From NCBI GenBank assembly GCA_015478665.1, contig JADMII010000003.1, positions 1-64,000 on the forward strand: a DNA stretch of 64,000 nucleotides. Reading direction: 5' to 3'. Source of the stretch: Dehalococcoidia bacterium (GTDB lineage: Bacteria; Chloroflexota; Dehalococcoidia; DSTF01; JACRBR01). The position numbers were made by a program, and so were the translations under genes. Every line of letters begins with the position of its first letter. Positions within the stretch are counted from its first letter, which is position 1. The notes below the pieces were generated by a model. The model was not told the DNA's origin. It ran no database searches and saw only the letters and a list, made by a program, of their open reading frames with translations. Shown here piece by piece: positions 1-64,000 of the stretch.

Positions 1-1286
1 GCGCCGACCGGCATCTCCTTGATCTCGCCCTTCGGCGTGTAGACGAAGACCTGGTCCTGGAAGAGGTCGGCCTTCACCGACTCGACGAACTCCTCTGCCT
101 GCGAGATGTCGCGCTGCCATTCGAGCAGTTGCCGGAGCCAGGACATGCGCTCTTCGTAGCGGACGTCGCGCTTGCCGTCCGCGCGACCGCCCTCCTTGTA
201 CCGCCAGTGCGCGGCGACGCCGTACTCCGCGAGCTGGTGCATCTCCTGCGTCCGAATCTGCACCTCGAGCGGCCGCGCGCCGATCGACATCACGGTCGTG
301 TGCAGCGACTGGTAGAGGCTCTCCTTCGGGCTGGCGATGTAGTCGTCGAACTGGCCCGGCATCGGGTGCCAGAGGCCGTGGACGACGCCGAGCGCGTTGT
401 AGCAGTCACCCACGGTGTTCACGACGACGCGCAGCGCCAGCAGGTCGTAGATCTGCTCGAAGCCCTTGTGCTCCGCGGCGTATTTCTCCGCCTTCTGGGC
501 GACCGAGTAGATGTGCTTGGCGCGGCCCTTCACCTCGGCATCGATGCCCTGCTTCTGCAGCTCCTCGCTGAGGATGCGCTCGACCTGGGCGACGTACTTC
601 TCCCGCACCGCGCGCTTCGAGGCGATGAGGCGGGCGATCTGCTTGTAACGCTCGGGCTCGATATAGCGGAACGCGAGGTCTTCGAGCTCCCACTTGATCT
701 GCCAGATGCCGAGGCGGTTCGCCAGCGGCGCGTAGATCTCCATCGTCTCCTGCGCCGTCCGGACGCGCTTCTCGGGCGGCTTGGCGTCGAGCGTGCGCAT
801 GTTGTGGAGCCGGTCGGCGAGCTTGATGATGACGACGCGGATGTCCTCGGCCATCGCCAGGAACATCTTGCGCAGGTTTTCGGCCTGCAGCGCCTGGTCG
901 CCGGGTCGCTCGCCCGGCGCCAGCCAGGCGATCTTGTCGAGCTTCGTCGCCCCGTCGACGAGGCGCGCGACTTCGGCCCCGAAGCGCTTCCGCAGCTCCT
1001 CGTTGGGGACGCCGCAGTCCTCCTGCACGTCGTGCAGCAGCGCCGCCGCGACGGCAGGGCCATCGAGCTGCAGGCCGGCGACCGTCATCGCCGCGTCGAG
1101 CGGGTGGACGATGTAGGGGTCGCCCGTGAGGCGGCGCTGGTCGCAGTGCGCTTCGGCGGCGAAAGCGAACGCCTTCTCGACGAGCGAGACGGAGGCCCGC
1201 GGCAGGTAGCCGGATACGCGGTCGATCAGCGACTGGACGCTCGGCGTCTCGGTCGCCGGCGCCAGCTTCCGGGTGGCCGTATTCAT
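1..1286 (-). CDS. RelA/SpoT-family (p)ppGpp synthetase/hydrolase (3' end truncated by window edge)
   Basis: Not in ORF track because it runs off the edge. Reverse complement starts MNTATRKLAPATETPSVQSLIDRV...HPLDAAMTVAGLQLDGPAVAAALLHDVQEDCGV (HD domain) and reaches QDQVFVYTPKGEIKEMPVGA (TGS domain) at the window start. Confidence 0.93.
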   Translation of the reverse strand, partial: MNTATRKLAPATETPSVQSLIDRVSGYLPRASVSLVEKAFAFAAEAHCDQRRLTGDPYIVHPLDAAMTVAGLQLDGPAVAAALLHDVQEDCGVPNEELRKRFGAEVARLVDGATKLDKIAWLAPGERPGDQALQAENLRKMFLAMAEDIRVVIIKLADRLHNMRTLDAKPPEKRVRTAQETMEIYAPLANRLGIWQIKWELEDLAFRYIEPERYKQIARLIASKRAVREKYVAQVERILSEELQKQGIDAEVKGRAKHIYSVAQKAEKYAAEHKGFEQIYDLLALRVVVNTVGDCYNALGVVHGLWHPMPGQFDDYIASPKESLYQSLHTTVMSIGARPLEVQIRTQEMHQLAEYGVAAHWRYKEGGRADGKRDVRYEERMSWLRQLLEWQRDISQAEEFVESVKADLFQDQVFVYTPKGEIKEMPVG

Positions 1287-1629
1287 CACTCTGAGTATAT
1301 CGCGAAGGTGGCGGACCGATTTGGGCAGACCGCCGGAGTGCGGGCCCCGAGCGCGCCTCTATAGCACCGCGTCGCCGCGGTTCTAGGTTGAAGTACTCAC
1401 ATCAGGTCTTCACATTTGTCCCATTGACATCGGCCCCCCCCGTCGAAGATACTCGTCGCAACCTCACAGGGTCCGCGATGGCGAACAGCAGCGGTGCAAC
1501 GAGTACCGCTTGTGGCCAGCCGAATGATCGACTTCAATATCGTTCCTTACCCTCTCCGGCATTCTGGCGTTCACAGCGACGCTTGCGCTGTTCTACAGGC
1601 GATTCACAGCCGCCGGCATCCTGTTCACG

Positions 1630-1833
1630 GTGTCCGGTTCGGCGGGAATCGGCATCTTCTGGGAACGATGGTCACGACTCGCGGGTGACGACGTGCATAT
1701 CACGGCGCTGTTCAACCCGGTGCGTCCGACGACGGCGCAGTTCGAGCTGCTGGCCACCCACCTGCCGCCACTGCTGATCGGCATCGGCATACTGTCCGTC
1801 ATGGCGTGGCGCCGCGCGAACGAAGGAGGATGA
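1630..1833 (+). CDS. small hydrophobic membrane protein, unknown function; true start unclear (reading frame stays open upstream to a TGA near 1526)
   Basis: Frame read upstream of the GTG gives FLTLSGILAFTATLALFYRRFTAAGILFTVSGSAGIGIFWERW; followed 3 nt later by the next CDS. Confidence 0.45.
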   Translation: MSGSAGIGIFWERWSRLAGDDVHITALFNPVRPTTAQFELLATHLPPLLIGIGILSVMAWRRANEGG

Positions 1834-1836
1834 CCG

Positions 1837-2322
1837 ATGATTAAGGCGATGAAGTCAGTTGTGAAGTTTCTCGCGTTCTCGTTCGTTGCCGGCGTGATTG
1901 TGACACAAGTCGGCACTGCCCAGACGACGAGCGGCGGTGGGGACTGCGGCTCATCTTGCCCCCCGCCTCCGCCGCCGCCAACGCCCACACCGAATGCGCA
2001 ACAGCTCGCACAGAATATTGGGGCGCAGGCGCCCTACAGCGGCGCGGTTCCGGTCGAGATACAGACGGCCACCGGCCAGAGCACCTGGGGCGGCGTCGCT
2101 GACTGGGCATCAGAGCAGTTGGCTGCAGCAGGTGCGAGCGCAGCCGACATCCATGTCAACTTGGCGACGGGCGAGACGCAACTCATACCCGGCCCGCGCG
2201 TCACGCTCGATGCCGGTGGTGGCGACACTCCGGCTGCACAAGAGACGGCCACCCCACCACCGGCGGATACACCGACGGCCGCATCAGATGCGCCCACCTC
2301 GGGGGAGACGCCAACGCCATGA
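1837..2322 (+). CDS. small secreted protein with Pro-rich segment, unknown function
   Basis: N-terminal signal peptide (MIKAMKSVVKFLAFSFVAGVIVTQVGTAQ), PPPPPPPTPTP linker; ATGA overlap with next ORF. Confidence 0.6.
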   Translation: MIKAMKSVVKFLAFSFVAGVIVTQVGTAQTTSGGGDCGSSCPPPPPPPTPTPNAQQLAQNIGAQAPYSGAVPVEIQTATGQSTWGGVADWASEQLAAAGASAADIHVNLATGETQLIPGPRVTLDAGGGDTPAAQETATPPPADTPTAASDAPTSGETPTP

Positions 2323-2753
2323 AGTCGATGATGTTGGCGGCGCTCGTCGCCGCGGCAGTAATCGCATCGACCCGGTCGATCGGCACCGCGCAGGCTGTCG
2401 TTTGCACGGCCGGCTCATCCGATGGCTTTGTCTACAGCCCGGATCAGGTCAATTATGGCTACGAGGCGGATACGACCTGTCCGGTACCAATTACGTACGT
2501 GGGCGTTGCGAGTTGGATTCAACAGATGATGAACTTGCCTGGGAACCCCGGCTGGCAGCGTAACGACTTTCCAGATAGCCTCGCGGGGCACGAAGAAGCG
2601 TTGCAGGCCAAGGTGGAGGACACGTTTTACGTGACGCCCTTCTTTGGTGCGAACTGCAGGCGGGTACTGTCGCTCCATACCATCATCGTGGGGTTGCCTC
2701 CCAGCTCGTCTATGGACATCCATGCCAGCTACTCGCCCGGAACCTGCTATTAA
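2319..2753 (+). CDS. small secreted Cys-containing protein, unknown function
   Basis: Signal peptide MKSMMLAALVAAAVIASTRSIGTAQA; 4-nt overlap with upstream CDS. Confidence 0.6.
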   Translation: MKSMMLAALVAAAVIASTRSIGTAQAVVCTAGSSDGFVYSPDQVNYGYEADTTCPVPITYVGVASWIQQMMNLPGNPGWQRNDFPDSLAGHEEALQAKVEDTFYVTPFFGANCRRVLSLHTIIVGLPPSSSMDIHASYSPGTCY

Positions 2754-2771
2754 CCGCGAGGCCTCGCTGAC

Positions 2772-3005
2772 GTGCTCATGACAGATTCGCTTACGTCCCG
2801 CGTCTGGGTCTCCTTCCCCTTGGGCGAATGGGTCGTGATTCTCGCGGTCGTGCTCCTGCTGATCGCCGGCGACATCATATTGCTCGTCGCCTGGCGGCGC
2901 ACGCGCGCAGCGTATCGTCTGCTGTTGAGCGGGCAATCCGCGCCCATGATTCTCGCGGAGCGCGCGGACCAGCCGATCGACGAAATCATCGCAATCGGCG
3001 TGTAG
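2772..3005 (+). CDS. small single-TM membrane protein, unknown function
   Basis: Hydrophobic stretch GEWVVILAVVLLLIAGDIILLVAWRRTR; same orientation in tight cluster. Confidence 0.5.
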   Translation: MLMTDSLTSRVWVSFPLGEWVVILAVVLLLIAGDIILLVAWRRTRAAYRLLLSGQSAPMILAERADQPIDEIIAIGV

Positions 3006-3069
3006 TCTCAAGTCTGCGGTCGATCAGCATTCCGCGACCCGCTGCATCGCTGTTATCCTGCGCGCACCG

Positions 3070-4359
3070 ATGCCAAACGACGACGACGCCCCACAGCCCC
3101 GAAAATACGCCGCGCCACGCGGCACGAGCGACCTGCTGCCCGAAGCCTGGCCGTACTGGAAGTTCGTGCGCGATACCGGCGAACGCGTCTGCGAGCTGTT
3201 CGGCTACCAGCGCATCGATACGCCGATGTTCGAGAACGCCGGCGTCTTCCTGCGCACCGCCGGCGCCGGCACGGACGTCGTCGAGAAAGAGGTGTATCTC
3301 TTCGAGGACCGCGGCGGCGAACGCTTGGCGCTGCGACCCGAGGGCACCGCGACCGTCATGCGCGCCTACATCGAGCACGGCATGTCGAGTCTGCCGCAGC
3401 CCGTCCGTCTGTACTACATCGCCCCGAACTTCCGCTACGACCGTCCGCAGGCCGGTCGCTATCGCCAGCACACGCAGCTCGGCGTCGAGGCGGTCGGCGA
3501 CGCCGAGCCGATGATCGATGCGGAAGTGATCGACTTGCAGGCGACGTTCTATCGCCAGCTCGGCCTCGCCGCAGTCACGCTCAGGCTGAACTCGATCGGC
3601 GATTCCGTCTGCCGGCCGCGGTACATCGAGGTCCTGCGCGACTACTATCGATCGCACCTCGACGAGGTCTGCGCCGATGACCGCATGCGCTTCGACAAGA
3701 ACCCGCTGCGGCTGCTCGACTGCAAGGAGGACCGCTGCCAGCCGATCATCGCCGGCGCACCGCGCCTGCGCGACTACCTCTGCGACGCCTGCCGACAGCA
3801 CTTCGCGCAGTTGCAGGCGTATCTGCGCGCGCTCGCCATCGACTTCATCCTCGATGAGCGGCTCGTGCGCGGACTCGACTACTACACGCGGACGGTCTGG
3901 GAGTTCCACCCGGCCGAGGAAGGCGCGCAGAGCAGCATCGGCAGCGGCGGTCGCTACGACGGCCTGGTCGAGCTGCTCGGCGGTGTGCCGACGCCCGGTG
4001 TGGGGTTTGGCAGCGGCTTCGAGCGGCTGATCTTCAATCTGAAGCGGCAAGGCGCGCCTGTGCCGCCCGCGCCGCCTCCGGCGCTCTACCTCGCGCACCT
4101 GACGCCGGAAGCGGCGGCGGAAGCGCTGCGCCTCGCCGATGCGGTGCGGTCCGCCGGCGCCGAGGCGGTCGTCGGGCCCCAGGGCCGCAGCCTGAAGGCG
4201 CAGATGCGCCACGCCAACGCCCGCCGCGCCCGCTACGTCGCGATCATCGGCAGCGCGGAGCTGGCCGCCGGCGAAGCCACCCTGCGACAGCTGGCCGACG
4301 GCAGCGAGCGCCGCGTCGCGTTCGATGGGTTGCCGGCAGCGGTCGGGGGCGAGCCGTAG
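3070..4359 (+). CDS. hisS: histidyl-tRNA synthetase
   Basis: Class II aaRS motifs: RGTSDLLPEAWPYWKFV, ALRPEGTATVMRAYIEHG, RYDRPQAGRYRQHTQLGVEAVG, RGLDYYTRTVWEF. Confidence 0.95.
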   Translation: MPNDDDAPQPRKYAAPRGTSDLLPEAWPYWKFVRDTGERVCELFGYQRIDTPMFENAGVFLRTAGAGTDVVEKEVYLFEDRGGERLALRPEGTATVMRAYIEHGMSSLPQPVRLYYIAPNFRYDRPQAGRYRQHTQLGVEAVGDAEPMIDAEVIDLQATFYRQLGLAAVTLRLNSIGDSVCRPRYIEVLRDYYRSHLDEVCADDRMRFDKNPLRLLDCKEDRCQPIIAGAPRLRDYLCDACRQHFAQLQAYLRALAIDFILDERLVRGLDYYTRTVWEFHPAEEGAQSSIGSGGRYDGLVELLGGVPTPGVGFGSGFERLIFNLKRQGAPVPPAPPPALYLAHLTPEAAAEALRLADAVRSAGAEAVVGPQGRSLKAQMRHANARRARYVAIIGSAELAAGEATLRQLADGSERRVAFDGLPAAVGGEP

Positions 4360-4783
4360 GCCACGGTCGCTATCCGCGCGCCTCGGCGTCGCCGGCGACA
4401 GCTTTCCGGACGGCCGCTTGTCGTATCACGCGCACGACCCGAGAACTATCGTGATATGTCAAGAGAACCGGTTGACGGTAGCTCGTGTATGTGCCAATAT
4501 CGCTCCAACCCGCCTGAAACTCCCCAGTCGCGAGCCGAGGTGGGGATCGGTTCGCAGAAGCGGCGCGCCCCGCGGATGACAGCCGCGGAGCGCGCCAACA
4601 GCGGAGTCCGTCCGGCCTACCCGCTGCACGCGCCATTGTACCCGTCGGCACGGTGGCCCGCAGTCCTCTCTCGTCGGACTCCTGCGCGAAAGGAGGCGCC
4701 ATCGGCAGGTAACGTCGGCGAGTGGCGCGCCTGCGGGGCGTGCAGATTGGGCCGCCCAGGCGGCGGCCAGGGGGAACATTGCC

Positions 4784-5362
4784 ATGAAGCGCATTGCGCT
4801 CGCGTTGTTCGCGATCGCCGGCGTCGTCGCCGTCGGCGTCTTCGCGACCAGCGCCTACTTCAGCGACACGATCTCGCAGAACAACTTCACGTTCACCACG
4901 GGCACGGCGGATCTCAAGTTCGGGTTCTGCCCGGGAACCGCGCAGGACTGCAGCGGCGTCGCGGCGACGCACGACACGTACACCTTCAGCACCTCGCAGA
5001 CCGTCGGCCCGGGTCTGAGCAACAGCGGCTGCATCGTCATCGAGAACACGGGGCAGTACCTGCTCCATCTGACGGCGCAACTGACCGTCGTCAGCACCAC
5101 GGCCGACGGCATGCAGGACGCGGTCCAGGTTGGCGCCGCATCGGTCGACTCCGCGTGTAATCCCGGCAGCGGCGCCGGGCTGTACGGACCGCAGAGCGTC
5201 CGGACAGCGGCGGGCGCGGGCCCGATTAGCATCGGAGATTTGGCGCCGGGAGCGCGGCTGTACGTGCTGGCCAGCAACAGCTGGAACAGCACAGGCGATC
5301 AGAACACGCTCCAGGGTCAGACGATCGTACTCAACACCTCCGTCACAGGCACGACGGACTAA
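4784..5362 (+). CDS. SipW-dependent-type secreted protein (TasA/CalY/camelysin-like)
   Basis: N-term MKRIALALFAIAGVVAVGVFATSAYFSDTISQNNFTFTTGTADLKF matches SipW-type signal ending in AYFSDT; adjacent to a SipW-like peptidase. Confidence 0.75.
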   Translation: MKRIALALFAIAGVVAVGVFATSAYFSDTISQNNFTFTTGTADLKFGFCPGTAQDCSGVAATHDTYTFSTSQTVGPGLSNSGCIVIENTGQYLLHLTAQLTVVSTTADGMQDAVQVGAASVDSACNPGSGAGLYGPQSVRTAAGAGPISIGDLAPGARLYVLASNSWNSTGDQNTLQGQTIVLNTSVTGTTD

Positions 5363-5437
5363 CGGTGACACGGCGGCAGCACGGGCGGGCGCGTCTCGGC
5401 GCGTCCGCCCGGAGCTCCGGATGACAGGACCTCTGGT

Positions 5438-5956
5438 ATGGCGCGCGGGCGAGCGGTGAAGGTGACGTGGATCGTCCTCCAGGCGCTCCTGTGGGCTGTC
5501 GTCGCCGGCTTCCTGGCGCTCCTCGCCGTGCCGCGCGTCTCCCGCTTCGAGATCTTCATCGTCCGCAGCGGCAGCATGGAGCCGACGATCCGCACCGGCG
5601 GCGTCGTGCTGGTCGACACGCGGGCGCGCGAGCTGCGCGTTGGGCAGGTGGGGTCGTTCCGCGACGGCAAGGGCGACATCGTCACCCATCGCGTCGTCGC
5701 GCTCCGCGACGGCGGCTACGTGACGCGCGGCGATGCGAACCGCACCGATGACAGCACGCTTCGCCGGCCGGCAGATGTCGTCGGCGCCGAGCGCTGGACG
5801 CTGCCGTATCTCGGCTACGCGCTCTACCTGCTGGAGCGTCCGTTCATCTTCATACTGCTCCTGGGGTCGACCGGCGGCTACCTCGTCATCAGCGAACTCG
5901 CGGCGATCTGGCGCGAGATCAAGAACCTACGCCGGTCCGACGAGACGGCGCCGTGA
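5438..5956 (+). CDS. signal peptidase I, SipW / ER-type (Ser/His)
   Basis: Catalytic Ser box FIVRSGSMEPTIRTGG; His in place of Lys in GDIVTHRVV; N- and C-terminal TM segments. Confidence 0.87.
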   Translation: MARGRAVKVTWIVLQALLWAVVAGFLALLAVPRVSRFEIFIVRSGSMEPTIRTGGVVLVDTRARELRVGQVGSFRDGKGDIVTHRVVALRDGGYVTRGDANRTDDSTLRRPADVVGAERWTLPYLGYALYLLERPFIFILLLGSTGGYLVISELAAIWREIKNLRRSDETAP

Positions 5957-6798
5957 GACGCGCGCTCTTCCTTACGGCGTTCGGGCTGCTCTTCGCGGTA
6001 GCCGGCGTCTCGCTCACCTCGGCCTACTTCACCGACACCGTCAGCATCGGCGCCTCGTTCGTCGCCGCCATCTCGACGGCGACCGCGACGCCAGCGATCA
6101 CGCCGACCGTGAGCGCGACCGTGACGCCGGACGCGAGCCCGACACAGACGGCGACGCGCACCGTCACGCGGACAGCGACGCGCACGGCGACTCCCGGCGC
6201 GACGACGACGCCAGCGCAGTGCGACGGCGATGCGAAGCTCGCGTTCGACCCTGAGGAGACGAAGCTCACCGGCGACGGGCCATTCGACGCCACGATCAGC
6301 ATCAAGAGCAAGGACGGAGCGGCCGCCGCGCTGCACGTCGTGCTCGGCCTCCAGACGGCTGACGGCGCGAGCTACATCGAGCGCCTGACGTTCGCGAACG
6401 GCCAGACGTGGGAGGTCAACGGCGCTCCCGGCTTCACGCTGTACGACGTCGGCACCATCGGCCCCGGCGCCTCGGCGGAGATCAGATTCCGGCTCGAGCC
6501 CACGGCGCACTGGCAGAGCGACCGGCCGCCGCTGCAGGCGACGATCGCGATCGGCATCGCGCGCGCCGAGTGCGTGAAGCACGCCGACGACGTCGGCGCG
6601 AAGATCAGGGTCAAGCGCCAGCCGGCGACCGCCACCGCGACGCGGACGCGCACGCCAACCGCCGCCGCCACGCCCACGCAGACCAGCACGCCCACGGCGA
6701 CGGGCACCGCGTCGGCGACCGCCACCGCCGCAGACACACCGACGCCCCCGGCGCCCTCGACCGATACACCGACGCCCACTGCGACGCTGGCGCCGTAA
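5953..6798 (+). CDS. second SipW-dependent-type secreted protein with Thr/Pro-rich segments
   Basis: MRRALFLTAFGLLFAVAGVSLTSAYFTDTVSIG N-terminus; 4-nt overlap with sipW-like gene; low-complexity TATRTRTPTAAATPTQ C-terminus. Confidence 0.7.
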   Translation: MRRALFLTAFGLLFAVAGVSLTSAYFTDTVSIGASFVAAISTATATPAITPTVSATVTPDASPTQTATRTVTRTATRTATPGATTTPAQCDGDAKLAFDPEETKLTGDGPFDATISIKSKDGAAAALHVVLGLQTADGASYIERLTFANGQTWEVNGAPGFTLYDVGTIGPGASAEIRFRLEPTAHWQSDRPPLQATIAIGIARAECVKHADDVGAKIRVKRQPATATATRTRTPTAAATPTQTSTPTATGTASATATAADTPTPPAPSTDTPTPTATLAP

Positions 6799-6983
6799 GG
6801 CGCTCCGTGCTCAGGCGGTCACCTGTCACTCGCGCGGCCTGGCGGCGAGCGAGGCCGAGGCGCGTCCTGCACGAACCGTCGGCATCGGCACCGACGTAGT
6901 CCGGCCCTCGCACGAACCCGTACGTTATCCTGTGCCGATGACCGGATTCGACGCCTGTTCCCGGACCGGAGACCACCGCCCGC

Positions 6984-7487
6984 ATGCCTGACATGCTCGT
7001 CCGCCTCTACGATCTGCCCGATGCGGCGCCCTACCATGCACGTGCGTCGGCGGCCGGCGTCCGCGTCCGCCGGCTCGACGCGTGGGACCGTACGCACCTG
7101 CGACGCTTCGTCGGCGAACGTTTCAGCGAGGAGTGGGCCGCCGAGGCGGACTTCGCCTTTGGCGGCGGCCATCCGATCGCCGGCTTCGTTGCCGTGAAGG
7201 ACGGTGAGATCGTCGGCTTCGCCGTGTACGAGAGCAGCCGGCGCGGATTCTTCGGCCCGACCGGCGTGCGCGAGGACCTGCGCGGCTATGGCATCGGCGC
7301 CGTGCTCCTCTTCCGGTGCCTCGAGAGCATGCGGGAGATGGGCTACGCCTACGCGATCATCGGCGGCGTCGGCCCGGCGGCGTTCTACGACAAGGTCTGC
7401 GGCGCCCGCGTCATCGAAGGCAGCGAGCGGTCGGTCTACGGTGAGCTGTACGAAGAGCAGCGGGCGCGCCGCCAGCAGCGCGCCTGA
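6984..7487 (+). CDS. GNAT-family N-acetyltransferase
   Basis: Acetyl-CoA loop-like GVREDLRGYGIGAVLLFRCLESMREMGYAYAIIGGVGPAAFYDKV. Confidence 0.75.
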   Translation: MPDMLVRLYDLPDAAPYHARASAAGVRVRRLDAWDRTHLRRFVGERFSEEWAAEADFAFGGGHPIAGFVAVKDGEIVGFAVYESSRRGFFGPTGVREDLRGYGIGAVLLFRCLESMREMGYAYAIIGGVGPAAFYDKVCGARVIEGSERSVYGELYEEQRARRQQRA

Positions 7488-7558
7488 CCGCTCCGATCCC
7501 ACGTCCCGGCCTCCAGGACCAAGCCTTCGCTACACTGCAGCGGAAGGATGGCAGCCGG

Positions 7559-8671
7559 ATGTTCGAACGCCTCGAGGCCACGGAACAGCGATACGATGAC
7601 CTCACCGGGGAATTGGCGCGCCCCGAAGTCAGCGGCGACTACGACAAGCTCCAGCGCATCGCGAAGGAGCGCGCGTCGATCGAGCAGGTGGTGGTGCTCT
7701 ACCGCGAGTGGCGCGCGAACGGCCGGGCCCTCGACGACGCCCGCGCCCTCGCCTCCGGCCGCGATACAGAGCTGGCGGCACTCGCACGCGAGGAGATCGA
7801 GGCGCTCACGAGCGCCCGCGCGTCGCTCGAAGGACGACTGCGCCGGGCGCTCATCCCCAGGGATCCGCGCGACGACCGCGACGTGATCGTCGAGATCCGC
7901 GCCGGCACGGGCGGCGACGAGGCGGCGCTCTTCGCCGCCGACCTCTATCGGATGTATGCGCGCTACGCCGACCGCCGCGGCTGGAAGCTGGAGTTGGACT
8001 CGCTGAACGAGATCGGCATCGGCGGCATCAAGGAGGTCGTGTTCGAGGTGCACGGCGGCGGCGCCTACTCGCGCCTCAAGTTCGAGAGCGGCGTGCATCG
8101 CGTCCAGCGCGTGCCGGCCACCGAGGCCCAAGGCCGCATCCACACGTCGACCGCCACCGTCGCCGTCCTGCCCGAGGCCGATGACGTCGAGATCGAGGTG
8201 AACGAGTCGGACCTGCGCATCGACAAGTTCCACTCGGGCGGCGCCGGTGGCCAGAACGTCAACAAGGTAGAGACGGCGATCCGCATCACGCACATCCCGA
8301 GCGGGATCGTCGTCGTCTGCCAGGACGAGCGCTCGCAGCTCAAGAACCGCACGAAGGCGATGGCGGTCCTGCGCGCCCGCCTGCTCGACCAGAAGCAGAC
8401 CGAGCAGGCGGACGAGATCGCCGGCACGCGCAAGCAGCAGGTCGGAGGCGGCGAGCGCTCGGAGAAGATCCGCACGTACAACTTCCCCCAGGACCGCCTG
8501 ACCGACCATCGCATCGGCCTCACCGTGCACAACCTCCCGCGCCTCATGGACGGCGAGATCGACGAGGTGATCGACGCCGTCTCGGCGCATGAGGAGGCGC
8601 GCCTGCTCGAGGAGGCCGAGCAGCCGCCGGAGCGCAGCGGCAGGGGCGCCGAGGCGCTGGCCGGACGATGA
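7559..8671 (+). CDS. prfA: peptide chain release factor 1
   Basis: EIRAGTGGDEAALFAADLYRMY and GGQ motif HSGGAGGQNVNKVETAIRITHIPSGIVV. Confidence 0.95.
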   Translation: MFERLEATEQRYDDLTGELARPEVSGDYDKLQRIAKERASIEQVVVLYREWRANGRALDDARALASGRDTELAALAREEIEALTSARASLEGRLRRALIPRDPRDDRDVIVEIRAGTGGDEAALFAADLYRMYARYADRRGWKLELDSLNEIGIGGIKEVVFEVHGGGAYSRLKFESGVHRVQRVPATEAQGRIHTSTATVAVLPEADDVEIEVNESDLRIDKFHSGGAGGQNVNKVETAIRITHIPSGIVVVCQDERSQLKNRTKAMAVLRARLLDQKQTEQADEIAGTRKQQVGGGERSEKIRTYNFPQDRLTDHRIGLTVHNLPRLMDGEIDEVIDAVSAHEEARLLEEAEQPPERSGRGAEALAGR

Positions 8672-8955
8672 TGCGCGCTGGCGCCGCGCCACGGCACCGG
8701 CTGGAGATCGAGTTCTGCATGACCTGCAGGTTCCACGGCCGCGCCTTCTGGCTGGCGCGCGAGCTGCTCGATGCACGCCCCGACATCGCCGACGAGATCG
8801 TGCTCGTGCCGTCGTCCGGCGGCGTCTTCATCGTCCGCTACGACGGGACCGTCATCTTCGACCACGCCAGCGCCGGACGCTTCCCGGAGCCGAAGGATGT
8901 CCGGGAGGCGGTGCTTCGGATTGCCGGCCGGCCAGCGACGCCGAGGCGGCATTGA
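8668..8955 (+). CDS. Rdx-family / SelW-like thioredoxin-fold protein (CxxC)
   Basis: IEFCMTCRFHGRAFWLARELL...VLVPSSGGVFIVRYDGTVIFD...GRFPEPKDVREAV; ATGA overlap with prfA. Confidence 0.75.
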   Translation: MMRAGAAPRHRLEIEFCMTCRFHGRAFWLARELLDARPDIADEIVLVPSSGGVFIVRYDGTVIFDHASAGRFPEPKDVREAVLRIAGRPATPRRH

Positions 8956-9815
8956 CCGCCGGCACCGCCTCCCCCACGATCGCCGGCGCGCTCGCCGCGG
9001 CGCGCGAGCGGCTGTGCGCCGTCGCCGCGGGTGAGTCGCGCCTCGAATCGGAGTTGCTGCTGGCAGAGGCGACGCGCCGGGACCGCGCGCAGCTCATCGC
9101 CAGCTTGCAGGCGCCGCTCGCGCGCGCGCAGGCCGTCCGATTCGATGCACTGCTCGCGCGGCGGCTGGCCCACGAGCCGCTCGCCTACATCCTCGGCCGG
9201 CGCGAGTTCTACGGCATCGAGATCGCCTGCGACCGCCGGGCGCTGATCCCCAGGCCCGAAACGGAGCTGCTCGTCGACCTCGCGCTCGCCGAGCTCCGCG
9301 CGCGCGGCGCCGGCCTGCGCGTCGTCGACGTCGGCACCGGCTCCGGCGCCATCGCCTGCGCGATCGCAGCCCGGGCGCCCGCGGCGCGCGTCACCGCTGT
9401 CGACGCATCCAGCGAGGCGCTCGGCCTCGCGCGGGAGAACGTCGGCGCACTCGCGCTCGACGGGCGCGTTGGAGTGCGCAGGGGCGAGCTGCTGGACGGC
9501 GCCGGCGTCTTCGATGCGATCGTCGCCAACCTGCCCTACGTCAGCGAGGCGGAATGGAGGACGCTGCAGCCCGAGGTGCGCGACTTCGAGCCGAAAGAGG
9601 CGCTCGTGCCCGGCCCGGCCGGTACCGAGGCCATCGCCCGCCTGGTGGCGCATGCGCCGGCGCACCTGGCCGAAGCCGGACTGCTCGCGCTCGAGATCGG
9701 CGCCACGCAGGCCGCCGCATGCGCTGCGATCGCGCGGGCGCGCTTCCCCGGCGCGGTCGTCTCGGTTATGAAAGATCTCGCCGGGCACGAGCGCGTGCTC
9801 GTGGTGCGACGATGA
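8952..9815 (+). CDS. prmC: protein-(glutamine-N5) methyltransferase, release-factor specific
   Basis: TTG start overlapping previous stop; RREFYGIEIACDRRALIPRPETELLVDLAL, VVDVGTGSGAIACAIA, NPPY variant NLPYVSEAEW; adjacent to prfA. Confidence 0.9.
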   Translation: MTAGTASPTIAGALAAARERLCAVAAGESRLESELLLAEATRRDRAQLIASLQAPLARAQAVRFDALLARRLAHEPLAYILGRREFYGIEIACDRRALIPRPETELLVDLALAELRARGAGLRVVDVGTGSGAIACAIAARAPAARVTAVDASSEALGLARENVGALALDGRVGVRRGELLDGAGVFDAIVANLPYVSEAEWRTLQPEVRDFEPKEALVPGPAGTEAIARLVAHAPAHLAEAGLLALEIGATQAAACAAIARARFPGAVVSVMKDLAGHERVLVVRR

Positions 9816-10228
9816 GCGTCGCCGATCACCGACTGTGCCGGGAAGGAGCAGCGATGAAGGAGGATCTGCGGGCGACGGTGGAGGCGCAGGCACGCGCGCA
9901 GATCGCCGGCGATGCCGCGCGCTTCGCATCGTTCATGACACCCGCCGCACTCCTGGAGCTCGGACGCAGCGCGGACGCGACGCGCGGCATCGCACCGAAG
10001 CGCTATCGCATCATCGAGGTCAGGGCGGAGGGCGACGCCGGCGAGTCGCAGGTCCGCTTCGACGGCGGCGGCAGCTACCTCGTCGTCACGTCGTGGCAGC
10101 GAAGCCCCGACGGCTGGAAGGCGATCGCGGCAACGCGACCCCGCGACGCGGTTCGCCAGCCGTGGTGGCGGCGCTGGCTGCGCGGCAGTGGCTCTGCTGC
10201 GAGCGCGGAGCGACAGGAACTGCAGTGA
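9812..10228 (+). CDS. hypothetical protein
   Basis: Overlaps prmC stop by 4 nt (ATGA); MSVADHRLCREGAAMKEDLRATVEAQARAQIAGDAARF... Confidence 0.6.
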   Translation: MSVADHRLCREGAAMKEDLRATVEAQARAQIAGDAARFASFMTPAALLELGRSADATRGIAPKRYRIIEVRAEGDAGESQVRFDGGGSYLVVTSWQRSPDGWKAIAATRPRDAVRQPWWRRWLRGSGSAASAERQELQ

Positions 10229-10839
10229 GCGCGCCGGCCGAACGCGCTCTCGCCGTCGAGACCGCCGACGGTGTCCAACTCGATGGCCTGCTGCACGAGC
10301 ATCGATCGGCGCGTCTCGCGGCGCTCGTGCTCCACCCGCACCCGGCGTATGGCGGCGACATGCGGAACCACGTCGTCCAGGCGATCTGCGCGACGCTCGC
10401 GCAGGCTGGAGCGTCGACGCTGCGCTTCAACCTGCGCGCGGTCAACTCCGGCGTCTTCGACTCCGCCGAAGCCGCGAGCGATGCCCGCGCCGCGCTCGAC
10501 GAACTACGCGCGCTGGCCGCGTCGGCGCCGTTGCTGTTCGCCGGCTACTCTCTTGGCGCGCAGATGGCCGCCGGGCTCGCGGCGTCGGAGCCGTGCGCGG
10601 CGGCCATCCTCGTCTCGCCGCCGCTGGCCATGCTGCCGCTCCCTGAGATCCCCGCGGGGCTCGCGACGCTCGCCGTCGCCGGGGATGCCGACCCCGTGTG
10701 CCCCGCCGAGCGCCTGCGTGGGGTCGCGGCGCCCCGATGCGCCGTCCGGCTGGTGCCCGGGATGGACCACGGCTGGTCGGGGGGGACAGACGAGCTGACG
10801 GCGGCCATCGCCTCGTTTGTTTCCAATCCAGGTATCTAA
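10225..10839 (+). CDS. alpha/beta hydrolase
   Basis: GTG start overlapping upstream stop; LVLHPHPAYGGDMRNHVVQAICATLAQAGASTLRFNLR, nucleophile region LLFAGYSLGAQMA, C-terminal PGMDHGWSG. Confidence 0.82.
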   Translation: MSAPAERALAVETADGVQLDGLLHEHRSARLAALVLHPHPAYGGDMRNHVVQAICATLAQAGASTLRFNLRAVNSGVFDSAEAASDARAALDELRALAASAPLLFAGYSLGAQMAAGLAASEPCAAAILVSPPLAMLPLPEIPAGLATLAVAGDADPVCPAERLRGVAAPRCAVRLVPGMDHGWSGGTDELTAAIASFVSNPGI

Positions 10840-10882
10840 CCAGCGCTCTCCGACGGGCGGCCGGCGCTGCCGATACTCTCCC

Positions 10883-13270
10883 ATGAAACCGGAGACCGGC
10901 GTCTCTGCGGCCGCGCGCGATGCGGTCCGGCGGATCGTGCTGATCTCGCGCATCGCCGGCGTCGTCGTCATCCTCTCGCTCTTCGGCGGTGCGCTGTACA
11001 TCAACCGGCACCAACTCACGTCCGCGGCGTCGATCTACGCCGCCATCACGATCGTCGTCGGCGGCATCGCCTTCGTCGCGCTCTCCACGCTGGCGCGCCT
11101 CTCGCACGCCGGCATCATCGAGCGCAGCCTGCGCGAGGTCGGCGACCTCTCGGAACAACTGCGCGAGGTGGCGGAGCACGACCCGCTCACCGGCCTCTAC
11201 AACCTGCGCGCGTTCCAGGATCGCCTCAGCGGCGACCTCGAGGCCGCGGGGCCGGCCGACGAACCAGTGAGCCTGATCATCGCCGACCTCGACAACTTCA
11301 AGCTCCTCAATGACTCGTTCGGCCACCCCTACGGGGACGAAGTGCTGCGCCGCACGGCGCGCGTCTTCGAAGCCGGCGGCGACGAGCGCGCCTACGCCGC
11401 CCGGCTCGGCGGCGACGAGTTCGCGATCGTCCTCCCGGGCCTCGCCCGCGAAGCCGCCGTCGGCGTCGCGCGCGCCATCGAGGGCGACCTCGCCGCCGTG
11501 CGCGCTGACGAGCGCCAGCCGGCGACGCTCGGGAGCTTCGGGATCGGCTCCTTCCCCGATGACGGCGGTTCGGTGCAGGCTCTCTTCGCTGCCGCCGACG
11601 GCCGCATGTACAGCGAGAAGCACCAGCGCAAGGCGCAGGAGTTGTCCTCCCTGGTCGGCGCCTCGCGCAAACTCTTCGTGCGCGTCGGCGCGGCGATGCG
11701 CCCCGACCGCACGACGCGCGCGATCCTCGACGAGATCGCCGCGGCGGCGCGGGAGCAATTCGCGCTCAGCATCGCCCGGATCAGCATCCCGGCGGCCGCA
11801 CCGCACGGCGCGATCGTCGCGACGGCGGCCGCCTCACCGGACCTGCAGCGCTCGTGCGATGAGGCGGCGCAGCCGCTCGCCGTGCCGGCGCTCGCCGCGT
11901 TCCTGCCGTCCGAAGCATGGATCATCGAGACGCCGATCCCCGGTGAGACGGAAGACGCGGGCGTGCTGACGCTCGCCGGGCTGCCGGCGGCGTCGGTGCG
12001 GCCCGACACGCCGGTCATGCTGGCGCTCGCGGATCTGATCCAGGCCGTCGTCGCCAACGGGCGCGCGAACGACGACGCCGAGCGCTTCGGCCGCGAGCGC
12101 GACATCCACATCGAGCTGGCGCACGCGCTCGCCGGCGGCGGCACGCTGTCGGAGCGCCTCTCGCGCGTCGTCGAGATGGTGTCGGGCGCGATCCGCGCGG
12201 TGACCGTCTCCATCGAGGGGTTCTCGCCCACGGGCCGCGGCGGCCGCAATGTGATGTCGGGCGCGCCCGACGAGCTGATGCGACGCTGGGAGTCGGCACG
12301 GGAGTCCGAGATGGGCCGCGCGTCGCTGCTCTTCCTCGCGGCACAGGCGCCATGCGTGCTCCGCCAACCGGCCGACGACGAGCGTCTGCCGGCGTGGGAG
12401 CGCGACATCATGCGGCGCGCGGGCGTCCAGGCGGTGGCCGTGATCGCCGTCCTCTTCGACGGCCAGTTCCTCGGCATCCTCGGCGCCGCGACGCGCCACG
12501 ACGACGGCACGGCCGAAGGCTGGCTGCCGCTGCTCACCTCCATCGCCGACCACCTGGCGCCGGTGCTCAAGGTCGCCCTCCTGCGCGACGAGCTCGAAGA
12601 GTCGTACCGCCAGCTCGAGCAGTCGAGCCGCGACTCGCTCGCCCGGCTCGCGGCTGCGGCCGAGGCGCGCGACCCGCACACCGGCGGCCACCTCCGCCGC
12701 ATCGAGCGCTACACGCTGGCGCTGGCGACGGAGCTGCGCCTGCCGCCCGCCGACGCCGCGGCGCTCGCCCGCGCGTCGACCGTGCACGACCTCGGCAAGC
12801 TGAAGCTCCCGGACGACGTGCTGCTCAACCCCGGCCAGCTCGACGCGCAGGCCTGGGTGCGCATGATGGCGCATCCCGCCGACGGCGAGCGACTGATCGG
12901 CGACTCGCCGATGTTCGAGATGGAGCGCTGCGTCGCGCGCTGGCACCACGAACGCTGGGACGGCTCTGGATACCCCGACGGCCTCGCAGGGGAGGCGATC
13001 CCTCTCGCCGCGCGCATCGTCGCGGTCGCCGACGCCTTCGACGCGTTGACGACGCAGCGGCCGTACAAGCCGGCGTGGCCGCTCGATCGGGCCTTCGGCG
13101 AGATCGACCGCACGAGCGGCTCGCTCTTCTGCCCAACCGTCGTCGCCGCGCTACGCGCGCTCCAACACAGCGGCGCGCTCGAATCGGTCTTCGAGGTGAC
13201 GGAGACGGAAGACGGCAGGCAGCGGACGGCGGCGGAGGGCGCCCACGGTCCGAGGCGCGAAGCCGCATAG
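10883..13270 (+). CDS. membrane-anchored GGDEF-GAF-like-HD-GYP protein (diguanylate cyclase plus HD-GYP phosphodiesterase)
   Basis: TM region then RLGGDEFAIVLPG; C-terminal VHDLGKLKLP...WHHERWDGSGYPDGLAG...VADAFDALTTQRPYK. Confidence 0.9.
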   Translation: MKPETGVSAAARDAVRRIVLISRIAGVVVILSLFGGALYINRHQLTSAASIYAAITIVVGGIAFVALSTLARLSHAGIIERSLREVGDLSEQLREVAEHDPLTGLYNLRAFQDRLSGDLEAAGPADEPVSLIIADLDNFKLLNDSFGHPYGDEVLRRTARVFEAGGDERAYAARLGGDEFAIVLPGLAREAAVGVARAIEGDLAAVRADERQPATLGSFGIGSFPDDGGSVQALFAAADGRMYSEKHQRKAQELSSLVGASRKLFVRVGAAMRPDRTTRAILDEIAAAAREQFALSIARISIPAAAPHGAIVATAAASPDLQRSCDEAAQPLAVPALAAFLPSEAWIIETPIPGETEDAGVLTLAGLPAASVRPDTPVMLALADLIQAVVANGRANDDAERFGRERDIHIELAHALAGGGTLSERLSRVVEMVSGAIRAVTVSIEGFSPTGRGGRNVMSGAPDELMRRWESARESEMGRASLLFLAAQAPCVLRQPADDERLPAWERDIMRRAGVQAVAVIAVLFDGQFLGILGAATRHDDGTAEGWLPLLTSIADHLAPVLKVALLRDELEESYRQLEQSSRDSLARLAAAAEARDPHTGGHLRRIERYTLALATELRLPPADAAALARASTVHDLGKLKLPDDVLLNPGQLDAQAWVRMMAHPADGERLIGDSPMFEMERCVARWHHERWDGSGYPDGLAGEAIPLAARIVAVADAFDALTTQRPYKPAWPLDRAFGEIDRTSGSLFCPTVVAALRALQHSGALESVFEVTETEDGRQRTAAEGAHGPRREAA

Positions 13271-13341
13271 GAGTACGCCCGGCCGCCCGTTGTCGCCATG
13301 TGGTAACGATGTCCAGCCTCCGATCGCGTACGATCGTGCCG

Positions 13342-13938
13342 ATGGAACCGCTTGCGACGGCGTTGAACGGCTCGGCGCTCCGCATCGCCGCCTATGTCGT
13401 CGCCGCCGGCGTCGCGCTTGTCGCGGCGCGACGGAGCGTGGGCGTTGAGCGCGGGCGTCTTGTGCCGGCATTCTGGGCCTCAGTCGCTGTTTTGCTGGTG
13501 TTGTTAGCCATCGGCCGCGAATTCTCGGTCGCCGGCCGTCTCGCGGACGCCGGGCGCGACATCTTCGACAACGCCGGCTGGTATGCCGGCCGCAGACCGA
13601 TCCAGAAGCTGCTGATCCTGGCGATCCTCCTTGGCGCCGCCGCTGCCGCGATCACCGGCGGCGCGACGCTGGTGGCGCGGGAGCGGCGGCAACTGCTCGC
13701 TGGATTTCTGGCGATGCTCGCGCTGGCGACGTTCCTCGTCGTGCGCGCGATCTCGTGGCATTCGGTCGATGACGTGCTCTACCGCCACGCGATCGCGGAT
13801 GTGCAGATTAGCGCGCTGGCCGAACTCACGATCGTCGCGGTCGCCGCCTGCGCGGCCGGCGCAGCCGCGGCCGGCGCATCGCGCCCGCTCCAGCGCCCGC
13901 CGGACGCGCCGGCTGGCCCCGCCTCGCCTTCGTCGTGA
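13342..13938 (+). CDS. small integral membrane protein, unknown function
   Basis: Multiple hydrophobic stretches (RIAAYVVAAGVALVAA, FWASVAVLLVLLAIG, LLILAILLGAAAAAITGGATLV). Confidence 0.6.
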   Translation: MEPLATALNGSALRIAAYVVAAGVALVAARRSVGVERGRLVPAFWASVAVLLVLLAIGREFSVAGRLADAGRDIFDNAGWYAGRRPIQKLLILAILLGAAAAAITGGATLVARERRQLLAGFLAMLALATFLVVRAISWHSVDDVLYRHAIADVQISALAELTIVAVAACAAGAAAAGASRPLQRPPDAPAGPASPSS

Positions 13939-13974
13939 CATGGGGGCGCGACCAGCGGTAGTGGCCGGCGGCGC

Positions 13975-14514
13975 CTACCGATGGCCGTCGCCGCCCGGCG
14001 CCAGCACGCGCGCCGGCACACCGACGGCCGTCGCACCGGCCGGCACGTCGTGTACGACGACGGCGTTCGCGCCGATCCGTGCGCCGTCGCCGATCGAGAC
14101 GCCGCCCAGCACGCGCGCGCCGGCGCCGATGAACACGTCGTCGCCGATCGCCGGGAAGCTGCGCTCGTTCCGCAACCCCAGTGTCACCGCGGCGATGATG
14201 CTGCAGTTCCTGCCGATCCGCTCGACGGCGATCACCGTCCCGCTGGGGTGCGCGACGTACAGTCCGCCGGCGATATCGCTGCCGATGACGATGTCGAAGC
14301 CGTAGCGATGATAGAGGTGCCGTTGCACGAAGCCCGGCAGTCCGGGCAGACGCCGCCGGTGCGCCCACTGCCCCAGGCGGAACCAGAGCATCGCCCGCAA
14401 GGGGATGTGGCGATACAGCAGACGCAGCATCCGCGGAAGGGTAATCGCGGCCGGGTCGGCGACTTCCCCGGGTGTCACCCAGCGCTGTGCGTCCTGGCGA
14501 AACAGTGCGAACAT
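13975..14514 (-). CDS. hexapeptide-repeat acyltransferase (serine acetyltransferase-like LbH)
   Basis: [76 protein letters not shown]. Confidence 0.8.
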
Positions 14515-15309
14515 CGGCCCCCCCGGCTGTGCGTCCGTAACCTGCAGAAGCATCGGCCCCGAAGCCGGGTGACACAAGCACGCCATCGCAGCCAGCTTCG
14601 ATGATATGCGCGTGCGCAGCTTGAAACCCGATGGGTTCGATACGCTCGTGTTCGCGCAAAACCGAACATCGGCCGAACAAGCGAGGATCCATGAGAACAG
14701 CGTGGAGCGATGCAGGATCGCAGCCGTCCGCGCGCCTGGAGACGTAGAGACCGTTCTCAAGTGGCGAGACGAGGCGCGGCAAAGATGCGGCCTGTCAGGG
14801 AGCCGCCTATACTACGGCCGTCACATTCCGAATCGGTCATCCGCCGGTCACTTCCTCCGACCGTCGTTCCACGCTGATTTCCCCGCCAGGGTGTCGCGCG
14901 CCGTGAACCCCGATCACGGCGGATACTCATGCTGTCCCAGAGGCAGCGGGCGGCACTCGAAAGGAACACGACCGATGCGCTTTGCGTCGATACCGGCCTT
15001 CGCGGCCACGTACGCGCTTGCCCTCCACGTTGCATCGAGCTTGCCTGCAGCGCCTGCGGCACGCCTACACGCCTATTCGTCGCACGCGCGCGCGTGCGCC
15101 CGCTCCAGATCCGCGCCGTCCGGCCGAGCCTCTTCGGTAGGGGTCAGTTGGCGACGAGCGTGCACCGGTCGAGACGCGGGGAAGCTCGCGCTCGCAGCTC
15201 CCTCGTGAACTCCCTCGATGCGGACGCAACGCCGCAATGAGCTGAGCGGCCCGAAGGCGCGCGATGGGGAGCGCCAATCGTACAGGGGGACGATCGGGGA
15301 CGGAGTTTC

Positions 15310-17103
15310 ATGAGGTATCCAACCAACGTGCGACACCGCCGCTGGCTCATCGGCGCGGGTGCCTTGTTGCTCGCGGTGATTGCCGGCGCCGCGCCGCGGG
15401 CGGCATCGCCCGCGGTCGCAATGCCGCAGAACGCCGGTGGCTTCATGACCATGGCGCAGTCCGCGTCGGCGAAGGCGACGGCGGGCAGCCCGACGCTGAT
15501 CACGACGTACGCCGTCGCCGCAAACACGAACACGGCACTTGTCGACATCGAGGTCTACGGCCCATCCGGCCGGGTACTGCAGGATGTGCGCACCAACCAG
15601 GGCTTCACCGCCGGGGTCACTCGTTCGTTCACGATGTCATGGCCGGTGCCGGCGGACGCGGCGGCCGGCGCCTACACCGTGCGCGTCGGCATCTTCAGCG
15701 CCGACTGGCGCACCCTCTACCACTGGAACAGCAATGCCGCCGTGATCACCGTCTCGTCGCCGGGCCAAGCGCCGCCGACGCCGACGACGGCGCCTCCGGC
15801 CCGCCCGACGAGCACCGCCGCGACGCCGGCACGCCCGACGATCACCGTAGCAGCGCCGGCCCGGCCGACGAACACACCAGCGCCGCCGCAGCCGATAGCG
15901 ACGCCGCGCCCGCCGCTCGCCGGCGCGTTGCCGCCGCTGCCGGCGCGCTGGCCGTCGTCGATGCTGCAGCTCGGCATGGCGGACTCGCCGGGCGATGCCG
16001 CCAGCCTGCGCCAGATGGCGCCGTTCGCATTTCGCTACCAGTATCTGGCCGGCGGCGTGAACACCGGCAGTGGCTGGGCGAACTGGAATGCGAATGGCGC
16101 GTTCGTCACGAATTACATCCAGGACTCGGTCGCGAACGGCATGACGCCGGTCTTCAGTTACTACATGATCGCGCAGTCCTCGCCGGGCAACGGCCAGGAT
16201 GAGTCGACCGGGGTCTACGACAATCTGCAGAACGCCGCGACGATGACGGCGTATTACAACGACCTCAAGCTCTTCTTCCAGCGCGCCGGCGCCTATCCGG
16301 GCAACACCGTCGTGCTGCAGGTGGAGCCGGATCTCTGGGGCTTCATCGAGCAGCGGGCGAGCAACGATGACGCCGGCAGTGTGCCCGCCCGCGTCTCGTC
16401 GACGGGCCTGCCCGAGCTCGCCGGGCTGCCGGAGACCTTCGCCGGCTTCGCACAGGCCGTCGCGCGGCTGCGCGACCGTTACGCGCCGAACGTGCTGCTT
16501 GGTTACCACGTGAGCACCTGGGGCACGGGCAACGACATCGCGCTCAGCAACCCGCCTGATGCGACGGTCGATGCGCTCGGCCAGAAGGCGGCGCGCTTCT
16601 TCAACTCGCTGGGCGGAAGCTTCGACATCGCCTTCGCGGAGTTCAGCGACCGCGACGCCGCGTTCAAGCAGTTCCAGTACGGCGACGGCGCCGCCAGCTG
16701 GTGGGACGCCGGCGACTTCGCCCGCGAAGCCCGCTTCCTGGCGCAGTTCGTCGCCGTCTCGCGGAAGCGCGTCGTCATGTGGCAGGTCCCGCTCGGCAAC
16801 ACGAAGATGCGCGCGATGAACAACACCTGGGATCACTACCAGGACAACCGCGTCGAGTGGCTGCTCGACGATCCGTCGCGGGCGAACCTGAACGCCTATG
16901 TGCAGGCGGGCGTCGTCGCGTTCCTCTTCGGGCGCGGCGCCGACGGCGCCACCTGCGCCTGCGATGCAGCCGGCGACGGCGTCACGAACCCGGCGCCGAT
17001 CGACGGCAACACGGGCACATCGACGAGCGCGGACGATGATGGCGGCTTCTTCCGGCAGAAGGCGGCGGCGTACTACAGCGCCGGCGCCGCCCCGCTGCCG
17101 TAG
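15310..17103 (+). CDS. secreted protein with Thr/Pro linker and putative TIM-barrel glycosidase-like domain
   Basis: Signal peptide; TPTTAPPARPTSTAATPARPTITVAAPARPTNTPAPP linker; aromatic-rich domain LQVEPDLWGFIEQ..., VVMWQVPLGNTKMRAMNNTWDHYQDNRVEWLLDD. Confidence 0.7.
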   Translation: MRYPTNVRHRRWLIGAGALLLAVIAGAAPRAASPAVAMPQNAGGFMTMAQSASAKATAGSPTLITTYAVAANTNTALVDIEVYGPSGRVLQDVRTNQGFTAGVTRSFTMSWPVPADAAAGAYTVRVGIFSADWRTLYHWNSNAAVITVSSPGQAPPTPTTAPPARPTSTAATPARPTITVAAPARPTNTPAPPQPIATPRPPLAGALPPLPARWPSSMLQLGMADSPGDAASLRQMAPFAFRYQYLAGGVNTGSGWANWNANGAFVTNYIQDSVANGMTPVFSYYMIAQSSPGNGQDESTGVYDNLQNAATMTAYYNDLKLFFQRAGAYPGNTVVLQVEPDLWGFIEQRASNDDAGSVPARVSSTGLPELAGLPETFAGFAQAVARLRDRYAPNVLLGYHVSTWGTGNDIALSNPPDATVDALGQKAARFFNSLGGSFDIAFAEFSDRDAAFKQFQYGDGAASWWDAGDFAREARFLAQFVAVSRKRVVMWQVPLGNTKMRAMNNTWDHYQDNRVEWLLDDPSRANLNAYVQAGVVAFLFGRGADGATCACDAAGDGVTNPAPIDGNTGTSTSADDDGGFFRQKAAAYYSAGAAPLP

Positions 17104-17536
17104 TCAGGCCATCGATGCATGAGAAGCAGCCGGGGGGGCTGGTCGATGCCGCCCGCTCCCGGCTGGGCGGACACCGAACATCGCGCAGGACGCACAGTCG
17201 TGGCGGCCGAGGATCGGCAGGATTCGCGGGCGCGATAGGGGTACGGCGCGCCTTCTCGCGGGGACAAACGCTCATAGCCGCGCTCCGGGCATCCGGCCTA
17301 CACATTGGGTCGGTCGCGCGTATCGGGCGGCTGATGGGAATCTCGAAAGGTCGAAAAGGATTCCGATGCGTCGCTTCAGACGGTCACCGGGCCGCCCGAA
17401 GCTTGAAGAAGGGTCAGAGGGGAATCACGAACGACACGTCTCAAAAGTGGTGGGGTGGTCGCTGCATCCCCGGAGTGGACACCTCGGGGATCGGCCTTCG
17501 TGCCGGCCGCGGGGTGCAGAGAGGTTGGACACACCG

Positions 17537-20500
17537 ATGAGACAGTTCCGGACGAACGCGAAGATCTGGGCGATCGTATTGGGCGTGGTCGCCACGCTCG
17601 CCATGAACGCAGAACTCGGCCGCCGGCGCCGTCAAGCCGCCCGGCTCGCCTCGACCGCGACAGCCGACGCCTCGAGCGCAACGACGGGCGACGTCGTGCG
17701 CGCCGGAGAGGAGCCGGCTGCGCCTCGAGCGTTGCATCAGGTTCGCCGCGCACGCGGGAAGCAGGCCGGGCAGCCGCCGGCCGCCGCGCGGCGCCGCCTC
17801 GCCCCGCGGCTTGTCGCCGCGGCGGTGATCGCGGTCGCGCTGGTACCGGTGACACTCGCCCTGCGTCCGTCCACGCCTGCCGTCGTCGCGACACTGCGCG
17901 CGGAGGCCGCGGACACGCCCGACGGCGTGATGCTGACGGCCTACGGTTCCGGTTTCACCCCGGGACAGCAGGTGCGGCTGTACTGGCAAGACCGCCAGAT
18001 GGCCGCCACGACGACCACCGCATCGCCCTCTGGTGACGTGCAGGCGCGGATGGCGCTGCCAGGCTCCCAGGTCACCAGCATGGCGGACGCCTCCGGCAGC
18101 GTCGACCTGACGGCGAGCGACGGCACGAACACCGCCACGCAGCCGGTGACCGTGGCGCCGAGCAGCGCCGTGCTCGCGGCGACATCGGGCGCGCGCGTTC
18201 CCGTCAACGGAACGCCGTACTTCCTGCTCGGCGCGAACTACCCCTGGGTCAACTACGGCAACGACTTCGGATCGAACGCCTGGGGGTCGATGGGCGTGAG
18301 CACCAGCAACACGTACGCGCAGGACTTCGCCGATATGAAGGCGAAGGGCGTCCATATCGTCCGCTGGTGGCTGTTCGCCGATGGCCGCGCCGGCATCAAC
18401 TACGCCGCCGACGGCACGCCGACCGGCGTCCAGCAGAAGGTGTACGACGATCTGAACGCCGCGATCGCCATCGCGCGGCAGAACAACATCTATCTCGACC
18501 TGGTGCTGTTTGACTTCTCGTTGTTCGGCAACGCCCAGAACGTCGGTGGCGTGCAGGTCGGCGGCCGCAGCAGACTGATCAGCGACCCGAACAAGCGCAC
18601 GGCGCTCGTGAACAACGTCATCCGGCCGCTCGCGCAGGCGTACGGCTCAGAACCGACGATCGCCTCGTGGGAGCTGATGAACGAGCCGGAGTGGATCCTC
18701 TCGGACCTGCCGCAGCCGGCGGTGAACGCGAACATGCAGCCGGTGACGATGCAGCAGTTCTTCAGCTACGCGAGCGCGGCCTCGCAGATGTTCCACCTCT
18801 ACACGCGCAGCCTCGTCACCATCGGCTCGGCGTCGCTGAAGTGGAACGCGATCTACACGAACAGCTTCGCCGCCGCGCGCGGGCTGCCGGCGCTCAACCT
18901 CGATTACTACCAGACGCACTACTACTCGTGGATGGACGGCTGGACGATCAACGACCCCGTGCTGGGGAAGACGGCGCTGTCGCCACTCGCCCAACCGGTG
19001 TCTGGCCTCAACCTCGACCGGCCGATCGTCGTCGGGGAGATCAGCATGGACCCCGGTCAGGCGGGACCGCTGCTTGACACCGTCCTGAACAATGGCTACG
19101 CCGGCTTCTGGGGCTGGAGCTACAAGAGCAACAACACGGGCGACAAGCTGGCCATCGACTGGAGTACGTTCACGCCGTGGGAGCAGGCGCACGCATCGAT
19201 CGTCCGCATCGGCGCGGCCGTCGGCCCCGCTCCCGCCTCGCCGACGGCGACGAACACCGTGCGGCCACCGACGGCGACGAACACGGCGACGCCAGGCGCC
19301 GCAACGCCCACGAGCACGCGCACGACCATCGTGTCCGCGCCGGCGGCGACGAAGACGGCGACGCCGACGAGCACGCGCACGACCATCGCGTCGGCGCCGA
19401 CGGCGACGCGGACGGCGACGCCGACGAGCACGCGCACGACCATCGTGCCGGCGCCGACGGCGACGCAGACGGCGACGGCCGCGCCGACAGACACGCCGGC
19501 CGAACCGACGTTGAACCTTCTCAACTACGGCCGCATTACGATGGTCGGCGTCAACGACGACATGGACGCGGGCTCGATCAACGGATCCCTCGTGTATGTG
19601 CCCGTTGATGGTGCGCTGCGGTCGCTCGCCGTGTACGTCGGCGCCACGAGGCCGAACGCGCACCTGCGCCTCGGCCTCTACACGAACGTGAATAACGCGC
19701 TGGGGACGCTGGTCGCGCAGGCCGACCCGGGCCACGCTCTGCAGGGATGGAACATGCAGGGACCGACCTCCTCTCCCGTCCTCGAGGCCGGCAGCTACTG
19801 GATCGTGGCGCAGACAGATAGCGTGTCCACCGTGTATCGGATTGGCGACCAGCTCCCGCGCTCGCTCGCATCGGGCTTCAGCCCGCAGCCGTACGGGCCG
19901 TATCCGCAGAAGGAGACGGGCTGGGCGATGCAGTCTGGCACGTCGTTCAGCATGTTCCTCACGATTGACGCTTCGGACGGAACGCAGACCGTGCCAACAT
20001 CGACGGCGACGTTCGGCGTGCCCACCGCGACCGCCACGCCGACCCGCACGGCGCTGCCGGCGACCACAACGCCGACGGCGACCGCGACGTCGAGAGCACC
20101 GACCCCGACGACGCCGGTCTCGACGAGCACGAGCACGCCGACGCCGCGGCCGACCGCCGCACCCACGGCGACGCCGACTCCGACGTTGCCGAGCGGCGCC
20201 GGCGACAGCTTCGACGCCGCGGTGTGCGGCGCCAAGACGCAGCCAAACGGTCAGAGCGTCTGCGGCCAGCCGCCGCGCTTCTGCGACACCTGGGTCGGCG
20301 GATTCTGCAACGACTACCGCAGCAAGCAGACGCTGAACACGAACCCGCAGCCATTCCCGCAGCCCGGCGACGCCGCATCGCTCGACTGCCTGTCGAGCAC
20401 GAGCGCCGGGCAGACGAGCTCGTTGCCCTACTATCTGCCGACGGACATGACGGAGTGGGAACCCGGCGAGGTGCCGGGCGCACAAATCGTCCCATCGCCG

Positions 20501-21334
20501 TGCGGCATGTCCTTCAACGAGCACATCATGACCCAGATCGAGGACGGGCAATTCGGCATGGTGGTGATGCGCCAGCAGCAGCCGTTCGACTTCGCCGGGC
20601 GGACGGGGCGCATCCACTTCGATGTCGACCTGAACACGCTGGCGCGCCGGTATCCGCGGCTCGTCCTCTCGCCCCAGCTGACGAAGACGGCAATCGACGA
20701 CCGCAGCAGCCAGCCGGTGACGAACCAGTCTCTGGAAGTCTGGTTCCGCAACGGCGGCATTCAGGTCGTCGAGACGCGGAACGGCCAGCTCGTCGACCAG
20801 TACCCCAGCTGCAACGGCTGCGGTGAGGGCTATCTCGGGCAGGCGAACGCACGCGACTCCGTCGATATCTACGTCTCTCGCACGCGCGTGCACATCGACG
20901 TGAACGGCGTCACGCGGGTGGACACGCCCGTGCAGGACGCCGGGTTCGACCGGGCGTACGTGTACTTCGAACACGTGAACTACAACTCGTGCAAGGCGTA
21001 CGCGACGGAGGGCTATGCAACCGTGGCCGAGTGCCAGGCGGCAGGCAACACCTTCCACTGGGACAACATCGCCTTCGACGGGCCGAAGCTGCCACTCAAT
21101 TCGTTGACCCCAACCGGCTACCAGGACGTCGTCTTCAACGTCTGGTCGGCGACGACCTGCTCGGTCAAGGGCGTGCCGGCGACCGGACCGGCTGGCGATT
21201 ACAAGTGGTCGACGTGGGTGGCGCGGCTGCCCGCATCCACGCCGGTATCACCGGGCGATGTGCAGTGCAGCGGCGGCAGCAGCTTCGGCCTCTACCGCGG
21301 CACACCGATGGGGTTCGAAATCGTCAAGCAGTGA
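17537..21334 (+). CDS. large secreted/anchored multidomain protein: GH5-like glycoside hydrolase, Thr/Pro linkers, beta-sandwich-like module, Cys-rich C-terminal domain
   Basis: GTPYFLLGANYPWVNYG...GVHIVRWWLFADGRAG...IASWELMNEPEW (GH5-like acid/base Glu), VVGEISMDPG; C-terminal domain repeated in next gene. Start 17537 preferred over track start 17366. Confidence 0.78.
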   Translation: MRQFRTNAKIWAIVLGVVATLAMNAELGRRRRQAARLASTATADASSATTGDVVRAGEEPAAPRALHQVRRARGKQAGQPPAAARRRLAPRLVAAAVIAVALVPVTLALRPSTPAVVATLRAEAADTPDGVMLTAYGSGFTPGQQVRLYWQDRQMAATTTTASPSGDVQARMALPGSQVTSMADASGSVDLTASDGTNTATQPVTVAPSSAVLAATSGARVPVNGTPYFLLGANYPWVNYGNDFGSNAWGSMGVSTSNTYAQDFADMKAKGVHIVRWWLFADGRAGINYAADGTPTGVQQKVYDDLNAAIAIARQNNIYLDLVLFDFSLFGNAQNVGGVQVGGRSRLISDPNKRTALVNNVIRPLAQAYGSEPTIASWELMNEPEWILSDLPQPAVNANMQPVTMQQFFSYASAASQMFHLYTRSLVTIGSASLKWNAIYTNSFAAARGLPALNLDYYQTHYYSWMDGWTINDPVLGKTALSPLAQPVSGLNLDRPIVVGEISMDPGQAGPLLDTVLNNGYAGFWGWSYKSNNTGDKLAIDWSTFTPWEQAHASIVRIGAAVGPAPASPTATNTVRPPTATNTATPGAATPTSTRTTIVSAPAATKTATPTSTRTTIASAPTATRTATPTSTRTTIVPAPTATQTATAAPTDTPAEPTLNLLNYGRITMVGVNDDMDAGSINGSLVYVPVDGALRSLAVYVGATRPNAHLRLGLYTNVNNALGTLVAQADPGHALQGWNMQGPTSSPVLEAGSYWIVAQTDSVSTVYRIGDQLPRSLASGFSPQPYGPYPQKETGWAMQSGTSFSMFLTIDASDGTQTVPTSTATFGVPTATATPTRTALPATTTPTATATSRAPTPTTPVSTSTSTPTPRPTAAPTATPTPTLPSGAGDSFDAAVCGAKTQPNGQSVCGQPPRFCDTWVGGFCNDYRSKQTLNTNPQPFPQPGDAASLDCLSSTSAGQTSSLPYYLPTDMTEWEPGEVPGAQIVPSPCGMSFNEHIMTQIEDGQFGMVVMRQQQPFDFAGRTGRIHFDVDLNTLARRYPRLVLSPQLTKTAIDDRSSQPVTNQSLEVWFRNGGIQVVETRNGQLVDQYPSCNGCGEGYLGQANARDSVDIYVSRTRVHIDVNGVTRVDTPVQDAGFDRAYVYFEHVNYNSCKAYATEGYATVAECQAAGNTFHWDNIAFDGPKLPLNSLTPTGYQDVVFNVWSATTCSVKGVPATGPAGDYKWSTWVARLPASTPVSPGDVQCSGGSSFGLYRGTPMGFEIVKQ
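19304..19474 (+). repeat. in-frame 57-bp (19-aa) minisatellite, 3 copies, inside the linker of the GH5-like protein
   Basis: TPTSTRTTIVSAPAATKTA / TPTSTRTTIASAPTATRTA / TPTSTRTTIVPAPTATQTA. Confidence 0.9.
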
Positions 21335-21352
21335 CGCGCGCTACTTGACAGA

Positions 21353-21393
21353 ACGCACCAGGCGCCAGGAGACCTTCCTGGCGCCTGGTGCGT
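21353..21393. terminator. perfect 18-bp inverted repeat with 5-nt loop (candidate terminator / RNA hairpin; no T-tract)
   Basis: ACGCACCAGGCGCCAGGA-GACCT-TCCTGGCGCCTGGTGCGT, directly after stop codon at 21334. Confidence 0.75.
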
Positions 21394-21604
21394 CCGATTG
21401 CGTTCGCAGTCGGAATCGGGGGGTCGCGCTGGAAGCTGGGGGATGCGACGATGGCGAGGGCGCCGCAGCCGGCCGATAGCGCATCATGCGAAGGCGGCGT
21501 CCTCGCGAGCGGACGCGCGGATCGGCGGGGAACGGCGCGAGTGTGGCCGCAATCCCGCGTGACGTTATGGTAGAATCGCCCGGAGTGGGGAGGAGCGGAC
21601 GAGC

Positions 21605-23161
21605 ATGCGGAAGCTGCGGGAACACCGGCTCGCCAGCTTGGGCATCGTCGCCTTCACGCTCGGCGTCGTCGCCGCGCTGATCATCGTCCGCATGATCTCA
21701 TCGGGCGGCGGCTGCAGCTCTGCCGCGGACTGCGAAGCACGGTCGGCGGCGGCGTCCGGGCAGGAAGCGTTGACCCGCACACCGGATGCCGACGCGACGG
21801 CGTCGCCAGCGACGGCAACGGCGCCGACCGCCGGCGCCGAGAGCACGCCCGGCGCCCAGGCCGTCGCCACGCCCGAACGCAGCGGCGCTCCGGGTTCCCC
21901 GGGCGGCCCGGCCGCGCCGTCCGGCTCGGGTTCCGCGCCGCCAGCGCCTGGCGGCTCGCCGCGCGCGCCTTCCTCGGCCACCAACGCCGGTTCTGCGCCG
22001 CCATCGGCGCCACCCGCAGCGGCCTCCGGTCCGGCTTCGAACTTCGATACGACGGTCTGTCCGCAGAAGCTCGATGTGCTGGGCCGCAGCCAGTGCGGCA
22101 GCCCGCCGCGCTTCTGCGACACGTGGTCCGGCGGCTTCTGCAACGACTATCGCACGAAGCAGACGACGGCCGAAGTCGCATTCCCTCAACCCGGTGATGG
22201 CGCCTCGCTCGACTGCCTCTCGAGCACGAACGCCGGCCAGACCGCGGAGCTGCCGTACTACGTGACGACGAACAACGCCGAGAATTCTGACGTCAGCGGC
22301 GCCCAGACGATCCCGTTCCCCTGCGGGATCTCGTTCCGCGAGCACTTCATGACGCGCCTCGAGGACGGGCAGTTCGGCATGGCGGTGATGCGCTTGCAGC
22401 GCCCGTTCGATTTCGCCGGCCGCACCGGCCGCATCCGCTTCGACGTCGATCTGAGCACCCTCGAGCGCCGCTACGTCCGCCTGGTGTTGACGCCGCAGCT
22501 GACGAAGACCGCCGTCGACGAGCGCAATGGCCAGCCGGTCACCGACCAGTCGCTCGAAGTGTGGTTCCGCAACGGCACCTTCCAGGTGAGCGAGTCACAG
22601 GGCGGGCAACTTGTCGACCAGTACCCGGAGTGCAACGGCTGCGGTGCGCGTTACGAAGGCACGCCGAACACGCGCGACTCCGTGGACGTCTACGTCAGCC
22701 GCACGCGGATCCGCATCGACGTCAATGGCAAGACGCAGGTGGATACGGCGATTCAGGACATCGGCTTTGACCGCGCCTACGTCTACCTCGACCAGTTGAA
22801 CTACAACTCCTGCAAGGCGTACGCGACGGAAGGCTACGCGACGATCGCCGAGTGCCAGGTCGCGGGCAACATGTTCCACTGGGACAACGTCGCGTTCGAT
22901 GGTCCGACGCTGCCGGTCAACGGCCTGACGCCGGCCGGCTCTGAAGACGCCGTGTTCAACGCCTGGTCGGCGGCAAGCTGCAGCGTCAAGGGCGTGCCGG
23001 CGCGCGGTTCCGGCCGCGACAGCGTCTGGCAGACGTGGGTCGCGCGTCTGCCCGCCGGGACGCCGGTGACGGCGGCCGATGTCACGTGCGCCGGCGGCGG
23101 CAACGACGGCTTCCGCTGGTATCAGGGCGCGCCGATGGGGCTCGAGATCGTCCAGCAGTAG
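21605..23161 (+). CDS. secreted/TM-anchored protein with Thr/Pro/Ser linker and Cys-rich C-terminal domain paralogous to end of previous gene
   Basis: SLGIVAFTLGVVAALIIVRMI TM; C-terminal CGSPPRFCDTWSGGFCNDYRTKQT...FDFAGRTGRIRFDVDLSTLERRY...FHWDNVAFDGP parallels the preceding ORF. Confidence 0.75.
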   Translation: MRKLREHRLASLGIVAFTLGVVAALIIVRMISSGGGCSSAADCEARSAAASGQEALTRTPDADATASPATATAPTAGAESTPGAQAVATPERSGAPGSPGGPAAPSGSGSAPPAPGGSPRAPSSATNAGSAPPSAPPAAASGPASNFDTTVCPQKLDVLGRSQCGSPPRFCDTWSGGFCNDYRTKQTTAEVAFPQPGDGASLDCLSSTNAGQTAELPYYVTTNNAENSDVSGAQTIPFPCGISFREHFMTRLEDGQFGMAVMRLQRPFDFAGRTGRIRFDVDLSTLERRYVRLVLTPQLTKTAVDERNGQPVTDQSLEVWFRNGTFQVSESQGGQLVDQYPECNGCGARYEGTPNTRDSVDVYVSRTRIRIDVNGKTQVDTAIQDIGFDRAYVYLDQLNYNSCKAYATEGYATIAECQVAGNMFHWDNVAFDGPTLPVNGLTPAGSEDAVFNAWSAASCSVKGVPARGSGRDSVWQTWVARLPAGTPVTAADVTCAGGGNDGFRWYQGAPMGLEIVQQ

Positions 23162-23173
23162 CGCCGCTATTCG

Positions 23174-24391
23174 TCAGCGGCCAGTTCCGGAGCGCCCGCC
23201 GGGCCGGATGGTCGCCGCGGCGTCGCGGCGCGTCGCCTCCCAGCGGCGCGGCTTCGACACGACCGCCTGCGCGTAGACGCCCAGCTTCCATGTCGCATAC
23301 ACCGGCATCGCGGCGATACCGCACGCCGTCGCCCGCCAGCCGCGACGCTGCAGCGCCACCCCGGCCGCCACGTACACGCCGATGCAGCCGATGCCGACCG
23401 CGCTCGCGACGACGAGCGCCGCAAAGCCGAAGACGACGCCGACGACGACTCCTCCGGCGAGCGCGGCGCCGAGCAGGGACAGCGGCGGCACGAGGAGTTC
23501 GAGCGCCGCGTCGATGCACGCCGGTGATCGGCGGCGGAAGCCTTCGAAGAGGAGCGGCAGCGCCATCGCGCGTGCCGCCGCCAGCCTGCCCGCCTCCCAG
23601 CGTCGATGCTGCGCGCGAGCGCCGGCCAGCGCTCGTGGCGCCGCTCCCGTGACGACGGCCTCCGGGGCGAACGCCACGCGCACGCCCATGCGCAGCAGCC
23701 GCACGTGCTGCTCGATGTCCTCCGCGAGCCCGAACACCTGCCATCCCAGCGCATCGACGACACGCCGGCTCAGGCACATGCCCGACCCCTTGAGGCCCGC
23801 GCTCGCACCGATGCGCTCCTTCCCTCGCGGCCGCACGAGGTGCACAAGCGCCAGCGCCAGGCCGCGCACCGAGGCGGTCGACGACGCGCCATCCGTCTCC
23901 ATCGTGTAGTGCGCCTGCACCGCTTCGTCGCCGCGGTCGAGGCGGGCGTTGAACACGCGAAGCAGGTTCCGGCTGACGACACAGTCACCGTCGACGAACA
24001 CGACGGCATCGTGTGGCGCCGTGATCCGCCCCAGCCCGTAGGCGAGCGCGTACCCCTTGCCGACATGCGCCGCATCAGCGCGTTCGCAGACCTCGAAGCC
24101 GGCATCGCGCGCGACGCGCGCCGTGTCGTCGCGGCAGTTGTCGGCGACGACGAGCGCCGAGTACAGCTCTGCCGGGTAGTCGAGCGCCCGGATGCTCGCG
24201 GCGAGCGCGGGCAACCGCTGCGCCTCGTCATGCGCCGGCACGAGGATCACGACGCGCCGGACCGTCGATGGCGGGACGGGGCGCGCACGCCGCGGCAGCA
24301 TCGCCAGCAATGCCAGCGCCGCGAGGTACAGCGCCGAAGCGACGAACGGCGCCAGCGCCGCGAGCAGGACGACGTCGACGACGGCGCTCAT
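23174..24391 (-). CDS. family 2 glycosyltransferase, membrane-bound
   Basis: VVILVPAHDEAQRLPALAASIRALDYP...VVFVDGDCVVSRNLL...HRRWEAGR plus C-terminal TMs; ATGA overlap with upstream gene. Confidence 0.88.
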   Translation of the reverse strand: MSAVVDVVLLAALAPFVASALYLAALALLAMLPRRARPVPPSTVRRVVILVPAHDEAQRLPALAASIRALDYPAELYSALVVADNCRDDTARVARDAGFEVCERADAAHVGKGYALAYGLGRITAPHDAVVFVDGDCVVSRNLLRVFNARLDRGDEAVQAHYTMETDGASSTASVRGLALALVHLVRPRGKERIGASAGLKGSGMCLSRRVVDALGWQVFGLAEDIEQHVRLLRMGVRVAFAPEAVVTGAAPRALAGARAQHRRWEAGRLAAARAMALPLLFEGFRRRSPACIDAALELLVPPLSLLGAALAGGVVVGVVFGFAALVVASAVGIGCIGVYVAAGVALQRRGWRATACGIAAMPVYATWKLGVYAQAVVSKPRRWEATRRDAAATIRPGGRSGTGR

Positions 24392-25476
24392 GCATAGACC
24401 TCGCGGCGCTCGCCCGTCGCTGCGGGAGCGATCAGCGCCGACACGCGCGCGACGAAGTGGTCGAGCGTCAGCGATGCTTCGACGTGCGCCCGCGCCGCCG
24501 CGCCCATGCGCGCCGCGACCTCCGGATGGTCGATGAGATAGCGGATCGCGTCGCGCAGCGCGCCGCTGTCGCCGGGCGGCACGTAGATGCCGGTGGCCTC
24601 GGGCCAGGCCTGCTCGCCGATGGCGTGGAGCGCGCCGTCGCGCATCAGCGGACCGCTCACGGTGCCCGTCTGACCGCGCGTCCGGCTGACGATGACCGCC
24701 TTTCCCATCGCCATGGCTTCGAGGATCGTGATGATGCCCGCGGGAAAGTCCACGTCGTGCAGCGGCACGACGACAAACCGCGCGTCCGCATACATCGCCC
24801 GCAGCTCGTCGTAGGGCCGCCGCCGCACGCTCACGTTCGGCGGCACATCTGCGGCGCGGTAGCTTTCGCGCCGGGTCGACCAATAGCTGCCCGCCGCGAT
24901 CTGCACTTCGACCGGCTGGTCCTCGACCGCCTGCATCAGCGTGTGATAGTCCCGGAACTCCTGACCCGCGCTCGCGACGCGCGCGCCGACCGCCGCGTCC
25001 CGCGGCGTCCAAAATCGGGCATCGACCTGGTAGGGCACGAGTGCCACCTGCCCGGCGCTGAACCCCAGCGACCGGGCGCGTTCGGCCTGCGCCGGCGAGT
25101 GCACGATCAGGGCATCGATGTGGCGCTGCGCGCGGAGGAGGCGCGCCATCAACCGTTTCTTCAGCGGCGAGAGGTAGTGGCCGATCGTCGTCAGCCGCGG
25201 CCGCCTCGCCTTCCGCCCAAGCAGGAACGCCAGCGGCATGCCGATGTGCTCGCTATCGCAGTAGATATTGTCGTACGCGGCGGAGCGCCCGTCCGCCGTG
25301 CGCGCCATGGCGATCCCGTCGAGCAGGCGGCCACGCCGCCGCCCGAGGATGGCGGCATCGAGCAGGTCCGCACCGAGATGCTCCGCCAGCGCGTCGTAGT
25401 CGCGCCGCGGACGCGTGCCGTCGTCACGCCGCTCGCCCGCCGGGTCGCCGATGACGATGAGGGTGCGCGGCGCCAT
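24388..25476 (-). CDS. glycosyltransferase (GT4/GT1-like)
   Basis: RFVVVPLHDVDFPAGIITILEAMAMGKAVIVSRTRGQTGTV C-terminal GT-B motif. Confidence 0.82.
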   Translation of the reverse strand: MAPRTLIVIGDPAGERRDDGTRPRRDYDALAEHLGADLLDAAILGRRRGRLLDGIAMARTADGRSAAYDNIYCDSEHIGMPLAFLLGRKARRPRLTTIGHYLSPLKKRLMARLLRAQRHIDALIVHSPAQAERARSLGFSAGQVALVPYQVDARFWTPRDAAVGARVASAGQEFRDYHTLMQAVEDQPVEVQIAAGSYWSTRRESYRAADVPPNVSVRRRPYDELRAMYADARFVVVPLHDVDFPAGIITILEAMAMGKAVIVSRTRGQTGTVSGPLMRDGALHAIGEQAWPEATGIYVPPGDSGALRDAIRYLIDHPEVAARMGAAARAHVEASLTLDHFVARVSALIAPAATGERREVYA

Positions 25477-25478
25477 CG

Positions 25479-26399
25479 TTAGACTGCGACGCCGGCGGCG
25501 TATGCTTCGGTGAGCGCCGGCAGGTGGGCGAGCGGGTCGGACTCCGGTTCGATGCCGAGGGCGCGCATCCGTGTCGTATCGGCGACGAACCGCGTCACCT
25601 CGGCGCCACGCGCGGGCACGCGGGCGATCTGGCTCCGCGAGCTGCCGACCTCGATGATGCGCCGCGCCAGTTCGAGGATCGACGTCCCGACGCCGCTGCC
25701 GATGTTCGTCGGGCCCGGCAGCCCCTCCTCGCCGGCGAGCGTCAGCGCGTCGATGACGGTGGCGATCCAGACGAAGTCGAGGACCTGGCCGCCGCCGTAG
25801 ACGTTCAGGTCGCGTCCCGCGGCGGCGGCATCGAGCCAGAGCGGGATCACACGGTCCCGGTCGCCGTGCCCGTACACGTTCGCCAGCCGCAGGACGGCGA
25901 CATCGAGCCCGTAACAGTGCGCGAACGTGCGAGCGTACGCCTCTCCCGCGACCTTGCTCGCACCGTACGGGTTCTTCGCCGCCAGCGGGTGATCCTCATC
26001 GACCGGCACGTAGCCGGACTCGCCGTACACCTCGCGCGATGACGTGAACACGAGGCGCGCGGCGCCCGCATCGGCCGCCGCACGCAGGACATTGAACGTG
26101 CCCAGCGCGTTCGACGTAAAGCTGTACTCCGCGTCGTCGATCGCCCCCATCACATTCGACTGCGCCGCGAGGTGGTACACCGTCTCCACCCCTCGCATCA
26201 CGCCGGTGAGCAGTTCCGCGTCGCGGATGTCGCCTTCGACCAGCTCGACGTCGCCGGCGCGGAGATGCTGCCCGAGCGCGGAGGCGCGGCCGCGCCGCAT
26301 GTTGTCGAGCACGATGACGTCGTGCCGGTCGCGCACAAGGCGGTCGACGAGGTGGCCGCCGATGAAACCGGCGCCGCCGGTGACGAGGATTCGGGTCAT
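25479..26399 (-). CDS. NAD-dependent epimerase/dehydratase (extended SDR)
   Basis: [35 protein letters not shown] (YxxxK). Confidence 0.92.
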
Positions 26400-27541
26400 G
26401 CGTTCTGCTCCGGGTCTGGCGCCGCCAGGCGCACGCGCCCCATCTCCCTGACCCCGCGCTCGTCCGCCAGAGCGACGAGCATGTCCGCGATTTGCGCCGC
26501 GCCGCGCGCGATGTCGAAGCGCTCCTCGCCGATCGCACGCGAGCGCCGGCCGAGGCGCGCCGCCAGGGCCCGGTCGGCCGCCAGCGCCCGCAGCCGCGAG
26601 GCGAGCGCGTCCGCGTCGTCGACGCCGATGAGGTAGCCGCTGCCGCCGTCCTCGACGGCCTCGCGGTGGGCGCCGACCGTCGTCGTAACGATCGGCAGCG
26701 AGGCGGCCATCGCCTCGCCCATGACGACGGCGAGGCAGTCGCCCCGTGTAGGCAGCACGAAGACGTCGGCGTCGGCGTAGCGCGCGATCAGCTCGGGCGC
26801 GTGCGGCTTGAGCCCGTGGTAGACGTGGACGCCCTCGCCCGACGGCACATCGGTCGCCGTGACGATATGCAGCTCGCACGTCTCGCGCAGGCTGCGACGA
26901 TACACGTCGAGCAGCAGGTCGCCGCCCTTCCGGACGAAGTCGCCGCCGACGAAGAGGAGCTGCAGCGGCCGCCCGGGCGGCCGGGGCGCCCCGGCGCGCG
27001 CGGCGAAGGCATCGATGTTCGTGCCGGGGTGAATCACGGTCACGCGCTTGGCGTCGGCGCCGTAGTCGGTAACGAGCGAATCCTTCGCCCACTGCGACCA
27101 GGTGGTGAACTGCCGCGCGCGTGCCACCACGCGGCGATGCGCCGCGCGCTTCAGGCGCTCGACGACGGCAGGGTTGACGTCGTGCGCATACGCGCCGCCC
27201 AGCGTATCGAGGTTCGCCGGCGTCGCGTCGAGCGACAGCAGCGTCGGGATGCGGTTCATCAGGCCGCCCGCGAAGACGCTGATCGTCTGCGTGTGCAGGA
27301 ACATCGCATCGATCGCGCCGCGGCGCAGCTCAGCGCGGATGCGGCTCGCCGCCTGCAGGCTGCCACGCAGCGTCCAGTTGCGGCGCACCAACGGCAGCCG
27401 GCCGAGCCCCTCCGGCGCGAACGGCACGTCGATCCAGACGGCGTCGACATCATCGCGCGTCGCCAGCGCGCGGCGCAGGCCGGCGCCGTAGGCGACGTGG
27501 CCCAGCGCCTGCTCGATGACGAACGCGATGCGCGGTTTCAG
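26396..27541 (-). CDS. glycosyltransferase family 4; start probably a CTG at 27541 (track start GTG 27427)
   Basis: [60 protein letters not shown]; upstream in-frame [25 protein letters not shown] preceded by GGAG. Confidence 0.85.
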
Positions 27542-27704
27542 AGATTGCTCCTGCAGCGTGCTCGGCGCCTGACGTAACGAGAGTAGCGCCGACTCAGTCA
27601 GCCTATGCGGCGACCATTGAGCCGCCGTGGACGCGCCGTCGAGCGCGTGTCGAGACGCCTCTTCACGCCCGATCCACCGGGCGCTGGCGGCCGGTCCGAG
27701 GTGG

Positions 27705-27728
27705 CGTTATGCTGCCGTGGGCATAACG
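27705..27728. promoter_or_regulatory. ModE-like palindrome (CGTTAT-N12-ATAACG)
   Basis: CGTTATGC TGCCGTGG GCATAACG, perfect 8-bp arms, about 220 bp upstream of a MOT1-type molybdate transporter. Confidence 0.6.
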
Positions 27729-27947
27729 TGGATCCTCGTATCGAGGCAGCATGGGGCGTGGCCGGGGATCCGGGTCTGCGCGCCCGGGCGGATCGCGACG
27801 ATGCTGGCCTCGCACCACGACAGGAGCGTCGGCCCGGGCACCGGCGCTCGTGGGTCGGGGTCGCCGGCGGCGCGCGAGCGTCTGAGCGCCGCGAGGACGT
27901 GAGATGCGCCGGGGCGCTAGCCTGCGATCGAAGCGTGGCAGCCAGGA

Positions 27948-29252
27948 ATGAGGCCGCTCATGAGCGTCGTTGCGCCGGTGGCTTGCCCGCCCGATGCCGA
28001 CGGCGTGCCGCACGGCGTGCGCCTCGTCCGCGAGCACGAGACGCGGCTCGAGCGCCTGGCCGTCGTGCCGGTGCGCTGCCGCTCGCAGGCGGCGGACGCA
28101 GCGCCGCGCTACGCCCGGCCGCGCTTCGCCTGGAACGTGCGGGAAGTATCGGGCGCGCTCGGCGACCTCGGCACCTTCCTGCCGCACGTCCTCGCCGCGA
28201 TCACGGTGGCGGGCATGCCTGCGACGGGCGTCCTCTTCTCGTTCGGCCTGTTCTACATGTCGTCGGGCGCCTTCTTTGGCATACCGCTCGGCGTCCAGCC
28301 GATGAAGGCGGCGTCGGCTGCGCTGCTCACGCAGGGAGTGTCGCCGGCCCAGGTATCGGCGGCGGGCATTGTGCTCGGCGCGACGTTCCTGCTCGCCGGA
28401 GCGACGGGGCTGATCGACGTCATCGCCCGCCGCGTCCCGGGGAGTGTCAGCGGCGGCATTCAGGTCGGGCTGGGCCTGCTGCTCGCGCGCCTCGGACTGA
28501 AGGAGGTAAGCACGAGTTGGTGGATCGGCGTCTCGGTGCTCGCGCTGGTCGTGGTGCTCCTGGCACAGCGACGGCTGCCCGCGGCGCTGATCGGCGTCAG
28601 CTTCGGCCTCCTGCTCGCGGCGGCCTCCGGTCGACTGCACGGCGTCGCGCTGCACCCGGGCGTCCACGCGCCGGCGCTCGTCCGCCCGGACGTCCGTGAC
28701 TTCGTGCGGGGGTCGCTGTTGCTGGCGCTGCCGCAGCTTCCGCTGACGCTGACGAACGCCATCATCGTCACGGCGGCGCTGGCGAGGCAGCTGTTCCCGA
28801 AGGAAGTGCATGTGGTGAACGAGCGCAACCTCTCGCTCTCGACCGGCCTTGCCAACCTCGTGTTGGCGCCGTTCGGTGGCTATCCGATGTGCCACGGCGC
28901 GGGCGGCCTCGCCGGGCACTACCGGTTCGGCGCGCGCTCGGCAGCGGCGCCGCTGCTCATCGGCGCGACGTTCCTCCTGCTCGCGGTCGTCTTCGGTGGC
29001 AGCGCTGCCGCCATCTTGACGCTGGTGCCGCTGGCGGCGGTGGGCGCGCTGCTCGCCGTCTCCGGGGTCGAACTGGTGAGCGCCGCTCATCTCCAGGAGA
29101 TGCGGCGGCCGGACCTCGTGGTCTGCCTCTCCGTGGCGGCGCTCACCTATCTCCTGAACCCGGCGGCCGCATTCGTCGCCGGGCTGGTCGGCGCCGCCTG
29201 CGTCGACCGGCTGGCCCGCGTCTCCATGCGTCCTGCGGGTCCTGGGCCGTGA
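27948..29252 (+). CDS. MOT1/SulP-like molybdate (or sulfate) transporter
   Basis: VREVSGALGDLGTFLPHVLAAI and FFGIPLGVQPMKAASAALLTQG signatures, multiple TMs. Confidence 0.8.
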   Translation: MRPLMSVVAPVACPPDADGVPHGVRLVREHETRLERLAVVPVRCRSQAADAAPRYARPRFAWNVREVSGALGDLGTFLPHVLAAITVAGMPATGVLFSFGLFYMSSGAFFGIPLGVQPMKAASAALLTQGVSPAQVSAAGIVLGATFLLAGATGLIDVIARRVPGSVSGGIQVGLGLLLARLGLKEVSTSWWIGVSVLALVVVLLAQRRLPAALIGVSFGLLLAAASGRLHGVALHPGVHAPALVRPDVRDFVRGSLLLALPQLPLTLTNAIIVTAALARQLFPKEVHVVNERNLSLSTGLANLVLAPFGGYPMCHGAGGLAGHYRFGARSAAAPLLIGATFLLLAVVFGGSAAAILTLVPLAAVGALLAVSGVELVSAAHLQEMRRPDLVVCLSVAALTYLLNPAAAFVAGLVGAACVDRLARVSMRPAGPGP

Positions 29253-29335
29253 CGGCACCGGCGCACGCTGTCCTCACGGCGACGCTTCGGGGTACAACGA
29301 GGCCGGATTCGTGCCGATCATCCTGAGGAGCAGAG

Positions 29336-29896
29336 ATGCCGAGCTTCGAGCGCGCGCGCAGCGAGTTGACCCTGGCCGGGCAGCAGGTTCGCCTCCGACT
29401 GCGCCTGGCGAACCTGATCTGCGGCGCGCTTCCCGAGTACAGCTGCACGACGGCGCGGGCGGCCGTGTACCGGCGGCTGGGCATGCGGCTTGGCGAGCGG
29501 GTGGCGTTCTTCGGTGCGGTGAGCGTTACCGGGGCCGGCCCGAATCCGTACCCGCGGCTCAGCGTCGGCGATGATTCGATGGTGAGCGTTCGGGTACTCT
29601 TCAATCTCGAAGCCGAGATCCGCATCGGCAGGAACGTGCAGATCGCACAGTTCGTCCGCATGTACACGGCGCATCACAAGCTCGGTCCCAGCGAGCGGCG
29701 TTTCACGCCCGAGTTTACGCCTAAACCGATCGTCATCGAGGACGGCGTCTACGTCGCGACGGGCTCTATCGTCCTGCCGGGCGTCACGATTGGCCGCGGC
29801 GCCGTCGTCAGCGCGAACACCGTCGTCAGCCGCGATGTGCCGCCGAACTCGCTCGTCACCGGCGTGCCGGCGCGCGTCATCAAGGAACTGACGTAG
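29336..29896 (+). CDS. acyltransferase, left-handed beta-helix (hexapeptide) family
   Basis: EIRIGRNVQIAQFVRMYTAHHKLGP...PIVIEDGVYVATGSIVLPGVTIGRGAVVSANTVVSRDVPPNSLVTGVPARVIKEL. Confidence 0.85.
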   Translation: MPSFERARSELTLAGQQVRLRLRLANLICGALPEYSCTTARAAVYRRLGMRLGERVAFFGAVSVTGAGPNPYPRLSVGDDSMVSVRVLFNLEAEIRIGRNVQIAQFVRMYTAHHKLGPSERRFTPEFTPKPIVIEDGVYVATGSIVLPGVTIGRGAVVSANTVVSRDVPPNSLVTGVPARVIKELT

Positions 29897-29900
29897 GGCC

Positions 29901-31427
29901 TCAGGCCCCTGATTCGCCGCGGCGCGCGATCTTCTGGCCGATCTCCAGCAGCTCGCCGACCGAGACGGCGCGCAGGACGATCGCGCCGACGCCGAAGGCG
30001 GTGCAGCCGAGGACGAACATCGGGATCAGGCCGTACGGCGCGGCGAGGACCATCGCGCCGGCCATGAAGACCGCCGCGCCGAGGCCGCGCAGCATCGTGC
30101 GCGCGTTGCCGCGGTCGAAGACGCCCGACGGCACGAGCGCGAACATCACCGACGTCATGAACACCTCGATCATCACCGACGTGATGGCGGCGCCGATGGC
30201 GCCATCGCCGTACGCGCGGGTGAAGTACGGGATGGCCGCCAGGTTGAGGATCGGGTTGACCACCGCCGCCGCGATCGCCGCCTTGGTGCGCGGCGCCTCG
30301 CGGTTCGAGGCGATGACGACGACGCCGGCGATCATGGCGAACGTCGTCAGCGGGATGTGCCAGGCCAGGATACGCAGGAGCAGCGCCGTGTGTTCGAAGC
30401 CGGCCGGATAGCCGAGGAAGTCGATGATGGCGCTTGCGCCGACGACGAAGAACACGGTGATCGCAAAGCTCAGCAGCATCGCCAGGTCGAGGCAGCGCCG
30501 GATCAGCGCGCGCGACTCCATGACGCCGACGTTCGAGATGTTCGGCAGCAGCGCGAGGGTGATCGCCGACGGGAAGAACGTCGCGATGCCGATGAACCGG
30601 TACGCCGTGCCGTACCAGCCGACGACCTCGTCGCTCGTCATCAGCGACAGCATCGTGATGTCGATCGTGCCGTAGATCATCAGGGCGACGCTCCAGAGGA
30701 CGAAGGGGACGCCGCCGCGCAGGAGCTCCTTCCAAACGGCGAGGTCGAGCCGGTAGGAGAAGCCGACGACCCGCAGGAAGTACGCGAGCACGATGCCCGT
30801 CGAGAGCAGGCTCGCTCCGACGAGGATCAGGGCGTACGGAAGCAGCCCCTGTCCCGCCAGGACGACGGCGCCGACGCCCAGCACGCCCGACAGCACCTTA
30901 TCGATGATGCTGGCGAAGGACGTCAGCGTCAGGCGCTCGAGGCCCTGCAGCGTCGATGAGAGCGTGTTGCTGACGGCGGTGATGATGATGCCGGCGGCGA
31001 AGATGTACACCATCTGCCGGGTCACGGCAGGATAGCCGAGAACGTTCACGAAGAGGACGATGGTGCCGATCGAGACGAGCGCCAGCGGCACCTTCAGGAT
31101 CAGGGCGTTGAAGGCAAGATGAGGGCCATCCTGCGGCCGGCGCGCGACTTCCCGCGCCAAGTAGGGCTCCGAGCCGAAGAGGACGACGACGGTGGCGAAG
31201 CTGGCCAGCGAAAACGCGAACGTCAGCCGGCCGATGCTCGTATCGCCGAGGTACCGCGGGAGCAGGACGCCCAAGCCCGAGCCGGCGATCCAGACGGCGA
31301 TCTGCGACGTCAGGACGACGAGGATGTTGCGAGCGACCCGCTCGTGATGAGGGGCCGCGGGAGCGGCTGCAGATTCCGCAACGCCGGCGGTGGCGTCTTC
31401 ATAGCGCACGGCGTCGCTGGCGAGCAT
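29901..31427 (-). CDS. polysaccharide flippase / oligosaccharide transporter (MOP superfamily, Wzx-like)
   Basis: About 12-14 TM pattern; NILVVLTSQIAVWIAGSGLGVLLPRYLGDTSIGRLTFAFSLASF. Confidence 0.82.
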   Translation of the reverse strand: MLASDAVRYEDATAGVAESAAAPAAPHHERVARNILVVLTSQIAVWIAGSGLGVLLPRYLGDTSIGRLTFAFSLASFATVVVLFGSEPYLAREVARRPQDGPHLAFNALILKVPLALVSIGTIVLFVNVLGYPAVTRQMVYIFAAGIIITAVSNTLSSTLQGLERLTLTSFASIIDKVLSGVLGVGAVVLAGQGLLPYALILVGASLLSTGIVLAYFLRVVGFSYRLDLAVWKELLRGGVPFVLWSVALMIYGTIDITMLSLMTSDEVVGWYGTAYRFIGIATFFPSAITLALLPNISNVGVMESRALIRRCLDLAMLLSFAITVFFVVGASAIIDFLGYPAGFEHTALLLRILAWHIPLTTFAMIAGVVVIASNREAPRTKAAIAAAVVNPILNLAAIPYFTRAYGDGAIGAAITSVMIEVFMTSVMFALVPSGVFDRGNARTMLRGLGAAVFMAGAMVLAAPYGLIPMFVLGCTAFGVGAIVLRAVSVGELLEIGQKIARRGESGA

Positions 31428-31644
31428 GGATGCAGGCTAGGGTCGGCAGGTTGAGAATCGGTGGAGGCGGCCGCCCTTCGACGTTGAGGAACCGAGACGA
31501 ACAGCGCCGCGGACGACGCCTCGCCCGCCGTCCCGACCAGGCCGCGGCCGGGCGGCAGCAGCGGTTGTGCATCGGACGGTGGGCGCCGGGCCGGTACGGG
31601 CGGCCCCGGCGGTGCGCGACGGCCGGCGGCGCACCGCGGCTCCG

Positions 31645-32664
31645 TCAGCGCCGCTCGCGGTCGAGGGCGCGGCGGGCGCGTTCCACCTCCGCCATGCCAT
31701 CCAGCGACTGCTCGACGACGGCGCGTTGCCGCTCCTCCGTCACGTGCAGGTAGATCTGCGTCGTGTTCGGGTTCGCGTGCCCGAGCAGCTCCTGCACGAC
31801 GCGCAACTCCGCCCCGCCGTCGAGCAGATGCGTCGCGAACGTGTGCCGCAGCAGGTGCGGGTGGACACGCGCATCGATGCCCGCGGCGAGCGCATAGGCG
31901 CGGACGATGAGCTGGATCCGGCGCTGCGACAGACGACCGCCGCTGCGGTTCAGGAACAGCGCTTCGCTCGCCGTGCCGCCAGCGGACGAGGCGCGCGCCG
32001 CTCGGTCTTCGCTGGCGGGCTGCCGTCGAGGTCGTGCGCGGATGAGCTGCGGACGCGCCGCCCTGAGGTAGCGATCGACCGCGCGGCGCGCCGGCTCGCC
32101 CATCAGCACGAGGCGCTCCTTGTTGCCTTTGCCGCACACGAGCGCCGTCCGCTGCTCCAGGTCGATGCTTCCGATGTTGAGCCCGTGCACCTCGCTCACG
32201 CGCAGGCCGCAGGCGTACAGCAGCTCCAGCAGCGCCCGGTCGCGCATGTCCGCCGGCGCGTCGCCGTCCGCCGCGGCAATCAGCGCCGTGATGTCGTCGA
32301 GCGAGAGCACGTGCGGCAGGCGACGCGGCTGCCTGGCCCCGCGCACGTTCGCCAGCTGGTCATCTTGCATCACGCCTTCGAGGCGCAGCCAGCGATAGAA
32401 CGACCGCACGCTGCTCGTACGGCGGCTGATGCTCCCCGGCGCGACGCGCGCCTCGATCAGCGCCGCCAGGTACGCGCGGAAGCCGACGCGCGTCACGGAC
32501 AGCGGCGAGACGCCGGTGCCTTCGAGGTGCTCGAAGAACTGCCGCAGGTCGGAAGCGTAGTTCCGCGTCGTGAACCGCGACAGGTTCCGCTCGGCAGTCA
32601 GGTACGTCAGGTACCGGCCGATCAGCGCATCGATGTCGCCGCCTGGAGGAGCGTGCGCAGCCAT
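31645..32664 (-). CDS. tyrosine recombinase (XerC/XerD-like)
   Basis: LLELLYACGLRVSEVHGLNIGSID, HPHLLRHTFATHLLDGGAELRVVQELLGHANPNTTQIYLHV. Confidence 0.9.
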   Translation of the reverse strand: MAAHAPPGGDIDALIGRYLTYLTAERNLSRFTTRNYASDLRQFFEHLEGTGVSPLSVTRVGFRAYLAALIEARVAPGSISRRTSSVRSFYRWLRLEGVMQDDQLANVRGARQPRRLPHVLSLDDITALIAAADGDAPADMRDRALLELLYACGLRVSEVHGLNIGSIDLEQRTALVCGKGNKERLVLMGEPARRAVDRYLRAARPQLIRARPRRQPASEDRAARASSAGGTASEALFLNRSGGRLSQRRIQLIVRAYALAAGIDARVHPHLLRHTFATHLLDGGAELRVVQELLGHANPNTTQIYLHVTEERQRAVVEQSLDGMAEVERARRALDRERR

Positions 32665-32883
32665 GCGACGATCGTCGCACGCCGGTGCGGGCGGATGCTA
32701 TCAGGGAATCCCCGACCTCGTCGGGCCGGCGATGCCCGTCTGCGCGCTGCGGCGGTTCCACGGCAGCCAGCCGCCGGCGTCCGGGCCCATCCCGAGCTGC
32801 AGCACTTGAAGAACCGCGTCCGACGGACGATCATGGGAGGGAGACAGCAACGTTCGCCCCCGGTAGATACAGGAGGCATCCGG

Positions 32884-33849
32884 ATGACGCAGCTCTTGAC
32901 CCGGGTCGATGTCCCGGCCGACGTCCCGTCCGCGCAGCAGTCGCGCTATGAACAGAACTTCCAGACGATGACGAAGGGCACCGGCCGCCTGATGCTCTTC
33001 GCCGGCGACCAGAAGGTCGAGCATCTCAACGACGACTTCTACGGCACGCTGGGCAATGGCGAGCCGATCGCCGCCGACGACGCGGATCCGGGGCACCTGT
33101 TCAAGATCGCCGCCGACGGCATCATCGGCTGCTTCGCGACGCAGCTCGGGCTGATCGCACGCTACGGCCGCGACTACGCATCGGTGCCGTACCTCGTGAA
33201 GCTGAACTCGAAGTCGCACCTGATCAAGACGTCGCAGAAGGACCCGCGCAGCCTCGCCTGGGCGAGCGTCGATGACGCGCTGACGCTGGCGGACGCCGGC
33301 CTCAACATCGTCGGCGTCGGCTTCACCGTCTACCTCGGCAGCGAGTACGAGTCGGAGCAGATGCGCGAGGCCGCGCAGACCTGCTTCCACGCGCACCGCA
33401 ACGGCCTGCTCGCGGTGCTCTGGGTGTACCCGCGCGGCGCCGCCGTGCCCGAAGAGCAGCATCCCCACATCATCGCCGGCGCGACGGGCCTCGGCGCGAC
33501 GCTGGGCGCCGACTTCGTGAAGGTGAACTACCCGAAGGTGAAGCAGGGCACGGCGGCCGAGGCGTTCAAGGAGGCCGTCCAGGCGGCCGGGCGGACGCGC
33601 GTGATCACCGCCGGCGGCTCGAGCACCGACCCGCGCACGTTCCTGCAGACGCTCCACGACCAGATCTTCATCTCGGGCGCCTACGGCAGCGCCACCGGAC
33701 GCAACATCCACCAGAAGCCGCTCGCCGAGGCGGTGCAGATGACCAACGCCATCAGCGCGATCACCTACGGCGGCCGCGGCGTCGATGAGGCGATGGAGAT
33801 CTACGACGGCCGGGAGAAGTTCTCGATCCAGGCGGGCAGCACCCGGTAA
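32884..33849 (+). CDS. class I fructose-bisphosphate aldolase, archaeal/DhnA-type
   Basis: [15 protein letters not shown]..., [58 protein letters not shown]. Confidence 0.8.
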
Positions 33850-33889
33850 CCAGTCACCAGCAACCAGGCACCAGCAAGCAGAACGAGAC

Positions 33890-35056
33890 ATGCGTTTCGC
33901 CGACCGGATCGAACAACTGCCACCCTACCTCTTCGCGCAGATCAGCAAGAAGGTCGCCGCGAAGAAGGCCCAGGGCATCGACGTCGTATCGTTCGGCATC
34001 GGCGACCCTGACCTGCCGACGCCCGAGCACATCGTCGATGCGCTCTGCGAGGCGGCGCGCGAGCCGGCGAACCACCGCTATCCGGAGACCGAAGGGCTGC
34101 CGGACTTCCGGCGCGCCGTCGCCGGCTGGTACGAGCGCCGCTTCGGCGTCACGCTCGACCCTGACAGCGAGGTGCTCTCGCTGATCGGCTCGAAGGAGGG
34201 CATCGGCCACGTCGCCCTCTGCTTCATCGACCCCGGCGACGTCGCGCTGGTGCCAGATCCGTCGTACCCGGTGTACGAGATCGGCAGCATGTTCGCGGGC
34301 GGTTCGGCGTACCACCTGCCGCTGCTCGAAGCGAACGGCTTCCTGCCGGACCTCGATGCCATTCCCGTCGAGGTCGCCCAGCGGGCGAAGCTGCTGTGGC
34401 TCAACTACCCCAACAACCCCACGGGCGCCGTCGCCGACCTGGCCTTCTTCGAGCGCGTCGTCGCCTTCGCGAAGCGCCACGACGTCGCCGTCTGCCACGA
34501 CGGTCCGTACAGCGAGGTCGCCTACGACGGCTATCGCCCCGTCAGCTTCCTGCAGGCCGCGGGCGCGAAGGACGTCGGCATCGAGTTCCACTCGCTCTCG
34601 AAGAGCTACAACATGACCGGCTGGCGCATCGGCATGGCCGCCGGCAACGCCCGCATCATCGATGCCCTGATGCGCGTGAAGTCGAACCTCGATTCGGGCG
34701 CCTCGCAAGCCGTCCAGCGGATGGCGATGGCCGCGCTCGAGGGGCCGCAGGACTGCATCGCGGAGCACAACGCGGTCTACCAGCGGCGGCGCGACCGCGT
34801 CGTCGATGCGCTGCGCACGCTGGGGCTGCGGGTCACGCCGCCGCAGGCCAGCCTCTACGTGTGGGCGAAGGTGCCGGACGGCATGACCTCGGCCGGCTTC
34901 GCCGAGCGCCTGCTCGATGAGGCGGCGGTCATCGTCACGCCCGGCAATGGGTACGGCCCGCACGGCGAAGGCTACGTCCGCCTCTCCCTCACGCTGGCCG
35001 ACGACCGCATCGACGAAGGCCTGCGTCGCATCGCGGGACTGCCGGCGCTGGCGTGA
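33890..35056 (+). CDS. dapL: pyridoxal-phosphate aminotransferase, LL-diaminopimelate aminotransferase-like
   Basis: [73 protein letters not shown]. Confidence 0.78.
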
Positions 35057-35237
35057 CGGCGACAACGAGACGGCGGCCAGCGCCCGCATGCAGCGAACCT
35101 CCTCTTCGAGCTGATCGTCGATCACTCGCTCCAACCTCCAACATCCAACCTCCACCATCGCGTGGTAGGCTGACCCGAGCCGGCCGTCGCCGGCGCCGGC
35201 GCGCAGGCACGAACGGAGGCGCCAGATCCCCAGCCGC

Positions 35238-36434
35238 ATGCACAGCACCGCCGCCGAGCCCGAACGCGCCTTCCTCGTCGGCGTGGAACGCACGCGAGGG
35301 CGCGACGGCCATGACGAATCACGCTCGCTCGACGAGCTGGAGTTGCTCGCCGAGACCGCCGGCGCCGAAGTCGTCGGCCGCACGATGCAGCGCCTCGAAT
35401 CGCCGCATCCGGCGACGTACGTCGGCAAGGGGAAGCTCGAGGAGATCAAGTCCCGCCGCACGACCGAGGACTACACGATGGTCCTCTTCGATGACGAGCT
35501 GTCCCCCGCCCAGCAGGGGAACCTCGAACGCGCGCTCGACGTGAAGGTGCTCGACCGCACAGCGATGATCCTCGATATCTTCGCCGTCCGCGCCCGCACC
35601 CGCGAGGGCCGCCTGCAGGTCGAGCTCGCGCAGACGGAGTACCTGCTGCCGAGGCTGAAGGGCCAGTGGAGCCACCTCGAGCGGCTCGGCGGCCGCAGCG
35701 GCACGCCCGGCGCCATCGGCGTGCGCGGCCCCGGCGAGACGCAGATCGAGACGGATCGCCGCCTCGTGCGGCGGCGCATCACGAAGCTGAAGGATGAGAT
35801 CGAGGGCGTCCGCAAGCAGCGCTCGCTGTACCGCCGGCGCCGCGAGCGCGAAGGTGTGCCGGTCGTCGCGCTCGTCGGCTACACGAACGCCGGCAAGAGC
35901 ACGCTGATGCGCGCGCTCAGCCGCGATGCCGACGTCTTCGTCCAGAACCAGCTCTTCGCGACGCTCGACCCGCTGACGCGGCGTATCCAGCTCGACGAGT
36001 TGCACCCGGCCCTGCTCACGGACACCGTCGGCTTCATCGCGAAGCTGCCGACGCAGCTGGTCGCCGCCTTTCGCGCGACGCTCGAGGAGCTGGCAGACGC
36101 CACCGTGCTCCTGCACGTCGTCGACATCACGCATCCCGACGCCGCGCGCCAGAGCCAGACGGTCGAGGACACGCTCGGCGACCTCGGGCTCGCCGACAAG
36201 CCGCGCGTGACGGCGCTGAACAAGGTCGATGCGCTGGCCGACGCGGAGGGCCGACCGCCGCGCTCGCTCGACGAGATCGCGGCGTTCCAGGAGGCGCTGG
36301 CGGCGAACGTCCCCGGCGCCGTACTGCTCTCCGCGGAGAAGCGCTGGGGCCTCGAATCCCTGCGCGCGGCGCTGGTCGCTGTCGTCGACCGCGAGCGGGC
36401 CGGCCGCAGCGCCGTCGCCGAAGGGCCGGACTGA
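35238..36434 (+). CDS. hflX: GTPase HflX
   Basis: ATYVGKGKLEEIK, GPGETQIETDRRLVRRRI, GYTNAGKSTLMRAL, DTVGFIAKLPTQLVAAFRATLEE. Confidence 0.95.
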   Translation: MHSTAAEPERAFLVGVERTRGRDGHDESRSLDELELLAETAGAEVVGRTMQRLESPHPATYVGKGKLEEIKSRRTTEDYTMVLFDDELSPAQQGNLERALDVKVLDRTAMILDIFAVRARTREGRLQVELAQTEYLLPRLKGQWSHLERLGGRSGTPGAIGVRGPGETQIETDRRLVRRRITKLKDEIEGVRKQRSLYRRRREREGVPVVALVGYTNAGKSTLMRALSRDADVFVQNQLFATLDPLTRRIQLDELHPALLTDTVGFIAKLPTQLVAAFRATLEELADATVLLHVVDITHPDAARQSQTVEDTLGDLGLADKPRVTALNKVDALADAEGRPPRSLDEIAAFQEALAANVPGAVLLSAEKRWGLESLRAALVAVVDRERAGRSAVAEGPD

Positions 36435-36513
36435 GGCCGCAGCCGGCGCCGCTGATCACCAGCGGCGACGGCGCTCCATCCGGCGCTTCGCGTCGCTACC
36501 AGACCGCGCACCA

Positions 36514-36987
36514 TCACCCGAAGCGCGACGCCGCGTGGTACAGGTGCGCCAGCCCGTGCAGCGCCACCATCTGCATCGTGATGTCGCTGATCGTCATCTC
36601 GGCGTACCCGCCGACCGTCGCCCGCCGCTCCAACAGCGCGTCGGGCGCCGTCCGCAGATATTCGATGACGCCTCCGTAGGACGCCGCGACCTCGTCGACG
36701 AGCTCGCCGACGCTCTTGCCGGCACGGGCGGCGACGAGCTGCGCATTCATCGCATCGACGTTCACGTTCGCGCCGAGGTCGCTGCCGGCCGGGGCGCTCG
36801 CCATGCCGCCGATCATCGGCACGACGACGCTGCCGACGGCGGCGATGTGCGCGAGCACCTGCTTGTTCGTCCAGCCGGCTTCCTCCGCCGCCATCACCCA
36901 CTCGTCGTCGCTGAAACGCTCTCCGATCCGCTGCGTCTCGCGGATCAGCACGTCGAGCGCGCCCGTCAGCTCTGCTTTCGTCGCCAC
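36514..36987 (-). CDS. DinB / mycothiol-maleylpyruvate isomerase N-terminal-like protein
   Basis: GTG start preceded by AGGAGGG; WTNKQVLAHIAAVGSVVVPMIGGMA...VALHGLAHLYHAASRFG. Confidence 0.65.
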   Translation of the reverse strand: MATKAELTGALDVLIRETQRIGERFSDDEWVMAAEEAGWTNKQVLAHIAAVGSVVVPMIGGMASAPAGSDLGANVNVDAMNAQLVAARAGKSVGELVDEVAASYGGVIEYLRTAPDALLERRATVGGYAEMTISDITMQMVALHGLAHLYHAASRFG

Positions 36988-37111
36988 GGACCCTCCTGCC
37001 GATGCCTGCGGCATCCGACGCCGGCGCGTGGGAGCCGGCTCAACCCATGGGCCGCTCGTTGCTGGCGATTTCGCCGCCCTGTTATCATTCGCCGAAGTGT
37101 AAAGCAGGATC

Positions 37112-37648
37112 ATGGCTACCAGTAGCAGCGTCCTCGTCCTCAACCAGAACTACGAGCCGCTGAACGTCTGCAACGCGCGTCGGGCGTTCGTGCTGGTCGA
37201 CCGCGGCAAGGCCGAGGTGCTGGAACACGGGCGCGGCTTCCTGCATTCGTCCAGCCATGCCTTCGTCCTGCCATCGGTGATCCGGCTCATCTACCTGATC
37301 AAGCGGCCACGGCCGCAGATGCGCCTCTCCCGGCGCGAGATCTTCAACCGCGACCGCTACACCTGCCAGTACTGCGGCCGGCGCGGCCAGCGCGACCTGA
37401 CGCTCGATCACGTGATGCCGCGCCACCGCGGCGGGCGGCACACGTGGGAGAACCTCGTGACCGCCTGCAAGACGTGCAACCACCGCAAGGCCGGCCGCAC
37501 GCCGCAGGAAGCGAAGATGCTGCTCGCGAAGCAGCCCTGCCAGCCGCGCGTCAGCAACTACTACGTCGTCTACCCCTACCTGAACAGCGAGGAAGGCTGG
37601 CGGAAGTTCATCCCCGGCTGGGAGACGGCGTCGGAGGGCTTCGCCTGA
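37112..37648 (+). CDS. HNH endonuclease
   Basis: FNRDRYTCQYCGRRGQRDLTLDHVMPRHRGGRHTWENLVTACKTCNHRKAGRTP. Confidence 0.93.
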   Translation: MATSSSVLVLNQNYEPLNVCNARRAFVLVDRGKAEVLEHGRGFLHSSSHAFVLPSVIRLIYLIKRPRPQMRLSRREIFNRDRYTCQYCGRRGQRDLTLDHVMPRHRGGRHTWENLVTACKTCNHRKAGRTPQEAKMLLAKQPCQPRVSNYYVVYPYLNSEEGWRKFIPGWETASEGFA

Positions 37649-37803
37649 CGCGGCGACCGCCGGCGGCCTGCCACTGACCCGGCTTTGCCGCCGCCGGCTC
37701 GACGTGCGCGTGCCCCGCGTCTCACCACGCATCCATGCACGACGACATGACGCAGTGCGTATGTGTGGCGCCGCCTCGCGCCGGCCACTCGCGCCACCGC
37801 TGG

Positions 37804-38931
37804 CTAGCCGCCGACCATCGCGCGCAGCGCCGCCGCCTCCGCCGCCGTTGCCGGCCGCGGCCTGCTCTCCGACGCATCGAGCGTCACCGGCACGACGTCG
37901 TACGAGGTCACGCCGAGTCCCTTCGTCAGCGTCAGCTTGAGGACCATCGACACGCGCGGCTGCGGGATGTTCGCCAGGTCGAGGTTGTCGAGCGCGAAGA
38001 CGAAGTTTCCCAGCCCCCAGGCGATGATCTGGCGCCCGCGCCTCTCGATCGGCTGCGGCACATGGGCGTGGGCGCCGATGTATGCGTCGGCGCCCGCTGC
38101 CAGCGCCGCTTCCGCGAGCGCTCGCTGCGTCGCGTTCGGCGCCCAACGGTATTCGTCGCCCGCATGTACGGCGACGACGACGAAGTCCGCCAGCCGGCGC
38201 GCCGCGGCGACGTCGGCGGCGATCCCGTCCGCTGCGCCGATCGCCACCCCGGGCGAATCGGCGCCCGCCCGCCACTCGCCGATCGTGAAGCCGCCGGCCT
38301 CATCGGGCGTCGTCACGTAGCCGAGGATCGCCACGCGCAGCCCGCGCACCTCGACGACCGCCGGCTGCCGCGCAGCGCGCGCGTTGGCGCCGGCGCCGGT
38401 GTGGAGCACTCCCACAGCATCGAGCGCGGCGACCGTGTCGAGCAGGCCCGTCGCGCCGTAGTCCATCACATGGTTGTTGGCGATGGTGACGACGCCGACG
38501 CGGCCGGCGTTGAGGGCGCCGGCGAACCGCGGCGGCGTGCGAAAGTTGTATCCCTTCGCCCACGGCGTCCCGCCGTCCGTCAGCGGCCCCTCGAGGTTCG
38601 CGAGGTTCACATCGCCATCGATCAGCGGCGCCACGAGCGCGAACGGGTAGGCGGCGCCATACGCCTGCATCGTGTCGACGACGCCGCGCGCCAGGCTCAC
38701 GTCGCCGACGGCGTCGAGCGTGACTGAAGGCGCCGCTGGCGATGGCGCGGTCGCCTGCGCCGTCGAGGCGCTGGCGGCCCCTTCGGTGCGTGCGGTCGAA
38801 GCCGCGTCCGGCGCGCCCGCGCGAGAGGCGCATCCCGACGCCACGAGCACGAGCAGCAGCGCGACCAGCGCTGCGACGAAGGCGCGTCGCCCGGCGGCGG
38901 TGATGCCACCGCCCTCCCGTCGCATCTGCAT
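37804..38931 (-). CDS. CapA-family (poly-gamma-glutamate capsule protein-like) lipoprotein
   Basis: Lipobox LVASGC; SVTLDAVGDVSLARGVVDTM..., VGVVTIANNHVMDYGATGLLDTVAAL, VVAVHAGDEYRWAP, YIGAHAHVPQPIE. Confidence 0.88.
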   Translation of the reverse strand: MQMRREGGGITAAGRRAFVAALVALLLVLVASGCASRAGAPDAASTARTEGAASASTAQATAPSPAAPSVTLDAVGDVSLARGVVDTMQAYGAAYPFALVAPLIDGDVNLANLEGPLTDGGTPWAKGYNFRTPPRFAGALNAGRVGVVTIANNHVMDYGATGLLDTVAALDAVGVLHTGAGANARAARQPAVVEVRGLRVAILGYVTTPDEAGGFTIGEWRAGADSPGVAIGAADGIAADVAAARRLADFVVVAVHAGDEYRWAPNATQRALAEAALAAGADAYIGAHAHVPQPIERRGRQIIAWGLGNFVFALDNLDLANIPQPRVSMVLKLTLTKGLGVTSYDVVPVTLDASESRPRPATAAEAAALRAMVGG

Positions 38932-38940
38932 GGGCGGATT

Positions 38941-40530
38941 CTACGAGAACTTCGCCACCCGTGCCGAGAGGATGTTCGGCAACGTCGCCAACTCCGCCGC
39001 CTGCTCCGGCGAGATCGGATCATCGATCCCGACCGCCATCAGCGCCTGCCCGCGCACCGCCGTCCGGCCGACGCGCATGAAGCTGATGTTGATGTCGTGC
39101 TTCCCCAGGAACGTGCCCACGACGCCGATCGACCCCGGGCGGTCCTGGTTCTCGCACAGCAGCAGCCAGCCGTCGCCCGGCGGGATGTCGACCCAGAAGT
39201 CATTGATCGCGACGATGTGCGGCCCGTCGTGCGCGATCGTCCCCGTGACGTCCGTATCACCGGCGCTCGTGTGCAGGTGGACGCGGATCAGGTTCGCGTA
39301 CACGTCCTCGCCCGGACCCTTTCGCTCGACGATCTTGACGCCGCGGTTCTCCGCGACGATGTTCGCGTTGACGATCGTCACGTTCTCTTCCGTCACCGGC
39401 CCCAGGAGCCCCTTGATCACCGCCGCCTTCAGCGCCGCCGTATCGTGGTTGGCGATGTCGCCCAGGTACTCGATCTCGATGTTCCCCATCTGCCCCGCCG
39501 CCAGCTGTGTCGCCAGCGACGCCGCCTTCTCGGCCACCGGGATGTACGGCGCCAGCACGCTCATCGTCTCTGCGGCGATCATCGGCGCGTTCACCGCGTA
39601 CTGCGCCGGCTCCCCGCGCAGGATCGCCAGGATCTGCCCGGCGACGTCGACCGCGACGCGCTCCTGCGCCTCGGTGGTGGAGGCGCCGAGGTGCGGCGTC
39701 ACGATGATCCGGTCGTTGTGCAGCACCGCCGCCGACATCTCCGGCGGCTCCTGCGGGAAGACGTCGACGGCGGCGCCGGCCATCCGGCCCTCGTCGACCG
39801 CCCGCACGAGCGCGTCGAGGTCGACCAGGTCGCCGCGCGCGGTGTTGATCAGGCGCAGCGACGGCCGCACGCGGCGCAACTCCGCTTCGCCGATGAGGTG
39901 GCGTGTCTGCGCCGTCAGCACCGTGTGGAGCGTCAGGAAGTCCGCCCGCGTCAGCACGTCGTCGAGCGAGGCCGCCAGCTCGACGCCCAGCACGCTCGCC
40001 CGGTCGGGTGACACGAACGGGTCGTACGCGACGACCGTCATGTCCAGTCCCTTCGCCCGCCGCGCCACCTCCGAGCCCACCTGACCGAGCCCCACGACGC
40101 CCAGCGTCTTCCCACGCACCTCGACGCCGACGAACTTCGAGCGCTTCCACTCGCCCGCCTTCAGGGACTCGTTCGCCTCGGGAATGTGTCGCGCCAGCGC
40201 CAGCATCAGGCCGATCGCGTGCTCGGCGGCGGAAATGGTGTTGCCGAGCGGCGCGTTCACGACGATGACGCCGCGCTCCGTCGCCGCGTTGAGATCGATG
40301 TTGTCGACGCCGACGCCCGCCCGCCCGACCGCCTGGAGCTGCCGGGCGGCGGCGAAGACCTCGGCCGTCACCTTCGTCTCGCTGCGGACGACGAGCGCGT
40401 GGTAGGGCGGGATCGCCGCGATCAGCTCCTCGCGCGAGAGTCCCGTGCGGACGTCCACCTCGGCGCCCTGCCGGAGCAGCGCGACGCCATCTTCGGCGAT
40501 CGGGTCGGACACCAGGATGCGCTTCGTCAT
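38941..40530 (-). CDS. serA: D-3-phosphoglycerate dehydrogenase
   Basis: ILVSDPIAEDGVALLRQGAEVDV..., GVDNIDLNAATERGVIVVNAP, TLGVVGLGQVGSEVARRAKG, C-terminal ACT domain. Confidence 0.93.
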   Translation of the reverse strand: MTKRILVSDPIAEDGVALLRQGAEVDVRTGLSREELIAAIPPYHALVVRSETKVTAEVFAAARQLQAVGRAGVGVDNIDLNAATERGVIVVNAPLGNTISAAEHAIGLMLALARHIPEANESLKAGEWKRSKFVGVEVRGKTLGVVGLGQVGSEVARRAKGLDMTVVAYDPFVSPDRASVLGVELAASLDDVLTRADFLTLHTVLTAQTRHLIGEAELRRVRPSLRLINTARGDLVDLDALVRAVDEGRMAGAAVDVFPQEPPEMSAAVLHNDRIIVTPHLGASTTEAQERVAVDVAGQILAILRGEPAQYAVNAPMIAAETMSVLAPYIPVAEKAASLATQLAAGQMGNIEIEYLGDIANHDTAALKAAVIKGLLGPVTEENVTIVNANIVAENRGVKIVERKGPGEDVYANLIRVHLHTSAGDTDVTGTIAHDGPHIVAINDFWVDIPPGDGWLLLCENQDRPGSIGVVGTFLGKHDINISFMRVGRTAVRGQALMAVGIDDPISPEQAAELATLPNILSARVAKFS

Positions 40531-40587
40531 CGGTTGTTCCACGGAAGCTCCCTCGTCGGCGCGCCCGTCGTCGGGCGGTACGCAGAA

Positions 40588-40611
40588 GGGGCAGCCCGCG
40601 CGGGCCGCCCC
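40588..40611 (-). terminator. GC-rich hairpin between aminotransferase and serA
   Basis: GGGGCAGCCCG-CG-CGGGCCGCCCC (one mismatch). Confidence 0.45.
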
Positions 40612-40639
40612 TCATCTCGATCGTTCGAATCCGGCCCGA

Positions 40640-41761
40640 TTATCGTGCGCTGGCGCCCACTCCCGACGGCGAGAAGCCGGCCCGCGGCAACGCCATCTTC
40701 AACGCGTCGAGGCACGCCTGGATGTCGGCCTCCTTCACGTAGCCGAGGTGGCCGATGCGGAAGATCTTGCCCGTCAGCTCGCCCTGACCGCCGGCCAGCA
40801 CCGTGTGGTACTCCGTCCGCATCATCTTGTTCAGCGCGGCGCCGTCTACCCCCTCCGGCACCCACACCGCCGTCACGGTGTTCGACGCCACCTGCTCGTC
40901 GGCGAGCAGCCTCAGCCCGAGCGCCCGCACGCCGTCGCGCGTCAGCTGACCGAGGCGCGCGTGACGGGCGTGGATGTTCTCCAGCCCCTCGGCCAGCAGC
41001 GTGCGCAGCGCGACGTCCATCGCGAAGTAGACGCTGACCGCCGGCGTCCACGGCGTCTGCCCCTTCTCGAGGTAGCTCTTCGCCTTCTTGTAGTCGAAGT
41101 AGTAGCGCGGGATCTTCGCGGTCTCGGCGGCATCCCAGGCGCGCTTGCTGACGGCGACCATGGCCATGCCCGGCGGCACCATCCAGCCCTTCTGCGAGCC
41201 GGTGAACACGACGTCGAGATCCCAGGTGTCGATCGGCAGCGGCACGGAGCCGAGGCTGCTGATCGCGTCGACGAGGATGAGGATGTCCGGGCGCACCTCG
41301 CGGACCGCCTGCGCGATCTCCCCGAGCGGGTTCGTGACGCCGGTCGAGGTCTCGTTGTGCGTCACCATGACCGCCTTGTAGCTGCTGTCGCCCCGCAGCG
41401 CCTCCGCCACCTTCGCCGGATCCGCCGCCGTCCCCTTGGCGAACGCGAGCATCTCGACGCCGACGCCGTAGGTGCGGGCGATGTCGGCGAAGCGCTCGCC
41501 GAAGTTGCCGATCGACACGCAGAGCGCCCGGTCGCCCGGCGAGAGCGTGTTGACGACGGCCGACTCGAGCGCCCCCGTGCCCGCCGATGTCAGCGTCAGC
41601 ACGTCATTCTTCGTCTCGAACAGCTGCTTCAGCCCGTCGCTGATGCGACCGACGATCTCCGCGAACTCGGGGCCGCGGTGGTTGATCATCTGCCGCGACA
41701 TGGCCTGCAGGACATCGTCCGGGCAGGGCGTCGGCCCGGGGATACGGAGGTTGACGGACAC
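40640..41761 (-). CDS. class-V aminotransferase (alanine-glyoxylate / serine-pyruvate aminotransferase-like)
   Basis: RIPGPTPCPDDVLQAMSRQMINHRGPEF, VTHNETSTGVTNPL, DAISSLGSVPLPIDTWDLDVVFTGSQKGWMVPPGMAMVAVS. Confidence 0.9.
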   Translation of the reverse strand: MSVNLRIPGPTPCPDDVLQAMSRQMINHRGPEFAEIVGRISDGLKQLFETKNDVLTLTSAGTGALESAVVNTLSPGDRALCVSIGNFGERFADIARTYGVGVEMLAFAKGTAADPAKVAEALRGDSSYKAVMVTHNETSTGVTNPLGEIAQAVREVRPDILILVDAISSLGSVPLPIDTWDLDVVFTGSQKGWMVPPGMAMVAVSKRAWDAAETAKIPRYYFDYKKAKSYLEKGQTPWTPAVSVYFAMDVALRTLLAEGLENIHARHARLGQLTRDGVRALGLRLLADEQVASNTVTAVWVPEGVDGAALNKMMRTEYHTVLAGGQGELTGKIFRIGHLGYVKEADIQACLDALKMALPRAGFSPSGVGASAR

Positions 41762-41934
41762 AGGGCGCTCCTCTCGGGCTCGGGCCGCCGGCCGCTGCGC
41801 GCGGCCGATTGTGCCCGCCCTCACATAGTACGCCCATGATACGAGCGGCGCCGCGGCCGGGCAAGAATCGCGGCAGATCAGATGAGGCGCCCCATCGAGC
41901 GCCTCATCACAGAGTGTGCACCGGAGTCGCGGTC

Positions 41935-42153
41935 TCAGCAGGTGCTCGCGCCGGCCGTCCCGGCCTTGATGCAGTTCGACGCACCATCGAAGGCGCCGAT
42001 GATCGAGCCGCGGAACGCGATCACGGCGAGCGTCGTGATGGCGACGGCGATGACGCTGACGATCAGCCCGTACTCGGCCAGCGTCTGCCCGCGCTCGTCG
42101 CCGGCGGCCGTCTGCCACGCCACGAGAATCTTCAGTGCGAGGTGTACGAGCAT
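41935..42153 (-). CDS. Flp/Fap-type pilin
   Basis: DERGQTLAEYGLIVSVIAVAITTLAVIAFRGSIIGAF. Confidence 0.85.
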   Translation of the reverse strand: MLVHLALKILVAWQTAAGDERGQTLAEYGLIVSVIAVAITTLAVIAFRGSIIGAFDGASNCIKAGTAGASTC

Positions 42154-42241
42154 GGACTCTGCTCCCTTGAGACATGCCTCGAGATGTGAGGGAGGACGCC
42201 CACGCGGGCGCCCTCCCTGCCACGCGAACCGTTAGCCGCAG

Positions 42242-42484
42242 CTACGCACCACAGCCCGTGTTGCCGGACGCCGTGCTGATGCAGTTCGACGCGCTGTTGA
42301 AGGCGCCGATGATCGCGTTCCGGAAGATGACGCCGGCGCCAACGACGACGGCGACCGCGATCACCGCCATGATCAGGCCGTACTCGGCCAGCGTCTGGCC
42401 CTTCTCGTCCTGGAACTTGGCCTCGATCGCCTGCCCGATGCTCTGCAGGGCGACCACGAGGCGCAGACTCAGCTCGTTCAGCAT
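42242..42484 (-). CDS. Flp/Fap-type pilin (paralogue of neighbour)
   Basis: DEKGQTLAEYGLIMAVIAVAVVVGAGVIFRNAIIGAFNSASNCIS. Confidence 0.88.
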   Translation of the reverse strand: MLNELSLRLVVALQSIGQAIEAKFQDEKGQTLAEYGLIMAVIAVAVVVGAGVIFRNAIIGAFNSASNCISTASGNTGCGA

Positions 42485-42703
42485 ACGATTTCCCCCTTCA
42501 GGAAGAACGTGAATGCCCGACCGAGGGCGATCGGGTCGCTGTGCCGATCATCCGCGCCACGACGGGTGGTGCGGAAGGCGCCCGGCCCCCGGACTGCGGG
42601 CGCTTGACTCACCGGCTGCCGCTGCGCCTCGTCCGTCGCTTGGACTGCACGCCTCGGGTCAGCTGCCTGTCACAGACAATTTCGGCGCCTAAGGGAACAC
42701 CTG

Positions 42704-42733
42704 TAGGGGTTTCTTGAACGAAATTTAGGGGTT
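42704..42733. promoter_or_regulatory. direct repeat TAGGGGTT x2, 22-bp start-to-start, upstream of Flp pilin genes
   Basis: TAGGGGTTTCTTGAACGAAATTTAGGGGTT; second copy lies in palindrome AACGAA-N9-TTCGTT (42717-42737). Confidence 0.5.
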
Positions 42734-42977
42734 CGTTTACATCTGTGCCCATGCAGTGGGCAACGCGCTGATCGCCCCGGCGTTCAACGCACTCGCGAAC
42801 CACTCCGACCGACGGGGATCCCGGCGATCCGGGGCGCGATCGCTTTGCCACCAGCATCCACTCACGGTGTGCGTGCTTCGTCCGCGCTGAAGCATTCCAA
42901 CCGCGGCAGCGCGCGGTCAGCCGCGCCACTCATCCGGTCGCCATTCCGCGCCGATACTCACGGGGAGACGATTACTC

Positions 42978-44624
42978 ATGCAACTTCGCGCCGTTTCCGC
43001 ACGTCCGCGGCCACGCCTTCGCGCCGTCGAGGCGGGAGAGGCCGAGGAATCTGGCTCGCTCTCGCGCACCGCCTACGTCACGTCGCTGACAGCGGCGTTC
43101 GGCGTCGGCATCCTCATCCGCGCGGTTGTCGTGCTCTCTTCGGGCTTCCCCGTCAACGACGGCGGCATGTTTTACGCGATGGTGCGGGACATCCAGGCCG
43201 CCGGCTACCGGATCCCGGCGTTCTCGTCCTACAACCAAATGCGCATCCCGTTCTTCTACCCGCCGCTCGGCTTCTATCTCGCGGCCGCCATCAACGACCT
43301 GACGCCGCTCGGCCTGATCACGATCTTCCGCGTCGTCCCGCTCGCGCTGAGCATCCTCATCCCGTTCGCGTTCTTCCTGCTGGCCCGCGACCTGCTCGAA
43401 TCGCGCCTGGCGCAGGTCCTCGCCGTCGCCTTCTTCGGCCTTCTGCCGCCGTCGTACACCTGGATGGTGATGGGCGGCGGCTTGACGCGCGCGCCCGGCT
43501 TCCTGCTGTCGATCCTCACGATCTGGGCCCTGCGACGGATGTACGTCGCGCCGTCGCCGCGTCGCGTCGCGCTGGCGTCCGTGCTCGCGGCGCTGACGCT
43601 GCTCACGCACGTCGAGATGGCGTGGCTCGCGGGCGTCATCGGTACCGTCCTGTTCATCGCGCACGGTCGGAATCGTGCCGGCGTGATCAATTCCCTCTTC
43701 GTGCTTCTGGCGACGATCGGTCTGAGCGCGCCGTGGTGGGTCGTCGTGATTCGCCAGGACGGCCTCTCGCCGCTGCTCGCCGCGATCGGCTCCGCCGATT
43801 CGTCGCTGGCGCGGCCGTTCGTGGCCCTCGCCATCTTCAGCGCTTCCGTCCAACCGCTGTTCGACGTGACAGGGGCGCTGGCGCTCGTCGGACTGATCGC
43901 CTGCATGCGCAAGCGCGCATACCTCCTGCCCGCCTGGCTGCTGGCGATCGTGCTCCTCGATCAGCGCACCTTTCTGACCGGCATAGCGATCGCCGTCGCT
44001 CTGCTCGCCGCCATCGGGCTCACCGATGTCCTCCTGCCGTTCGTGCGCACGTCGGTTCCATGGGGGGAGGACGTCCCGGACCAGGCGCTGGCAGCGGCGC
44101 CGTCGCCGGCGCGCTGGCTACCGGCGGTCGTGATCGGCCTGGCGCTCCTCTATCCATTCCTCGGCGCGATCAACAGCACGAAGGCGTTGCGCGGCATGTC
44201 GCCCGCAGAGGAGAGTGCCATGGCCTGGGTCGCTTCCAACACACCCGTCTCGAGCCGATTCGTCGTCGTCAGTGATCTGGCGTGGCCTGTCAACCGCGAC
44301 GCCGAATGGTTCCCGGTGATCGCCGGGCGACGCAACGTCGGGACGGTGCAGGGCTCGGAGTGGCTCCCTGACCGCAGCTTTGGCCAGCGCCGGGTCGATG
44401 ACGTGGCGCTTCGCGCCTGCGCGCAGAGCGACGGGGCATGTCTGACCGACTGGGCGCGCAGTACCGGCAACAGCTTCGAGTATGCATACATCGCCACCGG
44501 GAGCGGCAATCTCGACGGCGGCGCGACGTGCTGCGCGAACCTCGTCAGCTCACTGAAGTCCAGCGGCGACTATCGCCTCGTGTACGACGGATCGGGCGCG
44601 GTCATCTTCCAGCGGCTGCGGTAG
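42978..44624 (+). CDS. polytopic membrane protein, GT-C glycosyltransferase-like
   Basis: GILIRAVVVLSSGFPVNDGGMFYAMVRDIQAAGYRIPAFSSYNQMRIPFFYPPLGFYLAA, many TM helices then soluble C-terminus. Confidence 0.65.
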   Translation: MQLRAVSARPRPRLRAVEAGEAEESGSLSRTAYVTSLTAAFGVGILIRAVVVLSSGFPVNDGGMFYAMVRDIQAAGYRIPAFSSYNQMRIPFFYPPLGFYLAAAINDLTPLGLITIFRVVPLALSILIPFAFFLLARDLLESRLAQVLAVAFFGLLPPSYTWMVMGGGLTRAPGFLLSILTIWALRRMYVAPSPRRVALASVLAALTLLTHVEMAWLAGVIGTVLFIAHGRNRAGVINSLFVLLATIGLSAPWWVVVIRQDGLSPLLAAIGSADSSLARPFVALAIFSASVQPLFDVTGALALVGLIACMRKRAYLLPAWLLAIVLLDQRTFLTGIAIAVALLAAIGLTDVLLPFVRTSVPWGEDVPDQALAAAPSPARWLPAVVIGLALLYPFLGAINSTKALRGMSPAEESAMAWVASNTPVSSRFVVVSDLAWPVNRDAEWFPVIAGRRNVGTVQGSEWLPDRSFGQRRVDDVALRACAQSDGACLTDWARSTGNSFEYAYIATGSGNLDGGATCCANLVSSLKSSGDYRLVYDGSGAVIFQRLR

Positions 44625-44628
44625 TCCG

Positions 44629-46152
44629 ATGCAACTGCGCCAACCCGCCGCTTCTGCACCCGAACCGCCGAAGCTGCGGCTCGTCCGTCCTTCGGCGAAG
44701 CGCGCGCGCGGCGTGCCGGTCGTCTTCGTGCAGCTGGCGATGATCTTCGCCGTGCTCGCCGCGATGCCGCTGGTGAAGCCCGTCGACAACGACTTTTGGT
44801 GGCATCTGCGCACCGGCGACCTGATCCTCCACGGCGGCATCCCCCGCACGGACCCGTTCTCGTGGTCGAAGGCGGGCCAGCCGTGGGTCGCCCACGAGTG
44901 GCTCTCCGAGGCGATCATCTACGTCGTCCAGACGCTCTTCGGCTACGCCGGCAACGTGGCGCTCTTCTCCGCCGTCCTCGTCAGTGCGATGGTCATCATG
45001 TTCCGGCTGGGCCGGGCGGCGGGCGCCGGCACGAAGCCGCTCGTCGCCCTGACGCTGCTCTCCGCGCTCGTGCTGGGCCTCTTCGTGACGCCGCGGCCGC
45101 AGCTGTTCACGTTCCTCCTCTTCGCCGTGTTCGTCTCGCTCATCGCCGGCGAGGAAGAGTCGCCGAGCCGGCGCGTCTGGCTCCTGCCGCCGCTGATGGC
45201 GCTCTGGGCGAACCTCCACCTCGGCTTCACGTACGGCCTGGCGGTGGTCGGCTGCTGGCTGGCCGCGCGCATCTACGAACGCCTGCGCGGCCACGACGTG
45301 GACGTGCGGACGCCGGCGCTGGTGCTGCTCGCGTGCGCCGGCGCGGCGAGCCTGAACCCGCACGGACCGGCGCTGCTGTGGTTCCCGCTGCGCTACGTCT
45401 TCAACAACTCGACGACGGCCTCATACGTCGCCGAGTGGCACCGGCCGGGCATCGGCAATCCGTTCCACACGGCGATCTTCGTCTCCGCCGCGCTGCTCGT
45501 CGCGGCGCTGCTGTCGCGCACGCGGCCGCGTCCGTTCCTGCTGCTCGTGACGCTGCTCTTCGTTGTGCTCAGCATGCAGGCGCTGCGCAACGCCGCCTTC
45601 GCCGCGCTGTTGCTGACGCCGGTCGTCGGCGGCACGATGGCCCGCCGCTGGCGCGTCGCCCGCGCCGGCGCCGACTCCGCGCTCCGCATGTCGCCGGTCA
45701 CCGCGGTCGCGCTGCCGATGCTCACCGTCGCGCTGGTGATCCCGGTCGTCGCCAACATCAGCGGCGTCGTCGGCGTCATCTCGCCGCCGCAGGCCGGCTA
45801 TCCGCAGGCGGCCGTCGCCTACGTGCGGGCGCACGACGCCGGGAGGCGCCTGCTGAACGAGTACGGCGTCGGCGGCTACGAGATCGCGCAGCTCTACCCG
45901 GGCACGAAGGTCTTCATCGATGGCCGTTCGGAGTTCTACGGCGACGCGTTCCTGCGCGACTATCTGACGCTCACCAACGCCCGCCCCGGCTGGCGAACGC
46001 TGCTCGCGAAGTACGACCCGCAGGTGATCCTGCTGCCGCCGAAGACGCCGCTCGTCGAGCGGTTGCGCAGCGACGCCGGCTGGCGGGTCGCCTTCACCAG
46101 CGCCGATGCTGTCGTCCTCGAGCAGCTCGCCCCGGCGGCCTCCGCACGCTGA
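44629..46152 (+). CDS. polytopic membrane protein, GT-C-like, unknown substrate
   Basis: VDNDFWWHLRTGDLILHGGIPRTDPFSWSKAGQPWVAHEWLSE, many TMs, C-terminal GTKVFIDGRSEFYGDAFLRDYL. Confidence 0.65.
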   Translation: MQLRQPAASAPEPPKLRLVRPSAKRARGVPVVFVQLAMIFAVLAAMPLVKPVDNDFWWHLRTGDLILHGGIPRTDPFSWSKAGQPWVAHEWLSEAIIYVVQTLFGYAGNVALFSAVLVSAMVIMFRLGRAAGAGTKPLVALTLLSALVLGLFVTPRPQLFTFLLFAVFVSLIAGEEESPSRRVWLLPPLMALWANLHLGFTYGLAVVGCWLAARIYERLRGHDVDVRTPALVLLACAGAASLNPHGPALLWFPLRYVFNNSTTASYVAEWHRPGIGNPFHTAIFVSAALLVAALLSRTRPRPFLLLVTLLFVVLSMQALRNAAFAALLLTPVVGGTMARRWRVARAGADSALRMSPVTAVALPMLTVALVIPVVANISGVVGVISPPQAGYPQAAVAYVRAHDAGRRLLNEYGVGGYEIAQLYPGTKVFIDGRSEFYGDAFLRDYLTLTNARPGWRTLLAKYDPQVILLPPKTPLVERLRSDAGWRVAFTSADAVVLEQLAPAASAR

Positions 46153-46216
46153 CGGGAGCGGCACATGCGCAACGCGGACGCCTGGCGAGGCGTGGATCGG
46201 CCGGGCAGCGGCGGCG

Positions 46217-46654
46217 TCATCGCCCGCGCAGCTCGTTCTCGACGTGGTCGAGCAGGTCGCGCGCGTCGCCGTCGAGCTTGCCCTCTGGTTGCAGGGCGAG
46301 GCAGCGGCGGAACGCCTCGGCAGCGCGCTGGTAGAGCGCGCTCGGATCGAGCTCCGACGCCGCGCCGCGGCGCGAGAGCTCGTGCGCAACGAACTCGCTG
46401 CACCAGCCGAGCGAGTACCACAAGCCGGCGTCGTCGGCACGCGCTCGCACCGCGCGCTCGATGCAGTCGAGGCCCTCGCTGTAGGCGCGCCGCCGCGTGA
46501 CGAGCAGCATGCCGAGCTGTTCGAGCGCGTCCGGGCGCTCCGGGTCGAGCGCCAGCGCCCGGCGGGTGAGGTCGATGCTGGCCGCGACATCGTGCGCCGC
46601 CTGCCGCTCGCGGGCCTGCGCGAGCAGCGCCTCGACATCGTCGCCGGGCGTCAT
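46217..46654 (-). CDS. TPR-like small protein
   Basis: ATGA overlap with upstream CaCA gene; DVAASIDLTRRALALDPERPDALEQLGMLLVTRRRAYSEGLDCIERAVRARADDAGLWYSLGW. Confidence 0.65.
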   Translation of the reverse strand: MTPGDDVEALLAQARERQAAHDVAASIDLTRRALALDPERPDALEQLGMLLVTRRRAYSEGLDCIERAVRARADDAGLWYSLGWCSEFVAHELSRRGAASELDPSALYQRAAEAFRRCLALQPEGKLDGDARDLLDHVENELRGR

Positions 46655-47880
46655 CGATGTTGCTCCGGCCGGTCGGCCGGCGGCGATGCGACGGGGCGAG
46701 CGCGGAGCGGCGGGCCGAAGAACGGCCGCATGCCGATGAGCTGTCGCACCAGGAAGATCGCCGCCAGCACGAGGTACATCGCGGAGAAGACGTTGATCGG
46801 CACGGCGGAGCGCGGCGTCAGGAACTGCAGGAGGAAGAGCACGAGGAGCGCCAACCCTTCGATCAACGACATGCGCAGGTTGATCAGGAGGATGACGGCG
46901 AGCAGGCTCTGCGCCGCGGTCAGCAGTACCTCCTCGGTCTGGCGCGTGTCGGTCGGCAGCGGGTTGAAGCTTCCGCTGGAGATGGCGTAGGCGAGCGGCA
47001 GGCAGCCGATCAGGAGCGTCCACTGGTTGACCTTCGACGAGACGAGGGCGCCCAGCGCGGCGTCGGCACGCAGCCGCCAGGCGAGCAGGCCGGCGACGAG
47101 GAACTCCGGGAACTCCGATGCCAGCGGCGCCAACCACTGCACGAGCTGAAACTCGTCGATGCCGAACTTCGCGCCGGTCGCGATCAGCCCCTCGGCGAAG
47201 GGCTCGGCGGCGATGACGATCGCCAGCGCCGAATAGAGGAACATCGCGAGGACGGCGAGGCGGCGTTTCAGTTTCGGCAAGTTGGCGATCGTCTCGGCCG
47301 GACCGACGAGGTCCGACTCCTCCTCGACCTCGCCGCGCGATGCCAGCACGACGTACGCGCCGAATAGTCCGATGAGGAACGCCGCATCGAGCAGGGTGAT
47401 GCCGCCGCGCAGGGGGATGACGAACGAGTACACGGTGGCGATGGCGAGGATGCCGACCTCGGTGCGGTGCGATTCGGCGAGGGCGAGCACGTTCGACCGC
47501 GTCCTCAACCAGAAAATCCCGACGACCATCGACCAGCCGAGCCCGACGAGCAGGCGGTTGCCGCCGGTCATGTTCGCCGTCGCGAACGCGGCGTAGGAGG
47601 GGTCCTTGCCGGCCTTCCAGGCGAAGAGCACGTCGACGGCGTACTCCGGCAGCACGGCGACGAGCGCCAGTCCGGCGAGCGCCAGCGTGCGCGGGATGTC
47701 GCGCTCGGCGGCTTCGGCGGACCACGTCAGGAGGAACGCCGCCGAGACGATCGCCAGACCAAAGAGCGCCGTCTCGACCGGCACCGCCGCCTCGAACACG
47801 CCGAGGCGCACGGCGACGGCCGGCCAGGCGAGGGCGGCCATGATCATCGGCCAACGCCAACGCCGGAGAATCCGCTCCAT
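46651..47880 (-). CDS. CaCA-superfamily (sodium/calcium exchanger-like) cation antiporter
   Basis: Two alpha-repeat-like motifs: LVAVLPEYAVDVLFAW...NMTGGNRLLVGLGW and ASEFPEFLVAGLLAW...SSKVNQWTLLIGCLPLAYA. Confidence 0.82.
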   Translation of the reverse strand: MERILRRWRWPMIMAALAWPAVAVRLGVFEAAVPVETALFGLAIVSAAFLLTWSAEAAERDIPRTLALAGLALVAVLPEYAVDVLFAWKAGKDPSYAAFATANMTGGNRLLVGLGWSMVVGIFWLRTRSNVLALAESHRTEVGILAIATVYSFVIPLRGGITLLDAAFLIGLFGAYVVLASRGEVEEESDLVGPAETIANLPKLKRRLAVLAMFLYSALAIVIAAEPFAEGLIATGAKFGIDEFQLVQWLAPLASEFPEFLVAGLLAWRLRADAALGALVSSKVNQWTLLIGCLPLAYAISSGSFNPLPTDTRQTEEVLLTAAQSLLAVILLINLRMSLIEGLALLVLFLLQFLTPRSAVPINVFSAMYLVLAAIFLVRQLIGMRPFFGPPLRARPVASPPADRPEQHR

Positions 47881-47904
47881 CGTCAATCCCTTCGAGAATA
47901 AAGA

Positions 47905-47937
47905 AGACCTTTGATGACCGAATGTCATCAAAGGTCT
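47905..47937 (-). terminator. intrinsic terminator / riboswitch expression platform
   Basis: Minus strand AGACCTTTGATGAC-ATTCG-GTCATCAAAGGTCT followed by TCTTTATT; 14-bp perfect stem. Confidence 0.85.
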
Positions 47938-48045
47938 CACTGCCCCGTCGCGCGGGTTGTCCGGCCGGGCGCGTGTATGGCGTGCGCCGGGTCTGGCGTT
48001 CCGGACTGCCCGCGGGCACGCGGGCCAGTTACTCCCCTTTGGGCG
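47929..48045 (-). ncRNA. yybP-ykoY family (Mn2+-sensing) riboswitch aptamer
   Basis: Minus strand CCCAAAGGGGAGTAACTGGC ... GGGGCAGTGAGACCTTTG; P1 CAAAGG/CCTTTG; conserved AAAGGGGAGUA and GAGACCUUUG signatures; upstream of cation antiporter. Confidence 0.85.
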
Positions 48046-48088
48046 TCTGCACGCTAACGCGCCATCGTCCGCGAGTCAACTCGTGCCG

Positions 48089-48301
48089 TCATCCGGCGCG
48101 GGCGCGACGGCCGCAGGACTCATGCTCGACCTCGTCGACGAGCTCGGCATCGCAGTACTCCTCGCGCGATTCGCCGTCGTCCGGCAGGCGCAGGCCGAGC
48201 CGGAAGAGGTCGTCGGATGTCATCGGCTCGCCGCAGGCGCGGCAGACGAACATCGGCCGGCCGGAGCGGTCGAGCAGGGGTTGCGGAGCGTTCATGAGCA
48301 T
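48089..48301 (-). CDS. small zinc-ribbon-like protein
   Basis: MLMNAPQPLLDRSGRPMFVCRACGEPMTSDDLFRLGLRLPDDGESREEYCDAELVDEVEHESCGRRARAG; CxxC. Confidence 0.45.
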   Translation of the reverse strand: MLMNAPQPLLDRSGRPMFVCRACGEPMTSDDLFRLGLRLPDDGESREEYCDAELVDEVEHESCGRRARAG

Positions 48302-48755
48302 CTCTTCGGTCGGGCGGTGGTCGGGTGCTCGGTGGGCCCGAACAGAGCGGCCTTCTGCGAGATCAAACGGCGGCGGCGGCGGCGCGTCACAGGAGCGGGA
48401 GAGTGCAGACGTCAACTCGACATAATCAACCACTGATCCGTGAGTGGTCTGGTTGCTCGCGGCACGGCGACCGTCGCGCGCGGCCCCTGTCCGAGTGCGA
48501 GAGAAGCGAAGCTCCACGACGGAGCTCGCCGTTCGGGACGCGGAGGGCGGCGGGCGATTCGACGGCCCATCACAGCCGGGCGGCGCGACGACCGATACTG
48601 GATGCAGGGGAGAGTCAGGCCCTGAGGTGGTGTCCGCATACCCAGTGTGGTTGCCGGCGATGAACGGTTCGGCAGCGGTCGTCAACCTCCGCGGGAAATG
48701 CCGACCGCGAATGGGACGTTGTCTGCAGTAGGGTCGGCGGGATCAGGGGACAAGC

Positions 48756-49643
48756 ATGAGCGACCGAGACTACTACGAAGTCCTGGGGCTGACGCCGCGC
48801 GCCGATGGCACGATGGTCGACCAGGCGTACTGGCATCTCGCGCGGAAGTACCAGGCTCTGTCAACCACCAACGCGCGTGGCCGACGACTGCTCGACGAGC
48901 TGAACGAGGCGTACGGCGTGCTCGGCAACGCGCGGCTCCGGCGCGAGTACGACGCCTTCCGCGACGACGTGCTCGTCGGCGGCGGCGTGATCGGGCCCGT
49001 GCGGTCGAAGCCGAAGCCGCGGTCGCGGTCGAGCGATCGGCCGTCGCCGGCGAGCGGGGCGGTGCGGACCCTCGCACGCCTCCGCGTCGGCGCGATGTTG
49101 GCGCTGGCCGGCGTCGGCGGCATCGCCGCGGCGGTCGTTCTGGGACGCCCGGCAGTCGGCGAGGCGGCGCTGGCTGCGGTGGCGGCGATCGCGGCGTTCG
49201 TCTTGCTGCGGAACCGCGTCCACATCGCGATGCCGGCGCTGTCGATGCCCGGGTTGCCTTCGCTTTCCATGCCCTCGATGCCGCAGGTCTCGATGCCGGA
49301 GATGAAGGCGCCCAACCTGAACCTCGCGCAGGTGGGCGAGGCGTTCGCGCGCACGGGGCAAGACGAGCCGCTGGACGCCGACGAGCTGCACGCGTCGACG
49401 GCGGCGGTGATCGCCCGTTGGCGCACGCGCATGGGCCTGACGACGCCACTGCGCGACCTGTCGGCCGTCGATGCGCCGTCCGATACGACGCCGAGCACCG
49501 CCCTGGTCGAGATCGTCGAGTCAGAGCGCGAGCTGGAAGAGACGGAGAGTGAGCCGCTGCGGGCCGTCATCGACATCCTGCGTGGCGCACACCGGAACGC
49601 AGGCGGCGTCGGCGCGAGCCGGGGTGAGCGCGCCGACGACTGA
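48756..49643 (+). CDS. J-domain-like protein lacking HPD, with TM segment and Ser-Met-Pro repeats
   Basis: DYYEVLGLTPRADGTMVDQAYWHLARKYQALSTTNARGRRLLDELNEAYGVLGNARLRREYDAF; MPALSMPGLPSLSMPSMPQVSMPEM. Confidence 0.75.
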   Translation: MSDRDYYEVLGLTPRADGTMVDQAYWHLARKYQALSTTNARGRRLLDELNEAYGVLGNARLRREYDAFRDDVLVGGGVIGPVRSKPKPRSRSSDRPSPASGAVRTLARLRVGAMLALAGVGGIAAAVVLGRPAVGEAALAAVAAIAAFVLLRNRVHIAMPALSMPGLPSLSMPSMPQVSMPEMKAPNLNLAQVGEAFARTGQDEPLDADELHASTAAVIARWRTRMGLTTPLRDLSAVDAPSDTTPSTALVEIVESERELEETESEPLRAVIDILRGAHRNAGGVGASRGERADD

Positions 49644-50284
49644 CGCGGGCCGCGCGGGCAGATCGGGGAAACCCCGATGCCTCGTCGCAGCCGTGCCGGC
49701 CGCGGCGACCGGCTTCGATGCGCGCGTCCGGGTGCCGCGCGCGCCGCGAGCGGTCGGGCCGATGTCGATCCGATGGCTCTTCGGGCGGCTGATGTCGCGG
49801 CAGCGGCGGCCCGATGCCCCGGATCGCAAGTTCGCACTATAACTGTTATGTAAGGGCGCGGCAGATTCAATGCGAACAGCCGGTTCCGAACGTCGGGACG
49901 AACAGTGCCCGTCAGCGTTCGTCCGACCAATCACGCTTGCAGATCCGGCCGCCGCAGCAGCCGCCGACCCGCCCAGTGCACACGACCGCGCACCGTGAAG
50001 CGCACCCGACCACGACGCGAGGACGAGGGTCACGCTCCTTTGGTCCCGTGGCGGTTGATGTCTGCCGCATGGCGCGATTCCACCGCTGGCACCGTTCGCA
50101 CAGGCGCGATCCCGGCTCGCACGGGTCCGGCGAGCCGGCGATACGTATCAAGAGGTAGCCATCAGGCACCGATATTCCATGCAGTGCATCCCGGTCATCC
50201 GGACGCGCGTTCCGGGCTGCGTGCCGGAGATGGCGCAGTCCGGCACGGGACGGCGTAGCCGCGAGCGAGGACCAGCACAGGCCG

Positions 50285-51103
50285 ATGGCAGACCAGACAG
50301 TCGAAAGCGTGATGAACGCGGGCGCGGCGGGCGCCGACCGGAACGCGTCGCGGCCGTCGTCGCTGCTGGTGCAGGTCTCGGGCGTGCTGCTCGTGCTGGT
50401 GACGCTGAGCCTGGCGATCGTGTCGCCGATGATTATGTCTCGTCCGTCATCGACCGCCATCGACATCGTCATGGTGCTGCTCATGGCGGCGTACAGCATC
50501 TTCCTCTCGGCGCACTCGCGGAGCACGCACGTCACCCTCGAGCGGGCGTACTCGGCGCATCTCGAGGAGCTGAGCCAGCGGCTGCGTAACATGGCCTATC
50601 GCGACGTGCTGACCGGGCTCTTCAACCATCGCTACTTCTACGAGCAGCTCTCGCACGAGGTCGAGCGCTCGGTGCGCTACAACCAGCCGCTGACGCTGCT
50701 GCTGATGGACATGGACAACTTCAAGAAGATCAACGACACCTACGGCCATATGGCAGGCGACAAGTTTCTGGGCATGGTCGGCCAGGCGATCGGCCGCCAG
50801 ATCCGCTCGTCAGACATCGGCGCGCGCTACGGCGGCGACGAGTTCGTCGTGATCCTGCCGAACACGACGCCGGACGAGGCGCGGCACACGGCGGAGAAGC
50901 TGGAAGCAGCGGTAGCCGCGACGGCGGCGCTGACAGCGATGGACGTATCGCTGAAGCTCGGCATGTCCGTCGGGGTCGCCACCTGCCCCGACGACTCGCG
51001 CTCGCCGGGCGAGCTGCTGCAGATCGCCGATTCACGGCTGTACGAGGTGAAGGCGGCGCGGCCGAATGCCCCGCGGACGCCGCCGCGGGGCCGCGTCGCC
51101 TGA
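50285..51103 (+). CDS. GGDEF-domain diguanylate cyclase, membrane-anchored
   Basis: DVLTGLFNHRYFYEQL, RYGGDEFVVILPNTTPDEA, preceded by two TM segments. Confidence 0.92.
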   Translation: MADQTVESVMNAGAAGADRNASRPSSLLVQVSGVLLVLVTLSLAIVSPMIMSRPSSTAIDIVMVLLMAAYSIFLSAHSRSTHVTLERAYSAHLEELSQRLRNMAYRDVLTGLFNHRYFYEQLSHEVERSVRYNQPLTLLLMDMDNFKKINDTYGHMAGDKFLGMVGQAIGRQIRSSDIGARYGGDEFVVILPNTTPDEARHTAEKLEAAVAATAALTAMDVSLKLGMSVGVATCPDDSRSPGELLQIADSRLYEVKAARPNAPRTPPRGRVA

Positions 51104-51201
51104 GCGCTGCCTGTCTGGTTCGCCGAATTCGACGATGCTAGACTGATCGAGCGATACGGGACGTGTACACCGCCCCGCCGGCGGCTCGCCCAAGGATCTG
51201 C

Positions 51202-52530
51202 ATGCTCAAGGCCGCCCGCTGGACCGTCGTCGGTCTCCTCGCCGTCTCCGTCCTCGTCCTCGTCTTCGCCATCGGCTACGTCCGCGGCGATGCCGGCGGC
51301 GATGGCTCTCCACCGGCGAACGCCGCCTCGGCGAGCGCAGCGACCGACTTTTCGAACCTCAACCAGATCATTCAGATCCTGCAATCGCGGTACGTCGACC
51401 AAGGCAAGCTGGACCGCCAGACGCTGTACCAGGCGGCGATCAACGGCATGCTGCAGACGCTGTCGGACAGCGGCGTGTTTTATGTCGACCCGAACACCGT
51501 GAAGACGACTGTCGGGCCGAGCGGCACCTTCGACGGCATCGGCGCCACCGTGTCGTCCCAGAGCAACCAGATCGTCATCGTCGCGCCGATCGCCGGCAGC
51601 CCCGCCGAGCGCGCGGGCATCAAGCCCGGCGACATCATCGAGGCGGTCGACGGCGAATCGACGGCCGGCTGGACGCAGGAGAAGGCGGTGCTGAAGATCC
51701 GCGGCCCGCGCGGGACGAAGGTGCAGCTCAAGGTCAAGCACGTCGACGGCCGCGAGGAGACGCTGCAGATCGAGCGGGGAGCGATCAAGGTGGCGAGCGT
51801 GAACACGCAGCCGCCGGGTGGCGTGCTCAAGGACGGCGCCGGGGACACGATTACGGACATCGGCTACATCCAGATCCGCGAGTTCACGGAGACCACGGAC
51901 AATGAGATGCAGACCGCGCTCAAGGACGTCGTGTCGACCGGCAAGAAGGGCCTCATCCTGGATCTCCGGAACAACCCGGGCGGCCTGCTGCGGACGACGC
52001 GGGACGTCGCGGACGAGTTCTTGAACAACGGCACGATCCTCACGGAACAGGAGCGCGATGGATCGAAGACGACGTACACGGCGACGCCGGGCGGCGCGGC
52101 GACGGACATTCCGGTTGTGATCATCCTCAATCGCTTCAGCGCCAGCGGCTCCGAAGTGCTCTCGGCAGCGCTGCACGATAACGGGCGGGCGACGATCGTC
52201 GGCGAGAAGTCATTCGGCAAGGGCACGGTCAATGTCTCGAACAACCTGAAGGACGGCGGGCAGCTGTATGTGAGCATCGCGAAGTGGCTGACGCCGAAGG
52301 GCAAGCAGATCGACGAGGTCGGCATCACGCCGGACGTGCCGGTCGCGCTCTCCAACGACGACATCGACCAGCAGCGCGACGTGCAACTGTTCAAGGCGAT
52401 CGACATCCTGCGCGGGACCAACGTGGCGCCGGTGGCGACGCCGAGCGCGTCGACCGTCGGCACGCCCGCCGCCGCTACGACGGCGGCGGCAGGTTCGACG
52501 CCCGCGGCGGCGCCGACGGCGGGCGGCTGA
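51202..52530 (+). CDS. S41-family C-terminal processing peptidase with PDZ domain
   Basis: GIGATVSSQSNQIVIVAPIAGSPAERAGIKPGDIIEAVDGE (PDZ), LILDLRNNPGGLLRTTRDVADEFL, NRFSASGSEVLSAALHDNGRATIVGEKSFGKGTV. Confidence 0.94.
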   Translation: MLKAARWTVVGLLAVSVLVLVFAIGYVRGDAGGDGSPPANAASASAATDFSNLNQIIQILQSRYVDQGKLDRQTLYQAAINGMLQTLSDSGVFYVDPNTVKTTVGPSGTFDGIGATVSSQSNQIVIVAPIAGSPAERAGIKPGDIIEAVDGESTAGWTQEKAVLKIRGPRGTKVQLKVKHVDGREETLQIERGAIKVASVNTQPPGGVLKDGAGDTITDIGYIQIREFTETTDNEMQTALKDVVSTGKKGLILDLRNNPGGLLRTTRDVADEFLNNGTILTEQERDGSKTTYTATPGGAATDIPVVIILNRFSASGSEVLSAALHDNGRATIVGEKSFGKGTVNVSNNLKDGGQLYVSIAKWLTPKGKQIDEVGITPDVPVALSNDDIDQQRDVQLFKAIDILRGTNVAPVATPSASTVGTPAAATTAAAGSTPAAAPTAGG

Positions 52531-52809
52531 GGCGCCGCTCCTCCACGTTGTGGCCCGGGGTGGGGGTGGCGCCGACGAGCGCTGCGTGTTCCCGGCCTCG
52601 CCCTTCTGCGCAGCGTCGCTGTGTATTCTTCGGCGCAGGGCGCGGATGTCTCGCCCGTCGCGCGATGATGTGACCAACGACGGCGCGCCGTGATGCGAGG
52701 CGCACCAGCACGTCGCCGTGCTCGTCGAGCCACGGTGGACTGCACGACGTACGGAGCGCGCGCAGGGGCGCGCGCAGGGGCGCGCGAGCGCGGACAGCAA
52801 GGGCGTTCG

Positions 52810-53268
52810 ATGGCCGAGATCAAGCAGGTTGCGAGCAATCGCAAGGCGTTCCACGACTACGACGTCCTGGAGCGGCTCGAGGCGGGCATCAGCCTCACCG
52901 GGACGGAGATCAAGTCGCTGCGGGCGGGCGGCGCCCACGTCCGCGAGGCGCATGTGCGGCCGCTCGACGGCGAGATGTGGCTGTACGGGGCGCACATCGC
53001 TCCGTATGCGGCGGGAAGCTATCAGAACCACGAGCCTGCGAGGCCGCGCCGCCTGCTGATGCACAAGGCGCAGATCCGGGAGTGGAGCGCCGCGATCGCC
53101 GAGCGGGGGCTGACGATCGTGCCGCTCAGCCTGTACCTCAAGGACGGCACGGCGAAGGTGGAGCTGGGGCTGGCGCGCGGTCGTCGCGCCTACGACAAGC
53201 GTCAGGCGATCGCGAAGCGTGATGCGGAGCGGGAGGTGCAACGAGCGCTGCGGGAGCGCAACCGGTAG
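52810..53268 (+). CDS. smpB: SsrA-binding protein
   Basis: NRKAFHDYDVLERLEAGISLTGTEIKSLRAGGAHVREAHVRPLDGEMWLYGAHI; KRQAIAKRDAEREVQRAL; next to ssrA. Confidence 0.96.
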   Translation: MAEIKQVASNRKAFHDYDVLERLEAGISLTGTEIKSLRAGGAHVREAHVRPLDGEMWLYGAHIAPYAAGSYQNHEPARPRRLLMHKAQIREWSAAIAERGLTIVPLSLYLKDGTAKVELGLARGRRAYDKRQAIAKRDAEREVQRALRERNR

Positions 53269-53574
53269 GCGCTCCGACTCAAGGCGCGGGGCGCGTGCCG
53301 GTTCGCCAGGACAGCGTTGGTCGGCAGCTGCTGCGCACGCCCGGTCGGCGCGCGGTTCGGTCCACACGTTGTGCCATCCCGCCAGGCGGCGGTGTCTGTT
53401 CTGGACCGGCGCGGGCGGGATGGCTCCGGGCGTTCGCGGCGGCGGGCACTGAAGAGAGCTTCGTTATGTCATGTATTCCCTACCGTGCCGGCGCGGCGAC
53501 GATCGCGGTAGCACGAGCGGAGCGGCAGGACGGCGTGATTCGGTACAATGCGTATGGTCGGACGGCCGCCTTGT

Positions 53575-53927
53575 GGGGACGAAAGGGCTCGACAGGGGGC
53601 GGCGGATCTGAGTTGCAGGCGGAGGACGGTCATCACCCTCCTAAATCCGGTGGCCACCAATAAACGGCGACTCTCAACTCGCCCTCGCTGCCTAGGCAGT
53701 GACGTTCACTCCCGACCTCACCCCGACGGGTGGGAGTTGAGCGACGATTAGCCGGGGTGCTGTGCTCCTGACGCCGATGGGGAGCGCCCAAGATCATCGA
53801 GCTGGCTCCGGGCGGCCGGGCCCGCAGCGGGTGCGCGGAGCGAGATCAAGCTGACGGGATAAGCCTGTAGCAGACTCAGGGCGTCTTCTGCCTGGACGGG
53901 GAGTTCGATTCTCCCCCGTCTCCACCA
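53575..53927 (+). ncRNA. ssrA: transfer-messenger RNA (tmRNA)
   Basis: 5' GGGGACGAAAGGGCTCGAC pairs with 3' CGTCTCC-ACCA; T-arm GGGGAG TTCGATT CTCCCC; tag ORF ending NGDSQLALAA-stop; downstream of smpB. Confidence 0.92.
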
Positions 53928-54033
53928 CCACCGCGCCACGAGGGCGCCGGCCGCCGGCACGCGGCGGCGCGGCTGGGGCCGCCGACGCGTCTACCCATAC
54001 ACACACGGGTGATGCCCCTTTGGCTTGACCGCG

Positions 54034-56253
<2,220 letters not shown>

Positions 56254-56604
56254 TCATCTGTGCTCGTATTGTGTCGCCGGAGCGGACGCGCCGCCGGCTG
56301 GCGGGCGCCGTACGGTCGATGTCTGAGGCCGATCGCGCTTCCGGATGGACTCACACCCGTCGGATGCGGGACGAACGTCCGCCCGGAAGTCGCTCCACGT
56401 TCAGACTAGGATCGTCCTGAACCCACGGTCAAGGCGCATCGTGCTTTCGGTTCGTCGAGCCGGCACGCAGTTCCGCGCGCTGCCGAGCGGCCGGACGACA
56501 CTGGCGAGTCACGCTGCGTATTGGCGGCGAAGGCGCTGGCGCCTACGATGCCGGTATCGTCTGATCGGCAGCCGGTCGGGCTGCGTACCACTACTGGAAG
56601 CAGG

Positions 56605-57717
56605 ATGAACAGCACCGACTACGCGATCCCCACGGAAGCGGCGGAACGGCTCGATGCGCTGGTGACGCGCATCGAGGCGCGGCCGGGCGACATGATCCGG
56701 GCGCACGAGTTCGCGTCGATGCAGGACCGGCTCAATGTGCGGGCGGTGATCGAGACGCTGCCGGAGGGGCTCTCGGAGGACGACTTCGCGGGCGTCCTGA
56801 AGCTTGCGCTGCTCACCGAGTGCGCGACGGAGACCTACGGCGATGCCTTCCGTGAGCGCGCGGTGCGCTACGACGCATCGTGGCTCGGCCGCTTCAACGA
56901 CCGCGTCTGGGTGCCGGACGAGTTGACGCATCACACGCCGTACCGGTCGATGCTGCTGAGTATGGGGTTGAGCGACGCCGAGCTCGACCGCGAGATCCGG
57001 GACGTCCGGCAGGCGAACTACATCCACGACGGCGGCGACACGCCGGTGCATGTGACCACCTTCGGCATCGTGCAGGAGTATCTGACGGACAACTGGCACG
57101 GGCTGATCGCGGGGTTGCTGCGGAAGGCGGCGCCGGAAGCCGCGTACATGGCGACGCGCGTGAAGCGCCGGGAGACGCTGCACACGGTGTGGTACCGCGA
57201 CATGGTGGCGCTGCAGGTCGAGGCGAATCCGCTCCTGCTGCCGCACGTCGCCGAGGCGTTGCTCGGTTTCCAGATGCCGGGGAATCAGCTGGCGCCGCAA
57301 TGGCAGTCGCAGGTATCGCGCTGGATGCCGTACATGGGCGCGGATTTCGAGCGGATCGCGCGCGACCTGGTGCGGCTCCTCCACACGGCGCTGGGGGATG
57401 CGGCGACGACGGGCAGGCTGCTCGTCGAGCTCGCGGCGGCGAAGGGATTCCGTGTCGGGCCGGTATCGCCGCGGGTGCTCCAGGCGGCCGCGAACCGCCT
57501 GGGCGGCCCGGGCTTCGGGCTGCTCGGCGAGGCGCTGCTCGAGCGCGTCGGGCTGGCCTACATGTTCCGGCAGCCGGCGGGGGCGACGGACCGCGCGTTC
57601 CGGCCGTACGGCGGCGTCTACGAACGCGTGCGCGCGATGCTCCGCAGCTGGGTCTCGCAGCAGATCGACTTCCGCCTGGGCGTCGGGCCTCCGGCCGATG
57701 CGCCCGTCAGCGCCTGA
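56605..57717 (+). CDS. ferritin-like protein, acyl-ACP desaturase-like
   Basis: FGIVQEYLTDNWHGLIAGLLRK...RRETLHTVWYRDM...LLGFQMPGNQLAPQWQ; genomic context of lipid-modification genes. Confidence 0.5.
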   Translation: MNSTDYAIPTEAAERLDALVTRIEARPGDMIRAHEFASMQDRLNVRAVIETLPEGLSEDDFAGVLKLALLTECATETYGDAFRERAVRYDASWLGRFNDRVWVPDELTHHTPYRSMLLSMGLSDAELDREIRDVRQANYIHDGGDTPVHVTTFGIVQEYLTDNWHGLIAGLLRKAAPEAAYMATRVKRRETLHTVWYRDMVALQVEANPLLLPHVAEALLGFQMPGNQLAPQWQSQVSRWMPYMGADFERIARDLVRLLHTALGDAATTGRLLVELAAAKGFRVGPVSPRVLQAAANRLGGPGFGLLGEALLERVGLAYMFRQPAGATDRAFRPYGGVYERVRAMLRSWVSQQIDFRLGVGPPADAPVSA

Positions 57718-58468
57718 CGGTATGGCCGATCAGCCACTCATAGGCCGGACGCGGCAGAGCGGTCACGATCTTCAGCGGCCAGGAGAGGCGGCGCGGGAAG
57801 TGGATCTCGGCATCGCCCCGAAGCAGGCCGTGGACGATGCGGCGCGCTGCCTCGTCGGCCGGCATGATGAACGGCATCGGGAAGTCGTTGTGAGCGGTGA
57901 GAGCCGTGCGGACGAAGCCGGGGTTGACGGTCGTGACGCCGATGTGAAAGCGCGCGAGGTCGATGCGCAGCGACTGCAGCAGGTAGTTGGCGGCGGCTTT
58001 CGTCGTACCGTAGGCCTCGGCGCGGGGCAGGGCGCCGTAGCCGCTGATGCTGGCGAGGCCGACGATCTCTCCCTGGCGCCGCGTGATCATGTGCGGCAGC
58101 ACAACGGCGACCGCGCGCAACAGGCCGTTCAGGTTGGTGTCGACGGTCTGCTCGAACGCCGCGACGTCGATCTGTGTGACATCGACCGGATCCCAGAAGC
58201 CGGCGCTGTAGATGAGCACATCGATCGGGCCGAAGTCGCTGGTGACCGACTGCGAAGCCGCGGCGAGCGACGCCTCGTCCCGGGCGTCGGCGGCGTGCGC
58301 GATGACCCGCCCGAGGCTGGCGTAGCGCGCGGCGACGACGTGCAGCTCCGCATCGTTGCGCGAGCTGATGGCGACGCGTGCGCCTTCGTTCAGGAGCCGC
58401 GGGACGAGCGCGCGGCCGATGCCGCCGCTGCCGCCGATGAGCCAGATCGTGCGTCCCTTCAGTTCCAT
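57707..58468 (-). CDS. short-chain dehydrogenase/reductase
   Basis: IWLIGGSGGIGRALVPRLL; SISGYGALPRAEAYGTTKAA (YxxxK). Confidence 0.92.
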   Translation of the reverse strand: MELKGRTIWLIGGSGGIGRALVPRLLNEGARVAISSRNDAELHVVAARYASLGRVIAHAADARDEASLAAASQSVTSDFGPIDVLIYSAGFWDPVDVTQIDVAAFEQTVDTNLNGLLRAVAVVLPHMITRRQGEIVGLASISGYGALPRAEAYGTTKAAANYLLQSLRIDLARFHIGVTTVNPGFVRTALTAHNDFPMPFIMPADEAARRIVHGLLRGDAEIHFPRRLSWPLKIVTALPRPAYEWLIGHTVRR

Positions 58469-58494
58469 GTTCGGCGTCCTGGACTACGGTTCGC

Positions 58495-59748
58495 ATGAGG
58501 ATCGCAGTCATCGGCGCCGGCGTCTCGGGGCTGACGGCGGCGTACCTGCTGGGGCGCGCGCATCACGTCGAGCTGTTCGAGCGCAACGGCTATGCCGGCG
58601 GACACGCGCATTCCGTCGGCGTGGCCGGGCGATGCGGCTCGGTCGCGCTGGACACGGGCTTCCTCGTCTATAACGAGCGGACGTATCCGGGGTTCACGCG
58701 CTTGCTGCGCGAGCTGGGCGTGGCGACGCAGGCCAGCGACATGTCGCTGGGCGTGCGCTGCGACGCCTGTGACATCGAATACAGCAGCCGCGGCTTGCGC
58801 GGCATGCTGGCGCAGGGGTGGCGGGCGATGCGTCCGGGATCGATCGCGCTGGGGTACGACATCCTCCGCTTCTACCGTGACGCGCGGCGCACGCTGCGGG
58901 ATGGCGGCGCCGGCGACGAGACGCTGGGGCAGTTTCTGCGCCATCGCCGCTACGGCGGCGCGTTCGTCCGGCACTTCATTATGCCGCTTGCCGCCGCCGT
59001 CTGGTCGACGCCAACGGCCGACGTCGACCAGTTTCCGGCGCAGTACTTCCTTCGGTTTCTGCTGAACCACGGCATCATCGGCGTGCAGCCGGCGTTCGTC
59101 TGGCGCACCGTGCGCGGCGGCTCGCGCGTGTACGTCGATGCGCTGCTGCGGCAGGCGCGATGCCGCGTCATGCTCGACGCGCCGGTCCGGGCGGTACGCC
59201 GGTGCCGCGGCGGCGTGGCCGTCGTGCTCGACGGCGACGACGCACGCTCGTTCGACCGCGTGGTCCTCGCCTGCCACGCGGACGAGGCGCTCGCGGTGCT
59301 CGCCGACGACGCGGACGCCGGCGAGCGAGCGGCGCTGGCGGGCTTCGAGTACACGAGCAATCCGGTCGTGCTGCACACGGACGCGCGGCTGCTGCCGCGG
59401 CGAGCCGCCGCGCGCGCGTCCTGGAACTACCGGACGGCTGACTGCCGGCGTCCGGCAGCGCTGGGGATGACGTTTCACCTGAACCGGCTGCAGGCGCTCG
59501 ATGAGCCACAGGAGTACTGCGTATCGTTGAACACGGCGGGCTGCGTGCGGCCGGAGCGGGTGATCGCCGAAATGACGTACGCGCATCCGCGCTACACGTT
59601 CGGGACGCTGGCGGCGCAGCGGGCGGTCGAGGCGCTGCAGGGCACGCGGAACACGTACTATGCAGGCGCGCACCTGGGCTACGGGTTCCACGAGGACGGA
59701 CTGCAGTCGGCGGTGCGCGTCGCCGGCACGCTGGGGGTGCGATGGTAG
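58495..59748 (+). CDS. FAD-dependent NAD/FAD-binding oxidoreductase (amine-oxidase-like)
   Basis: MRIAVIGAGVSGLTAAYLLGRAHHVELFERNGYAGGHAHSV dinucleotide fold; upstream of DUF1365 and CFA synthase. Confidence 0.9.
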   Translation: MRIAVIGAGVSGLTAAYLLGRAHHVELFERNGYAGGHAHSVGVAGRCGSVALDTGFLVYNERTYPGFTRLLRELGVATQASDMSLGVRCDACDIEYSSRGLRGMLAQGWRAMRPGSIALGYDILRFYRDARRTLRDGGAGDETLGQFLRHRRYGGAFVRHFIMPLAAAVWSTPTADVDQFPAQYFLRFLLNHGIIGVQPAFVWRTVRGGSRVYVDALLRQARCRVMLDAPVRAVRRCRGGVAVVLDGDDARSFDRVVLACHADEALAVLADDADAGERAALAGFEYTSNPVVLHTDARLLPRRAAARASWNYRTADCRRPAALGMTFHLNRLQALDEPQEYCVSLNTAGCVRPERVIAEMTYAHPRYTFGTLAAQRAVEALQGTRNTYYAGAHLGYGFHEDGLQSAVRVAGTLGVRW

Positions 59749-60530
59749 CGGCGTCTTCGCAGGCTGGCGCGGCGCGGCGTTCGTCGCTGTACGTCGGCAC
59801 GCTATGGCACGAGCGCCGGGGCGCGCGGGCGTACCGGTTTGAGTACGGCGTGTACTATCTCTGCCTCGACCTCGACGACCTGCCTGGCGTCGACCGCCGC
59901 TGTCGCCTGCTGTCGTACGAGCGGCCGAACCTGCTCTCGCTGCGTGACGCCGACCATGCGGTGACGCCGGGGCTGGGGCTGGCGGCAAGCGTGCGCGAGC
60001 GCCTGATCGCGCGCGGCGTGGAGTTGCGGGAGGCGCGCGTCTCGCTGCTGACGAACGCGCGGGTCTTCGGCTACGTCTTCAACCCGGTGAGCTTCATCCT
60101 CGTGCGGGGCGGCGACGCGCGGCTGCGGCACGTCGTCGCAGAGGTACACAACACGCACGGCGAGTGCCATCTCTACGACCTGGAGCGAGAGGGTGACGAT
60201 GATGACAGCGTCTACCGCGCGCAGGCGAAGAAGGAGTTCTATGTGTCGCCGTTCATCGAGATGGACGCGCGCTACGAGTTCTCGTTCCGCGAGAGCGAGG
60301 GCCGGATGGCCGTCCGCATCGACGAGTATCATGCCGGCGAGCTGCAGTTTCGCGCGGCGCTCTCACTCGCGCAACGCCCGCTCGACGACCGCCATCTGCT
60401 CGGCGCGCTGGTGCGCTACCCGCTGATGACGCTGCAGACGATCGCGCTGATCCATTGGAACGGCCTGAAGTTGTGGCTGCGCGGCGAGCCGTATCGCAAG
60501 CACGCGCCGAAGACGCGAGCGGGCCGGTGA
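59742..60530 (+). CDS. DUF1365-family protein
   Basis: SLYVGTLWHERRGARAYRFEYGVYYLCLDLDDL...LLTNARVFGYVFNPVSFILV...EVHNTHGECHLYDL. Confidence 0.88.
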   Translation: MVAASSQAGAARRSSLYVGTLWHERRGARAYRFEYGVYYLCLDLDDLPGVDRRCRLLSYERPNLLSLRDADHAVTPGLGLAASVRERLIARGVELREARVSLLTNARVFGYVFNPVSFILVRGGDARLRHVVAEVHNTHGECHLYDLEREGDDDDSVYRAQAKKEFYVSPFIEMDARYEFSFRESEGRMAVRIDEYHAGELQFRAALSLAQRPLDDRHLLGALVRYPLMTLQTIALIHWNGLKLWLRGEPYRKHAPKTRAGR

Positions 60531-61798
60531 CGACGAGCGAGCTGGCGGCGCGAGCGGCCGCCGCGCTGGCACGCGAGCTGGCGCTGCGACTCGCCCCGCG
60601 CATCGCCGTCGGCGAGCTGGTGGTGGAGCTGCCGGACGGCAGCGAGCGTGGCTACGGGACGCCGGGCGCCGGGCCACGCGCGCGGCTGCGCATCCGCGAC
60701 GAGCGCTTCTTCCTGCGGCTGCTGAGCGGGGGCGAGATCGGCTTCGGCGAGGCATACACCGACGGGCTCTGCGACACGGACGACCTCGTGGCGCTGCTCG
60801 AACTGGCGATCGCGAACCGGGCGGCGATGACGAGCGGCGCCCGCTGGCTGGGCGCAATTGGCCGCCTGCGCGACGTGCGGCAGCACCGCCGGCGCCGCAA
60901 CACGAAGGCGAACGCGCGCCGGAATATTGCCGGGCACTACGACCTGAGCAACGACTTCTTCGCGCTCTGGCTCGACGAGACGATGACGTACTCCTGCGCG
61001 GTCTTCGGCGACGACGGCGAGTCGCTGGCGGACGCGCAGCGGAACAAGTACGAGGCGATCGCCCGTCGCGCCGGGATCCGGCGGGGTGACCACGTGCTGG
61101 AGATCGGCAGCGGCTGGGGCGGCTTCGCCATCTACGCGGCGCAGGCGTACGGCTGCCGGGTGACGTCGATCACGATCTCGAGGGAGCAGCACGCGCTGGC
61201 GCGCGAGCGGGTCGAGGCCGCCGGCCTGTCTCAGATCGTCGACATGCGGCTGTCTGATTATCGTGAGCTGCGCGGCCAGTATGACCGCATCGTATCGATC
61301 GAGATGTTCGAGGCCGTGGGGGCGGAGTACTTCTCGACGTTCTTCGAGGCCTGCGAGCGCCTGCTGGCGCCCGGCGGACGGATGGCGATGCAGGTGATCA
61401 CGGTGCCCGACCGTTCGTTCCTGGCGCTGCGCGACGGCGTCAACTGGATGCAGAAGCACATCTTCCCCGGCGGCATGCTGCCGTCGCTGGCGGCGCTCGA
61501 AGCGGCGCTGGCGACGACGCAGCTGCGCATCGTCGAGGTGGCGGACATCGGCGCGCACTATGCCGAGACGCTGCGGCGCTGGCGCGCGGCGTTCCGGGCG
61601 CAGCTGCCGGCGGTGCGTGCGCTCGGCTTCGACGAGCGATTCACCCGCATGTGGGAGTACTACCTGGCGGCGTGCGAGGCGGGGTTTCGGACGCGGAACA
61701 CGTCGGACGTGCAGATCGTGTTCGAGGGTGCGCCTGCCGCTGCGCCGGGCGTCACACTTACGCCGCCTGCGCGCCGCCCGTCTCCAGCGACGCGATGA
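60527..61798 (+). CDS. cyclopropane-fatty-acyl-phospholipid synthase family SAM methyltransferase
   Basis: NIAGHYDLSNDFFALWLDETMTYSCAVF, VLEIGSGWGGFAIYAAQAYGCRVTSITISREQHALARERV, RIVSIEMFEAVGAEYFSTFF; GTGA overlap with DUF1365. Confidence 0.93.
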   Translation: MTTSELAARAAAALARELALRLAPRIAVGELVVELPDGSERGYGTPGAGPRARLRIRDERFFLRLLSGGEIGFGEAYTDGLCDTDDLVALLELAIANRAAMTSGARWLGAIGRLRDVRQHRRRRNTKANARRNIAGHYDLSNDFFALWLDETMTYSCAVFGDDGESLADAQRNKYEAIARRAGIRRGDHVLEIGSGWGGFAIYAAQAYGCRVTSITISREQHALARERVEAAGLSQIVDMRLSDYRELRGQYDRIVSIEMFEAVGAEYFSTFFEACERLLAPGGRMAMQVITVPDRSFLALRDGVNWMQKHIFPGGMLPSLAALEAALATTQLRIVEVADIGAHYAETLRRWRAAFRAQLPAVRALGFDERFTRMWEYYLAACEAGFRTRNTSDVQIVFEGAPAAAPGVTLTPPARRPSPATR

Positions 61799-63164
61799 GC
61801 GCTTCGACGCAACGCGCATCAAGCTGGCGGCCGCTGACGCGCCGCAGCTCGGCGATCGCCGCCGCGCTGTCGGCAGCGGCGCGATATGGCCGCGCCGACG
61901 TGATGGCATCGTAGGTATCGGCGACGGCGATGATGCGGGCGAACAGCGGGATCTGGTTCCCGACGAGGCCGTCCGGGTAACCGCTGCCATCGAGCCGCTC
62001 GTGGTGGGCGCGGATGACGGGCGCAAGCTCGGCGAGGGCGGCGACGCGCTCGGCGATCGCGAATCCGCGTGGGGCATGACGCTTGATCTCGGTGAATTCG
62101 GCCTCGCTGAGCTTACCCGGCTTGAGCAGGATGGCGTCGGGCACGCCGATCTTGCCGACGTCGTGCATCTGCCCGGCGAGCGCGACGGCGCGCAGATCCG
62201 TCGGCGAGAGGCCGAGGCGGCGGCCGATGGCGTAGGCGTAGGAGCTGACGCGCCGCACATGGCCGAGCGTCGCCCGATCCTTCGCCTCGATGGCGTCGAC
62301 AAGCTCGACGACGTAGGCGTCCTGGCCGCGGTCGAGCTGGGCCAGCGCCTCGCGGAGGGACAGCGCATCGCCGATGGCGCTGAGGCTGCCGGCGCGAGCG
62401 GCTTCGACGGCCCAGCCGGCGAAGAGCACGACGAAGGCCGCGAAGTAGAGGGCGTGGTACATCCACCACGACACCCGGAACTCGCCGGCGTTCCAGAACA
62501 TGGCGATCTGCGTTTCGAGGAGGAGCGCGACCGTGCCCACCATCGCCGCCTGCGAGGGCAGGCGAGCGAAGCTGTAGGCCTGGCCGTAGCGCCAGATGGC
62601 GAAGGCGAGCATCACCGTGAGCACGACGCTCGACAGGTCGCGGAGCGGCGCGTTCCCGGTCGGCACCCACGCGAGCCAGCCGGGCGTCGTGAGGCTGAGG
62701 ATGACGTAGGTCGCCAGCGCCACCGCGGTGGCGCTGGCGAGCGCGAGGCCGCGGCGGGCGACGAACGCTTCGACGGCATGCGGCATCTCGAGCGCGCTCA
62801 GGGTGACGAAGGTGGAGGCGACGGCGATCGTCGCCCACGCGGAGACGCGGATCAGCGAGAGGTAGTACTCATTCTGGACGTAGCTGGGCGTATTGAGGCC
62901 GTGGATGAGAAAGATCGCCGCGATCGAGAGGAACGCCAGCGCCAGGAAGAGCAGGCGCGTCTCGCGGATGGAGCGGGCGGCGACGATGACGACGACGGTC
63001 GCGAGCGCTGCCGCGATCGAGGTCGACGTCGTCGTCCAGAAGTGGAACGAGAGCGACGCGTACGATGTATCGAGCGAGGGCACGACACGGAGCAGTGCGA
63101 ACAGCAGCATCGGCGCCAGGAGCACAGCCGTGCCGGCGACGATGCGTGGACTGCGTGCGGACAT
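61758..63164 (-). CDS. membrane-bound HD-GYP domain protein
   Basis: Seven-to-eight TM N-terminus; MHDVGKIGVPDAILLKPGKLSEAEFTEIKRH, APVIRAHHERLDGSGYPDGLVGNQIPLFARIIAVADTYDAITSARPYR. Confidence 0.92.
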   Translation of the reverse strand: MSARSPRIVAGTAVLLAPMLLFALLRVVPSLDTSYASLSFHFWTTTSTSIAAALATVVVIVAARSIRETRLLFLALAFLSIAAIFLIHGLNTPSYVQNEYYLSLIRVSAWATIAVASTFVTLSALEMPHAVEAFVARRGLALASATAVALATYVILSLTTPGWLAWVPTGNAPLRDLSSVVLTVMLAFAIWRYGQAYSFARLPSQAAMVGTVALLLETQIAMFWNAGEFRVSWWMYHALYFAAFVVLFAGWAVEAARAGSLSAIGDALSLREALAQLDRGQDAYVVELVDAIEAKDRATLGHVRRVSSYAYAIGRRLGLSPTDLRAVALAGQMHDVGKIGVPDAILLKPGKLSEAEFTEIKRHAPRGFAIAERVAALAELAPVIRAHHERLDGSGYPDGLVGNQIPLFARIIAVADTYDAITSARPYRAAADSAAAIAELRRVSGRQLDARCVEALIASLETGGAQAA

Positions 63165-63368
63165 CCGTCACCTCCGGCGCGCCCAGGCTCGCCCGCCAAA
63201 CGCGCTGTCCAGGAAGTATCGACCAGAACCCGTCCGTGCTTTGCGGCGCTGGAGGGGCGCCACTGGCGCCGGATGCCCGCATAGCGAGATTCAGCGCGGC
63301 TCGCCACGCCTTGGTGCGCGCGCCCGTGAGTTCGAACCGCCTGCCTCAGGCGCCGTGCGCCCGGCCGG

Positions 63369-63700
63369 TCAGTCGTTCGTTGCGGGTGTGATTAGGTTAA
63401 CGCTGTCGGCGGTTGGCTCCTCGATCGCTTCGACGCGCTCAGGACGGAGCCCCGCGTTCACCGCGCGGTGCTGGAGCCGGTGTCCTTGCGGCCGATGGAT
63501 CCGCTCCCGGACGACGAGGCGCCTGGCGACGACGAACTCCTCCTCCAGGATGGAGCGGGAGACCGACCCGTCGGGCAGTGTCTCGACCTCTCCCGAATCG
63601 TGCTCAACCGCGGGCGGCGGCGTGCTCCGTCGTCTGCGCCTCTTCCTCTGGCGTGCTGCGTAGGTGACACGTGATGCGGGCGTGGCGAAGACGAAGCGGG
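63369..63700 (-). CDS. DUF2382-like (YsnF/AvaK-type) protein, start uncertain
   Basis: LPDGSVSRSILEEEFVVARRLVVRERIHRPQ...RPERVEAIEE. Confidence 0.5.
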
Positions 63701-63763
63701 TGAGAGGACGTTCGTCCTCCCACCCGGCTCCAACGGCGAGAGGGCGCCGGACCGGCGCCAACT

Positions 63764-64000
63764 CTATCGCCGGTTGAACCCGTCGTCCGTGGAGTCGCCA
63801 GCTTCGACGCGCTCCTTGCGGAGATCGCCGCTCACCGTCTCCCACCGCGTCTCTTCGGCCCTGCCCAGAGCGACCTCCTCCTTCGCCGGCGCCGCCGTTT
63901 CGATGACGGGCTCTTCGTCGGTCACCGATACGGAGTGATCGCCAAGTCCCTCATCCGGCCGCAGCGGGCGGTCGACGGGCGTGCGCTCGACATCCTGGCT
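63764..64000 (-). CDS. DUF2382-like protein, C-terminal fragment (truncated by window edge)
   Basis: Reverse complement from 64000: SQDVERTPVDRPLRPDEGLGDHSVSVTDEEPVIETAAPAKEEVALGRAEETRWETVSGDLRKERVEAGDSTDDGFNRR-stop. Confidence 0.6.
   Translation of the reverse strand, partial: SQDVERTPVDRPLRPDEGLGDHSVSVTDEEPVIETAAPAKEEVALGRAEETRWETVSGDLRKERVEAGDSTDDGFNRR

Follow-up and report, generated by a model that had tools for sequence, protein, structure and literature searches.

The window analysed here, a stretch of 64,000 nucleotides (64 kb) from a Dehalococcoidia bacterium, encodes on its minus strand a cation antiporter of 409 amino acids (46651..47880; ATG at 47880, reading frame checked) that belongs to the CaCA superfamily (Pfam Na_Ca_ex, 4.3e-23). 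Its closest solved relative is 4kpp (4kpp_A, E 6e-91), which we take to be CAX_Af, the H+/Ca2+ exchanger of Archaeoglobus fulgidus, and the ion-site motifs LPEY, NMTG and SE-PE are common to both proteins. The initial annotation had labelled the protein a Na+/Ca2+ exchanger; the superfamily stands, while the 4kpp match makes it a relative of CAX-type H+/Ca2+ exchangers (CAX_Af-type) rather than of the Na+/Ca2+ type. The next gene on the same strand encodes a TPR-like protein of 145 amino acids (46217..46654) with sub-threshold matches to TPR entries in Pfam. Its start overlaps the antiporter stop by 4 bp (ATGA), and a homologue lies 3' of the antiporter, directly or past a short gap, in seven of the seven family loci tested, so that co-transcription of the two genes is likely, as was proposed when co-regulation of the TPR gene was first suggested. 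The antiporter is preceded by a structured leader, and directly 5' of this leader, on the same strand, is an open reading frame of 70 codons (48089-48301, minus) for a cysteine-containing product (CRAC...EEYCDAEL) that has conserved counterparts in four or more sister loci and no NCBIfam match. The sole Rfam match above gathering score in the window is a tmRNA gene (53575-53927, plus strand, 126.5 bits).

A likely promoter for the leader, proposed on the basis of conservation, lies at 48051..48079 on the minus strand and consists of TTGACT (48079-48074), a 17-nt spacer and TAGCGT (48056-48051). The same arrangement of TTGAC, about 17-18 nt and TAGCGT is found 5' of the leaders of the antiporter orthologues L003, L005, L007 and L008 and of the aptamer-less locus L004; this candidate is absent from the output of a strict sigma-70 scan. 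The switch helix P1.1 is formed, on the minus strand, by CAAAGG (48041-48036) and CCTTTG (47934-47929), and its pairs are invariant in the antiporter family. The top of P1.1 is overlapped by GGGGAGUA (48030..48037), the 5' strand of the sarcin-ricin-like loop L1 of the class, which is invariant across every aptamer compared, and the 3' strand of L1 (GUGAGA) together with that of P1.1 (CCUUUG) occupies 47929..47940 and is invariant in the antiporter family. Thus the L1 strands GGGGAGUA and GAGACC flank P1.1 in the window leader, and the GGGGAGTA block at 48037-48030 and the GTGAGACC block at 47940-47933, named in the initial annotation as hallmark yybP-ykoY sequences forming P1 (CAAAGG/CCTTTG), are confirmed exactly in letters and coordinates. 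P1.1 is followed by P1.2 (ACUG at 48026..48029, partner CAGU at 47942-47939), by the P2 hairpin GCCCGCG...CGCGGGC (48008..48025), by P3 with its internal loop L3 (47959..48006) and by the P4 hairpin CCC...GGG (47943..47956), which is weakly conserved and has approximate boundaries. P1.2, P2, P3 and the weak P4 make up a four-way junction.

The 3' strand of P1.1 is also part of the 5' arm of an intrinsic terminator (47896..47937), whose perfect 14-bp stem, AGACCTTTGATGAC at 47937-47924 and GTCATCAAAGGTCT at 47918-47905, is followed by the T-rich tail TCTTTATT. This overlap had been noted before and is borne out by the letters, by the relatives and by a terminator scan, in which 47937-47905 is the only site found in 300 nt (shuffled expectation 0.2). 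The full leader folds with a z-score of -6.1, none of 200 shuffles being equally stable, and no other part of the fold is as stable as the terminator; when the aptamer part is folded alone, P1.1 is closed. In a folding series of increasing length, P1.1 is the earlier of the two to form (probability 0.96 at 118 nt) and is then displaced by the terminator (about 1.0 at about 142 nt), so that the expression platform is coupled to P1.1 through the shared 3' strand and the two structures are mutually exclusive. Forcing P1.1 at full length costs about 16 kcal/mol, which implies that the switch decision must be kinetic and needs the help of the ligand. An identical mechanism has been described for the riboswitch of L. 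lactis (PMC11087558). By analogy, transcription would start just 5' of P1.1 and the four-way-junction aptamer (P1.1/P1.2, P2, P3 with L3, P4) would fold first; Mn2+ would then bridge L1 and L3, and the docked aptamer would stabilise P1.1 and keep CCUUUG out of the terminator stem, allowing polymerase to read into the antiporter and TPR genes. Without Mn2+ the 14-bp terminator would win and transcription would stop. The antiporter, in turn, would export surplus Mn2+, probably in exchange for protons.

The class of the leader was examined by covariance-model searches. The initial annotation had staked the assignment on a match of Rfam RF00080 above its gathering threshold, and there is none: RF00080 gives no match at gathering score in the 64-kb window and nothing up to E = 10 in a local search of 501 nt at the site. 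Other Rfam matches at the site (asX1, mir-2076 and CrfA) are far under the cut-off and were set aside as hairpin look-alikes. The one RF00080 match in the window's own genome (contig C65, 27441-27476; 17.7 bits, model positions 50-82 only) is partial and is taken as chance. However, the silence of RF00080 cannot refute a riboswitch here because the model is insensitive in Chloroflexota. It scores above the cut-off in only one of 301 Chloroflexota genomes, and many of its weaker matches in this phylum, recognisable by their GGGGAGTA and GAGACC strands, are clearly yybP-ykoY aptamers that lie 5' of UPF0016, TerC, P-type ATPase and YrbG-like CaCA genes (names read from translations). On the sister leader L005 it gives 27.9 bits (E 6e-4). 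In the Rfam release 15 copy of RF00080 the printed consensus has the P1 strands unpaired, and most Chloroflexota members are missed.

A second covariance model, R1, was trained on E. coli mntP and on six aptamers that RF00080 had found in Chloroflexota, most of them in UPF0016-type leaders, with zero sequences from the family of the window antiporter. In the 64-kb window R1 has a single match up to E = 10, at 47929-48042 on the minus strand (E 3e-5), and this match spans the full length of the model (positions 1-108 of 108). R1 scores 40-50 bits on the sister leaders, 31 bits on the window copy, the lowest in the family, and 84 bits on mntP, which is a training row; in 168 kb searched it has no match outside yybP-ykoY leaders with E up to 1. 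With the independent model, conservation and covariation all in support of the class proposed earlier, the leader is very probably an ordinary yybP-ykoY Mn2+ switch that works by transcriptional antitermination, with Mn2+ assigned as ligand by analogy.

The leader is present in seven of the eight genomes of the antiporter family. It precedes the orthologues L003, L005, L007 and L008, and two further copies were found at contig ends with a model R2 (L134 in G007 and L145 in G001), which finds one copy only in the window's own genome; the sister antiporters with the conserved leader are 73-85% identical. Conserved in these leaders are the loop strands GGGGAGUA and GUGAGACC, the Mn-sensing adenosine, the four-way junction and the terminator that shares P1.1. 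In the seven-member alignment 95.9% of pair cells hold, compared with at most 46.7% for slid structures, and three P2 pairs are altered on both sides. Within the family P1.1 is constant, and the compensatory form CGAAGG/CCTTCG occurs in L010 and in UPF0016 leaders; the terminators of L010 and L112 change together with their P1.1. P1.1-sharing terminators are also found in L003, L005, L007, L008, L010, L112 and others. The conserved letters of the L1 and L3 loops, the covarying four-way junction and the independent covariance-model match leave almost no room for the reading that the conserved element is merely an intrinsic terminator or attenuator with a coincidental GGGGAGTA block, even though nothing else in the leader is as stable as the terminator and RF00080 is silent. 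In the eighth family genome, G003, from a sister genus (L004, about 1350-1500, the same as L033), the aptamer is gone from in front of the antiporter, which is a natural loss of the aptamer; what remains there is a promoter similar to that of the window and a hairpin that resembles a terminator.

The leader joins the known yybP-ykoY class and has an ordinary transcriptional ON design; its anatomy, conservation and shared strand are those described above, while Mn2+ as the ligand and antitermination as the response are inferred from published members of the class. In common with the transcriptional type of L. lactis yoaB and X. oryzae (RF00080), it has the P1.1 switch helix, the GGGGAGUA/GAGACC L1 loop, the four-way junction, the L3 Mn-sensing adenosine and the P1.1-sharing terminator; it differs in lying under Rfam detection, in its L3 core and in the CAX_Af-type antiporter gene downstream. 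Two of its stretches, CAAAGGGGAGTAAC and GTGAGACCTT, are identical in E. coli alx. The E. coli mntP riboswitch, which is matched by the same model R1, is described as a translational switch (PMC11647493), whereas the window leader has an intrinsic terminator. The Chloroflexota aptamers L112-L127 and L133-L162, which precede UPF0016, TerC, P-type ATPase and YrbG-like CaCA genes, have the same architecture, many with P1.1-sharing terminators, and differ in their downstream genes and L3 sub-types. For the most part, UPF0016, TerC and P-type ATPase are families in which Mn exporters are known (PMC13274385). In five other Chloroflexota loci (L116, L119, L121, L122 and L123) the aptamer stands before a second CaCA subfamily, which is YrbG-like and has a GTS-PE motif, and in two loci of family f36 genomes (L143 and L151) what follows an aptamer of the Mn type, about 480 nt further on, is not TerC but an MgtC/SapB-like gene. 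In the window's own genome, searches for MntP and TerC found neither, and a search for UPF0016 gave one sub-threshold match (24.4 against 27 bits) in an open reading frame not recognised as UPF0016.

Published structures show Mn2+ bound to N7 of an L3 adenosine that never varies (A41 in L. lactis, A48 in X. oryzae; PMC6754395). The equivalent in the window is A47994 by alignment of the motif UC[G/A]NCA, and it is kept in seven of seven members; the assignment was made by eye, since the automatic alignment slips three bases between L3 sub-types. The L3 core of the family reads UCGNCA-[G/A]ACC instead of UCAACA-NNCU, and the window itself has ACGCCA with one extra unpaired A. Unlike its six relatives, the window copy is without the U that would pair with A48000, and A47999 replaces the conserved U of a U.G pair; both changes are unique within the family, and they remove an A-U and a U.G pair of L3 next to the adenosine (region 48002-47960). 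These changes account for its lower R1 score, and this copy of the aptamer may be weakened or may carry a sequence error. It could also be decaying, with a working promoter and terminator, an altered L3 that binds Mn2+ poorly and a gene that is constitutively attenuated, G003 being a later stage of the same process. The L3 changes found in the window alone, its score at the bottom of the family range and the promoter and terminator-like hairpin that outlast the aptamer in L004 would all fit such a course. Yet nothing has changed in the L1 loop strands, in P1.1, in the terminator or at the sensing adenosine, the aptamer may tolerate one bulged A and the exchange of U.G for A.G, and the assembly may contain a sequence error here; we consider decay unlikely.

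The altered L3 also bears on the identity of the ligand. A yybP-ykoY architecture that senses another divalent ion, such as Ca2+, would suit a gene of the H+/Ca2+-exchanger type, the nearest solved relative of the antiporter (4kpp) being the calcium exchanger CAX_Af. According to a review, certain yybP variants are likely to sense divalent ions other than Mn2+ (PMC7266159), and the family L3 departs from UCAACA-NNCU. This reading is nevertheless quite improbable, as all family members retain the adenosine that selects Mn2+ through its N7, the family L3 is intermediate between the two canonical types GUCGUCA and GUCAACA, and the genes that follow the related Chloroflexota aptamers belong to known Mn-exporter families. 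Its more specific form, in which the family L3 would define a yybP-ykoY variant adapted to a different divalent ion (Ca2+, for example) and controlling its cognate CAX exchanger, is very improbable. We therefore keep the Mn2+ switch as the preferred reading.

The ion-site motifs of the protein are silent on this point. The paired glutamates of the two alpha-repeats (LPEY and SEFPE motifs) are invariant in 103 relatives, and the ion-site motifs are equally conserved in the approximately 90 relatives that have no leader; reading Mn2+ specificity from these motifs was thus uninformative, and it is the regulation, through the gene context, that points to Mn2+ as the transported ion. No riboswitch precedes the gene in those Archaeoglobales relatives whose leader is visible, unlike the window antiporter gene. 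Presence of the leader was counted by parsimony on a tree of the 103 antiporter relatives and requires four changes, compared with 9.7 by shuffling: one origin on the branch that L009 and L010 share with the family of the window, a single loss, in G003, and two separate cases, L048 from the Thermomicrobiales and L083 from an actinobacterial record. By this count, a CAX_Af-type antiporter has been paired with the Mn2+ switch at least three separate times. Within the literature covered, which did not extend to two discovery papers of 2015, no yybP-ykoY element upstream of CAX/CaCA genes was found, and no claim of priority is made.

The finding is of moderate interest for three reasons: the repeated link to CAX_Af-type antiporters, the blind spot in the database and the natural loss series. 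A missing RF00080 match in high-GC Chloroflexota genomes is not evidence against an Mn2+ riboswitch. For the antiporters themselves, whose nearest solved structure is a CAX exchanger, the leader provides a regulatory lead to the substrate and suggests that a supposed calcium exchanger handles Mn2+; the repeated pairing makes Mn2+ export by CAX_Af-type antiporters a direct prediction.
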